Part shown: one piece after another, positions 1-64,000 of the stretch | Position numbering within the stretch: the first letter of the stretch is position 1 | Layout: each line of letters opens with the position of its first letter | From: Marinobacter sp. | Lineage (GTDB): Bacteria; Pseudomonadota; Gammaproteobacteria; Pseudomonadales; Oleiphilaceae | Reading direction: 5' to 3' | DNA: 64,000 nucleotides | NCBI GenBank assembly: GCA_018402255.1 | Contig: JAGYIS010000007.1 | Span: forward strand, 1 to 64,000 | Notes under the pieces: model-generated | What the model saw: only the letters and a program-made list of their open reading frames with translations | The model's database searches: none | Told to the model about the DNA's origin: nothing | Position numbers and translations under genes: made by a program

Positions 1-3000
1 ATTCTTCAGGGACCGAAGTCATGCCCCAGGCAAGCGGATTGCAGTTTACCGCCCGTGTAGGCGAATTCCCCTCAGATCACTTCTCGGTTGCCGGCTTTGC
101 GCTGACCGAAAGCCTCTCCCAGTTGTTCCAGGGCCGTGTGCATCTGGCCAGTACCGACCCCGACGTACAAGCGGCGGATATCCTGGAACAACCGGTGGAC
201 CTGGTGGTCTGGCAAGACGGCCAGCCAGTGCGGCGCTTCACCGGCGTGGTCAACGAGTTCGTCCGCGGCAACACCGGCCACCGCCGCACTGCCTATGAAG
301 TGGTCATCCAGCCCCCGGCCTGGCGCCTGGGCCTGATGCACAACAGCCGCATCTTCCAGACCCAAAGCACCGACACCATCGTGCGCACCCTGCTGGAAGA
401 GCGGGGCATCATCGACACCGTCTTTGACTTCAAGCGCGCCCCGGAAGAACGGGAATACTGCGTCCAGCACCGGGAATCCGATCTGCAATTTATAGAACGC
501 CTGGCCGCCGAAGAAGGCTGGCACTACCGCTACCAGCACGGCAGCGTGGACGGGGAAGAGCAACCGGCCCTGATCATTGCTGACCACCACGGCGACGCCC
601 CCAAACTGGACCCGGTGCCCTGCAACACCCAGGCCGGCGGTAGCACCAAGCAGGCCTGCGTGTTCCGCTTCGCCTACGAAGAGCGCATCAAAGCCGCCTC
701 GGTGGCGATGAAGGACTACACCTTCAAGAACCCCGCCTACGCCCTGATGCACGAACACAGCGCGGGCGACGTGAGCCACCGGGAAGACTACCAGCACTAC
801 GACTACCCCGGCCGCTACAAAGCCGACGCCAGTGGCCAGCCCTTCACCCAGGCCAGACTGGACGCCCTCAGAAACGACGCCAGCCTGGCCAAAGGCGAAA
901 GCAACCGCCCCGACTTCACCGTGGGCGCCAAAGTCGAGCTGCAGGAACACGACAGCCAGAGCCTGAACCGGGAATGGCTGCTGACCGCCATCACCCACAC
1001 CGGCAAACAGCCCCAGGCGATGCAGGAAGAAGGTGGCAGCCAGCCCACCAGCTACCACAACGACTTCACCGCCATCCCCGCCGATAAAACCTGGCGCCCG
1101 CTGTGCGAACACAAACCGATGATGGATGGCCCCAAGATGGCCCTCGTCACCGGCCCGGACGGCGAAGAAATCCACTGCGACCAGTACGGAAGAGTCAAAG
1201 TAAGATTCCCCTGGGACCGCTATTCAAAGAACGACGAACACAGCAGCGCCTGGCTCCGAGTCAGCCAGGGCTGGGCCGGCGGCCAATACGGCTTTATGGC
1301 CCTGCCCAGAATCGGCAACGAAGTGATTGTGTCCTTCCTGGACGGCGACCCGGACCAGCCGATCATCACCGGCCGCACCTACCACGCCACCAACACACCG
1401 CCGTATGCGCTGCCGGAGCACAAAACAAGAACCACTCTGAAAACCAAAACCCACAAGGGTGAGGGCAGCAACGAACTGCGCTTTGAAGACGAAGCCGACC
1501 AGGAACAGATCTACGTCCACGCCCAGAAAGACCTGGACCTGCTGACGGAAAACAACCGTACCGAAGTCATCAAGAATGACAGCCACCTGACGGTGGAGAA
1601 CATTCTTCAGGGACCGAAGTCATGCCCCAGGCAAGCGGATTGCAGTTTACCGCCCGTGTAGGCGAATTCCCCTCAGATCACTTCTCGGTTGCCGGCTTTG
1701 CGCTGACCGAAAGCCTCTCCCAGTTGTTCCAGGGCCGTGTGCATCTGGCCAGTACCGACCCCGACGTACAAGCGGCGGATATCCTGGAACAACCGGTGGA
1801 CCTGGTGGTCTGGCAAGATGGCCAGCCAGTGCGGCGTTTTACCGGCGTGGTCAACGAGTTCGTCCGCGGCAACACCGGCCATCGCCGCACCGCCTATGAA
1901 GTGGTCATCCAGCCCCCGGCCTGGCGCCTGGGCCTGATGCACAACAGCCGCATCTTCCAGACCCAGAGCACCGACGCCATCGTGCGGACCCTGCTGGAAG
2001 AGCGGGGCATCATCGACACGGTGTTCGACTTCAAACGCCCCCCCGAAGAACGGGAATACTGCGTCCAGCACCGGGAATCCGACCTTCAATTTATCGAACG
2101 CCTGGCCGCCGAAGAAGGCTGGCACTACCGCTACCAGCACGGCAGCGTGGACGGAGAAGAACAACCGGCGTTAATCATCGCTGACCACCACGGCGATGCT
2201 CCCAAACTGGAGCCGGTGCCCTGCAACACCCAGGCCGGCGGCAGCACCAAACAGACCTGCGTGTTCAGCTTCGCCTACGAAGAGCGTATCAAAGCCGCCT
2301 CCGTGGCCATGAAGGACTACACCTTCAAAAACCCCGCTTACGCCCTGATGCACGAACAAAGCGCCGGCAGCTCGAACCACCGCGAAGACTACCAGCACTA
2401 TGATTACCCCGGCCGCTACAAAGCCGACGCCAGTGGCCAGCCCTTCACCCAGGCCAGACTGGACGCCCTCAGAAACGACGCCAGCCTCGCCAAGGGCGAA
2501 AGCAACCGCCCCGACTTCACCCCCGGCGCCAAAGTCGAGCTGCAGGAACACGACAGTCAGAGCCTGAACCGGGAATGGCTGCTGACCGCCATCACCCACA
2601 CCGGCAAACAGCCTCAGGCGATGCAGGAAGAAGGTGGCAGCCAGCCCACCAGCTACCACAACGACTTCACCGCCATCCCCGCCGATAAAACCTGGCGCCC
2701 GCTATGCGAACACAAACCCATGATGGACGGCCCCCAGATGGCCATCGTCACCGGCCCCGAGGGTGAAGAGATCCACTGCGACCAGTACGGAAGAGTCAAA
2801 GTAAGATTCCCCTGGGACCGCTACTCAAAAAACGACGAACACAGCAGTGCCTGGCTGCGCGTCGCCCAGGGTTGGGCCGGCGGCCAATACGGCTTTATGG
2901 CCCTGCCCAGAATCGGCAACGAAGTGATTGTGTCCTTCCTGGACGGCGACCCGGACCAGCCCATCATCACTGGCCGCACCTACCACGCCACCAACACACC

Positions 3001-3201
3001 GCCGTATGCGCTGCCGGAACACAAAACAAGAACCACCCTGAAAACCAAAACCCACAAGGGTGAGGGCAGTAACGAACTGCGCTTTGAAGACGAAGCCGAC
3101 CAGGAACAGATCTACGTCCACGCCCAGAAAGACCTGGACCTGCTGACGGAAAACAACCGCACCGAAGTCATCAAGAACGACAGCCACCTGACGGTGGAAA
3201 A
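1..3201 (+). repeat. Tandem direct duplication, period 1601 bp
   Basis: Bases 1-1600 and 1602-3201 are near-identical direct repeats, each starting at ATTCTTCAGGGACCGAAGTC followed by the vgrG ATG. The junction lies at a short shared AACA near 1598-1602, where the interior of vgrG (GGTGGAGAACA) meets the vgrG leader. The period is not a multiple of three, so copy 1 shifts frame at the junction. Scattered, mostly synonymous differences separate the copies. This fits an old duplication or recombination between vgrG paralogues rather than a very recent event. Confidence 0.9.
21..1661 (+). CDS. vgrG: VgrG spike protein, truncated tandem copy 1
   Basis: VgrG proteins form the trimeric puncture tip of the type VI secretion system and carry effectors. 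This copy has the gp27-like N-terminal domain (about residues 10-340) and the gp5-like OB fold (from about 383, IHCDQYGRVKVRFPWD). It loses the C-terminal beta-repeat spike and effector-binding tail. After codon ~526 the reading frame crosses a duplication junction near 1602 and ends in about 19 residues translated from the leader and 5' end of the next vgrG, out of frame (tail PKSCPRQADCSLPPV). It overlaps the next vgrG start by 40 nt. Base 1 of the window matches base 1602, so the window begins at the repeat boundary. The protein is probably non-functional or a donor for recombination. A short assembly-graph artefact at a contig edge is possible, although the two copies differ at scattered positions and so are not one sequence read twice. 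Confidence 0.85.
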   Translation: MPQASGLQFTARVGEFPSDHFSVAGFALTESLSQLFQGRVHLASTDPDVQAADILEQPVDLVVWQDGQPVRRFTGVVNEFVRGNTGHRRTAYEVVIQPPAWRLGLMHNSRIFQTQSTDTIVRTLLEERGIIDTVFDFKRAPEEREYCVQHRESDLQFIERLAAEEGWHYRYQHGSVDGEEQPALIIADHHGDAPKLDPVPCNTQAGGSTKQACVFRFAYEERIKAASVAMKDYTFKNPAYALMHEHSAGDVSHREDYQHYDYPGRYKADASGQPFTQARLDALRNDASLAKGESNRPDFTVGAKVELQEHDSQSLNREWLLTAITHTGKQPQAMQEEGGSQPTSYHNDFTAIPADKTWRPLCEHKPMMDGPKMALVTGPDGEEIHCDQYGRVKVRFPWDRYSKNDEHSSAWLRVSQGWAGGQYGFMALPRIGNEVIVSFLDGDPDQPIITGRTYHATNTPPYALPEHKTRTTLKTKTHKGEGSNELRFEDEADQEQIYVHAQKDLDLLTENNRTEVIKNDSHLTVENILQGPKSCPRQADCSLPPV

Positions 3202-3703
3202 CAACCGCTTCAGCCACACTAAAGGCAACAGCCACCACACCGTGGACGGCGAGAAGCGCGAGCAAACCGGCAAAGACCACAGCTTCAACGTAACCGGCAC
3301 CCTGCACCTGAAAGCGGGCACCGCTTGGCTCAGTGACTCAGGCACCGAACTGCACATCAAAGCCGGCCAGAAAGCGGTGATCGAAGCCGGTGCCGAAATC
3401 ACCCTGAAAGCCGGTGGCAGCTTCGTAAAGATCGACCCCAGCGGCGTGGCCTTGGGTGGCGCGAGTATCAAGATGAACGCCGGTGGCGCTGGTGGAAAGG
3501 GCAGTGGGCAGAAGGTGCAGGCGCCGGAGATGCCGGGGTTGGTGGATAAGGCTGGTATTCAAAGCCCAGCCCCTGAAGCCTTACCTGAATTACCGGTCCG
3601 CCCGATTGCGAAAGCAGACCAAATCAGAGCCATCAAGAACGCTGCGGTTCAAGGTAAGGGTATTTGTCAGCTGTGTGAGTCCAGCAATAAAGGGGGCGTG
3701 TGA
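1622..3703 (+). CDS. vgrG: VgrG spike protein, full-length copy 2
   Basis: This is a complete 693-residue type VI secretion spike. The gp27-like base covers about 10-340, the gp5 OB fold about 380-465, and a repetitive beta-rich spike with many K/T/H-G repeats about 500-630. A divergent tail of about 60 residues ends in GICQLCESSNKGGV. Such tails usually specify which adaptor or effector is loaded. The next gene, a DUF4123 adaptor, overlaps by one base (TGATG), which points to translational coupling and to this VgrG carrying the effector encoded at 4562. The leader CAGGGACC about 10 nt before the ATG can serve as ribosome binding site and is identical to that before copy 1. N-terminal residues are nearly identical to copy 1, with scattered substitutions such as T/A near 121 and A/P near 140. 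Confidence 0.95.
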   Translation: MPQASGLQFTARVGEFPSDHFSVAGFALTESLSQLFQGRVHLASTDPDVQAADILEQPVDLVVWQDGQPVRRFTGVVNEFVRGNTGHRRTAYEVVIQPPAWRLGLMHNSRIFQTQSTDAIVRTLLEERGIIDTVFDFKRPPEEREYCVQHRESDLQFIERLAAEEGWHYRYQHGSVDGEEQPALIIADHHGDAPKLEPVPCNTQAGGSTKQTCVFSFAYEERIKAASVAMKDYTFKNPAYALMHEQSAGSSNHREDYQHYDYPGRYKADASGQPFTQARLDALRNDASLAKGESNRPDFTPGAKVELQEHDSQSLNREWLLTAITHTGKQPQAMQEEGGSQPTSYHNDFTAIPADKTWRPLCEHKPMMDGPQMAIVTGPEGEEIHCDQYGRVKVRFPWDRYSKNDEHSSAWLRVAQGWAGGQYGFMALPRIGNEVIVSFLDGDPDQPIITGRTYHATNTPPYALPEHKTRTTLKTKTHKGEGSNELRFEDEADQEQIYVHAQKDLDLLTENNRTEVIKNDSHLTVENNRFSHTKGNSHHTVDGEKREQTGKDHSFNVTGTLHLKAGTAWLSDSGTELHIKAGQKAVIEAGAEITLKAGGSFVKIDPSGVALGGASIKMNAGGAGGKGSGQKVQAPEMPGLVDKAGIQSPAPEALPELPVRPIAKADQIRAIKNAAVQGKGICQLCESSNKGGV

Positions 3704-4569
3704 TGTTAATGCCCAGTGGTTTCCTGGATTCTGGACGGACCTTCCTTCTCATAGATGGCGCCAAGGTCGAGAACCTGCCAGAAATAATCTATACAGAGAG
3801 TCCCGACGCACCTTGTGATGCACTCTATCGCGGGACTGGACTGGCTGATATGTCGGAGATTTCTCCTTGGCTGGTTGAGGCCCACCCTCAAAGTTCCTTG
3901 GGTTCGAAGTGTTTTGATCAGTGGATGCATCGCGGAGTTGCTATTGCTTTGCAGGCGAATACTGGCTTGGATGAGCTTGTGGCGCACTTTAGAGAATTAC
4001 TAATCGCAAAGTTGGCCACCGGTGGTGAAGTGGTTTTTCGGTTTTACGATCCGGAAATTGCTCGACAACTGCTTATTCAGGATACTCGGAGCGAGACTGC
4101 AAAGCGCCTTCTTGGGCCGTGCCATGCTGTTGCAATTCAGGATCGCCGCACGGGAGAGTGGGAGTGCTTTAGGAACAATCAGCCGTCCCTGGAGCCATTT
4201 AACGAACCATTTTCCATTCATGAAGAACACCTGGTTGCTATGGAACAGGCTGCGCGCCACACTGCTCTCAGGACCCTTGAGCTGCATACGGCCCAGTACT
4301 TCCCTCAACTGTTGCAATCATCAGGTACATCAGAAACTAACTGGGCCACGGTTGCCGATCTGATGTCTGAGGCAACGCGGTATGGACTCTCCAGCACGCG
4401 TGATATTGCGCTTTATATCAATACGATCGGCTGGCTAGGCCCCTATGCGTTTGAAGAGAAGCGGGTACAAACACTCTGGCAGAGTCGGGGTGACCAGCCA
4501 GAAAGAGCTATGATGCGCATTGCAGAGTATGCGGAGAAACATTCCAGGGAGGAACAGGTAAATGGGTAG
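3703..4569 (+). CDS. DUF4123 T6SS effector adaptor/chaperone
   Basis: DUF4123 proteins (Tap/Tec) are adaptors that load a specific effector onto the VgrG tip. The domain occupies about residues 10-125 and shows the usual LYRGTGL-like, ...SPWLVEA... and FRFYDPEIARQL segments. The C-terminal half is less conserved and is where effector binding is expected. ATG at 3703 overlaps the vgrG stop (TGATG). A GTG one codon upstream is possible but less likely. The downstream effector start overlaps this gene by 8 nt. The order vgrG-adaptor-effector-immunity is the standard layout of a T6SS orphan effector module. Confidence 0.9.
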   Translation: MLMPSGFLDSGRTFLLIDGAKVENLPEIIYTESPDAPCDALYRGTGLADMSEISPWLVEAHPQSSLGSKCFDQWMHRGVAIALQANTGLDELVAHFRELLIAKLATGGEVVFRFYDPEIARQLLIQDTRSETAKRLLGPCHAVAIQDRRTGEWECFRNNQPSLEPFNEPFSIHEEHLVAMEQAARHTALRTLELHTAQYFPQLLQSSGTSETNWATVADLMSEATRYGLSSTRDIALYINTIGWLGPYAFEEKRVQTLWQSRGDQPERAMMRIAEYAEKHSREEQVNG

Positions 4570-7429
4570 TGCGAACAGCTCGGCTTTTTTACATGGAACA
4601 GCTGATATCGACTCAGCAACGCAGATGTGTCCACTTCCGCAGAAGACGGTTGCTCTCTACCCAGTGCGCTGGGCGATCAGTCAGGAAGATGTCGCGCTGC
4701 CTGCCAATTTCTGCCCGCCAAGCGTGTCATTAGAAAAAACACGATATTGCTTGCGGACACTCACCGCGGGCTGGGTGTATATGTACTCAGAATGGTACGG
4801 GACACTCCATGAATATCGTGTTGATGAAGACGGAGTCATCAGCGAAGTTCGGCCCGGGGCTAATTCTGTGCTTCTTCCGGAGGCGGATGCTGAATGTGCT
4901 CTACCCTGTATTCACCATCCCGAAGCCGGCACGGTCTTTCTCAAATTCGTACCATATCGCTTGACCATTCGCCTGCAAGAGCTCGCCCGAACAGATGCGG
5001 AAGTTCGACGCAATTATATGCAGGCGTTTACTCTGGATGGATTGGCTTCTAACGGCCACGGCGAAAACATTGCACCAACTGAAACTGTCAACCAGTTTGT
5101 CGAAGAGTTTCGCGATCGGCAGGCGGATTTTGCATGGAGCCTAACGGATTTCACCCGCAGTTTGTCCGAACAGGACTTGCTGGGCCAGAGTAAGAAAGCG
5201 ACAGAGTTTTCCTATTGCGTAGCGCTGAACGACGAGATTGGAATCACATCTGAGCTTGGACAACTGCATGCGCTCTACGTCAACTTGATCATGAATCATG
5301 CGGAAGAGAATGCCTATCCCTATGCCACGGCCAATCTGGTTGATGCTTTGATTGAGCTTGAGGCCAGTAAAAAGACCGATGCAGATGACCAGGAAGATGT
5401 CAGAAATGAATTAAAGGACCGGGTTCGAATTCCAGACAAAGAGGCTTTCGTCGCTCAGTATCACCAGCAAATTGAGGATTATGACCGGGAACGTTGCCGC
5501 GTTTTTGATGATTGGAAATGCTGGGTCGATTCCGATCTTCTCGCCAAGAAGCTTGAGTTCCATGATATGTGCATGGCAGTAGGCTTTGAGGCTGCTGAAA
5601 AAGAGTTGGCTGAAATTCTGGATGGCTATGTGTCGGCAGAAAAGGGGCGGGAAGATGCCAAAAAGTGGATGGCTGCAGAGCAGGGGCAGGGAGGTCTTGT
5701 TGCCGATACCGTTAAAACCGTCCTGTTCCTTGCATCTGCAACAAACAAGATCACTGAGAAGCTGAAAGATTTACCGGGGTTCGACTATGGCAGCCTGAAT
5801 ATTGTCGAGAGCATGTACGACATACCGGACTTTGTAAAGGTGAGTACTGCAACGGACACATTAATGCTGGAGTTTGCGACACCGGCTGTTGAAATGGGCG
5901 AATGGGCGAAAAATCGTCAGACTAGACCTCAGTGGAAAAAATGGATCAAGACAGTTAGCCACCGTTATGAAATTACGGTGCATGAGCAAGCGATGTCGTT
6001 AGATAAGGCAACCGATTTACTCTTCAAAGCCCATCAAAATGCTCTGATCGCTTCGTCAGGCTATGACTTTTCGGGTGCGACTTTGTCACCGGTTGCTGCA
6101 GGTTTGCTGGAAGTCGATATTCGGAATCGATTGCAAAGAAGTATGATTGATGCCTTCCATTTGACACCAGACTTCAAAGACAACCCTTTTGGGTGGTTGC
6201 ATACGCGACTCGATCCAGTGGTCGAATCCATCAAAGAGAATCGTGGAAAGTTCCTTGGAGCGGTGACATTTTTTCATGCCGTTAACATGTTTAGCTTGAT
6301 GTCTTCTCTTAAGGAAACCCAGATGGATGTGATGCTGGGTGACCGAAATGTTATTGATAAGTGGGTACCGTTCGTTGATAACCTATGGAGCTTGGTTGAG
6401 GGGGTGGTAAACCTCAGTGGATTGTTGATCCGATCAGAGTATGCGCAATCTTTGGGGGTGAGCCTGTCGTCGGCTGGAGGAAGAGTTTCAGTGGCTCTAT
6501 CCCCAATCAGCGGTATTCAATTAATTTCACAGACATCAAAGGTAATCACGAGAGTATTCGTAAAATACCTTCCTTTTTTGGGGCCAGCACTGTCGCTGAT
6601 TCTTGAGGGAAGAGTAGCGTGGCGAGCTTGGCACACAGGTCATGATATGGCTGCGGCTCTCGCTGGTGTTCAGATTGGCTTAACGATCGGTATTGGCTCT
6701 TTGGTTGCTATGGCATTAGCAGGAACGGCTACAGTAATTGGTGCACCGATTGTTTTGGTAGGTGTTGTGCTGGTGGCAATAGCGACCGCGGTAACCGCTA
6801 TGCAGATTTACATCGCTCGATCCCGCATCGAAGATTTTTTGTCACTGTCTTTCTGGGGAAACGCTCGAACTCTTCGCCACTGGGACGATCAACTTCGGCC
6901 TTCGAATGAAGAACTTTTAGAAGTAAGCCGCTCTATGGTATCAGCTGATGGAGGGGGAAATGTTCGAAAGTATTTCGAGTCTGAAATGGAATCGTTTTAT
7001 TACCTTGTTTTTTCACCTGTCGTACGAATTACTGAGAGTATGGCAAAACGTCCAGCTTATACTCGACAAGGTGAGTATAAGATCTTGCCTGAACTCACTT
7101 CCTTCATCGTGCATTTTCCGGGGTTTGATCAAGCTTCGTGCGTGGCTTCCGTAAGGCTGTTCGAGGTGGAGAGAAATCTGATATTTAAGGATGAGTACAG
7201 TGAAATCACGAATATTTTTAATAGTCGTAGAAAGGAAATTATTTCTGAAAATGGGGTAGTTTATGAGTTTACCCATTATAATCATGACAACCGAGATCAA
7301 CTCGAATTGTACATAGAATATGTCAAGGATGGTCGGAAGATCACGGGGGATGAAGGCCTGAGAATCATCTTAAATGGGAATGATGTAAAAGAGCTGGGGA
7401 TTAATGAGCGACTCACGTTTGAACTGTGA
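4562..7429 (+). CDS. VasX-like (BTH_I2691 family) pore-forming T6SS effector
   Basis: This 955-residue protein resembles the VasX/BTH_I2691 family of anti-bacterial and anti-eukaryotic T6SS effectors. The first ~190 residues look like the VasX N-terminal domain (CPLPQ...ALYPVRWA, then RTLTAGWVYMYSE). A long helical middle follows. A strongly hydrophobic region at about 670-755 contains alternating Gly/Ala/Val membrane segments (GLTIGIGSLVAMALAG, PIVLVGVVLVAIATAV), as expected of a colicin-like pore. A soluble domain of about 200 residues ends the protein. Base composition becomes distinctly more AT-rich in the last third, which continues into the next gene and suggests that the toxin tail and its immunity gene came in together. 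The start ATG overlaps the adaptor gene; the end overlaps the candidate immunity gene by 26 nt. Confidence 0.85.
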   Translation: MGSANSSAFLHGTADIDSATQMCPLPQKTVALYPVRWAISQEDVALPANFCPPSVSLEKTRYCLRTLTAGWVYMYSEWYGTLHEYRVDEDGVISEVRPGANSVLLPEADAECALPCIHHPEAGTVFLKFVPYRLTIRLQELARTDAEVRRNYMQAFTLDGLASNGHGENIAPTETVNQFVEEFRDRQADFAWSLTDFTRSLSEQDLLGQSKKATEFSYCVALNDEIGITSELGQLHALYVNLIMNHAEENAYPYATANLVDALIELEASKKTDADDQEDVRNELKDRVRIPDKEAFVAQYHQQIEDYDRERCRVFDDWKCWVDSDLLAKKLEFHDMCMAVGFEAAEKELAEILDGYVSAEKGREDAKKWMAAEQGQGGLVADTVKTVLFLASATNKITEKLKDLPGFDYGSLNIVESMYDIPDFVKVSTATDTLMLEFATPAVEMGEWAKNRQTRPQWKKWIKTVSHRYEITVHEQAMSLDKATDLLFKAHQNALIASSGYDFSGATLSPVAAGLLEVDIRNRLQRSMIDAFHLTPDFKDNPFGWLHTRLDPVVESIKENRGKFLGAVTFFHAVNMFSLMSSLKETQMDVMLGDRNVIDKWVPFVDNLWSLVEGVVNLSGLLIRSEYAQSLGVSLSSAGGRVSVALSPISGIQLISQTSKVITRVFVKYLPFLGPALSLILEGRVAWRAWHTGHDMAAALAGVQIGLTIGIGSLVAMALAGTATVIGAPIVLVGVVLVAIATAVTAMQIYIARSRIEDFLSLSFWGNARTLRHWDDQLRPSNEELLEVSRSMVSADGGGNVRKYFESEMESFYYLVFSPVVRITESMAKRPAYTRQGEYKILPELTSFIVHFPGFDQASCVASVRLFEVERNLIFKDEYSEITNIFNSRRKEIISENGVVYEFTHYNHDNRDQLELYIEYVKDGRKITGDEGLRIILNGNDVKELGINERLTFEL

Positions 7430-8279
7430 TTTTCCTGAGACTAGTATCGAGCAGGAGCTCGAAAAACGGCTGTATCGAACATATGGTGAGAGGCTAGCGA
7501 GCCCGCCTACGAGAAAGGTGGCAGGAATATCCGATTCCTCAAAAGACATGGGCTATGGTATTGCGCACATTAATAGAAGATTTTTAGATATAAGAACGGC
7601 CTTTTCTATCTTTCGCTGGGCACAGCCAGGAATCATAAATCTTTTTATGATCGTCGTGCTTGGTATAATGTGGGTGATTGGCCAGTTTTATAAAGAAGCG
7701 TTCTCAGCGTCACTGGTACTTTTTGTTCCACTTTGGATTGCCGTATATATATTTGAATTTTCCTTCCCGCTTACTCTGCCCATAAGAATTGATCGAGAAG
7801 ACAGGGTTGTGTATGTGGCACATCGTGGTACGTTTTATCGAATTCCATGGAACGACCTGGAGGTTAGTTTTTCTTATAATCTACAGTATCTTGGCTCTGG
7901 TGTGGTTTGGGATAAGCAATATTATTCCCACATTTATCTTAGGGATAAATATTTTTTTTGTGGCTCTCCGCCCAAAAAATCTATTCAAAGAAAGAAGCTA
8001 TCTACCAGCTTCAATGAAAAAAAGATATATGAAAGATGGAATTTTATTTTGAGGTATTTTCAGGATGGGCCGAGTTCAGAAGATTTGAAAAACCTAGAAC
8101 TATTGAATTTTGAATCTTACAAAGAAGTTTTGAAAAATAAGAATTTTGGAATGAAGATTGTTGATATTGTCAGTGTTGTACTTCTGGCGCCTCCCATTAT
8201 TTTTTGGAGTTTTAGTCCGTTTAGGTTCAAGTGGCCTGCAGAAATTGAGAATATTTTTGGTAGGGCAAACTATTACTGA
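7404..8279 (+). CDS. Candidate immunity membrane protein (DUF6708-like)
   Basis: This 291-residue protein has two adjacent transmembrane segments at about 70-120 (INLFMIVVLGIMWVIG, LVLFVPLWIAVYIF) and a C-terminal hydrophobic stretch at about 250-270. After the first pair comes a cytosolic segment with LPIRIDREDRVVYV, the pattern I associate with DUF6708 proteins encoded behind VasX-type effectors. It starts inside the effector gene, so the two are co-translated, as expected for toxin and immunity. Codon use is markedly AT-rich with many AAA/TTT/ATA codons, unlike neighbouring regions, which suggests horizontal acquisition. The immunity function is inferred from position and membrane topology, not shown by the sequence. 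Confidence 0.7.
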   Translation: MSDSRLNCDFPETSIEQELEKRLYRTYGERLASPPTRKVAGISDSSKDMGYGIAHINRRFLDIRTAFSIFRWAQPGIINLFMIVVLGIMWVIGQFYKEAFSASLVLFVPLWIAVYIFEFSFPLTLPIRIDREDRVVYVAHRGTFYRIPWNDLEVSFSYNLQYLGSGVVWDKQYYSHIYLRDKYFFCGSPPKKSIQRKKLSTSFNEKKIYERWNFILRYFQDGPSSEDLKNLELLNFESYKEVLKNKNFGMKIVDIVSVVLLAPPIIFWSFSPFRFKWPAEIENIFGRANYY

Positions 8280-8499
8280 TAGCAAAATCCGATGGTTTGT
8301 CAGTATCAGAGTTTTTAGATTAGTAATCGCGTTTAAGGTTTGTAGATAAATTCACTGAAAGTTCATCTATAATTCTTGAATAACTGATTCGCCAAAAAGT
8401 TAATGAGGGGGGGTGCCGCAGCATTACAGCTGAAGAACGATGACCGCAAGAAACCGTTCATGATGGTGTCCCCTGCGTGGCCAAGCACTGCTTGGCGAG
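8280..8499 (+). other. Non-coding or decayed spacer
   Basis: This spacer has no convincing complete gene. The AT-rich part to about 8400 contains a TATAAT hexamer at 8368-8373 without a good -35. From about 8403 the sequence turns GC-rich and an open frame (GAAALQLKNDDRKKPF) looks protein-like, but it is out of frame with the gene that follows. This suggests a remnant of a longer upstream effector. Confidence 0.4.
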
Positions 8500-9030
8500 T
8501 TGGTCGAGCAGGACGAGCATCGTCGGGCCTCGCTCCAAGAGGCAAACACGCGTCTACGTGTAGAAAGCGCCTTTCCCGGTTTCTTCAAGGGAGCGGAGAT
8601 GCTGGCGGTGAAACCACACCTGCAGCTGCTAGAGACAAAGTCCGAGCGGGGGTATTTGTTGGGTGTGAGCGATATGCCCAGGACGACAGTTACGCCATTT
8701 GCAAAACCCGAGCTAAAGACCGATGTGCTTCTAGAAGAGGAGTTCGATGGTGGGACCTATGTGTATCTGAAAACGCCCGTTACGCGCAGCGCGGAGTCGC
8801 AGCGCTGGCTGGGCGCGGCGGATTTGATCGAAACCTGGACCTATCACTGGAACGTTCGTATTCAGTTGCAAATCCAGACGAAGGAAGGTGAGGCCCCTAT
8901 GGTGTTTCCCGCCCCCGATCCGGAGGATCCGTTGGTCTACAATACAGATGATCCGAATCACACCGAACCGGACTTTAGTAAAAAGGGTCGTCCATTCTGG
9001 TACGACGAACAGGTCCGTTACTATGGATAA
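8500..9030 (+). CDS. Unrecognised protein, perhaps C-terminal remnant of a T6SS effector
   Basis: The 176 residues have normal protein composition but no family I recognise. The frame is open back to a TGA at 8461, and no ATG lies there. TTG at 8500 is the first usable initiator, so the start is uncertain and the gene may be 5'-truncated. Residues read as a soluble beta-rich domain (TYVYLKTPV, WTYHWNVRIQLQIQ) with an acidic proline-rich tail (FPAPDPEDPLVYNTDDP). The stop overlaps the ATG of a membrane protein by 8 nt, the same effector-to-immunity overlap seen just upstream. I infer an orphan effector tail kept with its immunity gene. Confidence 0.5.
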   Translation: MVEQDEHRRASLQEANTRLRVESAFPGFFKGAEMLAVKPHLQLLETKSERGYLLGVSDMPRTTVTPFAKPELKTDVLLEEEFDGGTYVYLKTPVTRSAESQRWLGAADLIETWTYHWNVRIQLQIQTKEGEAPMVFPAPDPEDPLVYNTDDPNHTEPDFSKKGRPFWYDEQVRYYG

Positions 9031-9997
9031 ACCAGCAAACACAGGGACTGATTTCGGTGGCTACTATGGCATCGAAGCTTACCGTCCCGAATCGATACCG
9101 GATCAGCCCGTTCAAAATCAGGACTTCAATCATTCGAAATTGGGGCGATCGGCTGGCTTTCGGCTGCCTTGGGGCGGCACTCAAGAGTTGATGCCGTTGA
9201 GCTTGTTTACTCGATGGTCGCCGAAGGACCTGCGAAAGATTGAATCGGGTGAAAGTCTGCTGACTGGGACCGGGGATCAGGGGCAACTCGATCACGAAAG
9301 TATTTGTTATTCACCCCTAGCCTTTCGGTCTAAGGTGATCGGTTATTCCCAAGTTATTGGGAAAATTTACTTTTGGGTTGGGCTAACACTTTCTATCGTC
9401 ACTTATTTGGCGACTGCTTATCAGCTTGGGCCTCCAGAAACACGGTTAACTATTTTTTTAGAATCGTGGCCATTTTTCTTTTTCCTGGTAGGCATGCCCG
9501 CTTTCATGTGGCTGTCTTCAATGCTTGTTTTCAAATTTTTCCCGCGATGGAGCGTAAAGGCCGGACGGGGCCCTGAATGGGAACTCGACCGCCGTAACGG
9601 GATGGTCCGGGTGTGGCGTTACCGCCGTACAGTGCCTCTCATTGGGCGACGCAAAGTGACGGTCATTGAGGCGCCTTTCTATGAGTTCGACGGCTGGGTG
9701 GCAGGCGGCGCGACCCGGTATGGGCCGAGGTTCGATTTCATACTGTGCCATCGCTATAGCAAGTTGAAGGTCCACATCGGCGATATTCTTTTAGGCTGGC
9801 ACCATGTTTCCCGCCCTTGCTATGCACTCTGGGATTTCCTCCAGAACTACATGGATGTGAGCCGTCCCCTGCCAGAGTTTCCGGTGCTGGAACCCCATCG
9901 GCACAAAGATCCGGTAACCGCCGAACACGACCGGAGCACCGACCGCCCCGAACGATACTGGCGGGATATGGACGATACAACGTTCAAGCAAAAATAA
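9023..9997 (+). CDS. DUF6708-like membrane protein, second candidate immunity factor
   Basis: The protein is 324 residues from the ATG at 9023 (MDKPANTG), chosen because it overlaps the preceding stop. Two transmembrane helices lie at about 120-180 (VGLTLSIVTYLATA, FFFFLVGMPAFMWLSSMLVF). A cytosolic segment follows with WELDRRNGMVRVWRY, resembling the DR..RVVYV stretch of the protein at 7404, then APFYEFDGWV. The architecture therefore matches the first candidate immunity protein, although sequence identity is low. It ends in a charged tail rich in His, Asp and Arg. A role as immunity protein for the preceding gene is inferred from overlap and architecture. Confidence 0.7.
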   Translation: MDKPANTGTDFGGYYGIEAYRPESIPDQPVQNQDFNHSKLGRSAGFRLPWGGTQELMPLSLFTRWSPKDLRKIESGESLLTGTGDQGQLDHESICYSPLAFRSKVIGYSQVIGKIYFWVGLTLSIVTYLATAYQLGPPETRLTIFLESWPFFFFLVGMPAFMWLSSMLVFKFFPRWSVKAGRGPEWELDRRNGMVRVWRYRRTVPLIGRRKVTVIEAPFYEFDGWVAGGATRYGPRFDFILCHRYSKLKVHIGDILLGWHHVSRPCYALWDFLQNYMDVSRPLPEFPVLEPHRHKDPVTAEHDRSTDRPERYWRDMDDTTFKQK

Positions 9998-10013
9998 GAC
10001 GAGATGTTCAGTC

Positions 10014-10186
10014 GGGTCCTGCGCATCAACACCGAACAACGCCCAAACCTGATGGCAAAGAAAGTACGCTATGCGCACATGACGCCAGAGGACATGCTCG
10101 CCTATGGGCGCGGCTCCCGTCAGGGTCGTGCTGGGTCTCGTGCACCCAGACCGTCAGTTGGACATGTGCAAAGCGATTGGAAATAA
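10014..10186 (+). other. Short unclear open frame after the second immunity gene
   Basis: About 55-60 codons (MAKKVRYAHMTPEDMLAYGR ending in VGHVQSDWK) follow the membrane gene with a short gap. The composition looks protein-like, but there is no good ribosome binding site and no known domain. It may be the tail of a lost gene. Confidence 0.2.
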
Positions 10187-10252
10187 ACCAATGACTGCTT
10201 ACCGTACCTGCACTTATCAATTCTAAAAGCATCGGTTAATGGACTAACTCCG

Positions 10253-10798
10253 ATGGATTCAACGTACTCAAAAGTATCAACCGTCAAGCATCAGGTGTAC
10301 CCGAAAAGCAGGGCATTGATGTATGCAACCGGCGCTCTATTGTTCGGAACGGCCCTAGGCTTCGGATATCTGTTTTATCTGGAAGCATCGGCCGCGTTTG
10401 CATTTGGCTTCGTCATATTTATAAGCATTGTCATGCTGGGTTTGTTGCGGCTGGATTTTGGCAAGATCAATCACATGATTGAGGTGACGCCCCAATTCCT
10501 GAGAGTTGACGACTGTATGTTGAATGAGATTGCCTGGCAGGATATCGCTGCTCTCAAGCTGGAAAGTCATTTCAGCAAGGGCATAAAGCGGTCTGCACTT
10601 CTGATCGTTTACCTCAAGAACAGTCACCCCTACGACCTGCCAGAACCTGGGCGACTCCTATCCCGCCAGCGATCTGACGGCGGGATTGTTGCCACGAATC
10701 TTTATAACTACGCCGGCGATTACAAGGATATCTTCAAAAGCCTCTGTGAAGCGCGAGAAAGCGGTCAGTTTGTTTTGTGGAATCGCTCTCAACATTGA
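10253..10798 (+). CDS. Small membrane protein of unknown function, possible third immunity factor
   Basis: This 181-residue protein has two closely spaced transmembrane segments at about 23-65 (ALMYATGALLFGTALGFGYL, AFAFGFVIFISIVMLGLL). A cytosolic domain follows with alternating strands (MIEVTPQFLRVDDCMLNEIAW, SALLIVYLKN), a pattern like the PH-like domains of STM3941-type proteins. The topology parallels the two DUF6708-like proteins upstream. Its location at the end of the T6SS effector island suggests an immunity role, but nothing in the sequence identifies a cognate toxin. The ribosome binding site is weak. Confidence 0.65.
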   Translation: MDSTYSKVSTVKHQVYPKSRALMYATGALLFGTALGFGYLFYLEASAAFAFGFVIFISIVMLGLLRLDFGKINHMIEVTPQFLRVDDCMLNEIAWQDIAALKLESHFSKGIKRSALLIVYLKNSHPYDLPEPGRLLSRQRSDGGIVATNLYNYAGDYKDIFKSLCEARESGQFVLWNRSQH

Positions 10799-10906
10799 GC
10801 ACCAGTAGACGCATTTTATGGCCAGAGCAAGGCGACCAAACACTTGCTCGGGTAAACTGGCAGTATCATAAGTGGTCACAAGTATCTGCGGAAAAGGACT
10901 TCAGTT

Positions 10907-11359
10907 TTGGCTTACAAGCGTCTTCTATTTCTGGTTTTGCTATTAATAACCCCTCTCGCCCACGCCGCTGTCTACCAATGGACCGATGCCAACGGCCAAG
11001 TCCATTTTGGTGATCGGCCTCCAGCCCAGGTGAAATCCAACGAAGTTCGGGTAAACGCCGCTCCCGCGCAAGTGGATACGAGTGCCCGGGAACGTCATCA
11101 GAAAATGACCGAATTTCTGAACCAGCAACAACAGGAACGGGAAGCACGGCAGGCAGATCAAGCCAAGTCTCGAGAGCAGGCGCAGAAGGCTGAGGCGACC
11201 TGTCAGAAGCTGCGAGCAAGACTCAAGAACATGGCTCGAATCTCCACCTTCTACAATCTTGATGAGAGTGGTGAGCGGGTGTTTGTCTCGGAAGAAGAGA
11301 ATGAACAGATACGCGACCGATTCCGGGAAAAAGTTCAAGAAGCGTGCAACCAGGGATAA
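10907..11359 (+). CDS. DUF4124 domain periplasmic protein
   Basis: The start is TTG, preceded by AAAAGGA at a suitable distance; no ATG fits. A signal peptide occupies residues 1-20 (RLLFLVLLLITPLAHA), followed by the short DUF4124 motif (VYQWTDANGQVHFGDRPP) typical of small exported proteobacterial proteins. A glutamine-rich coiled coil (about 60-100) and a C-terminal helical segment with two cysteines complete it. The function of the family is unknown. It is unrelated to the T6SS island and marks the return to core genes. Confidence 0.9.
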   Translation: MAYKRLLFLVLLLITPLAHAAVYQWTDANGQVHFGDRPPAQVKSNEVRVNAAPAQVDTSARERHQKMTEFLNQQQQEREARQADQAKSREQAQKAEATCQKLRARLKNMARISTFYNLDESGERVFVSEEENEQIRDRFREKVQEACNQG

Positions 11360-11416
11360 CCCTGGCTGCCTTTTAACCATCAAGCATCAATACAGTGTTA
11401 TCACAGGGAGAAAACC

Positions 11417-11659
11417 ATGTCAGGAAGTCGCGATCATCTGGAAATGTCGTTTATGTCGATTCAGTGCTTTACCGATGACGGCAAACTCGATGCTGAAGAG
11501 CTGGGCTCAATCATGAGCATCGCCGAGCGCGATGGTGTGATCGATGAAAACGAAATCCGGGTGCTTCGGAACATCATATCCAGGATCAAACCGGAAGAGG
11601 TGGACGACGCCATGCGACGCCGCTTGCAGGAGATTGAACGCAAAATCAACGTAGCTTGA
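11417..11659 (+). CDS. Small acidic helical protein (EF-hand or TerB-like segment)
   Basis: This 80-residue protein is preceded by AGGGAG. It contains a DGVIDENEIRVLRNI segment that resembles a calcium-binding loop plus helix, or a TerB-type acidic helix. An earlier DDGKLDAEEL gives a second, EF-hand-like loop. It has no signal peptide. The function is unknown; metal binding is only a suggestion from the two acidic loops. Confidence 0.75.
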   Translation: MSGSRDHLEMSFMSIQCFTDDGKLDAEELGSIMSIAERDGVIDENEIRVLRNIISRIKPEEVDDAMRRRLQEIERKINVA

Positions 11660-11723
11660 ATGACAGTCCTACTGAGTGGGGAAGTCGGAAGCTTTACTGT
11701 TTTGAACAGCATGCAATGAGTAC

Positions 11724-11746
11724 ATGCGGCGGTATTTACCGCCGCA
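11724..11746. terminator. Convergent hairpin
   Basis: TGCGGCGGTA pairs with TACCGCCGCA (11725-11734 and 11737-11746). It lies between the rightward small gene and the leftward rhomboid gene, whose stop codon is inside the hairpin. There is no strong U-run, so it is a weak bidirectional terminator candidate. Confidence 0.45.
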
Positions 11747-12830
11747 AAACCGCCTCCGGCTGACTCAACAGCGCAATCAGCGGATTCTTCTTGAGCACGT
11801 AATCCCGCATCAGGTACCCCAACAACAGCCCCAGGGCAAAGCCGCCGAGGTGCGCTGCCCAGGCCACGCCACCTTGCGCGGTAAACATGCCGAACAGGTT
11901 GATCAGGCTCCAGATCAGGAAGTACCAGTGGGGGGCGAGTTTCTTCTGGTAGACGATGATCATGAAGCTGAGGCTGGCATGGCGGAACCACATCAGGTAT
12001 AGCCCGAACAAGGCGGCGATAGAGCCGCTGGCGCCAACCAGTAAAAGCGGCCCCTGGGCAGTATCAAACAGTAGAAGCTCTGCCAGCGCGGCCATCACGC
12101 CGGCGAACAGGTAGAGGGCCAGGAAGGCGCCGTGGCCGAGTGCGTCCTCCAGGTTGTCGCCGATGATCCAGAGAAAATACATGTTGCCGACCAGGTGCAT
12201 CAGTCCACCATGCACAAACTGGTAGGTCAGTAATTGCAGTACGAAGTGTGCTGGGCTCTGGGTGTCAGAATTCAGGCCCAGATTCACGAAAATCCACTCG
12301 TTGGCGGCGGGTGTAAGCAGGCCGGCTACAAAAATCAGGCTGCAAAGCACTACCAGTGTGCGGGTGACCCAGGGCGTGCGGTGGGGTTGAATGTTGTATT
12401 CCACAGGCATAGAGGTCAGGAACTGGAACAGCCAGGACTTCCAGGTCACTTTCTGGTTCAGATCGGTCAGCGCCTGCTTTAGCTTCGGGGAGTGCATTAC
12501 CTGGTCGATCTCGTGCTTGTCCAGCCAGACACCGTCGCACTCGGGGCAGCAATCAATTTCTGTGACGTAATGTTCCAGTAACTGGTAATGGACCATAGGC
12601 ACATGGCAACGACGGCACTGTCGGTCGCTGGCTCGCAGGGCAGCACCGAGATGAAGTTCGTGGTCGTACTCATCGATGCAGTCGTGCTGATGGGCAATCG
12701 CCTGATTCAGGGCGCCATCTTCAAACCACAAGCCGTGGCACTGTCGGCAATCCAGTATCGAGGGGTTGCTGGTGGCAACCAGGCCGTCGGTGCGGCAGGC
12801 CGGGCAACGTTGGTGTCGTATTCTGGGCAT
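11736..12830 (-). CDS. Rhomboid intramembrane protease with N-terminal zinc ribbons
   Basis: This 364-residue protein has two zf-TFIIB-like zinc ribbons in the first ~115 residues (CPACRTDG...CRQCHGLWFEDG and CRRCH...CCPECDGVWLDKHE). The rhomboid domain follows, with HGGLMHLVGNMYFL, the catalytic serine in GASGSIAALFGLY (about residue 263) and the catalytic histidine in AAHLGG (about 324). Rhomboids cleave transmembrane helices of substrate proteins in the inner membrane. It is the last gene of a leftward run DUF2170-PspA-small protein-rhomboid, suggesting it serves the membrane-stress module. The zinc ribbons may bind a partner or a nucleic acid; this is inference. Confidence 0.9.
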   Translation of the reverse strand: MPRIRHQRCPACRTDGLVATSNPSILDCRQCHGLWFEDGALNQAIAHQHDCIDEYDHELHLGAALRASDRQCRRCHVPMVHYQLLEHYVTEIDCCPECDGVWLDKHEIDQVMHSPKLKQALTDLNQKVTWKSWLFQFLTSMPVEYNIQPHRTPWVTRTLVVLCSLIFVAGLLTPAANEWIFVNLGLNSDTQSPAHFVLQLLTYQFVHGGLMHLVGNMYFLWIIGDNLEDALGHGAFLALYLFAGVMAALAELLLFDTAQGPLLLVGASGSIAALFGLYLMWFRHASLSFMIIVYQKKLAPHWYFLIWSLINLFGMFTAQGGVAWAAHLGGFALGLLLGYLMRDYVLKKNPLIALLSQPEAVLRR

Positions 12831-12859
12831 TTGGTCCTTTCCATGGAGTTCTCCGGCGG

Positions 12860-13192
12860 CTAGTGGCCGGAGTCGGTCAGATAATTCCTGGCAAATCCCT
12901 GTAACTCTTCTGCCACCCGATGGCGGATAGCAGCTCGATCCTGCGGATCAAGGCGGTATTTCTGTGCCAGCAGTTCAAAGTCTTCGTCTTTCAGCGTTAC
13001 CGTCAGCCGAGGCCTGGCTCTGGCTCTTCGGTAAGGCAGTTGCAGAACCTTCCGCACCATGTCGGCCGTGCTCATGTCCTGCAACGCCGCTGATACCCGG
13101 AAGGCGCGCTGGATGTCGTTGGAGAGATCAAAGGCCAGTTGCACAGCCTGAACCGCTTGCTCTTCTTTTGACCAGTCCGGTTTCTTTGCCAT
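12860..13192 (-). CDS. Small basic protein in the PspA operon
   Basis: The 110-residue protein has two halves: a helical N-terminus ending in MSTADMVRKVLQLP, which could be a ribbon-helix-helix-like segment, and a C-terminal RPRLTVTLKDEDFELLAQKY, also strand-helix-helix in pattern. This hints at a DNA-binding or dimerisation domain, but I recognise no named family. It sits between PspA and the rhomboid gene in the same direction, so it probably shares the operon. If it does bind DNA, it would be the obvious candidate to act on the paired palindromes at 14415 and 14504. Confidence 0.75.
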   Translation of the reverse strand: MAKKPDWSKEEQAVQAVQLAFDLSNDIQRAFRVSAALQDMSTADMVRKVLQLPYRRARARPRLTVTLKDEDFELLAQKYRLDPQDRAAIRHRVAEELQGFARNYLTDSGH

Positions 13193-13209
13193 TGGCTTAG
13201 CCTGGATAG

Positions 13210-13230
13210 GCGCCCCCGTGTTGGGGGCGC
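13210..13230 (-). terminator. GC hairpin between PspA and the next gene
   Basis: GCGCCCCC (13210-13217) pairs with GGGGGCGC (13223-13230) with a 5-nt loop. It lies just downstream of the leftward PspA gene and has no U-run. It may attenuate transcription into the downstream genes or stabilise the pspA transcript. Confidence 0.5.
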
Positions 13231-13236
13231 AACGAT

Positions 13237-13932
13237 TTACTGAGCCTGGTTGCCGTTGAGGCGGGCAAGAACATCGTTTACCGCGTCTTGCTCGCTGTCA
13301 ATGCCAGCGGCTTTCAGTTTCTCATCAAGGTCCGCGCCGGTCAGTTCTTTTTCCAGCGAGGCGCTGGCGATCTGCCGGTCTTCTTCCCGGGCCTGGCGAT
13401 CGCGGATGCGCTCGAGGGTTTCCTTGGCGGTGCTCAGGGAAGACTGGTTGCTGTTGATGTTGGTGTCGATCTGGGCGGTGGTGCGCAGTACCCGCTCGTT
13501 GGTTTTCACCACTTGCAGTTCCCGGCGGTAGTCGGCCAGCTGCTTTTCTGCCCGCTGTACGCGCTCCTTCAGGCCGCTGATGCGCTGTTGCAGCAGTTCG
13601 CGGGTCTGGGTCAGTTCCCCGGCGCGGCGTTCGTGGCCGACAATGCGTTCTGCCACTTCCCGGGCCAGCTCTTCCTGGCCGGCGGCCAGTGCTTTGCTGG
13701 CGTCCTGTTCGCGTTTGCTGGCGCTGTCCTGCTCAACGCGGATCTGCCGGGCCAGCGATGCGGATTCGGCCATCAGGGCAGCCAGTTCCTGCTTGGCCTG
13801 TTTCAGTTCCTGCTCGGCATCGCGCAGTTCCTGTTCCAGAATGCGGTTGCCCTGGCCATCGACGACGGCTTCGCCCAGTTCGTTAACACCACCGCGCATG
13901 GCGGTCAGAATCTTTTTCAGTACGGTTCTCAT
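13237..13932 (-). CDS. pspA: PspA/IM30 family membrane-stress protein
   Basis: PspA/IM30/Vipp1 proteins are ESCRT-III-like coiled-coil proteins that polymerise on damaged inner membrane. This one is 231 residues, nearly all helical with long heptad stretches. The N-terminus matches the family amphipathic helix and following segment (MRTVLKKILTAMRGGVNELGEA). The context, next to a DUF2170 protein and opposite YqiJ/YqiK, matches the YjfJ branch (yjfI-yjfJ) rather than the classical pspABC operon, and no pspB, pspC or pspF is present. A strong AAGGGGTGA ribosome binding site precedes the ATG. Confidence 0.9.
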   Translation of the reverse strand: MRTVLKKILTAMRGGVNELGEAVVDGQGNRILEQELRDAEQELKQAKQELAALMAESASLARQIRVEQDSASKREQDASKALAAGQEELAREVAERIVGHERRAGELTQTRELLQQRISGLKERVQRAEKQLADYRRELQVVKTNERVLRTTAQIDTNINSNQSSLSTAKETLERIRDRQAREEDRQIASASLEKELTGADLDEKLKAAGIDSEQDAVNDVLARLNGNQAQ

Positions 13933-13946
13933 GTCTCACCCCTTGC

Positions 13947-14351
13947 TCAAGCCAGATAGTCTTCAAATGTCTGTAACAGGTCGATGGCATTCTCAGCGAG
14001 CGTGACCAGTTCCTGCATGATCTCTGCGGTGCCGGAGGTGGGGCTCAGAGCGCCGTACACCACGTAGTGGTCGCCGGTTTTGCCGAGCGCACTCAGGGGC
14101 ATGGGAACGCTGATTCTCAGCATGTTTTCATGCAGCTCGTGCAGCCGTTCCGGGTTCAGTTCCTGGGTGTCAAAAAGGTACGCAAGGCACAGAATCTGGG
14201 TGTCGGTTACGGTAATGTACACCGGCGTTTCTTCGGCACCGGAAACGGTAACCTGCAGTACCGGCTCGTCACCGGCCACGGGCATAACATCGAAGGTACG
14301 GCCGGCATGGGTAGCATCACCCAGGGCCAGGGTGAGGGATTGAGTGTCCAC
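13947..14351 (-). CDS. DUF2170 (YjfI-like) protein
   Basis: The 134-residue protein starts at GTG with an excellent AGGAAGGAG ribosome binding site. It matches the YjfI/DUF2170 family: beta-rich N-terminal half, then ILCLAYLFDTQELNPERLHELHENML, and GDHYVVYGALS. The family is cytosolic and of unknown biochemical role but is regularly encoded beside a PspA homologue. It is the first gene of the leftward operon, reading away from the palindrome-bearing intergenic region. Confidence 0.85.
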   Translation of the reverse strand: MDTQSLTLALGDATHAGRTFDVMPVAGDEPVLQVTVSGAEETPVYITVTDTQILCLAYLFDTQELNPERLHELHENMLRISVPMPLSALGKTGDHYVVYGALSPTSGTAEIMQELVTLAENAIDLLQTFEDYLA

Positions 14352-14414
14352 GAATAGCTCCTTCCTGTGGCGTTGAATCGGTTCGGCCGATCCGGACGAA
14401 CCTTGTCCTGTAGC

Positions 14415-14430
14415 TTGACATTCTATGTCA
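14415..14430. promoter_or_regulatory. Operator candidate 1, TTGACA-N5-TGTCA
   Basis: TTGACA TTCTA TGTCA is an inverted repeat with a 5-nt spacer, located 64 bp upstream of the DUF2170 start. It recurs as operator candidate 2 in the same intergenic region, so the pair is unlikely to be chance. A TATACT hexamer at 14442 downstream could be a -10 for the rightward genes. Confidence 0.55.
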
Positions 14431-14503
14431 GTGATAAGAGTCTATACTCCGCAATTAAATATTTGCAAGAAATAGTTTATTTGGGTTATAACAACCTCCT
14501 TCG

Positions 14504-14520
14504 TTGACATGAACTGTCAA
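14504..14520. promoter_or_regulatory. Operator candidate 2, TTGACA-N5-TGTCAA
   Basis: TTGACA TGAAC TGTCAA is a perfect 6-bp inverted repeat with 5-nt spacer, 36 bp before the YqiJ start. Centre-to-centre distance to candidate 1 is about 89 bp. Placed between the divergent PspA and YqiJK operons, the two sites could let one dimeric regulator control both. Confidence 0.6.
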
Positions 14521-14555
14521 ATATTGGATCTACCGGAACGGATATCTGGTCGCGT

Positions 14556-15182
14556 ATGGAAACATTCTTCGCAGTTGCGTTCTCCCTCCCGACGGTGGTT
14601 TTCTCGGTACTGCTTTGCGTTGCCATTGTGTATTGGCTGATTTCGTTGTCTGGCATGGGCGACGTCGATACCGATGGTGATATCGACTTTGTTGGCGATT
14701 TCAGTGGCCTGATGGTGACGCTGGGCCTGCAAGGTGTGCCTTTGCCGCTGGTGCTCACGCTGCTGTTCCTGATCAGCTGGTTGGCCAGTTATTTTACTGA
14801 TCTGGTTTTCGGCGCACTGGTGCCCTCGGGCATTCTGCACTGGTTGTACGCTCTGGCGGTGATGTTCATTGCCCTGGTTGTCGGCTTGTTGGCCACATCG
14901 ATCGTGGTAAGGCCGCTCCGGCCCCTGTTCCGCCGCGCCTATCTGCCGCCTCTTCAAAAACGCATCATCGGCACACCGTGCGTCGTGATTTCGTCTTCTG
15001 TTTCTGAAACATCCGGACGGGCAGAAGTCCATCTGGATGGTGCCCATCTGGTGTTGCAGGTGCGCAGCGATTCACCGCTGTCCCATCGGGAACGGGCGGT
15101 CTTGATTGAACACATTCCGGATGCCAACGCCTGGTGGGTGGTGCCGGAAACCGAATTTCTGTCCGGCGAATCGGCCGGTTAA
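14556..15182 (+). CDS. yqiJ: YqiJ-like membrane protein with OB-fold domain
   Basis: This 208-residue inner-membrane protein belongs to the YqiJ (DUF1449) type, the NfeD-like partner of flotillins. Four hydrophobic segments lie at about 5-30, 65-85, 95-115 and 118-130. A C-terminal soluble OB-fold-like domain (about 140-205) contains IIGTPCVVISSSVSE and ends VPETEFL. An acidic DVDTDGDIDFVGD loop after the first helix is characteristic. It is followed 43 bp later by the flotillin gene with a strong ribosome binding site; the two are expected to act together in membrane microdomains. Confidence 0.9.
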   Translation: METFFAVAFSLPTVVFSVLLCVAIVYWLISLSGMGDVDTDGDIDFVGDFSGLMVTLGLQGVPLPLVLTLLFLISWLASYFTDLVFGALVPSGILHWLYALAVMFIALVVGLLATSIVVRPLRPLFRRAYLPPLQKRIIGTPCVVISSSVSETSGRAEVHLDGAHLVLQVRSDSPLSHRERAVLIEHIPDANAWWVVPETEFLSGESAG

Positions 15183-15225
15183 TCCCGCACTCATTTCTTT
15201 CCAATCAGCTCAGGAGAAAGCGTAA

Positions 15226-17229
15226 ATGGATTTATCTTGGATCATACCGGCCTTCATGACGGTAGGTGTTCTGGTTTTGCTGATATTGAGCATTCTGACC
15301 CTGTTCAAAGCCTTCTACCGCAAGGTGGATCAGGGCCAGGCACTGATCGTGAACGATCTGTCGCCAACGCCCAAGGTGTACTTCACTGGCGCCATGGTGT
15401 TGCCGGTTATTCACCGTTCCGAGATCATGAAAATCTCGGTGATCACCCTGGAGCTGAACCGCACCGGCAAAGAAGGGTTGATCTGTAAAGACAACCTGCG
15501 GGCCGACATCACCGTTGCCTTCTACCTGCGGGTAAATGAGACGGCAGAAGATGTGCTGCGGGTCGCCAAATCGGTGGGTGTCGGTCGTGCGTCTGACCGG
15601 GACGCGGTTAATGAACTGTTCAATGCCAAATTCAGTGAGGCGTTGAAGACGGTCGGTAAGAAGCTGGAGTTCATGCAGCTGTTTGAGGAGCGTCAGCACT
15701 TCCGCGATTCCATCATTGAGACCATTGGTGAGGATCTCAACGGTTACGTGCTGGAAGACGTGGCCATTGATTACCTGGAACAGACGCCGAAAACCTCTCT
15801 GGACCCCAACAATATTCTGGATTCTGAAGGCATCAAGCGGATTACTGAAATCACCGCGATGCACAACGTGGAAACCAATCGCCTGGAACGCGACCAGGAA
15901 CTGGAAATTCAGCGCAAGAACGTCTCTGCCCGTGAGGCGTCGCTGGAATTGGAACGCAGCCAGGCTGATGCGGAAGCCCGTCAGCGCCGTGAAATTGAAA
16001 CCCTGCAGGCCCGTGAAACTTCCGAGACCGAACAGGTGCGTGAGCAGGAGCGTGCCCGCGCTGAAGCCGCTCGTATCAAGACCGATGAAGAGCTGGCCAT
16101 TGCCGAAGAGAACAAGCAGCGCCAGATTGAAATGGCCATGAAGGCCCGTGAACGCGCGGTTCAGATTGAAGAAGTGCGGATTCGCCAGGCCCGTGAGCTG
16201 GAAGACGTCAACCGTGAACGTGCGGTAGAGATCGAACGCATCGGCATGGAGAAGGCGCTGGAAGGCGAGCGCAAGGAAATTGCTGACATCACCAGCCAGC
16301 GTATTGCGGTTGAGCGCAACGTGGCGGAAGAGGAAGAGAACATCAAGGACGTGCGCAACCGTTCTGAAGCGGAGCGCCTGAAGGTCAAGAAAGTGGTGGC
16401 TGCGGAAGCGGATGCCGAAGAACTGAAACTCATGGACGTGAAAGCTGCGGAAGCCGCCTTCGAACGCTCCAAGTTTGAAGCTGAGCAAGTGCGAGTCAAA
16501 GCCCAGGCAGACCTGGATGCCGCCGAGAAGAAGTCGGTGGCTGACGAGAAGCTGGCTCGTGGTCGTCAGGCAATGGCGGCATCAGACGGGCTTGCCGAAG
16601 CGCAGGTCAAGGAAGCTCAGGCGTCTGCAATCCGCGCTGATGGTCTGGCACGGGCCGATGTTAAATCGGCTACTGCCAAGGCGGATGAAGAAGCTGGTCT
16701 GGCCGAAGTGCGTGTGCTGGAGCAGCGCCTTGAAACCGAAGCCATGGGTGAAGAGAAGCTGGGTCTGGCCAAGGCCGATGCCCGCAAGGCGATGGTACTG
16801 GCAGATGCCGAAGGCGAGCAGCGCATGGGTCATGCCAAGGCCGATGCCCGCGAAGCCATGGCCAAGGCCGAAGCCTCTGGTCTGGTTGAGAAGCTCAAAG
16901 CCTATGACAACATGTCTGAAGAGGCGCGTCACTTTGAAGAGTTCCGCATGAACCTGGAAGTTCATGAGAAGGAAGTGATGGCCCAGATCGAGGCTCAGAA
17001 GACCGGCATGCTCGAGAATGGCCGCGTGATGGCGGCTGCCCTGAAAGACGCCAAGTTCGAAATGATTGGTGGCGACGGTGGCATCTTCGAGAAGTTTGCC
17101 CAGGGCATCGGCTACGGCAAGAGCGTACAGGGTGTTCTGGACAAGTCCCCGTCTCTGCAGGCCGCCCTCGCGGGTATTGCCGGGCGGGTTGCTTCTGAGA
17201 AGTCCAGCCGGACTTCCGAAACCGCCTGA
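15226..17229 (+). CDS. yqiK: Flotillin-like protein YqiK
   Basis: Flotillins organise membrane microdomains and scaffold membrane-protein complexes. This 667-residue protein has one N-terminal transmembrane or hairpin segment (about 5-28), an SPFH/Band 7 domain (about 30-200), then a very long charged coiled coil rich in Glu, Ala, Arg and Lys (about 205-590) with repeating AKADA- and EAxA-type units. A C-terminal region ends with a Gly-containing segment (GGDGGIFEKFAQGIGYGKS). CAGGAGAAA precedes the ATG. Paired with YqiJ, as in enterobacteria, and followed by a giant ATPase. Confidence 0.93.
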   Translation: MDLSWIIPAFMTVGVLVLLILSILTLFKAFYRKVDQGQALIVNDLSPTPKVYFTGAMVLPVIHRSEIMKISVITLELNRTGKEGLICKDNLRADITVAFYLRVNETAEDVLRVAKSVGVGRASDRDAVNELFNAKFSEALKTVGKKLEFMQLFEERQHFRDSIIETIGEDLNGYVLEDVAIDYLEQTPKTSLDPNNILDSEGIKRITEITAMHNVETNRLERDQELEIQRKNVSAREASLELERSQADAEARQRREIETLQARETSETEQVREQERARAEAARIKTDEELAIAEENKQRQIEMAMKARERAVQIEEVRIRQARELEDVNRERAVEIERIGMEKALEGERKEIADITSQRIAVERNVAEEEENIKDVRNRSEAERLKVKKVVAAEADAEELKLMDVKAAEAAFERSKFEAEQVRVKAQADLDAAEKKSVADEKLARGRQAMAASDGLAEAQVKEAQASAIRADGLARADVKSATAKADEEAGLAEVRVLEQRLETEAMGEEKLGLAKADARKAMVLADAEGEQRMGHAKADAREAMAKAEASGLVEKLKAYDNMSEEARHFEEFRMNLEVHEKEVMAQIEAQKTGMLENGRVMAAALKDAKFEMIGGDGGIFEKFAQGIGYGKSVQGVLDKSPSLQAALAGIAGRVASEKSSRTSETA

Positions 17230-17236
17230 TGTTCTG

Positions 17237-17279
17237 GACCGGGTCGGTGCCTGATGGACACTGCCCCGGTCTTCTCCCT
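17237..17279 (+). terminator. Imperfect hairpin after yqiK
   Basis: GACCGGGTCGGTG pairs imperfectly with CACTGCCCCGGTC, followed by TTCTCCCTTT. It lies in the 83-bp gap before the ATPase gene and could partly terminate transcription, lowering expression of the large downstream gene relative to yqiJK. Confidence 0.4.
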
Positions 17280-17312
17280 TTCAGATTTCTCCTCAGTTCA
17301 GGATGATTTGGT

Positions 17313-20300
17313 ATGTCGACGGATCGCACCGGCCTTGAGAGTATTGTTCAGGAAGGCTCTGCCTTCGAAACCATTCAGCGACGGTTAAAAGAGCAGGGTG
17401 CCCAGCTGCGCCGAGAGGTTTCCGGGCTCAACCAGGCCCGCGAGGACATCTTTGGCAGTGCCGGCATGAACGTGCTCGGCCGGGCTCGGGTCCGGACCGA
17501 AAATAACGCGGTTGCACGGGATGTGGTCCGTCTGGGTGATAGCCTGCTGTTTGGGTTCAACCTGCGTCTGGGGCTGCGCAAGACCCTCGCGATCGAGGAC
17601 GTGTTCCGGCTGTACCACCTGAACGACGGTGACAGTGGTTTCGAGATGACCGAAGCCGCCATTGAAGGCTCGTTCCTGACCGATGCACGTTTTGTAACTG
17701 ATTTCAGGGAATTGCAGCAGTATTACAACACCGCCACGCTATCGCAGCTGGTCATCCTGAAGGGCATGCTGCTGATGGCATTCCGGATTGGCGACAAGCT
17801 TGATGACCTGAGGGTGTTCCGCTGGGAGTTAAAGCCGGACGGTGAGGTTGGTCGCTATGTGGATAACCGGGGTGAACGGGACCTGACGTTTCCGGATCGT
17901 TTCAGCTTTGCGTGGAAATCCGTTGGCCGAGACAGTCAGGTTCAGGGGCGTTCACCGCACCTGAACATTGCCGACACCCTGTTTGTCGACAACCTGCGGG
18001 GCAACATTACCTTCAAGGTGGAGAACAACACCGCCACCGGCGAGGGCATCTATCAGGATGCGGTAGAGTCTGATTCCCAGTCGCTGGATGATGCCACCTT
18101 CGACTACGCAGACCTGGGTGAGATTCTGCTGGTGCGGATTCTGCCCTTCAATGAAAAACAGTGGCGCTACTACCTGTTCAATCGCACCGAGCGCAAGGTG
18201 GAGCGGGTTGATACCATGGCCGGCTCGGTGGCATCGCTGCCGGACAATCACGGCCTGATTTTTCCCTCGGGCTATTACCTGACGACCGGTGAACTGAAAA
18301 CCTTCCAGATTCCGGATGGGGATTTTCGTCTCAAACGTACCCTGCGCTCGCCCAATGGCGAGGACGTGCTGTATGTGTTCTACGAGCAGCTCACCGGACA
18401 GGTGATTCTGTTCCGCTATAACCTGATTCGCAAACAGGCCGATGTGCCGTTGATTGGCCATGGCTTTGCCCTGTTCGAAAATGGTCATCTGGTGATTTTC
18501 AACGCCGACAACGAGCCCACTCTCGTGCATCCGTTGCAGGTGTGGGAAACCCCGTTCACATCTGAAACCTTTCATGCCCAGGCCAGTGTTTCGAACGATT
18601 CGGAGCTGGCCCGCATTGGTAATCCGGAACTGGTGCGCGGCATCGCCGAGCTGAATACCGTGGCGACCCTGATGGAAGCTGCGGGTGCCAGCGAACGCCA
18701 CTTTACCGCACTGATTCGTACTGTCGACCGTGTTCTTGATCAGTTCTTCTGGTTGACCGCCCGGCAGGATGAAGCACTGTTTGCCGGTCTCCATCAACAG
18801 CTGAGCACCATACGCGGAACCGCCGAACTGGTGTTGGATGAATACGAGAAGGTCCAGAGCATCCGGGCTCAGACGGAAACCGCCATCGCCGAAGTGGCGG
18901 ATGCCCAAGGCGAATTGATGCGGGATCTGAAACCAGACAGCTGGAAGGCCCCGGACCAGTTCGTCGGCTACCTGGCCCGCCTGCGGGAACACCGGGGCCG
19001 GGTGCGTACCCTGAACGATCGCCGTTATGTGGACAAGGCCAGGGTTGAGGCTCTGGAAAGCGATCTGGCTGAGGCGGAAGAGCGCCTGACCGACCGCACC
19101 TTCCGTTTTCTGGCATCGCCAGAGGCCCTGGATGGTTATCGGAAGACGTTGACTGAATTGCAGACCGATCTGGTGGACGCCGATACCCGCGACGCGCTCA
19201 GAAAGATCGTTGAACGATACCGGGAACTGACCTCCGGACTTGATATGATCCAGGGCATGCTGGCCTCCATGGCCGGTGACGACGCGGCCCTGGAAACCGC
19301 CATCACCGACAACATCTCTGGCATCTACGCCACCATTAACCAGCAGCGCTCGGAAGCGGAACTGCGCCTGAAAGAGCAGGGCAGTGCTGAGGCTCGGGCC
19401 CAGTTTGCCGCCCGGCTGCGGCTGTTTGAGCAGAGCCTGGCCAATGGTGTGAGTGCGCTGACCGACGTGCGGGAATGCGATGGCTTGATGACGCGCATGC
19501 TGGATCAGCTGCAGGAACTGGAAAGCCAGTTTGGTGAGTTTGATGAGTTCCTGGCGGCGGTTCTGGAGCAGCGTGAGAACGCCCACGAAAGCATTGAGGC
19601 CCGGCGCCAGCAACTTCAGGATCAGCAGCAACGACGAGTAACGACATTGACCGATGCCGCCGAGCGCATCCTCAAGAACGTTACCCGGCGGACCGAGCGC
19701 TTCGCCAGCCCGGAAGAATTACACGCATTCTTTGCCTCCGATGCCATGGTCGCCCGCCTGCGCACCATGGCCAAAGAACTGCGGGAATTGGGCGCTGCCA
19801 TGGAAGCTGACGATTGTCTCGGGCAGCTGAAAGCGGCCCAGGACAATGCGCTTCGAAGTGTTCGCGACAAGGCCGACATCTTTGAAGACGGCGGTGCGGT
19901 CATCCGCCTCGGCAAGCATCGGTTCAGTGTCAACCAGCAGGAGCTGGACCTGACCCTGATTCCGCGGGACGACCATGTCTTGCTGCACCTGACCGGCACC
20001 CAGTATTACGAACGGCTGGACGAGCCGGAGCTGGATCGGCTGCGGGGTTACTGGAACATGAGCCAGCCGTCTGAGTCAGACCTGGTGTACCGTGCCGAAT
20101 ACCTGGCGGCGCTGGTGATTGACGAGTTCCGGGCGTTGCCGGATTTACCGGTCAATGTTGCCGATCTGGACGAACTGACCGATTACGTTCGTAAGTTCGC
20201 CTCACCCCGTTACCGGGAAGGCTATGAAAAAGGCATTCACGATCATGACGCCGCGCTGATTGTCAGTACACTCTGGCCAGCAACCCAGAGCGCCGGACTG

Positions 20301-22562
20301 CTGCGTTTCAGCCCTCGGGCCCGGGCGCTGGCGATGCTGTTCTGGGCGGAACTGAGCCAGCAACAGGAGCCCGCGCAGCAGTTGCGGTCGCGATGCCTGT
20401 CTGCCGGTATTCTCAGCCGGATGATGCAATCGAATGAACTGCTGGGCTCGCTTGAGCAGGAACTCGGCCCTCGGTTGTCTGAATTTATCGAGACTCATGG
20501 GCTTGCGCTGACAGACAAAGGCAGTGCAGAGCGGTCGCTGGTCACCTCTGCTGCCGAGTACCTGGTGCGTCAGCTGGCGGAAGAGTCTGATGCGTTCGAG
20601 ATAACCCGCTACGCCGGTGAACTGGCCGAAGGGTTCACAGACGCCCTGAAGCGCGACAATCAGTTGGCGCAATATCAGAACGCGCTGAATGTGGTGGCCG
20701 GTCAGCCAAAGGCGCGCTGGAGCATTACCAGCCATTGGCTGAAAGCCTGGATGGGCAAGGCCGATCAGCAACACCTGCAACATTATCTGCCAGAAGTGGT
20801 AGCGGTGCTTAATGCTGGCGATGCGGTCAAAACCACCGTGCGCAGTGTCGAGTTGGCGTTTCATGTGGAAGGCTTGCTGGGCCAGCACGCCTGCATTGAT
20901 GAGCGCACACTGAGCTTGCAACTGGATGAATTTGAGGAGCGTTTGCGCCATCACCAGCAGGAAATCATTCCCGGCTGGCAACAGCTGCAGGAAGTCCGTC
21001 ACCAGGTGTTGGAGCGCTGGCGTGATCAGCTGCGTTTACAAGAGTTTCGGCCCCGGCCATTGTCATCGTTTGTCCGTAACAAACTGATCAGCGAGAGCTA
21101 CCTGCCGATCATCGGCGACAACCTCGCCAAGCAGATGGGCACCGCCGGTGAAGACCGACGCACAGACCAGTCCGGCCTGTTGATGATGATCTCGCCACCC
21201 GGCTACGGTAAAACCACCCTGATGGAATACGTGGCGCACCGCCTGGGCCTGATCTTTATGAAGATCAACTGCCCGAGTCTGGGCCACGACGTCACCTCGC
21301 TGGACCCGGAGAAAGCGCCGCATTCCACTGCCGAGGCGGAACTGATCAAGCTCAACCTGGCGCTGGAAATGGGCAACAACGTGATGCTGTATCTGGACGA
21401 TATCCAGCATACCCATCCGGAGTTCCTGCAGAAGTTCATTTCCCTGTGTGACGGTACCCGGCGGATCGAAGGTGTCTGGCGCGGCCGCACCCGCACCTAC
21501 GACATGCGCGGCAAACGCTTCTGCGTGGTCATGGCCGGCAACCCCTACACCGAAAGCGGTGAAGTGTTCAAAGTGCCGGACATGCTCGCCAACCGGGCCG
21601 ATATCTACAACCTGGGCGATGTACTCTCCGGCATGGAACACGCCTTTGCGCTGTCTTACGTCGAGAACAGCCTGAGCTCAAATCCGGTATTGGCACCACT
21701 GGCCACCCGAGGCATGGCGGATTTCTATCGCTTTGCCGATCTGGCCGAAGGCAAAACCGTGGCGGATTCGGACTTCGAACACGACTACAGCGCCGCCGAG
21801 CGGGACGAAATCGTCGCCCTGTTGAAGAAGATGATCCGGGTGCGGGAAACCGTTCTGCGAGTGAACCAGGCTTACATCGCCTCCAGCGCCCAGGCCGAGG
21901 CCTACCGCACCGAGCCGACGTTCAAGCTGCAGGGCAGTTATCGGAACATGAACAAGCTGGCGGAAAAGCTGTCGCCGGTGATGAGTGATGATGAGCTGGA
22001 AGCCTTGATCGACGACCATTACCAGGGTGAATCCCAGTTGCTGACCCAGGGCGCGGAAGAAAACCTGCTCAAGCTCAAGCAGATGCGAGGCACCCTGACC
22101 GAAGCCGAAGCGGATCGCTGGCAGACCATCTGCGAAGAATACCGTCGCCGCCAACAGGCCGGCGGTGATGAAGAAACCGGTGTCAAAGTAGTGCGCCAGC
22201 TGGGCCTGATTTCCGAACACATGCAGCAGTTGGGACAGCAGTTGGTGGCCGGAATGGACAGCCGAAGGGAGACCGAACCGGATCTCGACAAGGCATTGAG
22301 CCAGCTGTCCCGCTCCCTCGAAACCGGCCTCACCGAGGGCCTGCAGTCGGTGCAGCTCAACCCGGCAGTCACCGTCAACCTGGACAGCCCGCCCCAGGTA
22401 GGCGATGCCCTGATGGCGTTTGCCCGTATCTTTGAGGAATCCATTGTGCCGCTGGTGAAAACCATGGATGGCAAGCTGGATCTGGATCTGAAAACCCAGA
22501 GCGAGATGAGTCGGGTGCTGAAGGTGATTCGGGAGTTGCAGGAGCGGTTGTTGGCGGGGTGA
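17313..22562 (+). CDS. Giant AAA+ ATPase ('DNA repair ATPase' family)
   Basis: This is a 1749-residue protein. The N-terminal two thirds combine a beta-rich domain (about 100-430, with FRWELKPDG and repeated strand patterns) with long coiled coils (about 480-880) and a helical region. The ATPase lies at about 1285-1480: Walker A in SPPGYGKTTLMEY (about 1293-1305), Walker B in MLYLDDIQ (about 1359), a sensor-type VVMAGNPYTESGE, and an arginine-rich MLANRADIYNLGD, a MoxR-like pattern. Databases often label relatives 'DNA repair ATPase', but nothing here shows a repair role. Its position behind YqiJ-flotillin and opposite PspA suggests remodelling of membrane-associated complexes. The full-length frame has no interruption. 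Confidence 0.85.
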   Translation: MSTDRTGLESIVQEGSAFETIQRRLKEQGAQLRREVSGLNQAREDIFGSAGMNVLGRARVRTENNAVARDVVRLGDSLLFGFNLRLGLRKTLAIEDVFRLYHLNDGDSGFEMTEAAIEGSFLTDARFVTDFRELQQYYNTATLSQLVILKGMLLMAFRIGDKLDDLRVFRWELKPDGEVGRYVDNRGERDLTFPDRFSFAWKSVGRDSQVQGRSPHLNIADTLFVDNLRGNITFKVENNTATGEGIYQDAVESDSQSLDDATFDYADLGEILLVRILPFNEKQWRYYLFNRTERKVERVDTMAGSVASLPDNHGLIFPSGYYLTTGELKTFQIPDGDFRLKRTLRSPNGEDVLYVFYEQLTGQVILFRYNLIRKQADVPLIGHGFALFENGHLVIFNADNEPTLVHPLQVWETPFTSETFHAQASVSNDSELARIGNPELVRGIAELNTVATLMEAAGASERHFTALIRTVDRVLDQFFWLTARQDEALFAGLHQQLSTIRGTAELVLDEYEKVQSIRAQTETAIAEVADAQGELMRDLKPDSWKAPDQFVGYLARLREHRGRVRTLNDRRYVDKARVEALESDLAEAEERLTDRTFRFLASPEALDGYRKTLTELQTDLVDADTRDALRKIVERYRELTSGLDMIQGMLASMAGDDAALETAITDNISGIYATINQQRSEAELRLKEQGSAEARAQFAARLRLFEQSLANGVSALTDVRECDGLMTRMLDQLQELESQFGEFDEFLAAVLEQRENAHESIEARRQQLQDQQQRRVTTLTDAAERILKNVTRRTERFASPEELHAFFASDAMVARLRTMAKELRELGAAMEADDCLGQLKAAQDNALRSVRDKADIFEDGGAVIRLGKHRFSVNQQELDLTLIPRDDHVLLHLTGTQYYERLDEPELDRLRGYWNMSQPSESDLVYRAEYLAALVIDEFRALPDLPVNVADLDELTDYVRKFASPRYREGYEKGIHDHDAALIVSTLWPATQSAGLLRFSPRARALAMLFWAELSQQQEPAQQLRSRCLSAGILSRMMQSNELLGSLEQELGPRLSEFIETHGLALTDKGSAERSLVTSAAEYLVRQLAEESDAFEITRYAGELAEGFTDALKRDNQLAQYQNALNVVAGQPKARWSITSHWLKAWMGKADQQHLQHYLPEVVAVLNAGDAVKTTVRSVELAFHVEGLLGQHACIDERTLSLQLDEFEERLRHHQQEIIPGWQQLQEVRHQVLERWRDQLRLQEFRPRPLSSFVRNKLISESYLPIIGDNLAKQMGTAGEDRRTDQSGLLMMISPPGYGKTTLMEYVAHRLGLIFMKINCPSLGHDVTSLDPEKAPHSTAEAELIKLNLALEMGNNVMLYLDDIQHTHPEFLQKFISLCDGTRRIEGVWRGRTRTYDMRGKRFCVVMAGNPYTESGEVFKVPDMLANRADIYNLGDVLSGMEHAFALSYVENSLSSNPVLAPLATRGMADFYRFADLAEGKTVADSDFEHDYSAAERDEIVALLKKMIRVRETVLRVNQAYIASSAQAEAYRTEPTFKLQGSYRNMNKLAEKLSPVMSDDELEALIDDHYQGESQLLTQGAEENLLKLKQMRGTLTEAEADRWQTICEEYRRRQQAGGDEETGVKVVRQLGLISEHMQQLGQQLVAGMDSRRETEPDLDKALSQLSRSLETGLTEGLQSVQLNPAVTVNLDSPPQVGDALMAFARIFEESIVPLVKTMDGKLDLDLKTQSEMSRVLKVIRELQERLLAG

Positions 22563-22713
22563 GGCCAGGCGCAGAAATGTGAACTTGAGTATCTGTGCTA
22601 GGCTTATAGTGTCTTCGCCAGTACATTGCCGGATCCAGTGTGTGGTGAAGCGCTGGCTATGTTTATCGAATATGCCAAATTAGCAGTAAATCTATTGTGT
22701 AAGGAGGCAGAAA

Positions 22714-23037
22714 ATGGAAGCAAAATCTACCCAGGACGACTACAACAAGGTAAAGCAGGATCTTCAAGAACTCCGAGAGGATCTGTCCAAACTGACTCGA
22801 TCGGTTTCCGAAAGCCAAAAAAGCAACATCAGCAGCCTTCGGGATGAAATCCGCCGCGAGAGCCAAGAGGCTTTTGATCAGGTCAAACAAAAGGGTGATC
22901 AAGCACTGCATCGCGCCAAGGATGCCGGAGACAAAGCCGTTCATGAGGTTGAGCACAAGATTGAGGAGCGACCGTTTCTCAGTATTCTTATTATGTTTCT
23001 GGCCGGTATCCTCGTGGGCAAACTGCTTGATCGCTGA
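22714..23037 (+). CDS. DUF883 (YqjD/ElaB-like) membrane-anchored protein
   Basis: The 107-residue protein has a charged coiled coil (about 5-85) and one C-terminal transmembrane segment ending in GKLLDR (FLSILIMFLAGILVG). YqjD/ElaB relatives are tail-anchored stationary-phase proteins that tether ribosomes to the membrane. AAGGAGG lies at ideal distance. The next gene begins 2 nt after the stop, giving the YqjD-YqjE-like pair found in many gammaproteobacteria. Confidence 0.9.
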   Translation: MEAKSTQDDYNKVKQDLQELREDLSKLTRSVSESQKSNISSLRDEIRRESQEAFDQVKQKGDQALHRAKDAGDKAVHEVEHKIEERPFLSILIMFLAGILVGKLLDR

Positions 23038-23039
23038 TC

Positions 23040-23534
23040 ATGCTTGATTCTGCGCAAGTACAGGGTGCGTTGCGTAAGGCAGCCGCTGCCATCATTGGTT
23101 TTGTAATGGCGATGGTCTTGCTTACCGCCCTGCTACTTACCGGGTTTTATCTTTTGGTTCAGGCCGCTGTCCTGGCGCTGTCGCCTTGGCTTGGCGAGGC
23201 CGGCGCCATGGGGTTGGCCGGATTTGTCTGTGTTCTTTTATTGACGCTTTTTTTGTACCGATTAAGCCGCCCGAAGTCTTCGACCAAATCCCCAGACTCG
23301 GCAGACGGCAAGTCGGGTTCAGGCATTGATGTGCTTCGTAATCTAATCCGGGAAAATCCACTTGAGGCGGCTGCGCTAGCTTTTGCGGTGGGCATCGCGG
23401 AACAGGGAGATCCCCGGCTTAAATCCCTGCTCATGGAAGGCGGCATGATTTTGATGAAGCGCACGGACGGCGAACAGCCAGATGGAGGCGGCACCGATGA
23501 GGTGTCAGGTCAGAGCGGAACTGGCCCCCAGTGA
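23040..23534 (+). CDS. YqjE/holin-X-like membrane protein
   Basis: This 164-residue protein has two hydrophobic segments (about 15-45 and 55-80) and a hydrophilic tail rich in Gly, Asp and Ser. It resembles the YqjE/'putative holin superfamily III' proteins encoded after DUF883 genes. The holin label in databases reflects topology only; nothing here suggests a phage. It starts 2 nt after the DUF883 gene and is surely co-transcribed with it. Confidence 0.8.
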   Translation: MLDSAQVQGALRKAAAAIIGFVMAMVLLTALLLTGFYLLVQAAVLALSPWLGEAGAMGLAGFVCVLLLTLFLYRLSRPKSSTKSPDSADGKSGSGIDVLRNLIRENPLEAAALAFAVGIAEQGDPRLKSLLMEGGMILMKRTDGEQPDGGGTDEVSGQSGTGPQ

Positions 23535-23567
23535 TAGACTTCCGGCCATTGATAATCTTGCTATCTT

Positions 23568-23614
23568 GCCTTCCGAAGGCTTGACGTTGATCAAGTTCCT
23601 TCTCCTCGGAAGGC
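23568..23614 (+). other. Nested stem-loop upstream of the YdcH gene
   Basis: GCCTTCCGA (23568-23576) can pair with TCGGAAGGC (23606-23614), enclosing CTTGA/TCAAG (23580-23584 and 23591-23595). It ends 46 nt before the YdcH start. It may terminate the upstream pair or form a structured leader; no U-run follows. Confidence 0.4.
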
Positions 23615-23660
23615 ATACAGTAGGCTTAGTTAATCAATTGACCGAAGGAGAATGCCAATA

Positions 23661-23918
23661 ATGTCTATCGAAAGACACGATCTGTTGCACGAGTTACCTG
23701 AGTCCAGAGGGGCGATTCATCATCTGAAGACCAGCAATAATCACTTTGCCAAGCTGTTCGATGAGTATCATGAGCTCGATCACGCGGTTCACCGCATTGA
23801 AACTGGTGTCGAGACTACCTCTGACGAGTATCTGGAAAATCAGAAAAAAACGCGTCTGAATCTCAAAGATCAGCTTTACACGATGATTCGTGAGCACGAA
23901 GCATCACTCGCCGACTAA
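23661..23918 (+). CDS. YdcH family (DUF465) small protein
   Basis: The protein is 85 residues from ATG 23661; the ATG at 23652 is only one base after AAGGAG and is unlikely to be used. The sequence is helical with the family pattern ESRGAIHHLKTSNNHFAKLFDEYHELD, then RIE, and KTRLNLKDQLY near the end. YdcH proteins are small cytosolic antiparallel helical hairpins of unknown function, common in proteobacteria. Confidence 0.9.
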   Translation: MSIERHDLLHELPESRGAIHHLKTSNNHFAKLFDEYHELDHAVHRIETGVETTSDEYLENQKKTRLNLKDQLYTMIREHEASLAD

Positions 23919-24052
23919 TGCGTGTTGGCTTGCTGGTCAGTCGCTACTGACTGATCAGAGTCCTGTCTTGCCCATCCCTTCCGTGAAGATCGCTCCCCAT
24001 TGTCGTATCATCCCTGCCTGACTGATTAATCAATACTCCACAGGAGCCCACC

Positions 24053-24490
24053 ATGATCTGGACTGTATACCTTTCCGGCGAAATCCACACCGACTGGCGT
24101 GAGCAGATTGCTGCTGGCGCGGAAGCAGCTGGCCTGCCGGTTGAGTTTACCTCGGCCAATACCGACCACGAGTCCAGCGACGCCGCAGGCGATTTTCTGG
24201 GCAAGCCGGAGAGCAATTTCTGGCGTGATCACCAGTCTTCCAAGGTGAACGCTATCCGCACAAAGACCTTGCTTGAGCAGTGCGATCTGGCGGTGATCCG
24301 CTTCGGTGACAAGTACAAGCAGTGGAACGCGGCCTTTGATGCCGGCTGCTGTGCGGCCATGGGTACGCCTTACATTACCCTGCACGGTGATGACATTGTG
24401 CATCCGCTGAAGGAAGTGGACGCCGCCGCCATGGCCTGGGCGCAGACCCCGGAACAGGTGGTGGAGTTGCTGAAGTACGTCACTGCCTGA
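24053..24490 (+). CDS. YtoQ family protein
   Basis: The 145-residue protein fits the YtoQ family throughout: VYLSGEIHTDWREQI at the N-terminus, DHESSDAAGD, then SNFWRDHQSSKVNAIRT, and CDLAVIRFGDKYKQWNAAFD. The fold is related to nucleoside 2-deoxyribosyltransferases, but no enzymatic activity is established. CAGGAG precedes the ATG. It stands alone, with a GTCAGT-CGCT-ACTGAC hairpin at 23937 upstream. Confidence 0.92.
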   Translation: MIWTVYLSGEIHTDWREQIAAGAEAAGLPVEFTSANTDHESSDAAGDFLGKPESNFWRDHQSSKVNAIRTKTLLEQCDLAVIRFGDKYKQWNAAFDAGCCAAMGTPYITLHGDDIVHPLKEVDAAAMAWAQTPEQVVELLKYVTA

Positions 24491-24527
24491 TTGAACGGTC
24501 TCTCGGAGCGCTGTTAAACGGATATAA

Positions 24528-25427
24528 ATGGGGCAAAGGATCATGCCGCACGTCTTTATCTGGTCCGCCAGGGCAATCGCTCTGGCGGTCAGTTTTATCT
24601 GCCTGTCATCGGTTTTGTTGCCGGGCGTCGCCCGAGCCCAGCCTCCGGCGATTCCTCTGGCCAATGGTTACCACCAGGGGGTTGATCTCCGGCATTACTG
24701 GGTCAGCGAAAAGTTGGACGGAGTCCGGGCTTTCTGGGACGGCGAGCAATTCTGGTCAAGGGGCGGTCACGTTTATCAGGCTCCCGACTGGTTTACCGAG
24801 GGATTTCCGGACCATCCTCTGGACGGCGAACTCTGGAGCGGGCGTGAGCAGTTTGCTCAGCTGTCCGGCGTGGTGCGCAAGCAACAGCCGGTCGACCGCG
24901 AGTGGCGACAAGTGCGCTTTCATGCCTTTGATCTGCCGCTGGAGAACACGCTGTTTGAGGTTCGCTATCAGCGGTTGACGTCGTTGGTGGCGGCTGCCAG
25001 CTCACGCTATCTGGTGCTGGTCAACCAGCGCCCAGTGGCCAGCCATGAGGCGCTGATGGCGCAGCTGGAACAGACGGTTGCCGCCGGTGGCGAAGGGTTG
25101 ATGCTCAAACGTAAAGCCGGCCTGTACCAGGCCGGGCGCTCTGACGATCTGCTCAAGGTGACAGCTTTTGACGATGCCGAAGCCATTGTGGTTGCCCATC
25201 TGCCCGGCAAGGGCAAGTATCAGGGCATGATGGGGGCGCTGGAAGTGGAGCTGGAGAATGGGCGCCGGTTCCGGATCGGCACCGGCTTCAGCGACGCCGA
25301 CCGGCGCGATCCGCCCAGGCCGGGGGCAACGGTTACTTTTCGCTATCGGGGCTACACCGCAACCGGCTTGCCCCGCTTTGCCAGCTATTTGCGGGTCCGC
25401 AATGATGAGCCCGAGCCTGCGGATTAA
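24528..25427 (+). CDS. Periplasmic ATP-dependent DNA ligase (LigE-type)
   Basis: ATP-dependent ligases seal DNA nicks through a lysine-AMP intermediate. This 299-residue form is minimal: an adenylation domain with the nucleotidyl lysine in EKLDGVRAFWDG (about residue 57), then FHAFDLP, EGLMLK and LLKVTAF motifs, followed by a short OB domain ending VTFRYRG. A signal peptide at about 10-36 (AVSFICLSSVLLPGVARA) marks it as exported. The family occurs with natural competence or extracellular DNA in proteobacteria, and the bacterium's main NAD-dependent ligase is presumably elsewhere. Confidence 0.92.
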   Translation: MGQRIMPHVFIWSARAIALAVSFICLSSVLLPGVARAQPPAIPLANGYHQGVDLRHYWVSEKLDGVRAFWDGEQFWSRGGHVYQAPDWFTEGFPDHPLDGELWSGREQFAQLSGVVRKQQPVDREWRQVRFHAFDLPLENTLFEVRYQRLTSLVAAASSRYLVLVNQRPVASHEALMAQLEQTVAAGGEGLMLKRKAGLYQAGRSDDLLKVTAFDDAEAIVVAHLPGKGKYQGMMGALEVELENGRRFRIGTGFSDADRRDPPRPGATVTFRYRGYTATGLPRFASYLRVRNDEPEPAD

Positions 25428-25437
25428 TGTCGGCGTG

Positions 25438-26037
25438 TCAGGGCGACACCGCCTTGGGGCTTTCAGCCAGCTCTTCCAGAGTGCGGAAGCTGCACTCTTT
25501 TTCAGCCATGAAGGTGCGGGCCGAATCGGTCAGTATGTTGTCTTCACTCAGGAACCGGCGGCCCAGCAGAACCGGGTATGAGAACTTGCCGCGGTCGGTC
25601 AGTGAGAACTGAGCTTCATGACTGTTGCCTGAGATGCAGAACTCCATCTTCACCACGTAGCGGCGCTGAGATGGCGCGCCTTTTCGTTTGATGAGCACAG
25701 TCCGGTGCACGGGCCGTTCAAATTCCAGAATCACCTCTTCATGATCCAGTTCGCCTTCGCTGGGCTGATCCTCGTGATCGCCGAGAGGCAGTTGAAACCG
25801 CACCCAGTCTTCGTTGTCCTTCTCGAACGGCTCGACATTTACCGCATGCAGGGAAGAGGTTTTTGCGCCCGTATCCAGCCGGGCTTTCAGCCGGACTTCG
25901 GTACTCTCCATCACCACCCATTCGACAAACCCGAGCACTTCCGGATCGGCCTTGGTTGCTTTCGATGAGCTCGCAGCACTGGGGCCTGATGCCAGTAACA
26001 GCATCGCAAAAGCAGGTGTCAGTATCGCAAGTCGCAT
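25438..26037 (-). CDS. Retropepsin-like protein ('ATP-dependent zinc protease' family)
   Basis: The protein is 199 residues from ATG 26037, chosen because AGAGGA lies six bases upstream and a signal peptide follows directly (LAILTPAFAMLLLASGPSAA). The mature part has the family core VEWVVMESTEVRLKARLDTGA (the DTGA resembles an aspartic-protease motif), SSLHAVNV, and near the end GKFSYPVLLGRRFL. The 'ATP-dependent zinc protease' database name has little support; a pepsin-like single-domain aspartic protease is the better structural inference. It converges with the ligase gene with only a 10-bp gap. Confidence 0.85.
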   Translation of the reverse strand: MRLAILTPAFAMLLLASGPSAASSSKATKADPEVLGFVEWVVMESTEVRLKARLDTGAKTSSLHAVNVEPFEKDNEDWVRFQLPLGDHEDQPSEGELDHEEVILEFERPVHRTVLIKRKGAPSQRRYVVKMEFCISGNSHEAQFSLTDRGKFSYPVLLGRRFLSEDNILTDSARTFMAEKECSFRTLEELAESPKAVSP

Positions 26038-26254
26038 CAAGAGTCCTCTTTGGCTGCCCGTAGTCATGGGGGATATATCCGCTGTTCAAGGCTAGCAGGA
26101 ATGTCCTGAAACCGTTGTTACCACAGGGTTAACAATTGTTGATCTGGCCATTTTGATGGAAGGCCTATTCGCCCCACAGCCCTATTCTGGCTATAAAACA
26201 GCCATATGCCCGGGCCTTGAAGGGCGTACACTGAAAAGATAACGGGAGATTTTC

Positions 26255-27166
26255 ATGATGTCAGTTCTGTCGGCTGGAAAAATTCAGCAGCATATTTCGG
26301 CCATTGCCAGTGGTTTTCTGGGGGATTGGCTGGAGGCCCGGGGTAACGGGCTTGCGGTGCCAATGAGGATGTTGATCGATGGTCAGCCCCTGGATGTAGC
26401 GAACCCGACGGTAGATGCGCCAGGAAGCACGCTATGCCTGTCGATCCACGGGTTGATGGAACTGGATTCAGTCTGGGACTTTCCTGGCCAGGCCCATGAG
26501 CATTACGGTACTCGGTTGGCAGAAGCTGCGGGTGACACCACCGCCTTGAAGCTGCGTTTCAACTCTGGCCGGCCCATCTACCGCAACGGCCAGGATCTGG
26601 CCGATCTACTGGAACAGCTGGTGATGCAGTGGCCGGTGCCGGTTAAACGCCTGATTCTTCTGGGGCACAGCATGGGCGGATTGCTGATCCGCAGTGCCTG
26701 TCACTACGGTGCAACCCGGCAACATGACTGGATCAGTGCGCAACTGGACTGTGTGTACATCGGCGCACCCCATGATGGCTCCTGGCTGGCCATTGGCGCC
26801 CATAAGGTGGCCGACAGGTTGAATCAGGTGCCCAGGGATTATCTGAAGGTGATGGGCGAGGTGATTGACCTGCGCAGCGAGGGTATACGCAACTTGTCCC
26901 GCGGGGAGGTATTTGAACCTGGCCTGGATGAGCAGCCGTTGCTGCCGCAGGCTCGGCACTATGTGATCAGCGGACTACTGGCGAGAAAGGCTGGTCACCC
27001 GGTGAACACGCTGTTTGGAGATGCGCTGGTGCATGAGTCCAGCGCTCGCGGTGAGCGCAGACCGGGCTGGGCGCTTAACGGCACAGCAAACTTCCCCGGT
27101 GTGGATCATCTACGCCTGGCGCACCACCCATTGGTGTGCGGGCAACTGCAGGAGTGGCTGGTATGA
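26255..27166 (+). CDS. Alpha/beta hydrolase (lipase/esterase, PGAP1-like)
   Basis: The 303-residue protein has the nucleophile elbow GHSMGGLLIRSA (serine about residue 139) and an early LCLSIHGLMELDSVW oxyanion segment, as in PGAP1-like or triacylglycerol lipases. The acid and histidine are likely near DGSW (about 170) and the C-terminal GVDHLRLAHHP. No signal peptide is evident. Its stop overlaps the next gene's start (ATGA), so they form a two-gene operon. Confidence 0.85.
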   Translation: MMSVLSAGKIQQHISAIASGFLGDWLEARGNGLAVPMRMLIDGQPLDVANPTVDAPGSTLCLSIHGLMELDSVWDFPGQAHEHYGTRLAEAAGDTTALKLRFNSGRPIYRNGQDLADLLEQLVMQWPVPVKRLILLGHSMGGLLIRSACHYGATRQHDWISAQLDCVYIGAPHDGSWLAIGAHKVADRLNQVPRDYLKVMGEVIDLRSEGIRNLSRGEVFEPGLDEQPLLPQARHYVISGLLARKAGHPVNTLFGDALVHESSARGERRPGWALNGTANFPGVDHLRLAHHPLVCGQLQEWLV

Positions 27167-27456
27167 ACGGACCGGATAATCATGTGCATTGGTGGTTGGG
27201 TGTGGCTGACCTGTTGGGCCACGGCATGCAGCACGGTGCGATAAAACTCAAGCGAGTGCACTTGTCGATTGCGGACGAGAGCTTTCGGGTGCTTGAGGCG
27301 ATACCAGTAACACGTCCCGCTAGTCGGGTTGTCAGGATCTGTCACCATGGCATTTCCCACATCAGTTATTCCAGCGTTGAACTGGCTGGCCAAGCGGTGG
27401 CTCTGTTGGCCGCTGCTGCAGCCGCTCGGGGTGTGGTCGATGGCGAACATGGCTAA
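27163..27456 (+). CDS. Small protein coupled to the hydrolase
   Basis: The protein is 97 residues from the ATG at 27163, whose overlap with the hydrolase stop (ATGA) decides the start. It has an N-terminal helical part with WWLGVADLLGHGMQHGA, a beta-rich middle, and an alanine-rich helical C-terminus. The family is not recognised. Co-translation suggests that it assists or regulates the hydrolase. Confidence 0.75.
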   Translation: MNGPDNHVHWWLGVADLLGHGMQHGAIKLKRVHLSIADESFRVLEAIPVTRPASRVVRICHHGISHISYSSVELAGQAVALLAAAAAARGVVDGEHG

Positions 27457-27593
27457 AACATGAATGATTCTTAGTCGGGTTTTAACCCCATAACGCTGTT
27501 TTCCTCGGTAGGGTAGAGCCACGCAATCGGGAGAGATTGATCCCGGTTGAATGTTTTACCAATGGACAACCAAACCGCAGAGGAAAACGCGTT

Positions 27594-28172
27594 ATGAGCT
27601 ACAAAGCCAATTTTGCGTATGCCACCGTTCTGAGCGCCGCAGTATTTGCTGCCCCGACTGTCTGGGCTCAGGACAACGTTAGCCGCGATCATTCAGGGCC
27701 CTACATCAGTGGTAGTTACGGGGGCTACAAATCTCATGGCGGCGAGTTTGATGATGAAAACGATCTGCTTGGCGCGGCTCTGGGGTATCAGTTCAACGAG
27801 TTTTTTGCCCTTGAGGCCGAATACATCGACTTCGGTAACTTTGGTGATGACGATGTGGAAGGCAAGCTTAAAGGTGTTGGCTTGAGTGCCATTGGCCGCC
27901 TGCCACTCACTCAAAGTTTTGGAATTTATGCCAAGGCCGGTGCGTTTGCATCCGCATTCGATGTCGATGCGTTCGATGAGAGTGAAACCTACGATGAAGT
28001 AAATCCATTTGTCGGTGCGGGTGTAGATTTCCGGGTAACCGAGAGTCTGACCGCGTTTGCCGAATACAACCGCTACAACGTGGATATTGATGAAGACGAT
28101 TTTAACGGCCAGATAACCAACGACGGTCCGGATTTTGATACGGGTCGGATTGGTCTGAAATACCAGTTCTGA
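27594..28172 (+). CDS. Outer-membrane beta-barrel protein (OmpA-type porin family)
   Basis: The protein is 192 residues from ATG 27594, which has AGAGGA at correct distance; the frame extends upstream but without a site. A signal peptide is cleaved after VWA (residue ~25). The mature part shows the alternating aromatic and acidic pattern of an 8-stranded barrel: SGSYGGYKS, FFALEAEYIDFG, GIYAKAGAF, TAFAEYNRYN, and a terminal RIGLKYQF with the C-terminal phenylalanine needed for outer-membrane insertion. It is rich in Asp and Glu, typical of halophilic or marine surface proteins. Confidence 0.92.
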   Translation: MSYKANFAYATVLSAAVFAAPTVWAQDNVSRDHSGPYISGSYGGYKSHGGEFDDENDLLGAALGYQFNEFFALEAEYIDFGNFGDDDVEGKLKGVGLSAIGRLPLTQSFGIYAKAGAFASAFDVDAFDESETYDEVNPFVGAGVDFRVTESLTAFAEYNRYNVDIDEDDFNGQITNDGPDFDTGRIGLKYQF

Positions 28173-28181
28173 CCGTGAGGT

Positions 28182-28205
28182 GGCGCAGCTCAGGTGGGCT
28201 GCGCC
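28182..28205. terminator. Convergent hairpin
   Basis: GGCGCAGC (28182-28189) pairs with GCTGCGCC (28198-28205), between the barrel gene and the convergent diguanylate cyclase gene. It lacks a U-run and is only a candidate terminator. Confidence 0.45.
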
Positions 28206-31166
28206 CTAGCCACGACGATCCTTTGCAGCTGACGGCGAGGCAGTCGTCAGCTCCAGCCGATTCCTACCGTTACGTTTTGCCGCATACAAGGCCTGATCCG
28301 CAAGCCGCAGGTACTCGGCGGATGAGTGATCAGGCGAAGGCACACCCAGCGCCAGACCAATACTGACGGTTAGCTCGATGCCTTGCTCCTGGCAAGTGTC
28401 GCAACGCTGTGTTGCAACGACAGCCCGAAAGTCGTCAAGTCGTTGCTGGATGTCGGAGGCGTCTTCATAGCTGGTAAAAATTACGAATTCCTCACCACCA
28501 AACCGGGCGAGCCGGTCGGTGTCGCGCCGGAAATGTTCGCGCATGGTGCTTGCCAGCGCTTCCAGGCAACGATCGCCTGCATCGTGCCCCCAGTTGTCGT
28601 TGATCTTCTTGAAATGGTCGGCATCGACCATGGCCACCGCAAAGCCCGTCTTGTGCCGCAGGCACCACTGGAAGCTGCTCGGGAACTCCCGGTCAAAGTA
28701 AGTGCGGTTGCCAAGCCCGGTCAGGCTGTCGGTGATACTCAGTCGCGATAGCGCCGTGTTGGCATCGGCCAGCTTCCGATTCAACCGACCAAGTTTTCGG
28801 TTCCAGTACACCAGCAGAGCTGTGACCAACAAGCCTGCCATCAGTATCTGCCAGAACAGGGTGTAATCCACGCGCTCTTCAATACGCAGGTTCCGCCAGG
28901 TGCTTTCGAGTCGAGTGCGTTCTTCCACCGACAGACTGGCAACCAGTTTTTGCATGATGTCATGCAAGGTGGGTTCGTCATTGCGGGTGGCGATGGCCAG
29001 GGACCAGTCGGCAGGTACACGGCCAATCACTTTAAGATCCGCAAGTGCCATGGACTGCATGTAGTAACTGGCCGTCGCCAGGGTGGTGATGTAACCGGCA
29101 AGCTCGCCATTCTGAAGCTTCCTGAGCCCGTCTTCTTCTGATTTAACGGTCACCAGTTGAAGCGACGGGTTACGTGTTTTGAGCAGCTCAGCGAATGCGT
29201 AGCCCTCAACAATGCCGACGGGTTGGTCGTCGAGTTCGTTCAGGCGCTGGATAAATGGCGCCTCGATACGTCCGATCACTACATTGGGCACTTCCAGGTA
29301 GGGTGAGGTGAAATCCATGTAGGCGGAGCGTTCTGGTGTTCGCATAGCCAAGGGGAACATGTCGCACCGGCGTTCACGCGCAGCAATAACGGCTTGCGGC
29401 CAGGTCTGCGCCGGGATCAGCCGAAAACTCAGATTGCCTCGCTGGGTGAACAGATCGAGCAGGTCGGCAGAAAGCCCCGTGTGCTGACCATCCCGTACAC
29501 CCTCCAGAGGCATCCAGTCGGGGTCAACGCAAATGCGTACCTCTCGGTCTCGTTTATCCAACCATTGTCGTTCGGCTTCCGTCCAGCGGACCTGACCATT
29601 TTGGCTGATTGCCCGTTGATCAGTGGCGCCCAGCCAACGGGTTTCTATCACCTGGAGTTCGGTTGGTGTGATGCTCGCCAACGCCTGGTTCAGAATGTCA
29701 GTCAAGGGCGACAACGACGGTCGAACACCAAAACGGAGATCCTCCCCGGTGAAGCCCTCGAGTTCGAACTCGCCCGCAATGCGGGTGCCGCTGATGCCCA
29801 AATGACGAATCCAGTAGTTGCCGGAGTGTATTGCCCCGATCACCGCATCAACGTCACCCTCGGCGAGGGCTTGAAACATGGATTGCTGCGAACTGAAACT
29901 GGTGAGCGACTCGCTGTTGAGAATTCGTCTGAGGGCGTCTTCGTAGTAGATGCCTGCCCCCAGCGCCACTTGATAATCACGGAGATCTTCCAGGCTTTGA
30001 TAGTCCAGCGATTCGTCACGGGTGAAAATGACGTTGGGGATCCGGTGATAGGGTTCAGTAAAGCGCGCAAATGATTCCCGGTCTGGCCGATACGACATGT
30101 TCGCCATGACGTCGATATCGCCATTCTGCAACATCGGGATCAATTCGTCCCACTGGCCGCGTACAGGAATGACCTGCAGGCCGGCGATATCCACCAACCG
30201 GTTCATGATGTCGACACTCAGGCCAAGAGCGCGGCCACCATCGGTAAAGCTGAACGGGGCATAATCGTCCATAAAGCCGACCCGGATGGGGCCCAGATTG
30301 GCCAGATACTGTTTTTGTTGCGTGCTAAGTGGCAGATCGACTGATGCGCTGACGGTTGCTCCACCAAACTCCTGCCAACGTTGTAGCAGGTTGCGCAGTT
30401 TTTCAGGGGGGATGGCATTGAGCCCGAACTGAAGCTTACCAAACAGTTCCAGGTTGTCTTTTTGAACACCGAGGCGGAAATCTTCCCGTGAGAATTGTTC
30501 CAGAGGTGCAGGGCCGAGGAATTCGAGGAAGCGAAACCCGGCCTGGTTCGCCAGGTACTCGAGGGTGAGTCGGGGGCCAACGGCAACGTCAATCCAGCCG
30601 AAGGCCAGCGCCCTCACCAGGCTGGGCAGAGAATCGTAGGTGGTCAATGGAATGCCGGCATCCTGAAACGCCGTACTGTAGAAAATGTCCTTGACCACGC
30701 CGATCCGCAAGCCGGCCATGTCGTTCAGATCCTCAATGGCGGGCAAGTCCCGGGCACTGTCGTGCATCAGGTAAATTTCACGGAAATGGTAGGGATCGGT
30801 AAACAGGATGTTTTCTGCCCGGTCTGGCCGCCAGGAGATGCCATCAATGGCGTCCAGATCGCCGCGCAGGAAGGCCGAATAGATGTCGGGCCAGCTACCG
30901 GCCCGAAAATCAAAGTTGATGTTACTGTGCCGTGCTACTTCTCGCAGCACGTCAATTGAAAACCCGGCCGGGTTGCGCCCCTCGAAGAAACTGTAGGGTT
31001 CGTTGTCGGCAACTACACCAATGGTCACGACCCGGTTTGTGTCTTCCGGGTCGGCTGCCTGAGCAGAAAAGGCGACCAGTAACATCGCACACAAAAGCAG
31101 AGCGAACCTGGCAAACCGGGCAGCATCGGTGGGTTTCTGGCCTGGTTGTGTCCGGAGGGTTTGCAA
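28206..31166 (-). CDS. Membrane diguanylate cyclase with three periplasmic solute-binding domains
   Basis: This 986-residue protein starts at TTG with AAGG upstream. It has a signal peptide (FALLLCAMLLVAFSAQA), then three tandem SBP_bac_3 domains at about 45-270, 290-520 and 545-765, each with the PYSFFEGRNPAGFSIDVL / APFSFTDGGRALGLSVDIM / MPLEGVRDGQHTGLSADLL start pattern. One transmembrane helix lies at about 785-803. The GGDEF domain ends the protein with GGEEFVIF at about 888. An intact inhibitory site RDTD lies five residues before GGEEF, so product inhibition is expected. It should synthesise c-di-GMP in response to amino-acid-like or other small periplasmic ligands. It stands alone. 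Confidence 0.95.
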   Translation of the reverse strand: MQTLRTQPGQKPTDAARFARFALLLCAMLLVAFSAQAADPEDTNRVVTIGVVADNEPYSFFEGRNPAGFSIDVLREVARHSNINFDFRAGSWPDIYSAFLRGDLDAIDGISWRPDRAENILFTDPYHFREIYLMHDSARDLPAIEDLNDMAGLRIGVVKDIFYSTAFQDAGIPLTTYDSLPSLVRALAFGWIDVAVGPRLTLEYLANQAGFRFLEFLGPAPLEQFSREDFRLGVQKDNLELFGKLQFGLNAIPPEKLRNLLQRWQEFGGATVSASVDLPLSTQQKQYLANLGPIRVGFMDDYAPFSFTDGGRALGLSVDIMNRLVDIAGLQVIPVRGQWDELIPMLQNGDIDVMANMSYRPDRESFARFTEPYHRIPNVIFTRDESLDYQSLEDLRDYQVALGAGIYYEDALRRILNSESLTSFSSQQSMFQALAEGDVDAVIGAIHSGNYWIRHLGISGTRIAGEFELEGFTGEDLRFGVRPSLSPLTDILNQALASITPTELQVIETRWLGATDQRAISQNGQVRWTEAERQWLDKRDREVRICVDPDWMPLEGVRDGQHTGLSADLLDLFTQRGNLSFRLIPAQTWPQAVIAARERRCDMFPLAMRTPERSAYMDFTSPYLEVPNVVIGRIEAPFIQRLNELDDQPVGIVEGYAFAELLKTRNPSLQLVTVKSEEDGLRKLQNGELAGYITTLATASYYMQSMALADLKVIGRVPADWSLAIATRNDEPTLHDIMQKLVASLSVEERTRLESTWRNLRIEERVDYTLFWQILMAGLLVTALLVYWNRKLGRLNRKLADANTALSRLSITDSLTGLGNRTYFDREFPSSFQWCLRHKTGFAVAMVDADHFKKINDNWGHDAGDRCLEALASTMREHFRRDTDRLARFGGEEFVIFTSYEDASDIQQRLDDFRAVVATQRCDTCQEQGIELTVSIGLALGVPSPDHSSAEYLRLADQALYAAKRNGRNRLELTTASPSAAKDRRG

Positions 31167-31294
31167 GTTATACCTTCCATGTTGGTTGAGGCCTAAGTGT
31201 AGTTGCAGATCGCAACTCCGGGCAATGAAATATGGCTACATCCGGGACACATGCCGGGTAAGCTGGGTCGTTCGGTAAATGCAGGAGCAGAGTA

Positions 31295-32074
31295 ATGACA
31301 GACGCCAGTTTTGACTGGAAAAACACCCCGGCCGGAGTGTGGCGCCGGCATCGTTCAGGGCTCCGGGCCATTCGCCGGCTCGACCCGATCCGCTGGGATG
31401 AGTTGACCGGCATCGACCCACAAAAGCAGGCTTTGGCCCGCAACACCGAGCGGTTTCTGGCTGGAGAACCGTCCAATAACGCCTTGTTGTGGGGCGCCCG
31501 TGGCACCGGAAAGTCGTCCTTGATCAAAGCGTTACTTAATCGCTACCAGCAAAATGGCTTGCGCATGATCGAGGTCGACAAGGACGATCTGGTTAACCTG
31601 CCGGAGATTGTGGATGACGTCTGTGACTTGCCGTTCCGGTTTGTGATTTTCTGTGATGACCTGTCGTTCGACGTCGGCGAGTCTGGCTACAAAGCTCTGA
31701 AAAGTGTTCTCGAGGGCTCGCTAGAATTGCCGCCGGAGAACGTCCGGGTGTATGCCACCTCAAACCGACGGCACCTGATGCCGGAATTCATGAGTGACAA
31801 CCTGAACAGTGAGGTGCGGGACGGCGAGCTGCACCCGGCGGAAGCCATCGAAGAGCAAGTCTCTCTGGCGGATCGGTTCGGATTGCAGTTGTCGTTCTAT
31901 CCATTCCCGCAGGATGTGTATTTGCAGGCGATTGATGCGCTGTTCCCGGACGTAAAGCATCGGCAGCAACTGCATCTGGCCGCGGTCCGGTTTGCCACCA
32001 GCAAGGGCGTGCGCAACGGCCGCACCGCGCAGCAGTTCTATCGTCAATTCGCCGGTGATCCGGAGTTTTTCTGA
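31295..32074 (+). CDS. DUF815 family P-loop ATPase
   Basis: The 259-residue protein fits the DUF815 AAA-like ATPases: Walker A WGARGTGKSSLIKA (about residue 67), Walker B RFVIFCDDLSFD (about 125), ATSNRRHLMPEF sensor and ...LADRFGLQLSFYPF. The family acts in the cytosol; its substrate is unknown. It is a standalone gene running toward the DUF3422 gene. Confidence 0.92.
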   Translation: MTDASFDWKNTPAGVWRRHRSGLRAIRRLDPIRWDELTGIDPQKQALARNTERFLAGEPSNNALLWGARGTGKSSLIKALLNRYQQNGLRMIEVDKDDLVNLPEIVDDVCDLPFRFVIFCDDLSFDVGESGYKALKSVLEGSLELPPENVRVYATSNRRHLMPEFMSDNLNSEVRDGELHPAEAIEEQVSLADRFGLQLSFYPFPQDVYLQAIDALFPDVKHRQQLHLAAVRFATSKGVRNGRTAQQFYRQFAGDPEFF

Positions 32075-32084
32075 GGCCGGCGGC

Positions 32085-33392
32085 CTATTGCCGCCGAGCC
32101 ATGCGGATGAACCGGAAATGAATCATCCGGATACCGAGAAAGACCAGCACCATGACCACGGGAATGGCCACGCCGAGGATCAGGGGTGTGTTGGAAATAA
32201 CGCCGGTATCCTGCAGTCCGTCCAGAACCAGTTTCAATAAACCGATCAGGTAATAGGAGATGGCGACGACCGAAAAGCCCTCTACGGTATGCTGCATCAT
32301 CAGCTGGATTCGGGAGCGCCGATCCATGGAACTGAGCAGTTGCTGGTTCTGGCTCTGGATGGCCAGCTCAACCCGCGTGCGCATCATCTCCGAGGCGCGA
32401 TCCACCCGGCGTGACAGGTCATCCAGTCGCTCTCCGACCGCCTCGCAGGTTTTTACGGCGGGCGTCAACCGGCGTGTCATGAACTCGCTGATGGTCAGGT
32501 GGCCCGAGACTTCGTCCTCTTTGAGCTCTTCCAGCCGCGTCAGCACCAGTTGATGGTAGGCCCGGGTGGCTGAAAAACGGAACGTAGAGTGCGCTCGGTG
32601 GGCTTCGATGCGCGCGGCAATGTGGGTCAGTTCAGCCAACAGCGCCTGCTCGTCCAGCGATTCGTTGTCGGCCAGCGATTGAGTAATGGTCGCCAGCTTC
32701 TGGTCCATGTCATTCAGCCGTGGCGTGATGTCTTTGGCCATGGGCAAAGCCAGCAGCGACATCAGCCGATAGGTTTCGATTTCCATCAAGCGCTGAACCA
32801 GTCGTCCCAGCTGACTGTTGGACATTTCATGGTTAAGTACCATAAATCGGCCAAACTGGTCGCTGTGCAGCTGAAACGACCCCAGTACCCGTGCGGCGCC
32901 CTCTTGCGGACTGCTGCCGATCAAGCGCATGCCCTCAAAATACTTGCGCATAAAGGCCAGCTCACTGAGTGCATCCTGGGTGGATGGCCGGACTTCAATA
33001 TGGAACGCACCCACCACGGTGCCGACCAGTTGATCAAGCCAGCCCTCCGGCAGCGGACTGATACCTGTTTCGGTAAACGGCTCCGCCTCTGACACATCCA
33101 GATTGGTGAAGGTGTACGAGGCAAACTCCATATGGACCTCGCGCCGGATTCGTAACTGGCCGATGGTGTGTTCGTAGCACCCCTCTTCCTGCTCGGGCCA
33201 GGGTTCACCCAGAATTCGGTGCAGTTTTTGTAGATGCTCGAATTGCTGCTGGCGTTGCTCTGGCGAGACCATCACTGCAATGTGGGTGATCCTGGCGTGG
33301 GGCGGAATAACCTGGAACGGTCGTGAGTGCAGTTCCTGATAGAGCTCAGCCCGTAATGGATGAAAGTCCATGGAGGAGGGGGTGGCAGTCAC
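32085..33392 (-). CDS. DUF3422 membrane protein, in the sortase regulatory operon
   Basis: The 435-residue protein begins with the family signature PLRAELYQELHSRPFQVIPPH. It has a long central helical part and two C-terminal transmembrane helices (about 360-415: VVAISYYLIGLLKLVLDG, LILGVAIPVVMVLVFLG). DUF3422 function is unknown. The stop codon of the histidine kinase overlaps the start of this gene (ATGA), so response regulator, kinase and DUF3422 form one operon. This adjacency is a plausible functional link to the sortase system but is not known from the family. Confidence 0.9.
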   Translation of the reverse strand: MTATPSSMDFHPLRAELYQELHSRPFQVIPPHARITHIAVMVSPEQRQQQFEHLQKLHRILGEPWPEQEEGCYEHTIGQLRIRREVHMEFASYTFTNLDVSEAEPFTETGISPLPEGWLDQLVGTVVGAFHIEVRPSTQDALSELAFMRKYFEGMRLIGSSPQEGAARVLGSFQLHSDQFGRFMVLNHEMSNSQLGRLVQRLMEIETYRLMSLLALPMAKDITPRLNDMDQKLATITQSLADNESLDEQALLAELTHIAARIEAHRAHSTFRFSATRAYHQLVLTRLEELKEDEVSGHLTISEFMTRRLTPAVKTCEAVGERLDDLSRRVDRASEMMRTRVELAIQSQNQQLLSSMDRRSRIQLMMQHTVEGFSVVAISYYLIGLLKLVLDGLQDTGVISNTPLILGVAIPVVMVLVFLGIRMIHFRFIRMARRQ

Positions 33393-35437
33393 GATAAGGT
33401 TCCTGGTTCAACGTCGGTCATCGGGATGATAACCCTGAAACAGACACCGTCAATGCGACCTTCGCGCTTGTTTTCGGCATCCACATAACCCCCATGATAG
33501 TCGGCAATCAGGCGGACGATCAAAAGCCCCTGGCCCAGATGGCCTTCGCTTTGGCCTTCACGCTGGGAAACAAAGGCGCCGAAGATGTCCACGCCGGTAT
33601 TGCCGGGCAGTTGTGAGCCTTCGTTGAACACCGACAATTGGTAGTGGTCGGCTTTTGCTTGCAGTTCCACCTCGATCAGGCCGCCCGGCGGGGTAAAATC
33701 GCGAGCGTTATCGACCAGTTTATCGAGCATCTGCACGAGCATTTCGGGCGAACCCAGGGCGGGGCAATTGGCGATCGGGCCTTGATAGTCAATCCGGTGC
33801 TCAGGGTCCAGTTGCTGGTAGGCCGCGGTGGCTTCCCTGGCAACGCTGGCCAGATCAAACAACTCCTTGTCGGTCTGGTCAAAGCTCTGCTCCAGGCGGG
33901 CTGCTTCGCTCATGCTGTTCAGAATCCGCCTGAGGCGTTCGGTGGCGCCGGAGGCACGCTCCAGATATTGCTGGCGTTCCTGCTCCGAGCCGCTGTGGGC
34001 CAGGTTTTCCAGAGACGAGCGAACCACGGCGACCGGCGTTTTCAGCTCATGGGACAACCGGCGTGAGAAGCTCTCAAGGTAGCGGTTGTAACTGTGCAGG
34101 CGCTCGACCATCTGGCCGAAATGCTGCTGCAGCTGGCCCAGTTCGTCCCGGCTGCGAGCCGGGGGGATCTGGCTCAGAATCCGGCCGTCGTCATCCACGC
34201 TGGCACTGACCAGTCGTTGCAGGCGGGCTATACGCCAGGACAAGAAGCTGGCGTACCCCAGTAGCACCAGTGTTAACGCCAGAATAATCAACAGGCTCCG
34301 GGCCAGTACGCTGCCCAGTGCCGATCCGGACAGGGTCAGCAGTTGATCAAGGGATTGTTGCAGTACCAGTGAGCGGTCACCAAACAGGCGGTGTTCCGTA
34401 GCCAGCCAGACAGAGCCATCGCGGTGTTGCACCAGGTGGTTATCGGGCAGGGTGCCGGTGAATAAGGTGTGATCGGTCTGTTCCAGGGGCGAGGGTTCCG
34501 GTTGGTACAGGCGGATCAGGGCGCGCAGGGCATTCAGGGTGATCTGTTCAATCACCTGAAACGGCGAGAGGTCGTCAAAGTCTGTGCCTGGTCGGGTATC
34601 CGGGTGCCGGGTGTGGGCAATGATCCAGCCAGCCGGTTCGGTTACGGTCACCTGCTGGCCCTCGCTCAGTTGGCCGGCCAGGGCTCGCTCCAGGGCCGCA
34701 TGCCTCTGTACCAGTGGCGGAGGTGGTGATATTCCGGTGCCGTGATCGGTTGCCTCATCACCCTGTGCGACCTGAAACCCGAGAAAACTACCCCGGGGCG
34801 GCAAAGGCAGTTGCAGTTCCAGCTGCCAGCCAGAGCCACTGTCCCGCCAGGCCCCATGCACCCGGAAGTCGGTGGTTTGTTGGCGATCTTCCCGGTTCGC
34901 ATGTACCTCTCCAGGGGCCGAGGTGCGCACGATCCAGCGCTGCGCCGCGACCGGTTGCCCGACATCGGTCACGGGTGGTTGCAGCGCCAGCTCAAAGCGA
35001 TCGTAGGGTTGATCGGGGTTGTTTTGCCGGAACAACTTCATGGCCTGGTTTTGCATTTGCACCAGCAAAAACAGGTGCCGGTCATCGCTGGCGGCCTGCC
35101 AACGCAGGTGCGGTTGGCCCGGTGCCGGCAGCGGATCCGCCGATTGCCAGTTTTGCTGGTGATCGCCGTCGTCGTACCCGGCCCAGTCGTCGGCATAGCC
35201 GTCCGGTTTAATCGGGGTGCTTGCCTGGCTCACGTAAAGCGCGCCGGTGGTGTGGATCGCCGGCTGGCCCAACAGTGTGTCACCGGCCAGCTCGGCCACT
35301 CGTTGGCCACGCTCCTGCAGTTGTTGCAAAGCCTGCTGGCGCAGTGCGGTGTCCAGCTCCAGCACAAACTTCAGTCCCGCCCATGGAATCAGCAACATCA
35401 ACAGGCTGGCGAGGAACAGCTGGCGTTTAAGGCTCAA
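33389..35437 (-). CDS. Sortase-system dedicated histidine kinase
   Basis: This 682-residue protein matches the proteobacterial dedicated sortase-system histidine kinase family. An N-terminal transmembrane helix (about 8-25) is followed by a large periplasmic domain. The first half, with WAGYDDGD and LRWQAASDDRHLFLLVQ, is CBM9/DOMON-like, suggesting a carbohydrate or surface-polymer ligand. Then come a second transmembrane helix (about 380-400), a HAMP-like linker, the H-box SRRLSHELKTPVAV (His about 465) and an HATPase with DNARDF and LGQGLLIV. It partners with the response regulator 2 nt upstream and should sense the state of the surface protein or sortase product. Confidence 0.9.
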   Translation of the reverse strand: MSLKRQLFLASLLMLLIPWAGLKFVLELDTALRQQALQQLQERGQRVAELAGDTLLGQPAIHTTGALYVSQASTPIKPDGYADDWAGYDDGDHQQNWQSADPLPAPGQPHLRWQAASDDRHLFLLVQMQNQAMKLFRQNNPDQPYDRFELALQPPVTDVGQPVAAQRWIVRTSAPGEVHANREDRQQTTDFRVHGAWRDSGSGWQLELQLPLPPRGSFLGFQVAQGDEATDHGTGISPPPPLVQRHAALERALAGQLSEGQQVTVTEPAGWIIAHTRHPDTRPGTDFDDLSPFQVIEQITLNALRALIRLYQPEPSPLEQTDHTLFTGTLPDNHLVQHRDGSVWLATEHRLFGDRSLVLQQSLDQLLTLSGSALGSVLARSLLIILALTLVLLGYASFLSWRIARLQRLVSASVDDDGRILSQIPPARSRDELGQLQQHFGQMVERLHSYNRYLESFSRRLSHELKTPVAVVRSSLENLAHSGSEQERQQYLERASGATERLRRILNSMSEAARLEQSFDQTDKELFDLASVAREATAAYQQLDPEHRIDYQGPIANCPALGSPEMLVQMLDKLVDNARDFTPPGGLIEVELQAKADHYQLSVFNEGSQLPGNTGVDIFGAFVSQREGQSEGHLGQGLLIVRLIADYHGGYVDAENKREGRIDGVCFRVIIPMTDVEPGTLS

Positions 35438-35439
35438 GA

Positions 35440-36141
35440 TCAGACCTCACGGGCGTTCCACCGGTAACCCATACCATAGGCGGTCTGAATACCGTCAAAG
35501 GCGCTGTCCAGTTGCACGAATTTGCGCCGGATCCGCTTGATATGAGAGGTCACGGTGTTGTCATCCAGCACGGTGCTGGCGGCCTCCATTAACTGGTCCC
35601 GGCTGCGGACGTGGCCGGGGTGTTGCACCAGAGCGTGCAGCATCCAGAATTCGGTGACGGTGAGGTCAACGGGCTGGTTGTGCCAGCTGACGGTCATGCG
35701 GTCGACATTCACCGTCAGCGGCCCTCGCTGTAACAGTTCGTCCGGTTTCTGCAGGGCTTCTGCCCAGGCCTCGGCCCGGCGCAACAGTGCGGTAATACGC
35801 GCCAGCAGATGGTCCAGGCTCATGTCTTTGGTGACGTAATCGTCTGCCCCCAGGCGCAGGCCGTGGACAGAATCAATATCGCCGTCCCGGGCAGTCAGAA
35901 AGATGATCGGTAAGGTCGCCGACTGCGCCCGTAGATCCTGACACAGGGTAAAGCCGCCTTCGGGTTCATCTCCGAGCCCGACGTCAATAATGGCCAGGTC
36001 CGGCAGTGTCTGGCGCAGCACCTGCCAGGCGGCCGGCCGGTCACCGTACGTAGATACCCGGTAGCCCCGGCGCTCAAAGGCCGCCCGGTAGTTATCCCGA
36101 ATGCCCGGTTCATCTTCTATCAGAACAATGTGTTTTTTCAT
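35440..36141 (-). CDS. Sortase-system response regulator (OmpR type)
   Basis: The 233-residue protein has a receiver domain (about 1-120, acceptor Asp in LAIIDVGLGDE, about 54) and a winged-helix DNA-binding domain (about 135-230, ending GMGYRWNAREV). It matches the response regulator that accompanies the dedicated proteobacterial sortase. It is transcribed divergently from the target-protein gene, so its probable binding sites lie in the 181-bp gap 36142-36322. Confidence 0.93.
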   Translation of the reverse strand: MKKHIVLIEDEPGIRDNYRAAFERRGYRVSTYGDRPAAWQVLRQTLPDLAIIDVGLGDEPEGGFTLCQDLRAQSATLPIIFLTARDGDIDSVHGLRLGADDYVTKDMSLDHLLARITALLRRAEAWAEALQKPDELLQRGPLTVNVDRMTVSWHNQPVDLTVTEFWMLHALVQHPGHVRSRDQLMEAASTVLDDNTVTSHIKRIRRKFVQLDSAFDGIQTAYGMGYRWNAREV

Positions 36142-36322
36142 CGATCGATCAGTTCAGCAGGATGTGCTGCCATTAAACCATGCCCTCACGCAGGCACAAG
36201 CGTGGCTGGCGGTATTGCCATAATTCATCATTTTTTATCGCCGGCCTGCCCGGTTCTGCCACCGGCTTGCCCGCGCCGGCTGGTGCAATGGCATCACTCA
36301 AATCCACAAAAAGGATGTCGTG

Positions 36323-38470
36323 ATGATATTGCTGTCGCTGCTTGCTAACCGGGATGGCCGAATCCCGCTGAAATCCATGAAAACCATGAAAACCACCGGC
36401 AACCGAGCCAACCGGCCCCGGATTTTTCGTTTTGCTGAAGGGGTCAGCCTTTGGCTGGCGATGCTGATGATGTTGTTCGTGCACCCGATCTACGCGGAAG
36501 CCCGCCCAGTAGACATGGAGCAACCCGGGCAACTGTACCTGATGGACGGGCAGAATGCCTGGCAGCAGCCGGCACTGATCCTGGACAGTGATTTCAGCGT
36601 GCAGGTAGCGGGCTTGTTGGCGCAGACCACGCTGACCCGAGCGTTCCGCAATACCAGTGACCGCTGGCTGGAAGGGGTGTTTGTATTTCCGTTGCCGGCC
36701 AAGGCCACTGTGTATGGCTTGACCATGACCGTGGGTGAGCGCGAAGTGGTCGGGCGCATTGAGGCCAAAGCCAGTGCACGACAAACCTATGAGCGCGCCA
36801 AGGCCGCCGGTCAACATGCTGCGACACTCGAGCAACAGCGGCCGAACCTGTTTACCAGCCGGGTCGCCAATATTCCGCCCGGCGAAACAGTTCGGGTTGA
36901 GATCCGCTACCAGCAGGTTTTGGATTATCGCCAGGGCGAATTCGAGTTGCGCCTGCCGACCACGCTGACGCCACGCTACATGCCCGGCGAGCCTGTCACC
37001 AAGACTGAAAGTCAGTGGCAGTCCGGCTGGGCCCTAGCTACCAGCCAGGTGCCGGATGCCGGTGAAATCAGCCCGTTTACCGTCCGCCCGACCGATGTTG
37101 ACGGCGCCAGTCACCGGGCCGCGATCGACGTGACGATCGACAGCGGTTTAGCGCTTGCCAGTGTCACCAGTCCCAGCCATCGTTTGCACGTTGAAATGGA
37201 CGGCAGCCGGGCACAAGTGCGGCCCGAGCAAGGCAAGGTATTGATGGATCGCGATGTGATCGTGAGATGGCGCCCGGCGGCGGGCAGTGAGCCGTCGGCG
37301 GCGGTGTTCCATCAGCAGTGGCAGGGTGAGGACTATCTGATGGCCATGGTGCTGCCGCCGGAATCGGTCGGGCCGGTGCTGCGTCGGGAGCTCAGCTTTG
37401 TCATTGATACTTCCGGTTCAATGGCGGGTGACGCCATTACACAGGCCCGGTCTGCGCTACTCCGGGGCCTGGACACTCTGCGCCCGGGCGATACCTTCAA
37501 CGTGATTCAGTTTAACAGCCAGACCCATGCACTGTTTCCCGCCGCGGTGCCGGCACAGGGGCACTATCTCGCCCGAGCCCGGCGTTATGTTCAGGATTTG
37601 CAGGCCAATGGCGGTACGGAAATGGCAGGCGCGCTGTCACTAGCCATGAGCATGGACGCCAGCGCGGTCGAGGAGCAGGTCCGTCAGCTGGTATTTATCA
37701 CGGATGGTGCCGTGGGTAACGAGGCTGCGCTGTTTGATCAGATTCGTTCCGGGCTGAACAATCGGCGGCTGTTTACCGTGGGGATTGGTTCGGCGCCCAA
37801 CATGCATTTTCTGCGGGAAGCCGCCCGTTGGGGCCGGGGAGAATTCACCGCGATTCACAACAGTGCAGACGTCGATCAGGCGCTGAACCGTCTGTTTGCC
37901 GCCATGGAAGCCCCGGTGCTGACCAATCTGGATGTTCGCTGGCCGGATCAGGGCCAGCCGCTGACGCCGGTGCCGGCGCGCCCGGGGGATCTGTTTCGCG
38001 GTACGCCACTGATTCAGGTGGTCAAAGGGCTGCCAGCCAGCGGCGTGTTGGATGTGTCTGGCCAGTTGCCGGGTGGGCGAGACTGGCATGTTCGGCTGGA
38101 TCTGGCCAACTCTGCACCCGCCGGCGGGCTGAACCGACAGTGGGCGCGGGGCCGGATTGACGAGCTGATCGATGCGGCAAGCCTTCAACGCACACCGCCT
38201 GACCAGGACTACATTGTTGATTTGTCGACTCGCCACAGCGTGATATCGCCCTTCACCAGTTTTGTCGCGGTTGAACAGCGCAAGGCCCGGCCGGAGGCAG
38301 AGCTCGCGGGCAGTGAGGCTATCCCCACATTGCTGCCTGCCGGCAGTCAGCCCGGCATGCTGCGTTACCCGCAAACCGCCACCTTTGGCCCGCTGTTTAC
38401 CGCACTGGGTCTTGTTGGGCTGATGTTTGCGCTGGCCATTGCGATGCTGAGCCGGAGGCAAACCCTATGA
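36323..38470 (+). CDS. Sortase target protein with VIT and VWA domains
   Basis: The protein is about 715 residues from ATG 36323, with AGGA seven bases upstream; a GTG one codon earlier is possible. It has an N-terminal signal segment (LWLAMLMMLFVHPIYA), a VIT domain (about 55-190, with KATVYGLTMTVGEREV and ERAKAAGQHA), and a VWA domain with the metal-binding motif DTSGSMAGD (about 363). At the C-terminus the sorting signal YPQTATFGP is followed by a hydrophobic helix and SRRQTL. This is the single dedicated substrate of the class GN sortase family; its gene overlaps the sortase gene (ATGA). Confidence 0.95.
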   Translation: MILLSLLANRDGRIPLKSMKTMKTTGNRANRPRIFRFAEGVSLWLAMLMMLFVHPIYAEARPVDMEQPGQLYLMDGQNAWQQPALILDSDFSVQVAGLLAQTTLTRAFRNTSDRWLEGVFVFPLPAKATVYGLTMTVGEREVVGRIEAKASARQTYERAKAAGQHAATLEQQRPNLFTSRVANIPPGETVRVEIRYQQVLDYRQGEFELRLPTTLTPRYMPGEPVTKTESQWQSGWALATSQVPDAGEISPFTVRPTDVDGASHRAAIDVTIDSGLALASVTSPSHRLHVEMDGSRAQVRPEQGKVLMDRDVIVRWRPAAGSEPSAAVFHQQWQGEDYLMAMVLPPESVGPVLRRELSFVIDTSGSMAGDAITQARSALLRGLDTLRPGDTFNVIQFNSQTHALFPAAVPAQGHYLARARRYVQDLQANGGTEMAGALSLAMSMDASAVEEQVRQLVFITDGAVGNEAALFDQIRSGLNNRRLFTVGIGSAPNMHFLREAARWGRGEFTAIHNSADVDQALNRLFAAMEAPVLTNLDVRWPDQGQPLTPVPARPGDLFRGTPLIQVVKGLPASGVLDVSGQLPGGRDWHVRLDLANSAPAGGLNRQWARGRIDELIDAASLQRTPPDQDYIVDLSTRHSVISPFTSFVAVEQRKARPEAELAGSEAIPTLLPAGSQPGMLRYPQTATFGPLFTALGLVGLMFALAIAMLSRRQTL

Positions 38471-39048
38471 GCCGGTTGCTGCTTATGTTAATCGGGTGCT
38501 CCGCGACAGCACTGATGTTCGGGCTCTGGATTCCGTTCAAGGCGCTGGTGGCGCAAGAGTTGCTGACCCTGGCCTGGGCAGAGAGCCAGGCTCGGCAGAC
38601 TGAAGCAAGACCCTGGCCCTGGGCGGACACCTGGCCGGTGGCACGCCTCGACATACCCGAACTCGGGGCATCGATGATCGTGCTCGAGGGTGTCCATGGC
38701 GAAAGTCTGGCGTTCGGGCCTGGTCGGGTGCCGGCTGGCGCCGAGGGACCGGTGATCCTGGCCGGACATCGCGACACGCACTTCAAACCTCTGCAATTTC
38801 TGGCACCGGGCAACGAATTACGATTGCAGGGTAAAGACCAGCATTGGCAGCGTTATCGGGTCACCGATATTCGCGTGGTGGACAGCCGCACGGAGTCGAT
38901 TGATACCCATGCTCTGGATGCTGACACCCTGTTGTTGGTGACCTGTTATCCCTTCGACAGCATGGACGCCCGAGGCCCGCTGCGGTACGTAGTCGAGGCG
39001 AGCCCCGTTTACGCACTTGAACAAAAGGATACTGTTGCGGCCCTTTGA
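38467..39048 (+). CDS. Class GN sortase
   Basis: Sortases are cysteine transpeptidases that cut a C-terminal sorting motif and link the protein to a surface acceptor; in Gram-negatives the acceptor is unknown. This 193-residue protein has an N-terminal transmembrane anchor (about 3-25), the catalytic histidine in ILAGHRDTHF (about 100), the catalytic cysteine in LLLVTCYPFD (about 159) and the arginine in GPLRYVVEA. The start overlaps the substrate gene, so enzyme and substrate are co-translated. Confidence 0.95.
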   Translation: MSRLLLMLIGCSATALMFGLWIPFKALVAQELLTLAWAESQARQTEARPWPWADTWPVARLDIPELGASMIVLEGVHGESLAFGPGRVPAGAEGPVILAGHRDTHFKPLQFLAPGNELRLQGKDQHWQRYRVTDIRVVDSRTESIDTHALDADTLLLVTCYPFDSMDARGPLRYVVEASPVYALEQKDTVAAL

Positions 39049-39049
39049 G

Positions 39050-39073
39050 TTTGGCGTACACTCGTACGCCAAA
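39050..39073 (+). terminator. Palindrome after the sortase gene
   Basis: TTTGGCGTA (39050-39058) pairs perfectly with TACGCCAAA (39065-39073) around a 6-nt loop, starting two bases after the sortase stop and 24 bp before the next ATG. It could be a terminator for the sortase operon or an operator for the acyltransferase gene; the AT-rich ends favour a hairpin, but there is no U-run. Confidence 0.45.
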
Positions 39074-39096
39074 TTGATCGGTATCGGAAAGGCAGT

Positions 39097-39816
39097 ATGG
39101 CTTTATTGAGAAAAGTGCTGGCGTGGATCAGCGTGGCGGTGTTGTGCTGTCTGGCTTTGGTGATGTACCTGGCCCGTCCGTTTAATCCGGATAACAACCG
39201 GCTACTGGGTCGGGCATTGGCTCGGGTAGGGCGGTGCATGCTGGGCATGAAGCGCCCTCTATATGGGGCGGAGAACGTGCCCCAGGGCCGCCCCACGGTG
39301 ATCATTGCCAATCATCAGCAAAACGATGACCTGTTTGTATTGGGTGATCTTCTGCCGCCGCGCACCGTCACTGTTGGCAAATCGGCATTGTTATGGACGC
39401 CGTTTTTTGGTCAGGTATTCTGGCTGGGCGGCAACATCATCCTCAACCGTGGTCGCTCCAGAAAGGCGGTTGCCGTCATGCAGGCCACCAGCGACGCCAT
39501 TAATCGCCAGAACAAAAGTATCTGGGTATTCCCGGAGGGCACCCGCAGCCGGGGTCGCGGTCTTGGCAAGTTCAAGAAGGGTGCGTTTCATGCGGCGGTT
39601 GCTGCCGGTGCGCCAATTACCATGGTGTGTGCGGCCGAGTATCACGGCAAAACCCGGGGCTGGTTTGGCGCCCGCGCCTCTGTGCCCGTGCGTATTCTTC
39701 CGCCGGTTGAAACCCGGGGTATGACCGCTGATGACATCCCAGAGTTGATGGCAAAGTGCCATCAACAGATGTCGGAGGCCATTGCCGGCCTCGCCGCAAC
39801 ATCCGGAACTTCTTGA
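39097..39816 (+). CDS. 1-acyl-sn-glycerol-3-phosphate acyltransferase (PlsC-like)
   Basis: The 239-residue protein has an N-terminal transmembrane segment (about 5-25), the acyltransferase motif I NHQQNDD (about 71-77, an HX4D variant), motif II near LGGNIILNR and motif III in FPEGTRSRGRGL (about 144). It acylates lysophosphatidic acid or a related lysophospholipid at the inner membrane. The spacing from the sortase gene suggests an independent transcript. Confidence 0.9.
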   Translation: MALLRKVLAWISVAVLCCLALVMYLARPFNPDNNRLLGRALARVGRCMLGMKRPLYGAENVPQGRPTVIIANHQQNDDLFVLGDLLPPRTVTVGKSALLWTPFFGQVFWLGGNIILNRGRSRKAVAVMQATSDAINRQNKSIWVFPEGTRSRGRGLGKFKKGAFHAAVAAGAPITMVCAAEYHGKTRGWFGARASVPVRILPPVETRGMTADDIPELMAKCHQQMSEAIAGLAATSGTS

Positions 39817-39889
39817 ACGGCCGCGAAAAACAGGGCAGTCTTCTGGTCAGTATTTTACTCTGGACGGGTAACCATGGAGGTATGAGCAG

Positions 39890-40132
39890 ATGAGCCTGAT
39901 CTGGTTTTTGATTATTGGTGGTCTTGCTGGCTGGCTGGCGGGGCTGATCATGAAAGGCAAGGGCTTTGGTGTGCTTGCCAACATCGGTATTGGTATCGTC
40001 GGGTCTGTGATTGGCGGTGTCCTTTTTGGCGTGCTGGGGCTGGCGGTAAAGAGTGTGGTCGGTGAGCTGGTAACAGCCACAGTCGGCGCGGTGCTGCTGC
40101 TCGCGGTGGTTAACAAGATCAAGCAGGGCTGA
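39890..40132 (+). CDS. GlsB/YeaQ/YmgE family stress membrane protein
   Basis: The 80-residue protein has three hydrophobic segments and the family pattern GGLAGWLAGLIMKGKGFG then GIVGSVIGGVLFG. These small inner-membrane proteins are linked to stationary-phase and membrane stress; no enzymatic role. GGAGG precedes the start. The next gene follows after 2 nt. Confidence 0.92.
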   Translation: MSLIWFLIIGGLAGWLAGLIMKGKGFGVLANIGIGIVGSVIGGVLFGVLGLAVKSVVGELVTATVGAVLLLAVVNKIKQG

Positions 40133-40134
40133 CC

Positions 40135-40536
40135 ATGATTGTACCCGTAACCGCTGTATTTGCGGCCGCCATCGGCCTGTTGTTGCTGGTGTTGTCTGGC
40201 CAGGTAGTAAAGTATCGGCTGAAGTACCGCAAAGGCATGGGCGTGAATGACGACCGGGAGTTTGAGGCGGCGGTCCGTGCCCACGCCAACCTGATCGAGT
40301 ATGCACCGGTCGGCCTGATCATGTTGGCGATTGCCGAACTCAACGGTGTCTCTTCAAGTCTGATCTACTGGACCGGCATGGCGTTGGTCGTGGGGCGCAT
40401 TCTTCATGCCTGGGGCATGATCAACGGCAAGGGCGGCCCCCACAAAGCACGCATGGCCGGTATTTTGCTGACCTGGTTAGCGATACTGGTGGCGGCTGTG
40501 CTGCTGTTGTGGAATGTCTGGCAAGTGTATGGCTGA
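40135..40536 (+). CDS. MAPEG family membrane protein
   Basis: The 133-residue protein has four transmembrane segments and the MAPEG signature: RAHANLIEYAPVGLIML with the conserved E, N and Y positions, then RILHAWGM. MAPEG proteins in bacteria are glutathione-linked or uncharacterised membrane enzymes. It is followed by a strong hairpin terminator. Confidence 0.92.
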   Translation: MIVPVTAVFAAAIGLLLLVLSGQVVKYRLKYRKGMGVNDDREFEAAVRAHANLIEYAPVGLIMLAIAELNGVSSSLIYWTGMALVVGRILHAWGMINGKGGPHKARMAGILLTWLAILVAAVLLLWNVWQVYG

Positions 40537-40554
40537 GTGATTGGCTTGACCAAA

Positions 40555-40580
40555 AAAACGGGGCCTGCAGGCCCCGTTTT
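40555..40580. terminator. Strong bidirectional terminator
   Basis: AAAACGGGGCC-TGCA-GGCCCCGTTTT is a perfect 11-bp hairpin flanked by A-run and T-run, between the rightward MAPEG gene and the convergent OmpA-domain gene. Confidence 0.95.
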
Positions 40581-40597
40581 TGTGTTCAGAACATCCG

Positions 40598-41038
40598 TTA
40601 CAGAGCCTGGGCAATGTCCAGTGTGAGGTACTCCAGCTCTACCCGACGGTTTGCGGCATGGTCTTCCGGTCTCGCCAGTGGTCGGTCCGAGCCCCAGGTC
40701 GCCAGAACCAGTGCCGACTGGTGAACGCCTTCGCGCATCAGCAAGCGAGCCACGGTATTGGCTCTTTGCCGGGCCAGAAACCGGTTGTACTCATCGGCGC
40801 CGAACTGATCGGCATGGCCATGAATTCTCACCCGCACACCGGGGTGGCTTTTCAGGTAGGCCGCGTGTTGCTTGAGTACCTCGAGGTCGCTGGCATCGAG
40901 ATTATGCTTGTTGAAACCGTAGTGAAAACGGGTGCGGTGAGGGCGAGCCTCGTCACGGGAAAGGCCACCTGCCATTACACCGAACGCCAGTGCCGCCTTG
41001 GCCAGCATTTCAGGGTTGTCCAAAACAAGTACGGTCAT
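40598..41038 (-). CDS. OmpA-family peptidoglycan-binding domain protein
   Basis: The 146-residue protein consists mainly of an OmpA C-terminal domain (about 40-140: FHYGFNKHNLD, VRIHGHADQFGADEYNRFLARQRANTVARLL, ANRRVELEYL), which binds meso-diaminopimelate of peptidoglycan. Oddly, the N-terminus (MTVLVLDNPEMLAKAALAFGV) is not a normal signal peptide or lipobox, so export is uncertain. Confidence 0.88.
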   Translation of the reverse strand: MTVLVLDNPEMLAKAALAFGVMAGGLSRDEARPHRTRFHYGFNKHNLDASDLEVLKQHAAYLKSHPGVRVRIHGHADQFGADEYNRFLARQRANTVARLLMREGVHQSALVLATWGSDRPLARPEDHAANRRVELEYLTLDIAQAL

Positions 41039-41332
41039 GTGCAGTATCCTCGAATCCAGAATCCGGTTTTGTTGTTATCATGCTTTCAATATTGATTGTT
41101 GGCACGATAACGGCAATTGGCGAATGGTCGATAAGCCTCGGAAGTTGATGGCTACCGATTTAATGGCATTTGTGTGACTGTGTGATGACACTGTCTGGCT
41201 GCGTACTGCGCCACAAATCCCGGACAGACTCGCCTTTTCTGCCCGCTGGAGTCCATTACACCGGGAAAAGAAGCCTCTGCTGTGGTAAAAAGCAGCTTTT
41301 CAGGGACAGATTGTGATGAATTGTGACCGCCC
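41039..41332. other. 294-bp divergent intergenic region
   Basis: This gap separates the OmpA-domain gene (leftward) from the rhomboid gene (rightward). I see no gene or RNA. It presumably holds both promoters, but no clean -35/-10 pair stands out. Confidence 0.4.
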
Positions 41333-42784
41333 ATGCTGATTATTCCTGCCGAAAACTCGATTAACTGGAAACGCCCGCCGTGGGTAACCCTGGGCCTGAT
41401 CATGGCTTGCCTGCTGGTGTTTCTGTTTTACCAGGGCGGCGATGACCGCAAGCTGGAATCCGCGCTGGAGCAGTATCTGGACGGTAACCTGCTGGCGTTG
41501 GAGGGCCCTGCCTACGAGGACTATCTGCAGCGGGCCATCCGGTTTGACGGCGACCAACAGAGCGTTCTGGAACTTCAGGAGTTCCAGGGCTTGCAGGAAA
41601 ACAACGAAGCGCTCTGGCAAGCGGTTACTCTGTTGCTGGACCGGGAGTTTTACCAGTACCTTCAGGAAAACCGGGATCTGATCTGGGCCCCCGCGGAGCG
41701 CAGTCAGTGGCAACAGCAGCGAACCGCCATCGAAGAACAGTGGATCAGTCGCATGAGCGCCTACCAGTTGGGCCTGGTGCCGGCAGATCTGTCGCTCTAC
41801 ACCCTGATCAGTTACCAGTTTTTGCACGGGGGCTGGGGCCATATTATCGGTAACCTGCTGTTCCTGTTCCTGCTGGGCTTTACCGTCGAAAAAGCACTGG
41901 GTGCCGGCCGGTTTCTGGCGGCTTATCTGGTGTGTGGTGCTCTGTCAGGATTGGCATTTGTCGGGTTTTCGATGGGCAGTCACATACCGCTGGTGGGTGC
42001 CTCCGGGTCTATCTCCGGGTTGATGGGCATGTATGTGGCCATTTATGGCCTGCAGAAGATCCGGTTTTTCTATTTCCTTGGTTTTTATTTCAACTATTTT
42101 CGGGCCCCGGCGATTGCCCTGTTACCGGTCTGGATTGGCAAAGAAATTTACGATTACTGGTATGCCGGTGCCACGGGTATTGCTTACATGGCCCATGCCG
42201 GCGGCCTGGTGGCCGGCGCAGCGCTGGTCTGGCTGTTGGGTAAAAGCTGGCTACAAGTGAAAGAGGAGTTTTTCGAGCCGGAAGAAGACGAGCAGGACGC
42301 CCGTTTTACCAGCTCCTACGCCCAGGCCATGGCGAGCCTTGGCCGAATGGAATTCGATCTGGCCCGCCGCCAGTTTGAGGCACTGCGGGAGCATTATCCG
42401 GAGCGCACCATTGTGCTGGAGCACCTTTACCATCTGGCTAAATTACGCCCGGATCTGCCCGAGTATCGGGACCGTTCCCGGCAGCTGATGAACGATGCCA
42501 TGGCTCGTCGCCAACCGGAGCAGATGGTGTCGGTATGGCAGGAATATCTGAGCAAGGGTGAGTCCCATCACCCGCTGGCGGTGGAAGACCACAACCGGGT
42601 GTTGTTCATCAGCCTGAAACATCACGACCTGAAAGCCGCAGAGAAGGCCTTTGAGCGCATGCGTGCGCACGGTGACCCGGACCTGGTCAATGAGGCCTGC
42701 CGATTGCTGCTGGCGGAGTTTGAGAAGCTGCAGATGGAACCAAAAGCACGGCACTACCGGCAGCTGTTACAGAGCCAGCATTGA
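41333..42784 (+). CDS. Rhomboid intramembrane protease with helical-repeat tail
   Basis: The 483-residue protein starts with a transmembrane helix (WVTLGLIMACLLVFLFY) and an inserted soluble helical segment (about 45-155). The rhomboid core follows, with HGGWGHIIGNLLFL, catalytic serine in GASGSISGLMG (about 223) and catalytic histidine in YMAHAGGLVAG (about 285). The last ~150 residues are hydrophilic and helical, TPR-like in pattern. Rhomboids cleave transmembrane substrates, and the tail may recruit them. The partial match of the tail to the C-terminus of the next, convergent gene is suggestive but not tested. Confidence 0.93.
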   Translation: MLIIPAENSINWKRPPWVTLGLIMACLLVFLFYQGGDDRKLESALEQYLDGNLLALEGPAYEDYLQRAIRFDGDQQSVLELQEFQGLQENNEALWQAVTLLLDREFYQYLQENRDLIWAPAERSQWQQQRTAIEEQWISRMSAYQLGLVPADLSLYTLISYQFLHGGWGHIIGNLLFLFLLGFTVEKALGAGRFLAAYLVCGALSGLAFVGFSMGSHIPLVGASGSISGLMGMYVAIYGLQKIRFFYFLGFYFNYFRAPAIALLPVWIGKEIYDYWYAGATGIAYMAHAGGLVAGAALVWLLGKSWLQVKEEFFEPEEDEQDARFTSSYAQAMASLGRMEFDLARRQFEALREHYPERTIVLEHLYHLAKLRPDLPEYRDRSRQLMNDAMARRQPEQMVSVWQEYLSKGESHHPLAVEDHNRVLFISLKHHDLKAAEKAFERMRAHGDPDLVNEACRLLLAEFEKLQMEPKARHYRQLLQSQH

Positions 42785-42800
42785 TCGGGCTGGCAGCGAG

Positions 42801-44255
42801 TTACTCCGATACCTCGAAACTGGCCTTCGGGCCTTTCAGGGGTTGCTGATTGCGGGCCTGCTCCAGCCAGACATCAATGTGCCCCTGAACCGGATGGGTT
42901 GTGCAGCGTTTCTTGATGAATGAGAGAAATGCACTCGCCTTTTCCCATTGTTGCAGGCCATTCGCCAACGCCTGGGCGGCAATCAGGTAGGCCGGCGCCA
43001 GCTGGTCGCTGTCCGGGAACCGCTTGTGAAAATCCTGCAACAACCGCAGTGCCGGTTTGTAATGCCCACGATGGTAAAGCGCGCTGGCGCATTGCACCGC
43101 CAGTTCCGGATCGTCCAGCTGAAAACCGGGTTCTGCGGCTTGCAGGGTCTGGATTAATTGATTCAGGCCGTCGCCATCATGGCGCTGAGCCAGCCAGATC
43201 ATCAGCCGCGGGTGGTATCGATACAACTCGGTGGTTGCCTGCCTTGCGGTCAGGATCTGATAGAGCTGGCCAATTCGCTTGGGATCGTCGCGATCCTTCT
43301 TCAACGCCTCGATCAACATGCTTTGCACCCGGTCGTAGTTGCCATCTTTCAGATTCATATCCAGATCGGCATCAAATCGGGTGCTGCGATCCCGGTGCTG
43401 GTTGTCCGCCGCCGTGTTGCCATCCTGAAGGTCTGAAGCGAAGCCCAGCTCTTCCTGATACTGGAACAGCAGGTAACCCAGCATATGGAACAGGATCAGC
43501 GTGAAGGTACTGTTCAGAAAGCCTGCCAGCGGCTGGGCAACCCACATCGGGAAGTGATTGACCGCAAAGTCCTGGGCCGCACCAGACGCCAGAGTCAGCA
43601 AAATCAGGTAGCCGTACAGCAGGAAGTAGGGTGTGCCAATGCGCGAGATGATCACAGCCAGATTAATCGGGTTGACCGCCGCACCCACCGAGCGCTCCAT
43701 GGCCAGCACCATGATGCTGGCGGGCAGTGCAAGCACCACAAAGGCCAGGGCCAGCAACATCAGAATCGGGCCGCCAATCATGGCCGCCGTTGCCACCAGC
43801 GCCCCCATCAGCACAAACACCAGCAGCTGCAGGATGACAATATCAAACCCGCTGCCGGTAAACGCGACGGAAATCGACGGTGGCTTCAGGTGCCCCTCTG
43901 CAGTGTGATTGATCACGGCGTAGGTGTATTTGAACAGGGCCAGGGCCAGCACCAGCCAGATAATCAGCCCGACAATATTGGCCGGCGCCACCACGGGCAC
44001 CAGAGTGCAAATGGCGATAACAATCAATGGGTCGGTATGGAAGGGATACCGGAAAAAAGCACCGATCCGTTGCCAGAAGGGCACTACCTCGGTGGCGGCG
44101 CCAAGGTATCGCATGGCTTTGCTGCACCGGGGGCATAGCGCCATGCGCTGGCGGCTATCAGCGTCGGGCATGCAGCGATTGCAATAATGCATCTGGCACT
44201 CACCACAGTGCCACTTGGCCGGATCACCCGGATGGTAATGACAATCGTGCTTCAC
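42801..44255 (-). CDS. Zinc-finger multi-TM protein with TPR-like tail
   Basis: The 484-residue protein has an N-terminal B-box-like zinc finger (CHYHPGDPAKWHCGECQMHYCNRC, then CPRCSKAM). About six transmembrane segments follow between about 70 and 270, with many Leu/Val/Ala residues and conserved-looking PFHTDPLIV and FTLILFHMLGYLLF. The last ~190 residues are a soluble helical region. I do not recognise a named family; the membrane part resembles DUF4013-type or Yip1-type proteins. It converges with the rhomboid gene (16-bp gap). Confidence 0.8.
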   Translation of the reverse strand: MKHDCHYHPGDPAKWHCGECQMHYCNRCMPDADSRQRMALCPRCSKAMRYLGAATEVVPFWQRIGAFFRYPFHTDPLIVIAICTLVPVVAPANIVGLIIWLVLALALFKYTYAVINHTAEGHLKPPSISVAFTGSGFDIVILQLLVFVLMGALVATAAMIGGPILMLLALAFVVLALPASIMVLAMERSVGAAVNPINLAVIISRIGTPYFLLYGYLILLTLASGAAQDFAVNHFPMWVAQPLAGFLNSTFTLILFHMLGYLLFQYQEELGFASDLQDGNTAADNQHRDRSTRFDADLDMNLKDGNYDRVQSMLIEALKKDRDDPKRIGQLYQILTARQATTELYRYHPRLMIWLAQRHDGDGLNQLIQTLQAAEPGFQLDDPELAVQCASALYHRGHYKPALRLLQDFHKRFPDSDQLAPAYLIAAQALANGLQQWEKASAFLSFIKKRCTTHPVQGHIDVWLEQARNQQPLKGPKASFEVSE

Positions 44256-44499
44256 GGTAGGTCCTGATCCGTCAGAAAACAGCCGCTAATCATGACAGAA
44301 CTGGCCCCTGTCCGCATCAGATCCGTTCACAGTTAGCGTTTGCCGGCCACCTGAGTACATCCCCTGATCCCCGGCCACGCCAGTGATCTCAGGCCCAGAT
44401 CGGGCGTATTACTCCTGCACCATTAAACTTCGGAATAACCTTATAAAGAATGCGTGCTTTTTGCCGTTATTCTCACCACAAAGGTAGCGAGGGTAATGA

Positions 44500-45081
44500 A
44501 TGCGTAGAACATCCGGTCGGGTTGCGTTGTTTATCCTTGCGTTTGGCTTGCTGGCGTCACTGCCGCTGCTCGGCCATGTCACCCGTGATACCGATTTTTA
44601 TGGTTTTAAAACCGATTTGCCGGTGCCTGAACTGCCAGGTTACGTGGCCGGTGCTGAGCAATTGCGCCTGGTGTTTTTCGGCTACCAGCATTGCGGCACC
44701 GTGTGCCCGTTGCAGTTGATGAATCTGAAGCACCTGCACCAGCGGCTGGAACGGCAGCCGGTGCGGTTTGTGTTTATTACCCTGGACCCGGAACGTGACA
44801 GCCAGCAAGAGCTGGATCGAATCATGACAGTGATGGGTGAGAACTTTCGTGCGGTACGCCCTGGCAGTCAGGCCGAGGCCCAGCGCCTGGCGATGGAATT
44901 TTCTGAGTTCGCGGCCAGAACCGGCGGCGAACACTACGATTTTGACCACAGCGCCCGAATATACGCAGTAACGCCAGACAACCGGCGGCATCTGCTTTAC
45001 AGCTCACCCGAACTGGACCTGGATCGGGTGCAGAGCGATATTGAACGGCTTATGGCCGGCCTACAAGGAGGACCGCAATGA
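44500..45081 (+). CDS. SCO family thioredoxin-like protein
   Basis: SCO proteins carry copper to cytochrome oxidase or act as thiol-disulfide reductants. The 193 residues include an N-terminal membrane anchor (about 6-25), the copper-binding cysteines in [10 protein letters not shown] (about 64-69), LDPERD, and a conserved histidine in [10 protein letters not shown] (about 150). All three metal ligands are therefore present. GCGAGGG precedes the start. The stop overlaps the chemotaxis receptor's start (ATGA). Confidence 0.92.
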
Positions 45082-46601
45082 CGGGATCCTTTCAGCAAGA
45101 CGATTTTGCCACTCAGCAAACACTGGTCACAGACCGGCAGATGCTGATCATACTGTTGGCCCATGTGCCGGTGGTGGGCTTAGTGGTGCCCTGGGGTTAC
45201 GGCACCTACAGTTTTGCAATTGTGGCGTCATTGCTGGTAGGTGGCCTGGCGCTGGCAGGCTATTTCATGATGAGGGGCACCAGGGCCTGCTCGGCTCTTT
45301 TCGGTACCTGCCTGATGCTGTTCTCCGCTGTCATGATTCAGGCCCAGATGGGTCGGATCGAGATGCATTTTCATATTTTCTCGGCGCTGGCATTGGTGAT
45401 TATCTATCGCGACTGGTTGCCGGTGGTGGTGGCCGCGGGCGTTATTGCTGTGCATCACCTGTTGCTCACTGGCTTGCAGCTGGCCGAGGCTCAGGCGGGC
45501 GGCATGCCGCTGATGATTTTCAACTATGGCTGCAGCTGGGGGATTGCCTTTCTACACGCAGCCTTCGTGGTTTTCGAGGCCAGCATCCTCGTGTTTTTCG
45601 CCCTGCAGATGGGTGCAGAACGTCGTCAAAGTTATCGGATGATTGAAATTGTTCGGGCCTTTGACGCTGAAAAGGACCTGCGGGGACGACTGCCGGCGGA
45701 AGACAAAAGCGTCAGTGCTACATCCTTCAACCACATGATGGAGCGGTCCTGCGCTCTCATTCTGCAGTTAAAAGAGTTCTCTGTAGAGCTGCGCAGCAAT
45801 GCGGAGCAGTTGGCGAAAGCCAGCAGCAGTACCCGTCATTATTTGGAGGAACAGCAGCAGCAGGCAGATCAGGTGGCAACGGCAACCAACCAGATGTCGG
45901 CCAGTGTGCAGGAAGTAGCGCAGAACGCTCAACAGGCGTCAGAGGCCGCGCAGGATGCATCCCGGTCAGCTATCGACGGCAGCAAGGCCATGACAGATGC
46001 CGGCACCATGACTGAGGCCACCAACAAGGCTCTGGAAGAAAGTACCCGTATGGTTGTGCAGCTGGCGGAGAAAGTCGAATCTATCGCCCGGGTAACCGGC
46101 TCGATCAATGACATTTCGGACCAGACCAACCTGCTGGCTCTGAACGCTGCCATTGAGGCCGCCCGGGCTGGTGAGCATGGCCGTGGCTTTGCGGTGGTGG
46201 CGGATGAAGTCCGCTCGCTGTCTCGCAGGACTCAGGAATTTACCAACGAAATTCGCAGCACAGTAGATGAGTTGAAGAATCTCTCGGAGGCCACCACCGC
46301 CGCGATGGAAGTCGGCCAGACCCGGTCTGGCGAATCCAATCGAGCCATTCAAAATGCAGCGGAAGCCATAACACGTATTGAACAGGCCATCGACGCTGTC
46401 AGCAGCATGAACAACCAGATTGCCTCAGCCTGCGAGCAACAGGCGGCGACGTCACTGCAGATTAATGAAAACATCCACTCGGTAGCCACCCGAAACGGCC
46501 AGGTGGCCGGGGAAGCAGACAAGGTGCGAACAATGGCAGGCGACCTTGAGCAGGCCGTCGGTCAGGTGGACGCGCTGGTCAGCGGCTATCGGTTGCCCTG
46601 A
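45078..46601 (+). CDS. Methyl-accepting chemotaxis protein with multi-TM sensor
   Basis: The 507-residue protein has an N-terminal membrane domain of about six helices (residues 15-195) that carries histidine-rich motifs (MHFHIFSAL and VIAVHHLL), not a periplasmic ligand domain. The signalling domain has the hairpin tip [23 protein letters not shown] (about 345-370), DEVRSL and EFTNEI. The membrane histidines suggest redox or metal sensing. Co-translation with the SCO protein by ATGA overlap supports a link to copper or respiration, which is inference. Confidence 0.92.
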
Positions 46602-46785
46602 CAGTCCCGCTGGGAGCGGCGCCGGCTTGCTTCGGGTCGGGGCGTCAGGCATTCCCTGTCGGGATGTTGCGCTGTGACTTGGCCGGCTCCATTCAGCGGC
46701 CGAATAACGAACATTCACGGTGTTGAGTTGAAGTATGGTCATTCGGTGCAATAGTTAAAGGAGATCATTGAAAAGGAGGCATCGA

Positions 46786-49548
<2,763 letters not shown>

Positions 49549-49555
49549 TTGATAG

Positions 49556-49584
49556 CCGGGGCAGCAAGTCTGCCCCGGTTTCAA
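49556..49584. terminator. Bidirectional terminator after acnA
   Basis: CCGGGGCAG (49556-49564) pairs with CTGCCCCGG (49570-49578), followed by TTTCAATTTT. It lies between acnA and the convergent end of the HlyD-like gene, whose stop codon is inside the tail. Confidence 0.9.
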
Positions 49585-50597
49585 TTTTGCCAGAGTCTTT
49601 GCAAGACGTTAGGAAACCGGGCAGTTAAGGGCAGATTGTCTTTCTGCCACTGATCGTCGAACGGTGTCAGGGGCTCTGCTTTGAGTACCAAGTGAGGTTC
49701 ATCACCGCCAAATGGGCCTCGAAGGTTGGGTGGCAGGCGCTGTAATTGAGGTCCGACAGAGACCACAGTGGCTTGCTGCCATTCGCCATCAGGGGTTCGC
49801 ACTCGCAGAGTTTGTTCAGGTTGTGCCAGTTGGCCATGTCTGGCAGGTAAATAGACAATCAGTTCGGGTGGTTGAGCGGGTCTGATCGTGGCAATCAATG
49901 TGCCTGGTCCAACATTTTCACCCTCTGTGACTTCGATGGTTTCGATAACGCCCTCGACAGGTGTCAGAACCTGGAGCCTTTGCAACTGGCCTTCAAGTAG
50001 TTTTCGTTCCTGTTCGTTACGGAATCGGAGACGTTGCTCGGCAACGCTCTCCCCAAGCGATTGCCTGTAAGAAATGAGGTCTCCTGCGCGGGCATCGCGG
50101 ATGTCTTCAGCCGCGCGGAGTTCGCCAAGTGTGGCCGCGCCAGTGCGGACAAGTTTTTCGATGTCTCTTACCCTGGCTTCAGCACGTCCCAACAGCTGTT
50201 GAAGGTGATTTTCGAATTGCGCCTGTGATGAGTCCAGCGGTGGTTGTGCCAGCTCACCCAGTTGGTCGAACTGTCGGCGTAGATTGGCATTTTCAAGCTT
50301 TGCCAGTTGCTGACCGGCGCGCACAGTGTCCCCTGGCCGGAGTCTAAGCTCGCTCACTGACCCAGGCTCTAACGCCCGGACGTCCATGGTGGGTACAACC
50401 AGGACGGCGGGCGTTTCAAGTAACAGAATGCCAGACACCAACTTAACCATGAACCAAACGAAGGGCGCGCTGACAAGCGCCAGTATCAGGTACCACCTGA
50501 GACGAAACGCCATTCTCTTGCCGGGAGCATAGAGTACTTTCAGGCCCTCGTCGCGGGTCGGGTTTTTCTCTTTATCGCTACTGAAACGTACCTTCAT
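49581..50597 (-). CDS. HlyD-like membrane fusion (adaptor) protein
   Basis: The 338-residue protein has one N-terminal transmembrane helix (about 33-58), a biotinyl/lipoyl-like half (VSELRLRPGDTVRAGQQLAKL), a helical hairpin (about 100-200) and the second lipoyl half (TPVEGVIETIEVTEGENVGPGTLIATI). This is the periplasmic adaptor of a tripartite envelope channel. It is the last gene of the operon with a TolC-like partner and a glycosyltransferase, so it probably joins synthase to outer-membrane factor in polysaccharide export. Alg44-type function is possible, but no PilZ domain is visible. Confidence 0.85.
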   Translation of the reverse strand: MKVRFSSDKEKNPTRDEGLKVLYAPGKRMAFRLRWYLILALVSAPFVWFMVKLVSGILLLETPAVLVVPTMDVRALEPGSVSELRLRPGDTVRAGQQLAKLENANLRRQFDQLGELAQPPLDSSQAQFENHLQQLLGRAEARVRDIEKLVRTGAATLGELRAAEDIRDARAGDLISYRQSLGESVAEQRLRFRNEQERKLLEGQLQRLQVLTPVEGVIETIEVTEGENVGPGTLIATIRPAQPPELIVYLPARHGQLAQPEQTLRVRTPDGEWQQATVVSVGPQLQRLPPNLRGPFGGDEPHLVLKAEPLTPFDDQWQKDNLPLTARFPNVLQRLWQN

Positions 50598-50606
50598 GTT
50601 GGCGCT

Positions 50607-52689
50607 TTACTCCATGCCTCTTTGGTCATTGCCCGGATAGTACCGCCATGCTTGCCAGGCGACGCCTGCCACGCCAATACCTCGCCATGAAGCCTGCCAT
50701 TGGCCTTCCAGGCTAGCCAGTCGGGACCGGCTTTGCCCGTGCCAGCTATTGGTGTCAGGAAGTTCTGCTTCGACGCTCTGCACCACCGTAAAGGTAAGGT
50801 CGGGCCAGAGTTCAATCGCCGTCGAGGCGAGCTGGCCGACACGATCGGTATTGGTGCTGTAGATCATCACCGAGACATCATGAATGCCGAACTCTGGCAA
50901 CTGACAAGGCACGCATACTGTTTTGGCGGTGTTCGGGTCTGTAAACCAGCGATGATGGGCCACCAGACTGACCGGCCAGGGACTTGCCTCAACGGCCAGA
51001 TCAATGGTGTCCGCCCAACCCCTGAGCAGGGTATCGGGTACCGGCCAGGCAAGTTGTTCGACCTCCAGGTCCAGATGAAGCCTGCGAAAGGGAACGTCTG
51101 CGAGGCTGGTGATCAATCGGCCCAGATTGGCGCGATGGTCGTCTGTCAGCCACAGCGGTTCACCCAGCAATAAATCCGTTTTAATACCGTGCTGTTCGGC
51201 AGCCGTGATGGTTTGTGTCAACGCTGTCACCAGATGATTGTCTTCCAGTTGAGCTGCTGAGACACCCAGGTATATTGCGTCAAAACCCGAGTCCTTAAGG
51301 TTGTCCAAAACACGGTCTCTGGAACGTTGATCGAGGAGCTCCTTGCTGTCCCAGACATAGACGGCCTTCGACCAGTTTGGTCCCTGGTCTCCTGTGTGCA
51401 AGGTGGGTGGCGATGCCAGAATCCGTTGCTCCGAGTGGTCCGGTTGCAGGCGATCAAACACTTTCAGCGGAGCCAATGCCTGCCATGCACCGTGTTGAGC
51501 CAGGATCAGTGCCTGTTCGGAGCGTGCAAGCTCCAGGGTGAGGTTGCGTAAACGTACAAATCCCTCTTCTGCCTCGATAGACTGCCGTTGCCTCTGCTCT
51601 TGCAGGCGTACTTCGGCCAACTCGACCCGTTCCCGCGCAAGCTCGAGATTCTGGTATTCATCTCGATACGTCTCCAGAGCCTGGTTCAGCTCCCGCATTA
51701 TGCTCTCTTGCGCGTCAAGCCATCGGTACCTTGCTGCTGATTTCTGGGTTGCAGCAGTCTCGCGACGGGTCGACAGGCTCCCGAGAGGTACTTCAAAACT
51801 GAAGGCTGCGACCAGTCCAGTGCCGGTGCCAGAAATATCGCTGCGCCTGTCTAACTGCTGGCTGACGGAAACCCGGGCATCGATGTCATCATACCAACGA
51901 TCATCATACTGCTGTCTGGACAACCAGATCAGACGCTGCTTCCTGACGTCTGGGTGCGCTTGAATAACGTTCGCCCATTGCTCAACGTCTGGAATCCGGT
52001 TTGGAAGTTCCTCGAAGGCTGCTGTGTGGGCGGCGGTCAATTCCGGTCTGACCAAACGATTCAGGGCGTGGCGCGCCTGGGCCGCATCCTTTCTTGCCGG
52101 GGCACAGTCGCGCAGATTCTGGCGCCAGCCTTGCTCCAGCCAGATACGTTCAGAGTCCCGTAGTTCCTGATTGGCATGACGCGTAGCAATCCGTTCTAGC
52201 TCAAGACCCGCCAAGCGATGCTGTTGGCTGCACAGCTGCTGGAGTTGCTGAGCTCGCCACCAGTCGGCATAGTGCAGGCGGGCCTCGAGTTCCTGCTCGG
52301 CCCGGGCCGTGTCTGCATCCGCTTCCATCGTTTCCGCGGTTGTGTATTCGTTTTGTGTTGCCTGTTGTCGTGTTCTTCAACGTACCCAGCAGTGGATGAC
52401 TCAAGCCAATGCGTGCTCCGTAACCCTGGTACTCGACACGGCCGGCGGTGGCGTCCAGCTCGCGGAAGCTGCCTGTGTCTGCGCCACCAAAGAGCGACCA
52501 CCCTTCGCGGGATGATGCACTGTCGGCTCGGGACAAAGCGGTCTTTTGCTCTGCCCGGATGGCATGAAGACGATCCGAATCTTCAAGATTGTCTACCAGC
52601 TGTGCAAGGGGCACGCTGGTGTCTGCCGAAACCCCGCTCGAGAGCGTGAGGGCGCACAAATATAGCGTTCGGTAGAGAGAAGTTGGCAT
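50607..52689 (-). pseudogene. TolC-like outer membrane factor fused to a glycosidase-like domain, frameshifted
   Basis: The start ATG at 52689 overlaps the glycosyltransferase stop (TGATG). The N-terminal frame gives a signal peptide (TLYLCALTLSSGVSA) and the TolC-type start ending RIGLSHPLLGTL. A one-base insertion (or two-base deletion) near 52377 moves the rest into another frame, which reads RTRQQATQNEYTTAETMEAD then a long helical TolC-like region (to about codon 320 of that frame). From there a ~250-residue domain follows (VYVWDSKELLDQRSRDRVL, DAIYLGVS, LHLDLEVEQLAW, WRGIGVAGVAWQAWRYYPG) with a TIM-barrel-like strand-helix pattern. Apart from the single shift the gene is intact, so a sequencing error or a recent mutation is likely. 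Functional reading: export channel with a built-in polysaccharide-cleaving domain. Confidence 0.7.
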
Positions 52690-54020
52690 CAGAATCGCTT
52701 GCCTTTTTTCAGGACCCACCAAGGCGCCATGCTGCTTTCCTCATGGCCCCTTCGGAACATTTCATTGAGTGTGCAGACCACGCCCCAGCATCTTAGCGCA
52801 AGCATAAACACCGGGAAGATCGGAATGACGATAGCAAGCTTAAGGTCCTCCTTCGGTCGTTCCGAGATCAGACACAGGCCCAACAGGTAAAACACCAGCG
52901 TGACGGCGAAATACAACGAATAAAGCAGAAGAGCAAGAATCAGCAAGCTGTCTACCGGCAGTACGATCAGGCCCAACAGGCAATACCCAACGATCAGAAA
53001 CGGCAGAACAAGCTGGAAGAAAAAGCCGCTGGCCAGCGTCATCAGAAAATTGCGCCATCCCAGGATTCGGGGTGTCATGCTGTCTGCGTGTTTGCGTATG
53101 TAGAGGAAAAACAGATCGCCGTCCCACCTCAGGCGTTGCATGAAAAACGCCTTCAGGGTATCGGGTGCATCGGTATGGCCGACCGCCTCAGGCTCAAAGG
53201 GTATGCGAAGCTCGCGGCGGCGCCCGAAATAGCTTTTTATCCTGAGTGTGACATCCAGATCTTCTGCGGTATGTGTATCCCATCCGCCGATGTGTTTCAG
53301 AAAGTCCCGGCGGAAGGCGCCAAACGCCCCTGATATGTTGTTGACGGTATTCCACTCTGACAGGCCGGTCTTGGAGGTGTGAATCGATAGGAAATACTCA
53401 AATGCCTGAATAAGTGTGGCAAACGACGTCCAGGCGTTTCGCACCCGGAGACTTCCAGAGACGGCCGGTACGTTTGGGTCCTCAAAATGTCGCACCATCA
53501 TCGCAACCATGTTGTTGTCGAACGATGTGTCGCCATCGAGAGCAAAGATGATGTCGCCGGTCGCCATATCGAGGCCGGCGTTGAGGGACGATACTCGCCC
53601 GCCTCGTTGCCATTTGGCGATCGGTCTGACGGTGCGGTTTGGATGGAGGTGGTGGTCAACCTGAAACCTGCGCACGGTGTCCATGGTGACAGTGTTGCTG
53701 GTAGCACCGTCGACAACCGGGATAAGTTCAATCTCTCCAGGGTAGATTTGCTCGCAGAGGCTGGTGAGGGTTTTGGCCACATCGGGACCCTCGCTGTAGC
53801 ACGTGATGATGCATGACACCTTCGGTCGGTAGAAGCTTGGTTTAGGTGTGGAAGACAATTTACGGAGAGACCAGCGCAAGATGCCTGCAATCACCAACAG
53901 GTTGAGTGGCAGTTCCAGTAACAGAAAGAATGGAAACAGCATGAGAAACACGCGGGTAACCCCGTCTGCGCTGCCCAGGCTCATCAGTATTTCTGTCATA
54001 TTCAAAAGCGCCTGATCCAT
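52689..54020 (-). CDS. Processive family 2 glycosyltransferase (polysaccharide synthase)
   Basis: This protein of about 443 residues starts at ATG 54020, overlapping the upstream stop (TGATG). An N-terminal membrane helix (about 20-45) precedes the GT-A domain: nucleotide site CIITCYSEG and VVDGATSN, DxD in ALDGDTSFDN, catalytic TAEDLDVTL, and QRLRWDGD, the QxxRW motif of processive synthases such as BcsA, PgaC and HasA. Several C-terminal membrane helices follow (about 315-400). It should polymerise and extrude a beta-linked polysaccharide; the sugar cannot be read from sequence. Confidence 0.9.
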   Translation of the reverse strand: MDQALLNMTEILMSLGSADGVTRVFLMLFPFFLLLELPLNLLVIAGILRWSLRKLSSTPKPSFYRPKVSCIITCYSEGPDVAKTLTSLCEQIYPGEIELIPVVDGATSNTVTMDTVRRFQVDHHLHPNRTVRPIAKWQRGGRVSSLNAGLDMATGDIIFALDGDTSFDNNMVAMMVRHFEDPNVPAVSGSLRVRNAWTSFATLIQAFEYFLSIHTSKTGLSEWNTVNNISGAFGAFRRDFLKHIGGWDTHTAEDLDVTLRIKSYFGRRRELRIPFEPEAVGHTDAPDTLKAFFMQRLRWDGDLFFLYIRKHADSMTPRILGWRNFLMTLASGFFFQLVLPFLIVGYCLLGLIVLPVDSLLILALLLYSLYFAVTLVFYLLGLCLISERPKEDLKLAIVIPIFPVFMLALRCWGVVCTLNEMFRRGHEESSMAPWWVLKKGKRF

Positions 54021-55399
54021 CACCCTGAAACTTCGCCCCCAAGCCGTGCCATCAGCAACGTGCCATCCTCTTGGGCAAGCAGGTCGGTGGGCAGAGTGAA
54101 TCCCGCGATTCGAATATCAAATCGCACATCATCCTGTTCATGGAAGTTCTGGATGAGGTTGGCTAATCGGCCCCGAAGTATGTTCATGCCGTCCCGATCG
54201 GTACTGGGAAGAAGGAGCCACAGTTGTTCCTCGTTCGTGCGAGTGCAACGATCGGTCTCTCTAACTGCCTCCCTGATTCGGTCAATCAAACTGTCCAGTA
54301 ACGTCATTGCCCGGCTTTGAGTCATGGTCTCCCGGAGGTTGGCAAACCTCAGCACCATGAGTGAGCCATGAGGGAGTACGGAGTATCGCCGAACCTGTTG
54401 GATCTGCCAGTCAAGAAGGTTCCGGAATGCGTCGGGATTGATCAGGTTGAGTCGGCCAAAATGTGCCTCGGCCCCTGACTCACTGAACCCCTGACGACAA
54501 CGCAAGCGACCGCGTTCAGTCAGTGTGAATGCCCGAATTTCGCGAACCTTGAGGTCATCCGGCTGATGATGCTCATCGCAATCCAGGCAGCGGGCCTCCA
54601 CATCGGCATCAACAAAAAAACTTTGGCAGGCCTGGCAGCGGTAGTTTTCAAGAGGACGATCGTAGTCACTGCCAATGTGGCGCAATCTGGCCAGGCAGTT
54701 GGGGCAGATCATTACGCCATCTTTCAAAAAGTGTTCCTGGGCGCCAACATGACCACAAGTAAAACAGTGAAGGGCCGGTTGACGAGCAATCTCCAGAGCA
54801 TTGCATTGAGGGCAGACATCAACGTAATTGAGGTGGCCTGAGTTGCAGTCTCGGCACAGCCTTATCCGGTCTATCAGTTCTCCGGGCTGAAGCCAGTTCT
54901 GCTCCTGCATCAGCTTTAACCAGACAAACTGATTTACCGGTTCATCTGAAGACATGGCCTCGAGCAAAGGGTAGTGATAGATGTTCGCGCGCTCCGGCAA
55001 TCGCTCGGGCTCAATTCGTTTTCGCGGGTGCGCCCAAAGCCAGGCAATGACCCGTTCGTCGAAACGTTCAGGCTTTTTCCCCAGATTGAATGAGTCCAGG
55101 CGCTCCTTCCATAACCGCCATATCGGCAAAACATTATCATTGCTCAGATTCACAACGCCATCGACCAGTAATTCGTCTGTTTCCGTTGCCGAGAGTATAA
55201 GAGCTAATCGGAATGACTCATGAGATCGCAGTTGGCGAACAAGAGGTGAAATCTTTTCAGGAGCAACATCAATAACCAGAGCGTCGAAAGACCCTGCCTC
55301 AACCAATTGCTCGGGCCTGCTGACATGGCTCCAACCATCCGGGAGGCCAGGATTTTTGAGTTCCGACATCAAAAAAACACGTGGGTAGGTGTGACTCAT
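54020..55399 (-). CDS. TackOD1-like zinc-ribbon protein with degenerate GGDEF
   Basis: The 459-residue protein begins with a receiver-like but incomplete domain (about 1-100). A middle region with three paired-cysteine ribbons follows (CRDC...CPQC, CFTCG...CPNC, CQAC...CLDC at about 180-275), which I assign to the TackOD1 metal-binding domain. The C-terminal domain (about 300-455) is GGDEF-shaped but reads NEEQLWLLLP in place of GGEEF, so it should not make c-di-GMP. The inhibitory-site arginine and aspartate remain (RETD five residues before). This is the arrangement used by PelD as a c-di-GMP receptor. First gene of the polysaccharide operon. Confidence 0.85.
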   Translation of the reverse strand: MSHTYPRVFLMSELKNPGLPDGWSHVSRPEQLVEAGSFDALVIDVAPEKISPLVRQLRSHESFRLALILSATETDELLVDGVVNLSNDNVLPIWRLWKERLDSFNLGKKPERFDERVIAWLWAHPRKRIEPERLPERANIYHYPLLEAMSSDEPVNQFVWLKLMQEQNWLQPGELIDRIRLCRDCNSGHLNYVDVCPQCNALEIARQPALHCFTCGHVGAQEHFLKDGVMICPNCLARLRHIGSDYDRPLENYRCQACQSFFVDADVEARCLDCDEHHQPDDLKVREIRAFTLTERGRLRCRQGFSESGAEAHFGRLNLINPDAFRNLLDWQIQQVRRYSVLPHGSLMVLRFANLRETMTQSRAMTLLDSLIDRIREAVRETDRCTRTNEEQLWLLLPSTDRDGMNILRGRLANLIQNFHEQDDVRFDIRIAGFTLPTDLLAQEDGTLLMARLGGEVSG

Positions 55400-55658
55400 T
55401 CAGGCACCTGTCCCGACTTTTTGTGCCCAGGACCGATCTGAGGCGAGACTTCGTATCGGTAATGTAATGCGCAATGTTGCATTCTATGCCTCCTGAAACT
55501 TGTTTGGACCAGTGTCTATCTGAGCCAAGGTCTGAAAAATTGTTTATTGAGAGCCACAATTACGCCAGGCCCATAATCTTGGATTGAAAACGTTGCTTTC
55601 AGGTTCTGCTGAATATCGTTATTTTAACGCTTGCCCCTTTTCACTCGGATACCTCAAG
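55400..55658. other. Promoter region of the polysaccharide operon
   Basis: 259 bp between the leftward histidine kinase end (55659) and the leftward TackOD1-GGDEF gene start (55399); transcription of the operon must begin here. I see no gene. No unambiguous -35/-10 or sigma-54 element was identified. Confidence 0.4.
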
Positions 55659-57713
55659 CTACAGCGGTTGCTCAAGGGATAGCTCAAGCCAGAAGGTGGC
55701 GCCTTTGCCTTCAGTTGACTCGAAATCAACGCTGCCACCCATTTGCGTCATGATCTCCCGCGTAATCGCCAGTCCCAGACCGGTACCCTGCCTGCCCCTT
55801 GTGCTTGAACTGTCGGCCTGGGCAAATTTCTGGAAGATGCGAGATCGAAAACTGTCGGGAATGCCCGCGCCGTGGTCTGTGACCGAAATTCTGAATTGCT
55901 CAGGCAATAGTTTGGTAGAAACCTCTACGCTGGCACCCTCGTCTGAAAACTTGGCAGCGTTTGAGAGCAGGTTGATCAGTGCCTGGCTGAGGCGTTGAGC
56001 ATCGAACCAGGCCTCTATATCCGGGTGAGCCTGCTCACGAATAACCTGTATTTGCCGGCTCTCCAGATAAGGCGCCAGGCGCTCGATCGATTCCTCGATA
56101 ACCGGCGCGACAGGTTGTCTGGCCGGGTGCATGGGCATGCGACCAGACACCAGTTTTTCAATGTCGAGCAAATCATTGATCAGATGTTTGAGCTGTTCGG
56201 TATTTCTGAGGGCAATAGACACCATCTGTTGAGCTTTCTCGGGCAATTGTCCCAGAGAACTGCTGTTGATAAGGCCCAGTGAACCGGCAATCGAGGTCAG
56301 CGGTGTGCGAAGCTCATGGCTCACCGTGGAAATAAACTGGCTTTTCATTTCCTCGATTCTGTGGCGTTCATCAATGTCTGCAATGTATCCGTGCCATAGC
56401 ACACTGCCATCGGGCAGTTGCTCCGGTCTGGCGGTTCCCTCAACCCAATGCCAGCTGCTGTCTTGCCAGAGAACGCGATATTTCTGTATCCATGGGGTCA
56501 AGTTGTCGGCCGATATCTTTATAGAATCGGCGACAACCGCCAGGTCATCCGGGTGAATGCGTTCGAAGGCAGGCGAGGCATCCTTGGCAGCCTGTTCTGC
56601 AGTGATCTGGTAAATGGCCCGAATTCCACTGCTGGTATAGGGAAAGGTGCTATGTCCGTCGGGCCACAGACGGAACTGGTACAGCATGCCCGGCGCGTTA
56701 GCGACCAGTTTGTCGAGTACTTCTGTGTGCTTTTGTTGCTGAATTATATCGGTAATCCAGCGACCAAGAAGGTTGACGAATGTCTTTTCAGTCTCCGTAA
56801 ATCCGGGGCGGCGGGGGAGTGCTGAGGAAAAGTTCAGCGTGCCGAACAGCTCGTCGTCAATCCATACCGGCGCAGCCAGGTAACTCTCCAGCTTGAATTT
56901 CTGATAACAGGGATGATCACAGAAACGGGAGCGCGCCATGTGGTCAATGGCAAGAACTCGGCCCTGTGCCGCCAGAAGTGAGCAGTAGGTCTGCTCCAGC
57001 GGAAAGGTTATGCCATCTTCCAGAGACGTCTGGTGCCGCTCGTGATGCCACAGGACCGTGTAAACGCCGCCAGTGATATTGCTGACAATGGCGGTATCCA
57101 TTTTGAGATATTGAGTCGCATTGGCAAGCGCGTGTTCGATTCGCTTAGAGACGCTGCCACGGGAGTCCAGAGAAATGTCATTCAGGATGTTCAGTGCCTG
57201 AGTTCTCTCAGCATAGTAGGCGCCGAGCTCCTGATACTGAAATTCCCGCTCGACCAGATCAGCAAAATCGCGCAGCGTCCTTTGATCGTCGCTGGAAAAG
57301 GTTCTCGGCTTCCTGTCAATCAGGCACAAGGTGCCCAAATGTAAGCCATTCCGGTCACCCAGTGGAGCACCCGCGTAAAAGCGGATGTCGGGTTCGCCAG
57401 TGACCAGGGGATTGTCTGCAAATCGTTCGTCCTGTAGTGCATTTTCAACCACGAAGGTATCGGCGCCGAGGATTGCATGGCCACAGAAGGAAATGTCGCG
57501 GGCCGTCTCGCGAACGCCGAGGCCGTAGCAGGATTTGAACCACTGGCGGTCCCTGTCAATGAGGGAGACCAGGCATATGGGCACATCAAAGGTTGTGGCG
57601 GCGAGCCTGGTGATTCGGTCAAATCGTTCTTCTGGCGGTGTGTCCAGCAGCTGAGCTGCTTCCAGAGCAGACAGTCGTAAGGTTTCGTTTTGGGGCCGGT
57701 CTGGCGTTCTCAT
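55659..57713 (-). CDS. Cytosolic GAF-GAF-PAS histidine kinase
   Basis: The 684-residue protein has no transmembrane segment. A first GAF domain (about 15-165: FDVPICLVSLIDRDRQWFKS, DISFCGHAI) is followed by a second GAF (about 180-330), a PAS domain (about 345-450) and a HisKA domain with SHELRTPLTSIAGSL (His about 465). The HATPase has LINLLSNAAKF and GTGLGLAI. No receiver is attached. Its start overlaps the stop of the membrane kinase (ATGA), so the two are produced together. Confidence 0.92.
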   Translation of the reverse strand: MRTPDRPQNETLRLSALEAAQLLDTPPEERFDRITRLAATTFDVPICLVSLIDRDRQWFKSCYGLGVRETARDISFCGHAILGADTFVVENALQDERFADNPLVTGEPDIRFYAGAPLGDRNGLHLGTLCLIDRKPRTFSSDDQRTLRDFADLVEREFQYQELGAYYAERTQALNILNDISLDSRGSVSKRIEHALANATQYLKMDTAIVSNITGGVYTVLWHHERHQTSLEDGITFPLEQTYCSLLAAQGRVLAIDHMARSRFCDHPCYQKFKLESYLAAPVWIDDELFGTLNFSSALPRRPGFTETEKTFVNLLGRWITDIIQQQKHTEVLDKLVANAPGMLYQFRLWPDGHSTFPYTSSGIRAIYQITAEQAAKDASPAFERIHPDDLAVVADSIKISADNLTPWIQKYRVLWQDSSWHWVEGTARPEQLPDGSVLWHGYIADIDERHRIEEMKSQFISTVSHELRTPLTSIAGSLGLINSSSLGQLPEKAQQMVSIALRNTEQLKHLINDLLDIEKLVSGRMPMHPARQPVAPVIEESIERLAPYLESRQIQVIREQAHPDIEAWFDAQRLSQALINLLSNAAKFSDEGASVEVSTKLLPEQFRISVTDHGAGIPDSFRSRIFQKFAQADSSSTRGRQGTGLGLAITREIMTQMGGSVDFESTEGKGATFWLELSLEQPL

Positions 57714-59485
57714 AAATGCTCCTCGCCCCGGTGATTGGCTTCAGGAAGCTCCAGCCAGAAGTGGGCGCCATTTGAGTAATCATAGCCCACCTCCCCGGAC
57801 ATCAGATGGGCAAGTTCCCGGCATATGGCAAGCCCGAGTCCGGTGCCGGCTTTTGCTCGATTGGAACCGGCTTCTGCCTGGGCAAATCGTTGGAACAGCT
57901 CCGGCAGGAAGTGCTCAGGAACACCGTCACCCTGATCGGAAACCGTTATACGTACAAAACCGGGGATTGAGGAATGTGCTTCGACTGTGACGAAACCACC
58001 CTTGGGAGAATATTTAATGGCGTTGCTGATAAAGTTATCAAGGACTTGGCGAAGCCGGGCCGGATCCGCAAAAACGCTGAGGCTGTCATCGCTTTTGGCA
58101 ACAATTTTTACGGAGTAATGCCTGGCCATCGGCTGGTTCCCGACGCACGCAGCCTCAATAGCGTCAATCAGGTCGATGTCACGCATCTGGACGCTGAGTT
58201 TACCGGCCACGGCCTTTTCAAAGTCCAGAAGGTCGGTAATCAGTGATTGCAGCTGCTGGCCGTTGCGTAAAGCCAGCTCAACCATGGCTGAGGCCTTCGG
58301 CGGCAACTCGCCGGCGGAGCCGGATTGCAGTAATTTCAGAGCGCCATTGATAGATGTCAGCGGCGTGCGCAGCTCATGACTGACGTTTGATACGAACTGG
58401 TTTTTCAGGATATCCAACGCTTCCCGCTCTTCCATCAGTGTGTTGAATGCTTTTGCCAGATTTCGGGTTTCCGCCGGCCCCTTGGTAGTCAACCGTTGAG
58501 TGGAAGAGCTGTCTGTTGTCATCCTTTTGATCTTTTGGGACATGCCGCCCAGTTGGCGCGTCGCAGCTCTGGCCACAACATAGGTCATAAGCAGTAGTGG
58601 AAGCGTGGTGATTAAACTGATCCATAAAAACCCGCGAAACGATGCTCGGGCAGGTTGAATAGCTTGCTTATAAGGTGCTGCACTAAGAAATAGCCAGCCA
58701 AGCCGCTCTAGATGTTGGGAGCTGTATACCCAGCGTTGCCCGGAAAAATCTGTGACCACACCGAAGGGGATGCCGGACAAGGCAGCGTCGATCAATGGAT
58801 CCTCACCCGGGTCTGGAAGGAAAGGCGCCGGTTGATCCTTTTTCAGGGCATCCACCTGGACGAAGTTTCCGGTGTCCAACACCTTGAGAATAGTGCCATT
58901 ATCAGTCTTAATCTCCTCAGGAAGAATTCCTGCCTCTGCCAGGTTGATGGTGCCACCGGCCAGTCCAAGTAAGTCGCCATCATCACTTTCAATCGGTGCG
59001 AGAAACGACAACAGGGGCAAGCCTGTTGTTCGTCCAATGATTGGCCGGCTGACAATCGGCGAGCGGGATTGTACGGCCCGTTTGAAATGGGGGCGATCAG
59101 CGTACGAAGTTCCCAGCCGGTTCGGAACAAAACGATTTTCAGCAAGAGCGACGCTCTGGTCATCGAATATCAGCAGACCGCCGCCAAACAGTCGTTCCAG
59201 GGCGGGTTGGCGTCCCAGCAACATTTCGAGTTGCGGTAGGGGTAACAGATTGTTGCCGTCAGTCAGCACACTGGCAAACGCTCCCAATGCATTCAGGCGT
59301 ATAGTCAGTTCCTCGTTTACCCGACTGGCGGCCGCCGATGTCTGCAGCGCCTGGCGCTCTGTAAGTACCTGCTCAAAATCGCGAAGCAGTCTGTCGTAGG
59401 CAATAAAAAGAATCAGAGCTACGCTGATAATGATGCTTGAGCTGGCAATCAGCACAATGCGAGCGTTGAGGCTTAAGGTTCGCAA
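57710..59485 (-). CDS. Membrane histidine kinase with periplasmic CACHE-like sensor
   Basis: The 591-residue protein has transmembrane helices at about 8-28 and 280-305, enclosing a ~250-residue extracytosolic domain of the dCACHE/PDC type (VLDTGNFVQVDALK, GVVTDFSGQRWVYSSQ). A HAMP-like linker leads to HisKA with SHELRTPLTSINGAL (His about 370) and HATPase with DNFISNAIKYSPKGG and GTGLGLAI. Kinase core and neighbour kinase are close paralogues. It is divergently oriented from the Hpt-REC-GGDEF gene (94-bp gap). Confidence 0.92.
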   Translation of the reverse strand: MRTLSLNARIVLIASSSIIISVALILFIAYDRLLRDFEQVLTERQALQTSAAASRVNEELTIRLNALGAFASVLTDGNNLLPLPQLEMLLGRQPALERLFGGGLLIFDDQSVALAENRFVPNRLGTSYADRPHFKRAVQSRSPIVSRPIIGRTTGLPLLSFLAPIESDDGDLLGLAGGTINLAEAGILPEEIKTDNGTILKVLDTGNFVQVDALKKDQPAPFLPDPGEDPLIDAALSGIPFGVVTDFSGQRWVYSSQHLERLGWLFLSAAPYKQAIQPARASFRGFLWISLITTLPLLLMTYVVARAATRQLGGMSQKIKRMTTDSSSTQRLTTKGPAETRNLAKAFNTLMEEREALDILKNQFVSNVSHELRTPLTSINGALKLLQSGSAGELPPKASAMVELALRNGQQLQSLITDLLDFEKAVAGKLSVQMRDIDLIDAIEAACVGNQPMARHYSVKIVAKSDDSLSVFADPARLRQVLDNFISNAIKYSPKGGFVTVEAHSSIPGFVRITVSDQGDGVPEHFLPELFQRFAQAEAGSNRAKAGTGLGLAICRELAHLMSGEVGYDYSNGAHFWLELPEANHRGEEHL

Positions 59486-59579
59486 GAAAGGCCCTTATAC
59501 GAATGGCTGTCAAAGATAAAACATGCTTTGATGAGAATAGTGCATTAGATGTTGTGAATAAAATAGTGAGGAATGCCTT

Positions 59580-61277
59580 TTGAACAATACAGCCGTTGAT
59601 CAGTTGCAGGAGCGACTTAGGCTTCTGCAGGAACGGTTTTTCGAGCGCGCCCGGGGCGACGTTGAAACGCTGTCAGGGTTCGCGCGCTTGATTGATCAGC
59701 AACAGCTGCCGAAGGTGGAGCTGGAAAAGTGTTATCAGTTGTTGCACCGGATGGCGGGCTCCGCGGGGACATTTGGCTTACCCGAACTGGGCCAGGCGGC
59801 CAGGGCGATAGAAAAGCAGATGAAGGCACAGCTTGAATCGGCGACCGATAGCGGTGCAGATGGATTGGTTTCTGTTTCAGTGGCCGTTGCTGATGAACTT
59901 CGACAACTTGCCACGCTGCTTGAGAATGCACCTGAAATGGCCACTTCTGCATGTGCTCAGGCCGAAGCAGATTCACATGACGGGGCCCATGGCATGCAAG
60001 TCAATGTCATGGCGCTCGGGCACAACCTTGATTATCTGGCGGACCTGGTCAAATCGTTAGCCGTCTACGGTTTTGTCTGTGAGTCTGGCTCTGTTGATTG
60101 CCCGAACGACATTGCTGTTCGTCTCAGAGAGCGCTCCAGTGCCTCGATTTTGCTGTGTGAGGACTCAGGGCTGGGCGACGTCATGGGCTTTCGTGAGCAA
60201 TATTTACCGAAAGCCGAGCACCGCAGGTTTCCGGTGGTATGTGTTGGCCACGAAAACTCGTTTGAGACTTTGTACCGGGTTGCAGAACAAGGGGCAACTG
60301 CCTATTTCTGTGAGCCACTGGACATGCCGGAGCTGGCAGAGCGGATTGAATCACTGGTGCTGGAACGCGGTTCCCGTCCCCAGGGCCGGGTGTTGATTGT
60401 TGATGATGATCTGGAACTGGGAGAGCACTATTGCCTGGTGCTCAAGCAGGCTGGCATCATTGCTCGCCTGGTTTCTGACCCGGCAGAGTTGATGTCGGAA
60501 CTGTCGGCGTTTGAGCCGGACCTTGTATTGATGGATGTTCAGTTACGGGACTATTCCGGCGTTACGCTTGCCAGACTGATACGTTATGAGCCGCGCTGGC
60601 TGGGTTTGCCCATTGTGTATCTGTCATCGGAGGACAATCCTGAAAATCAGTTAGATGCGTTGTCTAAAGGCGCCGATGAGTTTCTGGTGAAGCCGGTCAC
60701 CGATGATTACCTTGTCCGGTCGGTGCGGATTCGTTGTTACCGTGCACGCCAGTTATCAGACCTGATGAACCGTGACAGCCTTACCGGGCTGCTCAAACAC
60801 TCCCTGATCAAGCAGGAAGTCGACAGAGAGCTGGCCCGCTGTCGCCGTGCCGGTCACACCTCGTGTGTGGTCATGCTGGATCTGGATCACTTCAAGCGGG
60901 TAAATGATACCTGGGGACATGGTCAGGGCGATATTGTCATTCGTACCCTGGCCAACCTGTTGCGCAACCGGCTGCGCGAGTCTGATGTGATCGGGCGTTA
61001 TGGTGGCGAAGAGTTTCTGTTGATTCTGCCCGATTGTGAGCCGGTGGTGGCGGTGAAACTCATCGAAGCCATTGGTAAGAGTTTTGCCGAACTCGTGTTC
61101 TGGGCAGGAGATGACAGCTTCCAGGTTACCTTGAGTGCAGGCGTCGCTTTGATCAACGATTTCCCTGTTTCCGATCAAGCCATCGAGGCGGCTGATCAGG
61201 CACTCTACCAGCGAAAGCGGGATGGACGTAATGGTGTAACTCTCTACCATCCGTCTCTACGCGGTATAAAAGTTTGA
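59580..61277 (+). CDS. Hpt-REC-GGDEF phosphorelay diguanylate cyclase
   Basis: The 565-residue protein starts at TTG with GAGGA upstream. It contains an Hpt domain with the phosphorylatable histidine in LLHRMAGSAGTFG (about 56), a degenerate receiver (about 135-260), a normal receiver with acceptor Asp in LVLMDVQL (about 318) and lysine in EFLVKPV, and a GGDEF domain with GRYGGEEFLLI (about 476) and I-site RESD. It should make c-di-GMP under control of phosphorelay, and it lies near the degenerate-GGDEF polysaccharide regulator, which may be its readout. Confidence 0.93.
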   Translation: MNNTAVDQLQERLRLLQERFFERARGDVETLSGFARLIDQQQLPKVELEKCYQLLHRMAGSAGTFGLPELGQAARAIEKQMKAQLESATDSGADGLVSVSVAVADELRQLATLLENAPEMATSACAQAEADSHDGAHGMQVNVMALGHNLDYLADLVKSLAVYGFVCESGSVDCPNDIAVRLRERSSASILLCEDSGLGDVMGFREQYLPKAEHRRFPVVCVGHENSFETLYRVAEQGATAYFCEPLDMPELAERIESLVLERGSRPQGRVLIVDDDLELGEHYCLVLKQAGIIARLVSDPAELMSELSAFEPDLVLMDVQLRDYSGVTLARLIRYEPRWLGLPIVYLSSEDNPENQLDALSKGADEFLVKPVTDDYLVRSVRIRCYRARQLSDLMNRDSLTGLLKHSLIKQEVDRELARCRRAGHTSCVVMLDLDHFKRVNDTWGHGQGDIVIRTLANLLRNRLRESDVIGRYGGEEFLLILPDCEPVVAVKLIEAIGKSFAELVFWAGDDSFQVTLSAGVALINDFPVSDQAIEAADQALYQRKRDGRNGVTLYHPSLRGIKV

Positions 61278-61287
61278 GAGGTGCCTG

Positions 61288-62442
61288 TTGAAAGCATTGA
61301 TACTGGAAGATGATGAGCTGGTGGGTGAGCTGCTTGAGACTGTCGTAGCGGGCATTCATCAAGGCGCTGCCGTCAGTCTTGCCCGATCCCTGGCCGAAGC
61401 TCGGCAAATAGTTGATGGGGGTGGCGGGTATCAGTTGTATCTTATCGACTGGCAGCTGCCAGACGGCTCCGGGCTTGAGTTGGTAAAGCGGGTGCGCGCT
61501 CATGATGCTGACGTGCCCATTGTGATGGTCTCCGGCAGGTCTGACCGGGAATCCGTTCTCAGGGCGGCTCACCATGGTATCAGCGGCTACATTACCAAAC
61601 CCCTGGATGTGCAGTTATTGCATGAACGCCTGACCAAACTGGTGCCGGTCGAAGCCGCTGCTCATGGCTCCGCAGATGAGTATTTGAAGGCGTCATTGAA
61701 TTCGGTGGTTCAGTTGCCGGCGGACATCGATCCTGCAGATGTGCTGGATCTGATCGGCCGGCAGCAAGAATTGTCGCCGGCTCAGCTGGCGGAGCGTTGG
61801 CGTGAAGAAACGGCACTGACGGCCCGCCTGCTGGACGTGGCCAATAGCAGTTCATTCCGGCGCACGGGTAAGCCGGTGGAATCTCTCAGAGACGCCATCA
61901 GCAACATGGGCGTGGCCATGTCCTTGAATCAGGCCCTGGCGCTGTCACTGGACGTTGCCGGCAAGATAAACACCCCGGATCTGCAGGCCCAGGCCAGGGC
62001 ATTCCATGACATGGCATTGCGGGTGGCACGTGAAGCTCAGAAGCTGGCGGTCAGGTTGGGGAAAGCGCCCACACTGTTCCAGCAGGCTGGTCTGTTAAGC
62101 CGCCTGGGAGAATTGGCAGTTCTCAAGGTACTGAACCAATTCAGTGTAGAAGGTGGCTCGCTGAGCAGTTCAGAAGTGGAACAGTGCCTGGGCCAGTGGT
62201 CCCAGGATTACGGCAATCGGCTTAAAGTGCAGTGGAAGCTACCGCTGAACCTGAGAGAAATGATTGGCGCCGTGCATTTCTTGCCGAAAGACAGTACCCG
62301 TGAGGATCGGCTGGTAATGCGGGCTGCCGCACTGATTGCCGGAGCGCAGTCAGAAAGTGAAGACTGTCAGCGACTTTTACGGCGTATTGGTCTGGAACAC
62401 AAACCATCCACAGAGGAGACGCCGCATGATATCAGTCACTGA
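61288..62442 (+). CDS. REC-HDOD response regulator
   Basis: The 384-residue protein starts at TTG; GAGAGG precedes it. The receiver (about 1-120) has acidic residues in LEDDELVG and an acceptor in YLIDWQLPDGSG, with ITKPLD. The C-terminal domain (about 140-330) is HDOD-type (helical HD-related output) with ALTARLLDVANSSSFRR. HDOD proteins act as scaffolds or regulators of signalling. It follows the Hpt-REC-GGDEF gene by 10 bp and overlaps the next gene. Confidence 0.9.
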   Translation: MKALILEDDELVGELLETVVAGIHQGAAVSLARSLAEARQIVDGGGGYQLYLIDWQLPDGSGLELVKRVRAHDADVPIVMVSGRSDRESVLRAAHHGISGYITKPLDVQLLHERLTKLVPVEAAAHGSADEYLKASLNSVVQLPADIDPADVLDLIGRQQELSPAQLAERWREETALTARLLDVANSSSFRRTGKPVESLRDAISNMGVAMSLNQALALSLDVAGKINTPDLQAQARAFHDMALRVAREAQKLAVRLGKAPTLFQQAGLLSRLGELAVLKVLNQFSVEGGSLSSSEVEQCLGQWSQDYGNRLKVQWKLPLNLREMIGAVHFLPKDSTREDRLVMRAAALIAGAQSESEDCQRLLRRIGLEHKPSTEETPHDISH

Positions 62443-62821
62443 CGTAACGCTGAATAAAGTTTTGTACGTGGAGGATGACCCGGATATCCGGGCCATTGCA
62501 GAGCTGGCACTGCAGGATGTGGGTGGATTTAACGCAGCACTTTGCAGTTCCGGACAACAAGCTCTGCAGGTGGCTCCTGAGTTCGAGCCGGATTTGATTC
62601 TTCTGGACGTGATGATGCCTGAAATGGACGGCCCCGAAACCATGCGAAGATTAAAGTCGCTGGATGCGACGCGTTCGACGCCTGTAATCTTCATGACTGC
62701 CCGGATTCAGAACTCCGAAATCGAGGAGTATCTGGCATTGGGGGCCATCGGTGTTATCCCCAAGCCGTTCGACCCAATGACTCTGGCAGATGAAATTCGG
62801 ACATTAGTGGCCGCGCTCTGA
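62426..62821 (+). CDS. Single-domain receiver (CheY-like)
   Basis: The protein is 131 residues from ATG 62426, with GAGGAG upstream; it overlaps the HDOD gene end. A receiver only: VLYVEDDPDIRAIAE, acceptor Asp in LILLDVMMPEMDG, Thr in FMTAR, Lys in VIPKPFD. It may relay phosphate from the two kinases to the Hpt protein as a phosphate shuttle, since neither kinase carries a receiver of its own. This is inference. Confidence 0.92.
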   Translation: MISVTDVTLNKVLYVEDDPDIRAIAELALQDVGGFNAALCSSGQQALQVAPEFEPDLILLDVMMPEMDGPETMRRLKSLDATRSTPVIFMTARIQNSEIEEYLALGAIGVIPKPFDPMTLADEIRTLVAAL

Positions 62822-62890
62822 TCCGGATGCGAAGGTGCGTATTTTAGGGTAGGCTGGCGCTCTGAATATGAACCGACTGCTGAGATAACT

Positions 62891-63211
62891 ATGCCCTCCC
62901 CCGACTCTCCAGACGACATCAAAACACGACTGAACCTGGAAACTTCCCGCATTCACTGGCATGAGCTGCAAACCTATTACGCCCGCGGACAAGTGGTGCG
63001 GGTAGCGGCGAAACTGGATTTGTTGCATGTGGCCTCTGAGCTCACAGCCGATAACAAGGCCCAGTTCGAGCAGTGGATGGGCAAAGGCGATATTGGCGAC
63101 GTGTCCCCGGACCTCGCCCGGGCCTGGTATGACCGCAACGCCGAATTGTGGGCGGTGGTGATTGCGCCCTGGGTACTGGTGCAGGACCGTTCTGGCGATA
63201 ACCTGCACTGA
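62891..63211 (+). CDS. DUF2288 family protein
   Basis: The 106-residue protein fits DUF2288: LNLETSRIHWHELQTYYARGQVV then LDLLHVASELTADNKAQFEQWM and SPDLARAWYDRN. A small cytosolic protein of unknown function, widespread in gammaproteobacteria and cyanobacteria. Confidence 0.9.
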   Translation: MPSPDSPDDIKTRLNLETSRIHWHELQTYYARGQVVRVAAKLDLLHVASELTADNKAQFEQWMGKGDIGDVSPDLARAWYDRNAELWAVVIAPWVLVQDRSGDNLH

Positions 63212-63273
63212 CCGCTGTATGAGTGGCCTGGGCTTCAGGCCAGACTTTCTGACTGTGCCTTTCTGAGGATTTT

Positions 63274-64000
63274 ATGCTGACCGGCGCCCTGCTGATACTT
63301 GCCCCGTTGTTTCTGGGCTTCGCCATCGCCTTATCCAATCGCCGACTGATGACAGCGATCCATTACACCGTAGAAGGTCTGGTCTATTTCATTCTGGCGC
63401 TGCTGGGTCTGGGCCTCGGGCAAATGGACGGCCTGCTGGATCAGTTGGGCACGATGGCCGGTCAGGTCTCAGGCCTGGTGGTTGCGTTGTTGCTGGCGAA
63501 CATGGCCGGGTTGTGGCTGTTTCATCGGTGGCAGCCAATGACCATTAATGCTGACGAGTCTGAGGCTCGCCCGAGTTACCGACGCCTTTTTCTGGCCGGG
63601 ATGAAGCCTCTGGCAGCGGTTCTGTTTGGCGTGCTGCTGGGCTACTTTTTGTTATCGCAGCTGCCCATGGTGGATGAGGTGGCCACCTGGGCGTTGATGT
63701 TGCTGCTGTTTCTGATCGGCCTGCAACTCCGGAATGCCGGTTTATCATTGCGTAAGTTGCTGTTGAATCGCCAGGGCCTGGGGATTGCACTGGCGTTGGT
63801 GTTCAGCTCCCTGTTGGCAGGTGTTGCTCTGATTCCGTGGCTCGATGTGCCCTGGCATCAGGCGTTGGCGCTGGCGTCCGGGTTTGGCTGGTATTCCTTG
63901 TCCGGTATTGTGATTGGCGATGCTTTGGGCCCAGCTTGGGGTGGGGTTGCGTTCCTCAATGATGTACTGCGTGAAATCATTGCCCTGGCGCTGATACCGC
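63274..64000 (+). CDS. lysO: Lysine exporter LysO family protein (partial, runs off the window)
   Basis: The start ATG at 63274 has TGAGGA upstream; the frame stays open to the window edge (242 codons). The sequence is almost entirely hydrophobic with paired helices. LQLRNAGLSLR, GFGWYSLSGIVIG and AFLNDVLREIIAL match LysO/YbjE, an exporter of lysine and toxic lysine analogues. The C-terminus is not in the window. Confidence 0.9.
   Translation, partial: MLTGALLILAPLFLGFAIALSNRRLMTAIHYTVEGLVYFILALLGLGLGQMDGLLDQLGTMAGQVSGLVVALLLANMAGLWLFHRWQPMTINADESEARPSYRRLFLAGMKPLAAVLFGVLLGYFLLSQLPMVDEVATWALMLLLFLIGLQLRNAGLSLRKLLLNRQGLGIALALVFSSLLAGVALIPWLDVPWHQALALASGFGWYSLSGIVIGDALGPAWGGVAFLNDVLREIIALALIP

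What the first reader, a model, noticed from the sequence alone, without database searches (positions are those of the whole stretch)
49581..55399. Undescribed-looking c-di-GMP-responsive polysaccharide secretion operon
Four leftward genes, three of them coupled by one-base overlaps, combine a TackOD1/degenerate-GGDEF protein, a processive GT2 synthase, a TolC-like channel with a glycosidase-like domain and an HlyD adaptor. Tripartite TolC/HlyD channels are known mainly for protein and drug export, not for synthase-dependent polysaccharides, which typically use Alg/Pga/Bcs/Pel barrels with TPR proteins. I know of no named system with this composition.
Basis: partly seen in the sequence, partly recalled or inferred. 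Interest (0 to 1): 0.8.

Follow-up and report, generated by a model that had tools for sequence, protein, structure and literature searches.

The report
Biofilm sugar machine with TolC channel
This four-gene operon, found with the same gene neighbours in many bacteria, most likely makes a sticky biofilm sugar when a cell signal is high and pushes it out through a channel normally known from drug and protein export, though that has not been tested at the bench.

Summary
The four genes are real and correctly placed (49581-55399, minus strand), but the TolC-like gene C is frame-broken near 52372-52376. The linkage is strong: 76 of the best 80 named loci carry A-B-C-D, and the other four end at a contig end. 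Protein A has the cyclase motif in 0 of 300 readable sequences (window included) but keeps the RxxD c-di-GMP site in 296, so it looks like a receptor. B is a processive-type GT2 synthase. In an intact relative (L008) C is a TolC fold fused to a glycosidase-type barrel with invariant Asp/Glu. D is a HlyD adaptor. Best reading: a c-di-GMP-gated, synthase-dependent polysaccharide exporter using a TolC/HlyD conduit with a built-in glycosidase. It is not wholly undescribed: Shewanella mxdABC reads alike by described role and order, Bgs pairs GT2 with HlyD, and a TolC route is proposed for cyanobacterial cellulose. Mxd kinship could not be tested (no S. oneidensis sequence obtained). New are the OMF-glycosidase fusion and the breadth of the family. 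Export route and polymer are inferred; in 29 of the 80 loci C lacks the TolC half.

The parts
54020..55399 (-). Gene A: weak CheY-like N-part, TackOD1 zinc-ribbon domain, degenerate GGDEF; likely c-di-GMP receptor
   Evidence: Many relatives are named 'diguanylate cyclase', but 0 of 300 readable sequences have GG[DE]EF
54521..55075 (-). TackOD1 domain (PF18551); 12 Cys columns near-invariant
   Evidence: 8.1e-66; 10 Cys columns 302 of 302, the other two 296 of 302 and 296 of 298
54134..54445 (-). Degenerate GGDEF domain (active-site position reads NEEQL)
   Evidence: 0.0011, below Pfam cut-off; profile A1 against PDB chain 3ign 2e-7
54251..54262 (-). I-site RxxD (RETD, residues 380-383)
   Evidence: RxxD in 296 of 300 readable sequences, window included
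52689..54023 (-). Gene B: membrane GT2 synthase (GTG at 54023, or ATG at 54020 giving TGATG)
   Evidence: DGD, TAED, QRLRW; 4 hydrophobic segments
53124..53138 (-). QRLRW motif of processive GT2 enzymes
52372..52689 (-). Gene C, N-terminal piece in its own frame: signal peptide and start of the OMF
   Evidence: tblastn with L008, L009 and L059 proteins
50607..52376 (-). Gene C, C-terminal piece in another frame: rest of the TolC-like OMF plus glycosidase-like barrel (listed ORF 50607-52328)
   Evidence: (OEP 1.9e-8)
50610..51398 (-). Glycosidase-like (beta/alpha)8 domain of C
   Evidence: Model m4a2639ebea4c, pLDDT 93.9
51063..51080 (-). LHLDLE motif with invariant Asp and Glu at the end of strand 4
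   Evidence: Asp and Glu in 44 of 44 aligned sequences
49581..50597 (-). Gene D: HlyD/RND-type periplasmic adaptor with N-terminal hydrophobic anchor
49554..49580 (+). Terminator-like hairpin between the operon and the convergent aconitase gene
   Evidence: 8 terminator-like sites found in the region, mean 5.9 in shuffles, so weak

Best explanation
The operon encodes a c-di-GMP-gated, synthase-dependent exopolysaccharide machine. Protein A binds c-di-GMP at the kept RxxD site of a catalytically dead GGDEF domain, as PelD does, and switches on the GT2 synthase B. B polymerises and threads the chain through the inner membrane. The HlyD protein D bridges the periplasm to a TolC-like trimer formed by C, and the barrel tethered to the periplasmic C-terminus of C trims or cuts the polymer. 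Shown by computation: gene linkage, domain content, motif loss and retention, both folds. Inferred: c-di-GMP binding, activation of B, polymer export through C, hydrolase activity. The polymer is unknown; GH8, GH16 and galE neighbours of single relatives hint at a beta-glucan-like chain. In this particular genome C is frame-broken, so the system may be crippled here, or the break may be an assembly error.
Confidence: 0.68

Rival explanations
1. It is simply a lineage of the Shewanella Mxd exopolysaccharide system: A is MxdA, B MxdB, D MxdC, and the OMF-GH gene is an addition to that known machine.
For: Published roles and order agree: MxdA binds c-di-GMP and is the proposed effector, MxdB is a GT2, MxdC resembles an efflux pump (PMC3691769, PMC7666153, PMC11395469; passages). 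Eleven of 107 loci scanned, including Plesiomonas and Photobacterium, show the three-gene A-B-HlyD order.
Against: No S. oneidensis sequence could be obtained (searches found none). mxdD is described as without known homology.
Confidence: 0.45
2. The HlyD-TolC pair exports a protein or small molecule, and the GT2 glycosylates or lipid-links something else; the operon is not a polysaccharide exporter.
For: HlyD and TolC families are mostly known from protein and drug export (established knowledge). The best NCBIfam matches of D are RND and type I adaptors, all below cut-off.
Against: The row itself consists of only these four genes, without a pump or substrate gene (the flanks were not searched for pumps). 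The GT2 has QRLRW and membrane segments, and a glycosidase-type barrel is fused to the channel. GT2-HlyD pairs make a mixed-linkage glucan in rhizobia (PMC9495663, PMC7902896, passages).
Confidence: 0.12
3. In this genome the operon is a decaying, recently acquired island without function.
For: C is frame-broken. In the relatives sample no other genome of the same genus has a TackOD1 match. A complete copy of the row lies on a 29-kb mobilizable Aeromonas plasmid.
Against: A, B and D are open frames with their motifs. A single frame break may be a sequencing error. Overlapping starts are preserved. Operon GC (0.53-0.58) does not stand out from the window's 0.564.
Confidence: 0.3

Closest known systems
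Shewanella oneidensis Mxd system (mxdABCD)
   Same: By published description: first gene a c-di-GMP-binding effector, second a GT2, third an efflux-pump-like protein; needed for biofilm structure (PMC3691769, PMC7666153, passages)
BgsBA mixed-linkage beta-glucan system of rhizobia
   Same: GT2 plus HlyD-type protein, activated post-translationally by c-di-GMP (PMC9495663, PMC7902896, passages)
   Different: c-di-GMP binds the GT2 C-terminus; described as a bicistronic operon, without a GGDEF-derived receptor, OMF or glycosidase in the passages read
Cyanobacterial cellulose XcsA-XcsB-TolC proposal
   Same: Synthase, HlyD-like adaptor, TolC-like channel and an endoglucanase proposed as one route (PMC12430437, passages)
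   Different: TolC is not in the operon, the glycosidase is a separate protein, the synthase carries a PilZ domain; the review calls the model unvalidated
Pel system, protein PelD
   Same: Degenerate GGDEF with intact RxxD as post-translational c-di-GMP receptor (PMC7112168, passages)
   Different: Export through the PelB barrel porin (same paper); PelD has a GAF domain and no TackOD1 is mentioned in the passages read
PNAG system (PgaC synthase, PgaB hydrolase)
   Different: 143 bits against a cut-off of 422; no PgaA-type barrel and no deacetylase domain among the Pfam matches of the four genes

Membership tests
Synthase-dependent exopolysaccharide systems | Membrane-embedded processive GT2 synthase | tested here: met
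   DGD, TAED, QRLRW and 4 hydrophobic segments; Pfam GT2 families. Processivity itself not tested
Synthase-dependent exopolysaccharide systems | Post-translational c-di-GMP receptor in the operon | tested here: inconclusive
   RxxD in 296 of 300, cyclase motif in 0 of 300 readable sequences; binding not measured
Synthase-dependent exopolysaccharide systems | Outer-membrane porin with TPR scaffold (Alg, Pga, Bcs, Pel type) | tested here: not met
   The channel gene is a TolC-type OMF; no TPR family among the Pfam matches of the window proteins at E up to 1
Shewanella Mxd system | Order: c-di-GMP effector, GT2, membrane-fusion protein | tested here: met
   A-B-D in 11 of 107 loci scanned and A-B-C-D in the window, compared with published gene roles; a match of roles, not of sequence
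Shewanella Mxd system | Sequence homology to MxdA/B/C | tested here: inconclusive
   No S. oneidensis genome reached; no Shewanella name visible in the listed hits
Active diguanylate cyclases | GG[DE]EF active-site motif | tested here: not met
   Window NEEQL; 0 of 300 readable sequences
TolC/OMF channels | Two beta-hairpins and long periplasmic helices per protomer | tested here: met
   Model of the intact L008 relative, pLDDT 85.4; Foldseek TolC E 3.7e-15. The window copy is broken and was not modelled whole
PNAG synthase PgaC/IcaA | Score above curated NCBIfam cut-off (422 bits) | tested here: not met
   143 bits
GH18/GH153-type glycosidases | (beta/alpha)8 barrel with acidic pair on strand 4 | tested here: inconclusive

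The most novel reading that the evidence does not exclude
A widespread, unnamed class of c-di-GMP-controlled polysaccharide machines in which a TolC-type outer-membrane channel with a built-in glycosidase, reached through a HlyD adaptor, replaces the usual TPR-barrel porin, with a new TackOD1-GGDEF receptor family as the switch.
Probability: 0.4. Interest if true: 0.78.

Novelty: new variant of a known kind. Interest (0 to 1): 0.6.

Why it matters
A tripartite TolC/HlyD route for a synthase-made polymer has been proposed for cyanobacterial cellulose, but a 2025 review names as a doubt that synthase, adaptor and TolC are not encoded in one operon (PMC12430437, passages). Here synthase, adaptor and channel sit in one row in 47 of 80 named loci, the channel fused to a glycosidase-type barrel, which makes the route testable in ordinary laboratory strains. 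It also gives the TackOD1 domain a setting, since its function was called obscure (PMC5847659, passages). And it suggests that many proteins filed as diguanylate cyclases in Pseudomonas, Vibrio and Aeromonas are receptors that cannot make c-di-GMP.

Tried and rejected
Rejected: protein A as an active cyclase (motif in 0 of 300 readable sequences). Rejected: GT2 as a plain PgaC/PNAG synthase (143 against 422 bits). Set aside: a precise glycosidase family. Foldseek's top rows mix a GH18 chitinase, O-GlcNAcase and GH5 enzymes with lyases and other barrels. VIA puts Cwp19, PgaB and GH18 first but within one to two Z units of GH1 enzymes. A profile search of solved-structure sequences gave one weak hit, 10yv at 2.6e-4, plus two chance-level ones. 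A programmed frameshift in C was considered and dropped: 49 of the 50 loci classed as OMF-GH have it in one frame of 680 aa or more, L027 has 619 aa in one frame, and L127, classed apart, has both A and C split.

Led nowhere: the first genome-contig scan with one protein (49 pattern matches, none a relative). Finding S. oneidensis: a decaheme-cytochrome family in the class sample, a published mxd promoter primer searched in 1, 107, 23, 20 and 12 genomes and a recalled Shewanella 16S probe in 369 genomes all failed to lead to it, which may mean only that no Shewanella genome was in those samples or that the probe was misremembered. Papers not held: Thormann 2006, Gambari 2019, Maeda 2018 and one further DOI that I recalled for the 2011 MxdA paper. 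A recalled 'NVDEF' motif for MxdA comes from no call and is not used as evidence. PMC5567048 has no mention of BgsB or HlyD.

Limits of counts: one search used 302 sequences (the window, 283 listed proteins over 400 aa, 18 genes from later loci scoring over 200 bits), of which 300 were readable at the motif. The three searches behind them each list only their best 120 of 442, 202 and 220 hits. The sequences are related and partly redundant, so the counts are not independent events. One search scanned 107 loci: 50 A-B-OMF-GH-D, 29 A-B-GH-D, 11 A-B-D, 6 D-A-B, the rest partial, split or empty (L092, L143 without A). One search matched 27 of 369 genomes, 19 above cut-off; two weak ones of the 19 (G266, G288) were not looked at in context. 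Of the 16 class places fetched, L122 and L136 show A alone and L133 only fragments.
Full report
Observation. The window holds four leftward genes at 49581-55399: A (54020-55399), B (52689-54023), C and D (49581-50597). The A/B and B/C junctions both read TGATG, a one-base overlap, and C/D has a 9-nt gap. The longest C ORF (50607-52328) lacks the signal peptide and the first part of the channel.

Linkage. A scan of named genomes with an alignment of A relatives gave 131 relatives, of which the best 80 were fetched with up to 10 kb on each side. Scored with profiles for each gene, 47 of 80 have A-B-[OMF-GH]-D and 29 of 80 have A-B-GH-D, where C is only the glycosidase part. The remaining 4 (L024, L056, L066, L080) end at a contig end. 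The 80 are mostly Pseudomonas and Stutzerimonas, with Marinobacter, Vreelandella, Ralstonia, Cupriavidus, Burkholderia and others. In a class sample 27 of 369 genomes match TackOD1 (19 above cut-off); of 16 places fetched, 13 have A, B and D together, two have A alone and one is fragmentary. In a phylum sample 15 of 398 genomes match at E up to 1e-15, and all 14 further places fetched have A, B and D together, one with D only partial at a contig end. Three layouts recur: A-B-D (11 of 107 loci scanned, among them Plesiomonas, Photobacterium and a rhodobacterial plasmid), A-B-C-D, and D-A-B (6 of 107) preceded by a gene of about 690 aa. That gene's barrel matches the C barrel at 97.2% HHalign probability; Pfam finds no OEP in the five of these proteins scanned. 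A complete row sits on the 29-kb mobilizable Aeromonas caviae plasmid pKAM345_3, with B running across the record start.

Receptor. In the A family the GGDEF active-site motif is absent in 300 of 300 readable sequences (window included), while RxxD is kept in 296; the window reads RETD then NEEQL. A position 31 residues after the first Arg is Arg or Lys in 300 of 302. PelD proteins with dead GGDEF and intact RxxD bind c-di-GMP and need it for biofilm formation (PMC7112168, passages). MxdA of Shewanella is described as a c-di-GMP-binding effector that probably activates Mxd (PMC7666153, PMC11395469, passages). A stretch within the first 90 residues of A matches CheY-like chains only at chance level (E 0.42-0.57).

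Synthase and adaptor. B has DGD, TAED and QRLRW and four hydrophobic segments. Its best curated model is PgaC/IcaA at 143 bits, well under the cut-off of 422. D matches RND and type I adaptor models, all below cut-off.

Polymer hints. Single relatives carry GH8 (L091), GH16 (L125) or galE (L145) next to the row. This leans towards a beta-glucan-like polymer but is thin evidence; neighbours were not searched systematically.

Mechanism. Shown: linkage, domain content, motif loss and retention, folds. Inferred: c-di-GMP binding by A, activation of B, threading of the chain through D and C, trimming by the barrel. Against: 29 of the 80 named loci lack the channel half and 11 of 107 loci scanned have neither C part, so the channel must then come from elsewhere or the route differs.

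Comparison. The nearest described system is Shewanella Mxd (PMC3691769, passages). Gene roles and order agree, but sequence kinship could not be tested, since no S. oneidensis genome was reached and no Shewanella name is visible among the listed hits, most of which carry no name. The rhizobial Bgs pair (PMC9495663, PMC7902896, passages) and the cyanobacterial XcsA-XcsB-TolC proposal (PMC12430437, passages) show that GT2-HlyD pairs and a TolC route are not new ideas. The only paper found with the word TackOD1 calls the domain's function obscure (PMC5847659, passages).

Verdict. A real and broadly conserved operon; a new variant of synthase-dependent polysaccharide systems, with an OMF-glycosidase fusion and a TackOD1-GGDEF receptor as the new features. 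In this genome the channel gene is frame-broken.

Noticed in passing
window 52372-52376: Frame break in the TolC-like gene C; an assembly error or a true mutation cannot be told apart here
   Followed up: partly
window 55659-62442: Next to the operon lie ORFs that read like two sensor kinases, a response regulator with an intact RYGGEEF cyclase motif and a further receiver protein; a possible local c-di-GMP source (read from the translations, no domain search run)
   Followed up: no
L140 and L143 (NZ_AP024951.1): Complete A-B-C-D row on a 29-kb mobilizable Aeromonas caviae plasmid, with a methyl-accepting chemotaxis protein about 3 kb upstream and a recombinase gene downstream
   Followed up: partly
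L025-L065 (28 of these loci) and L084: In 29 of the 80 named loci, 28 of them labelled Pseudomonas, gene C lacks the TolC half and keeps only the glycosidase domain, so the fusion was lost or gained within the group
   Followed up: partly
P0010, P0066, P0145, P0221 and others: Public records name many of these TackOD1 proteins 'diguanylate cyclase' although the active-site motif is missing; probably a misleading annotation
   Followed up: yes
L127 (G143): A second locus in which gene A and gene C are both split between frames
   Followed up: no
L136 (G406:C1:1283000-1296000): A second, lone TackOD1-GGDEF gene without GT2 or HlyD profile matches nearby, in a genome that also has the A-B-D row (L132)
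   Followed up: no
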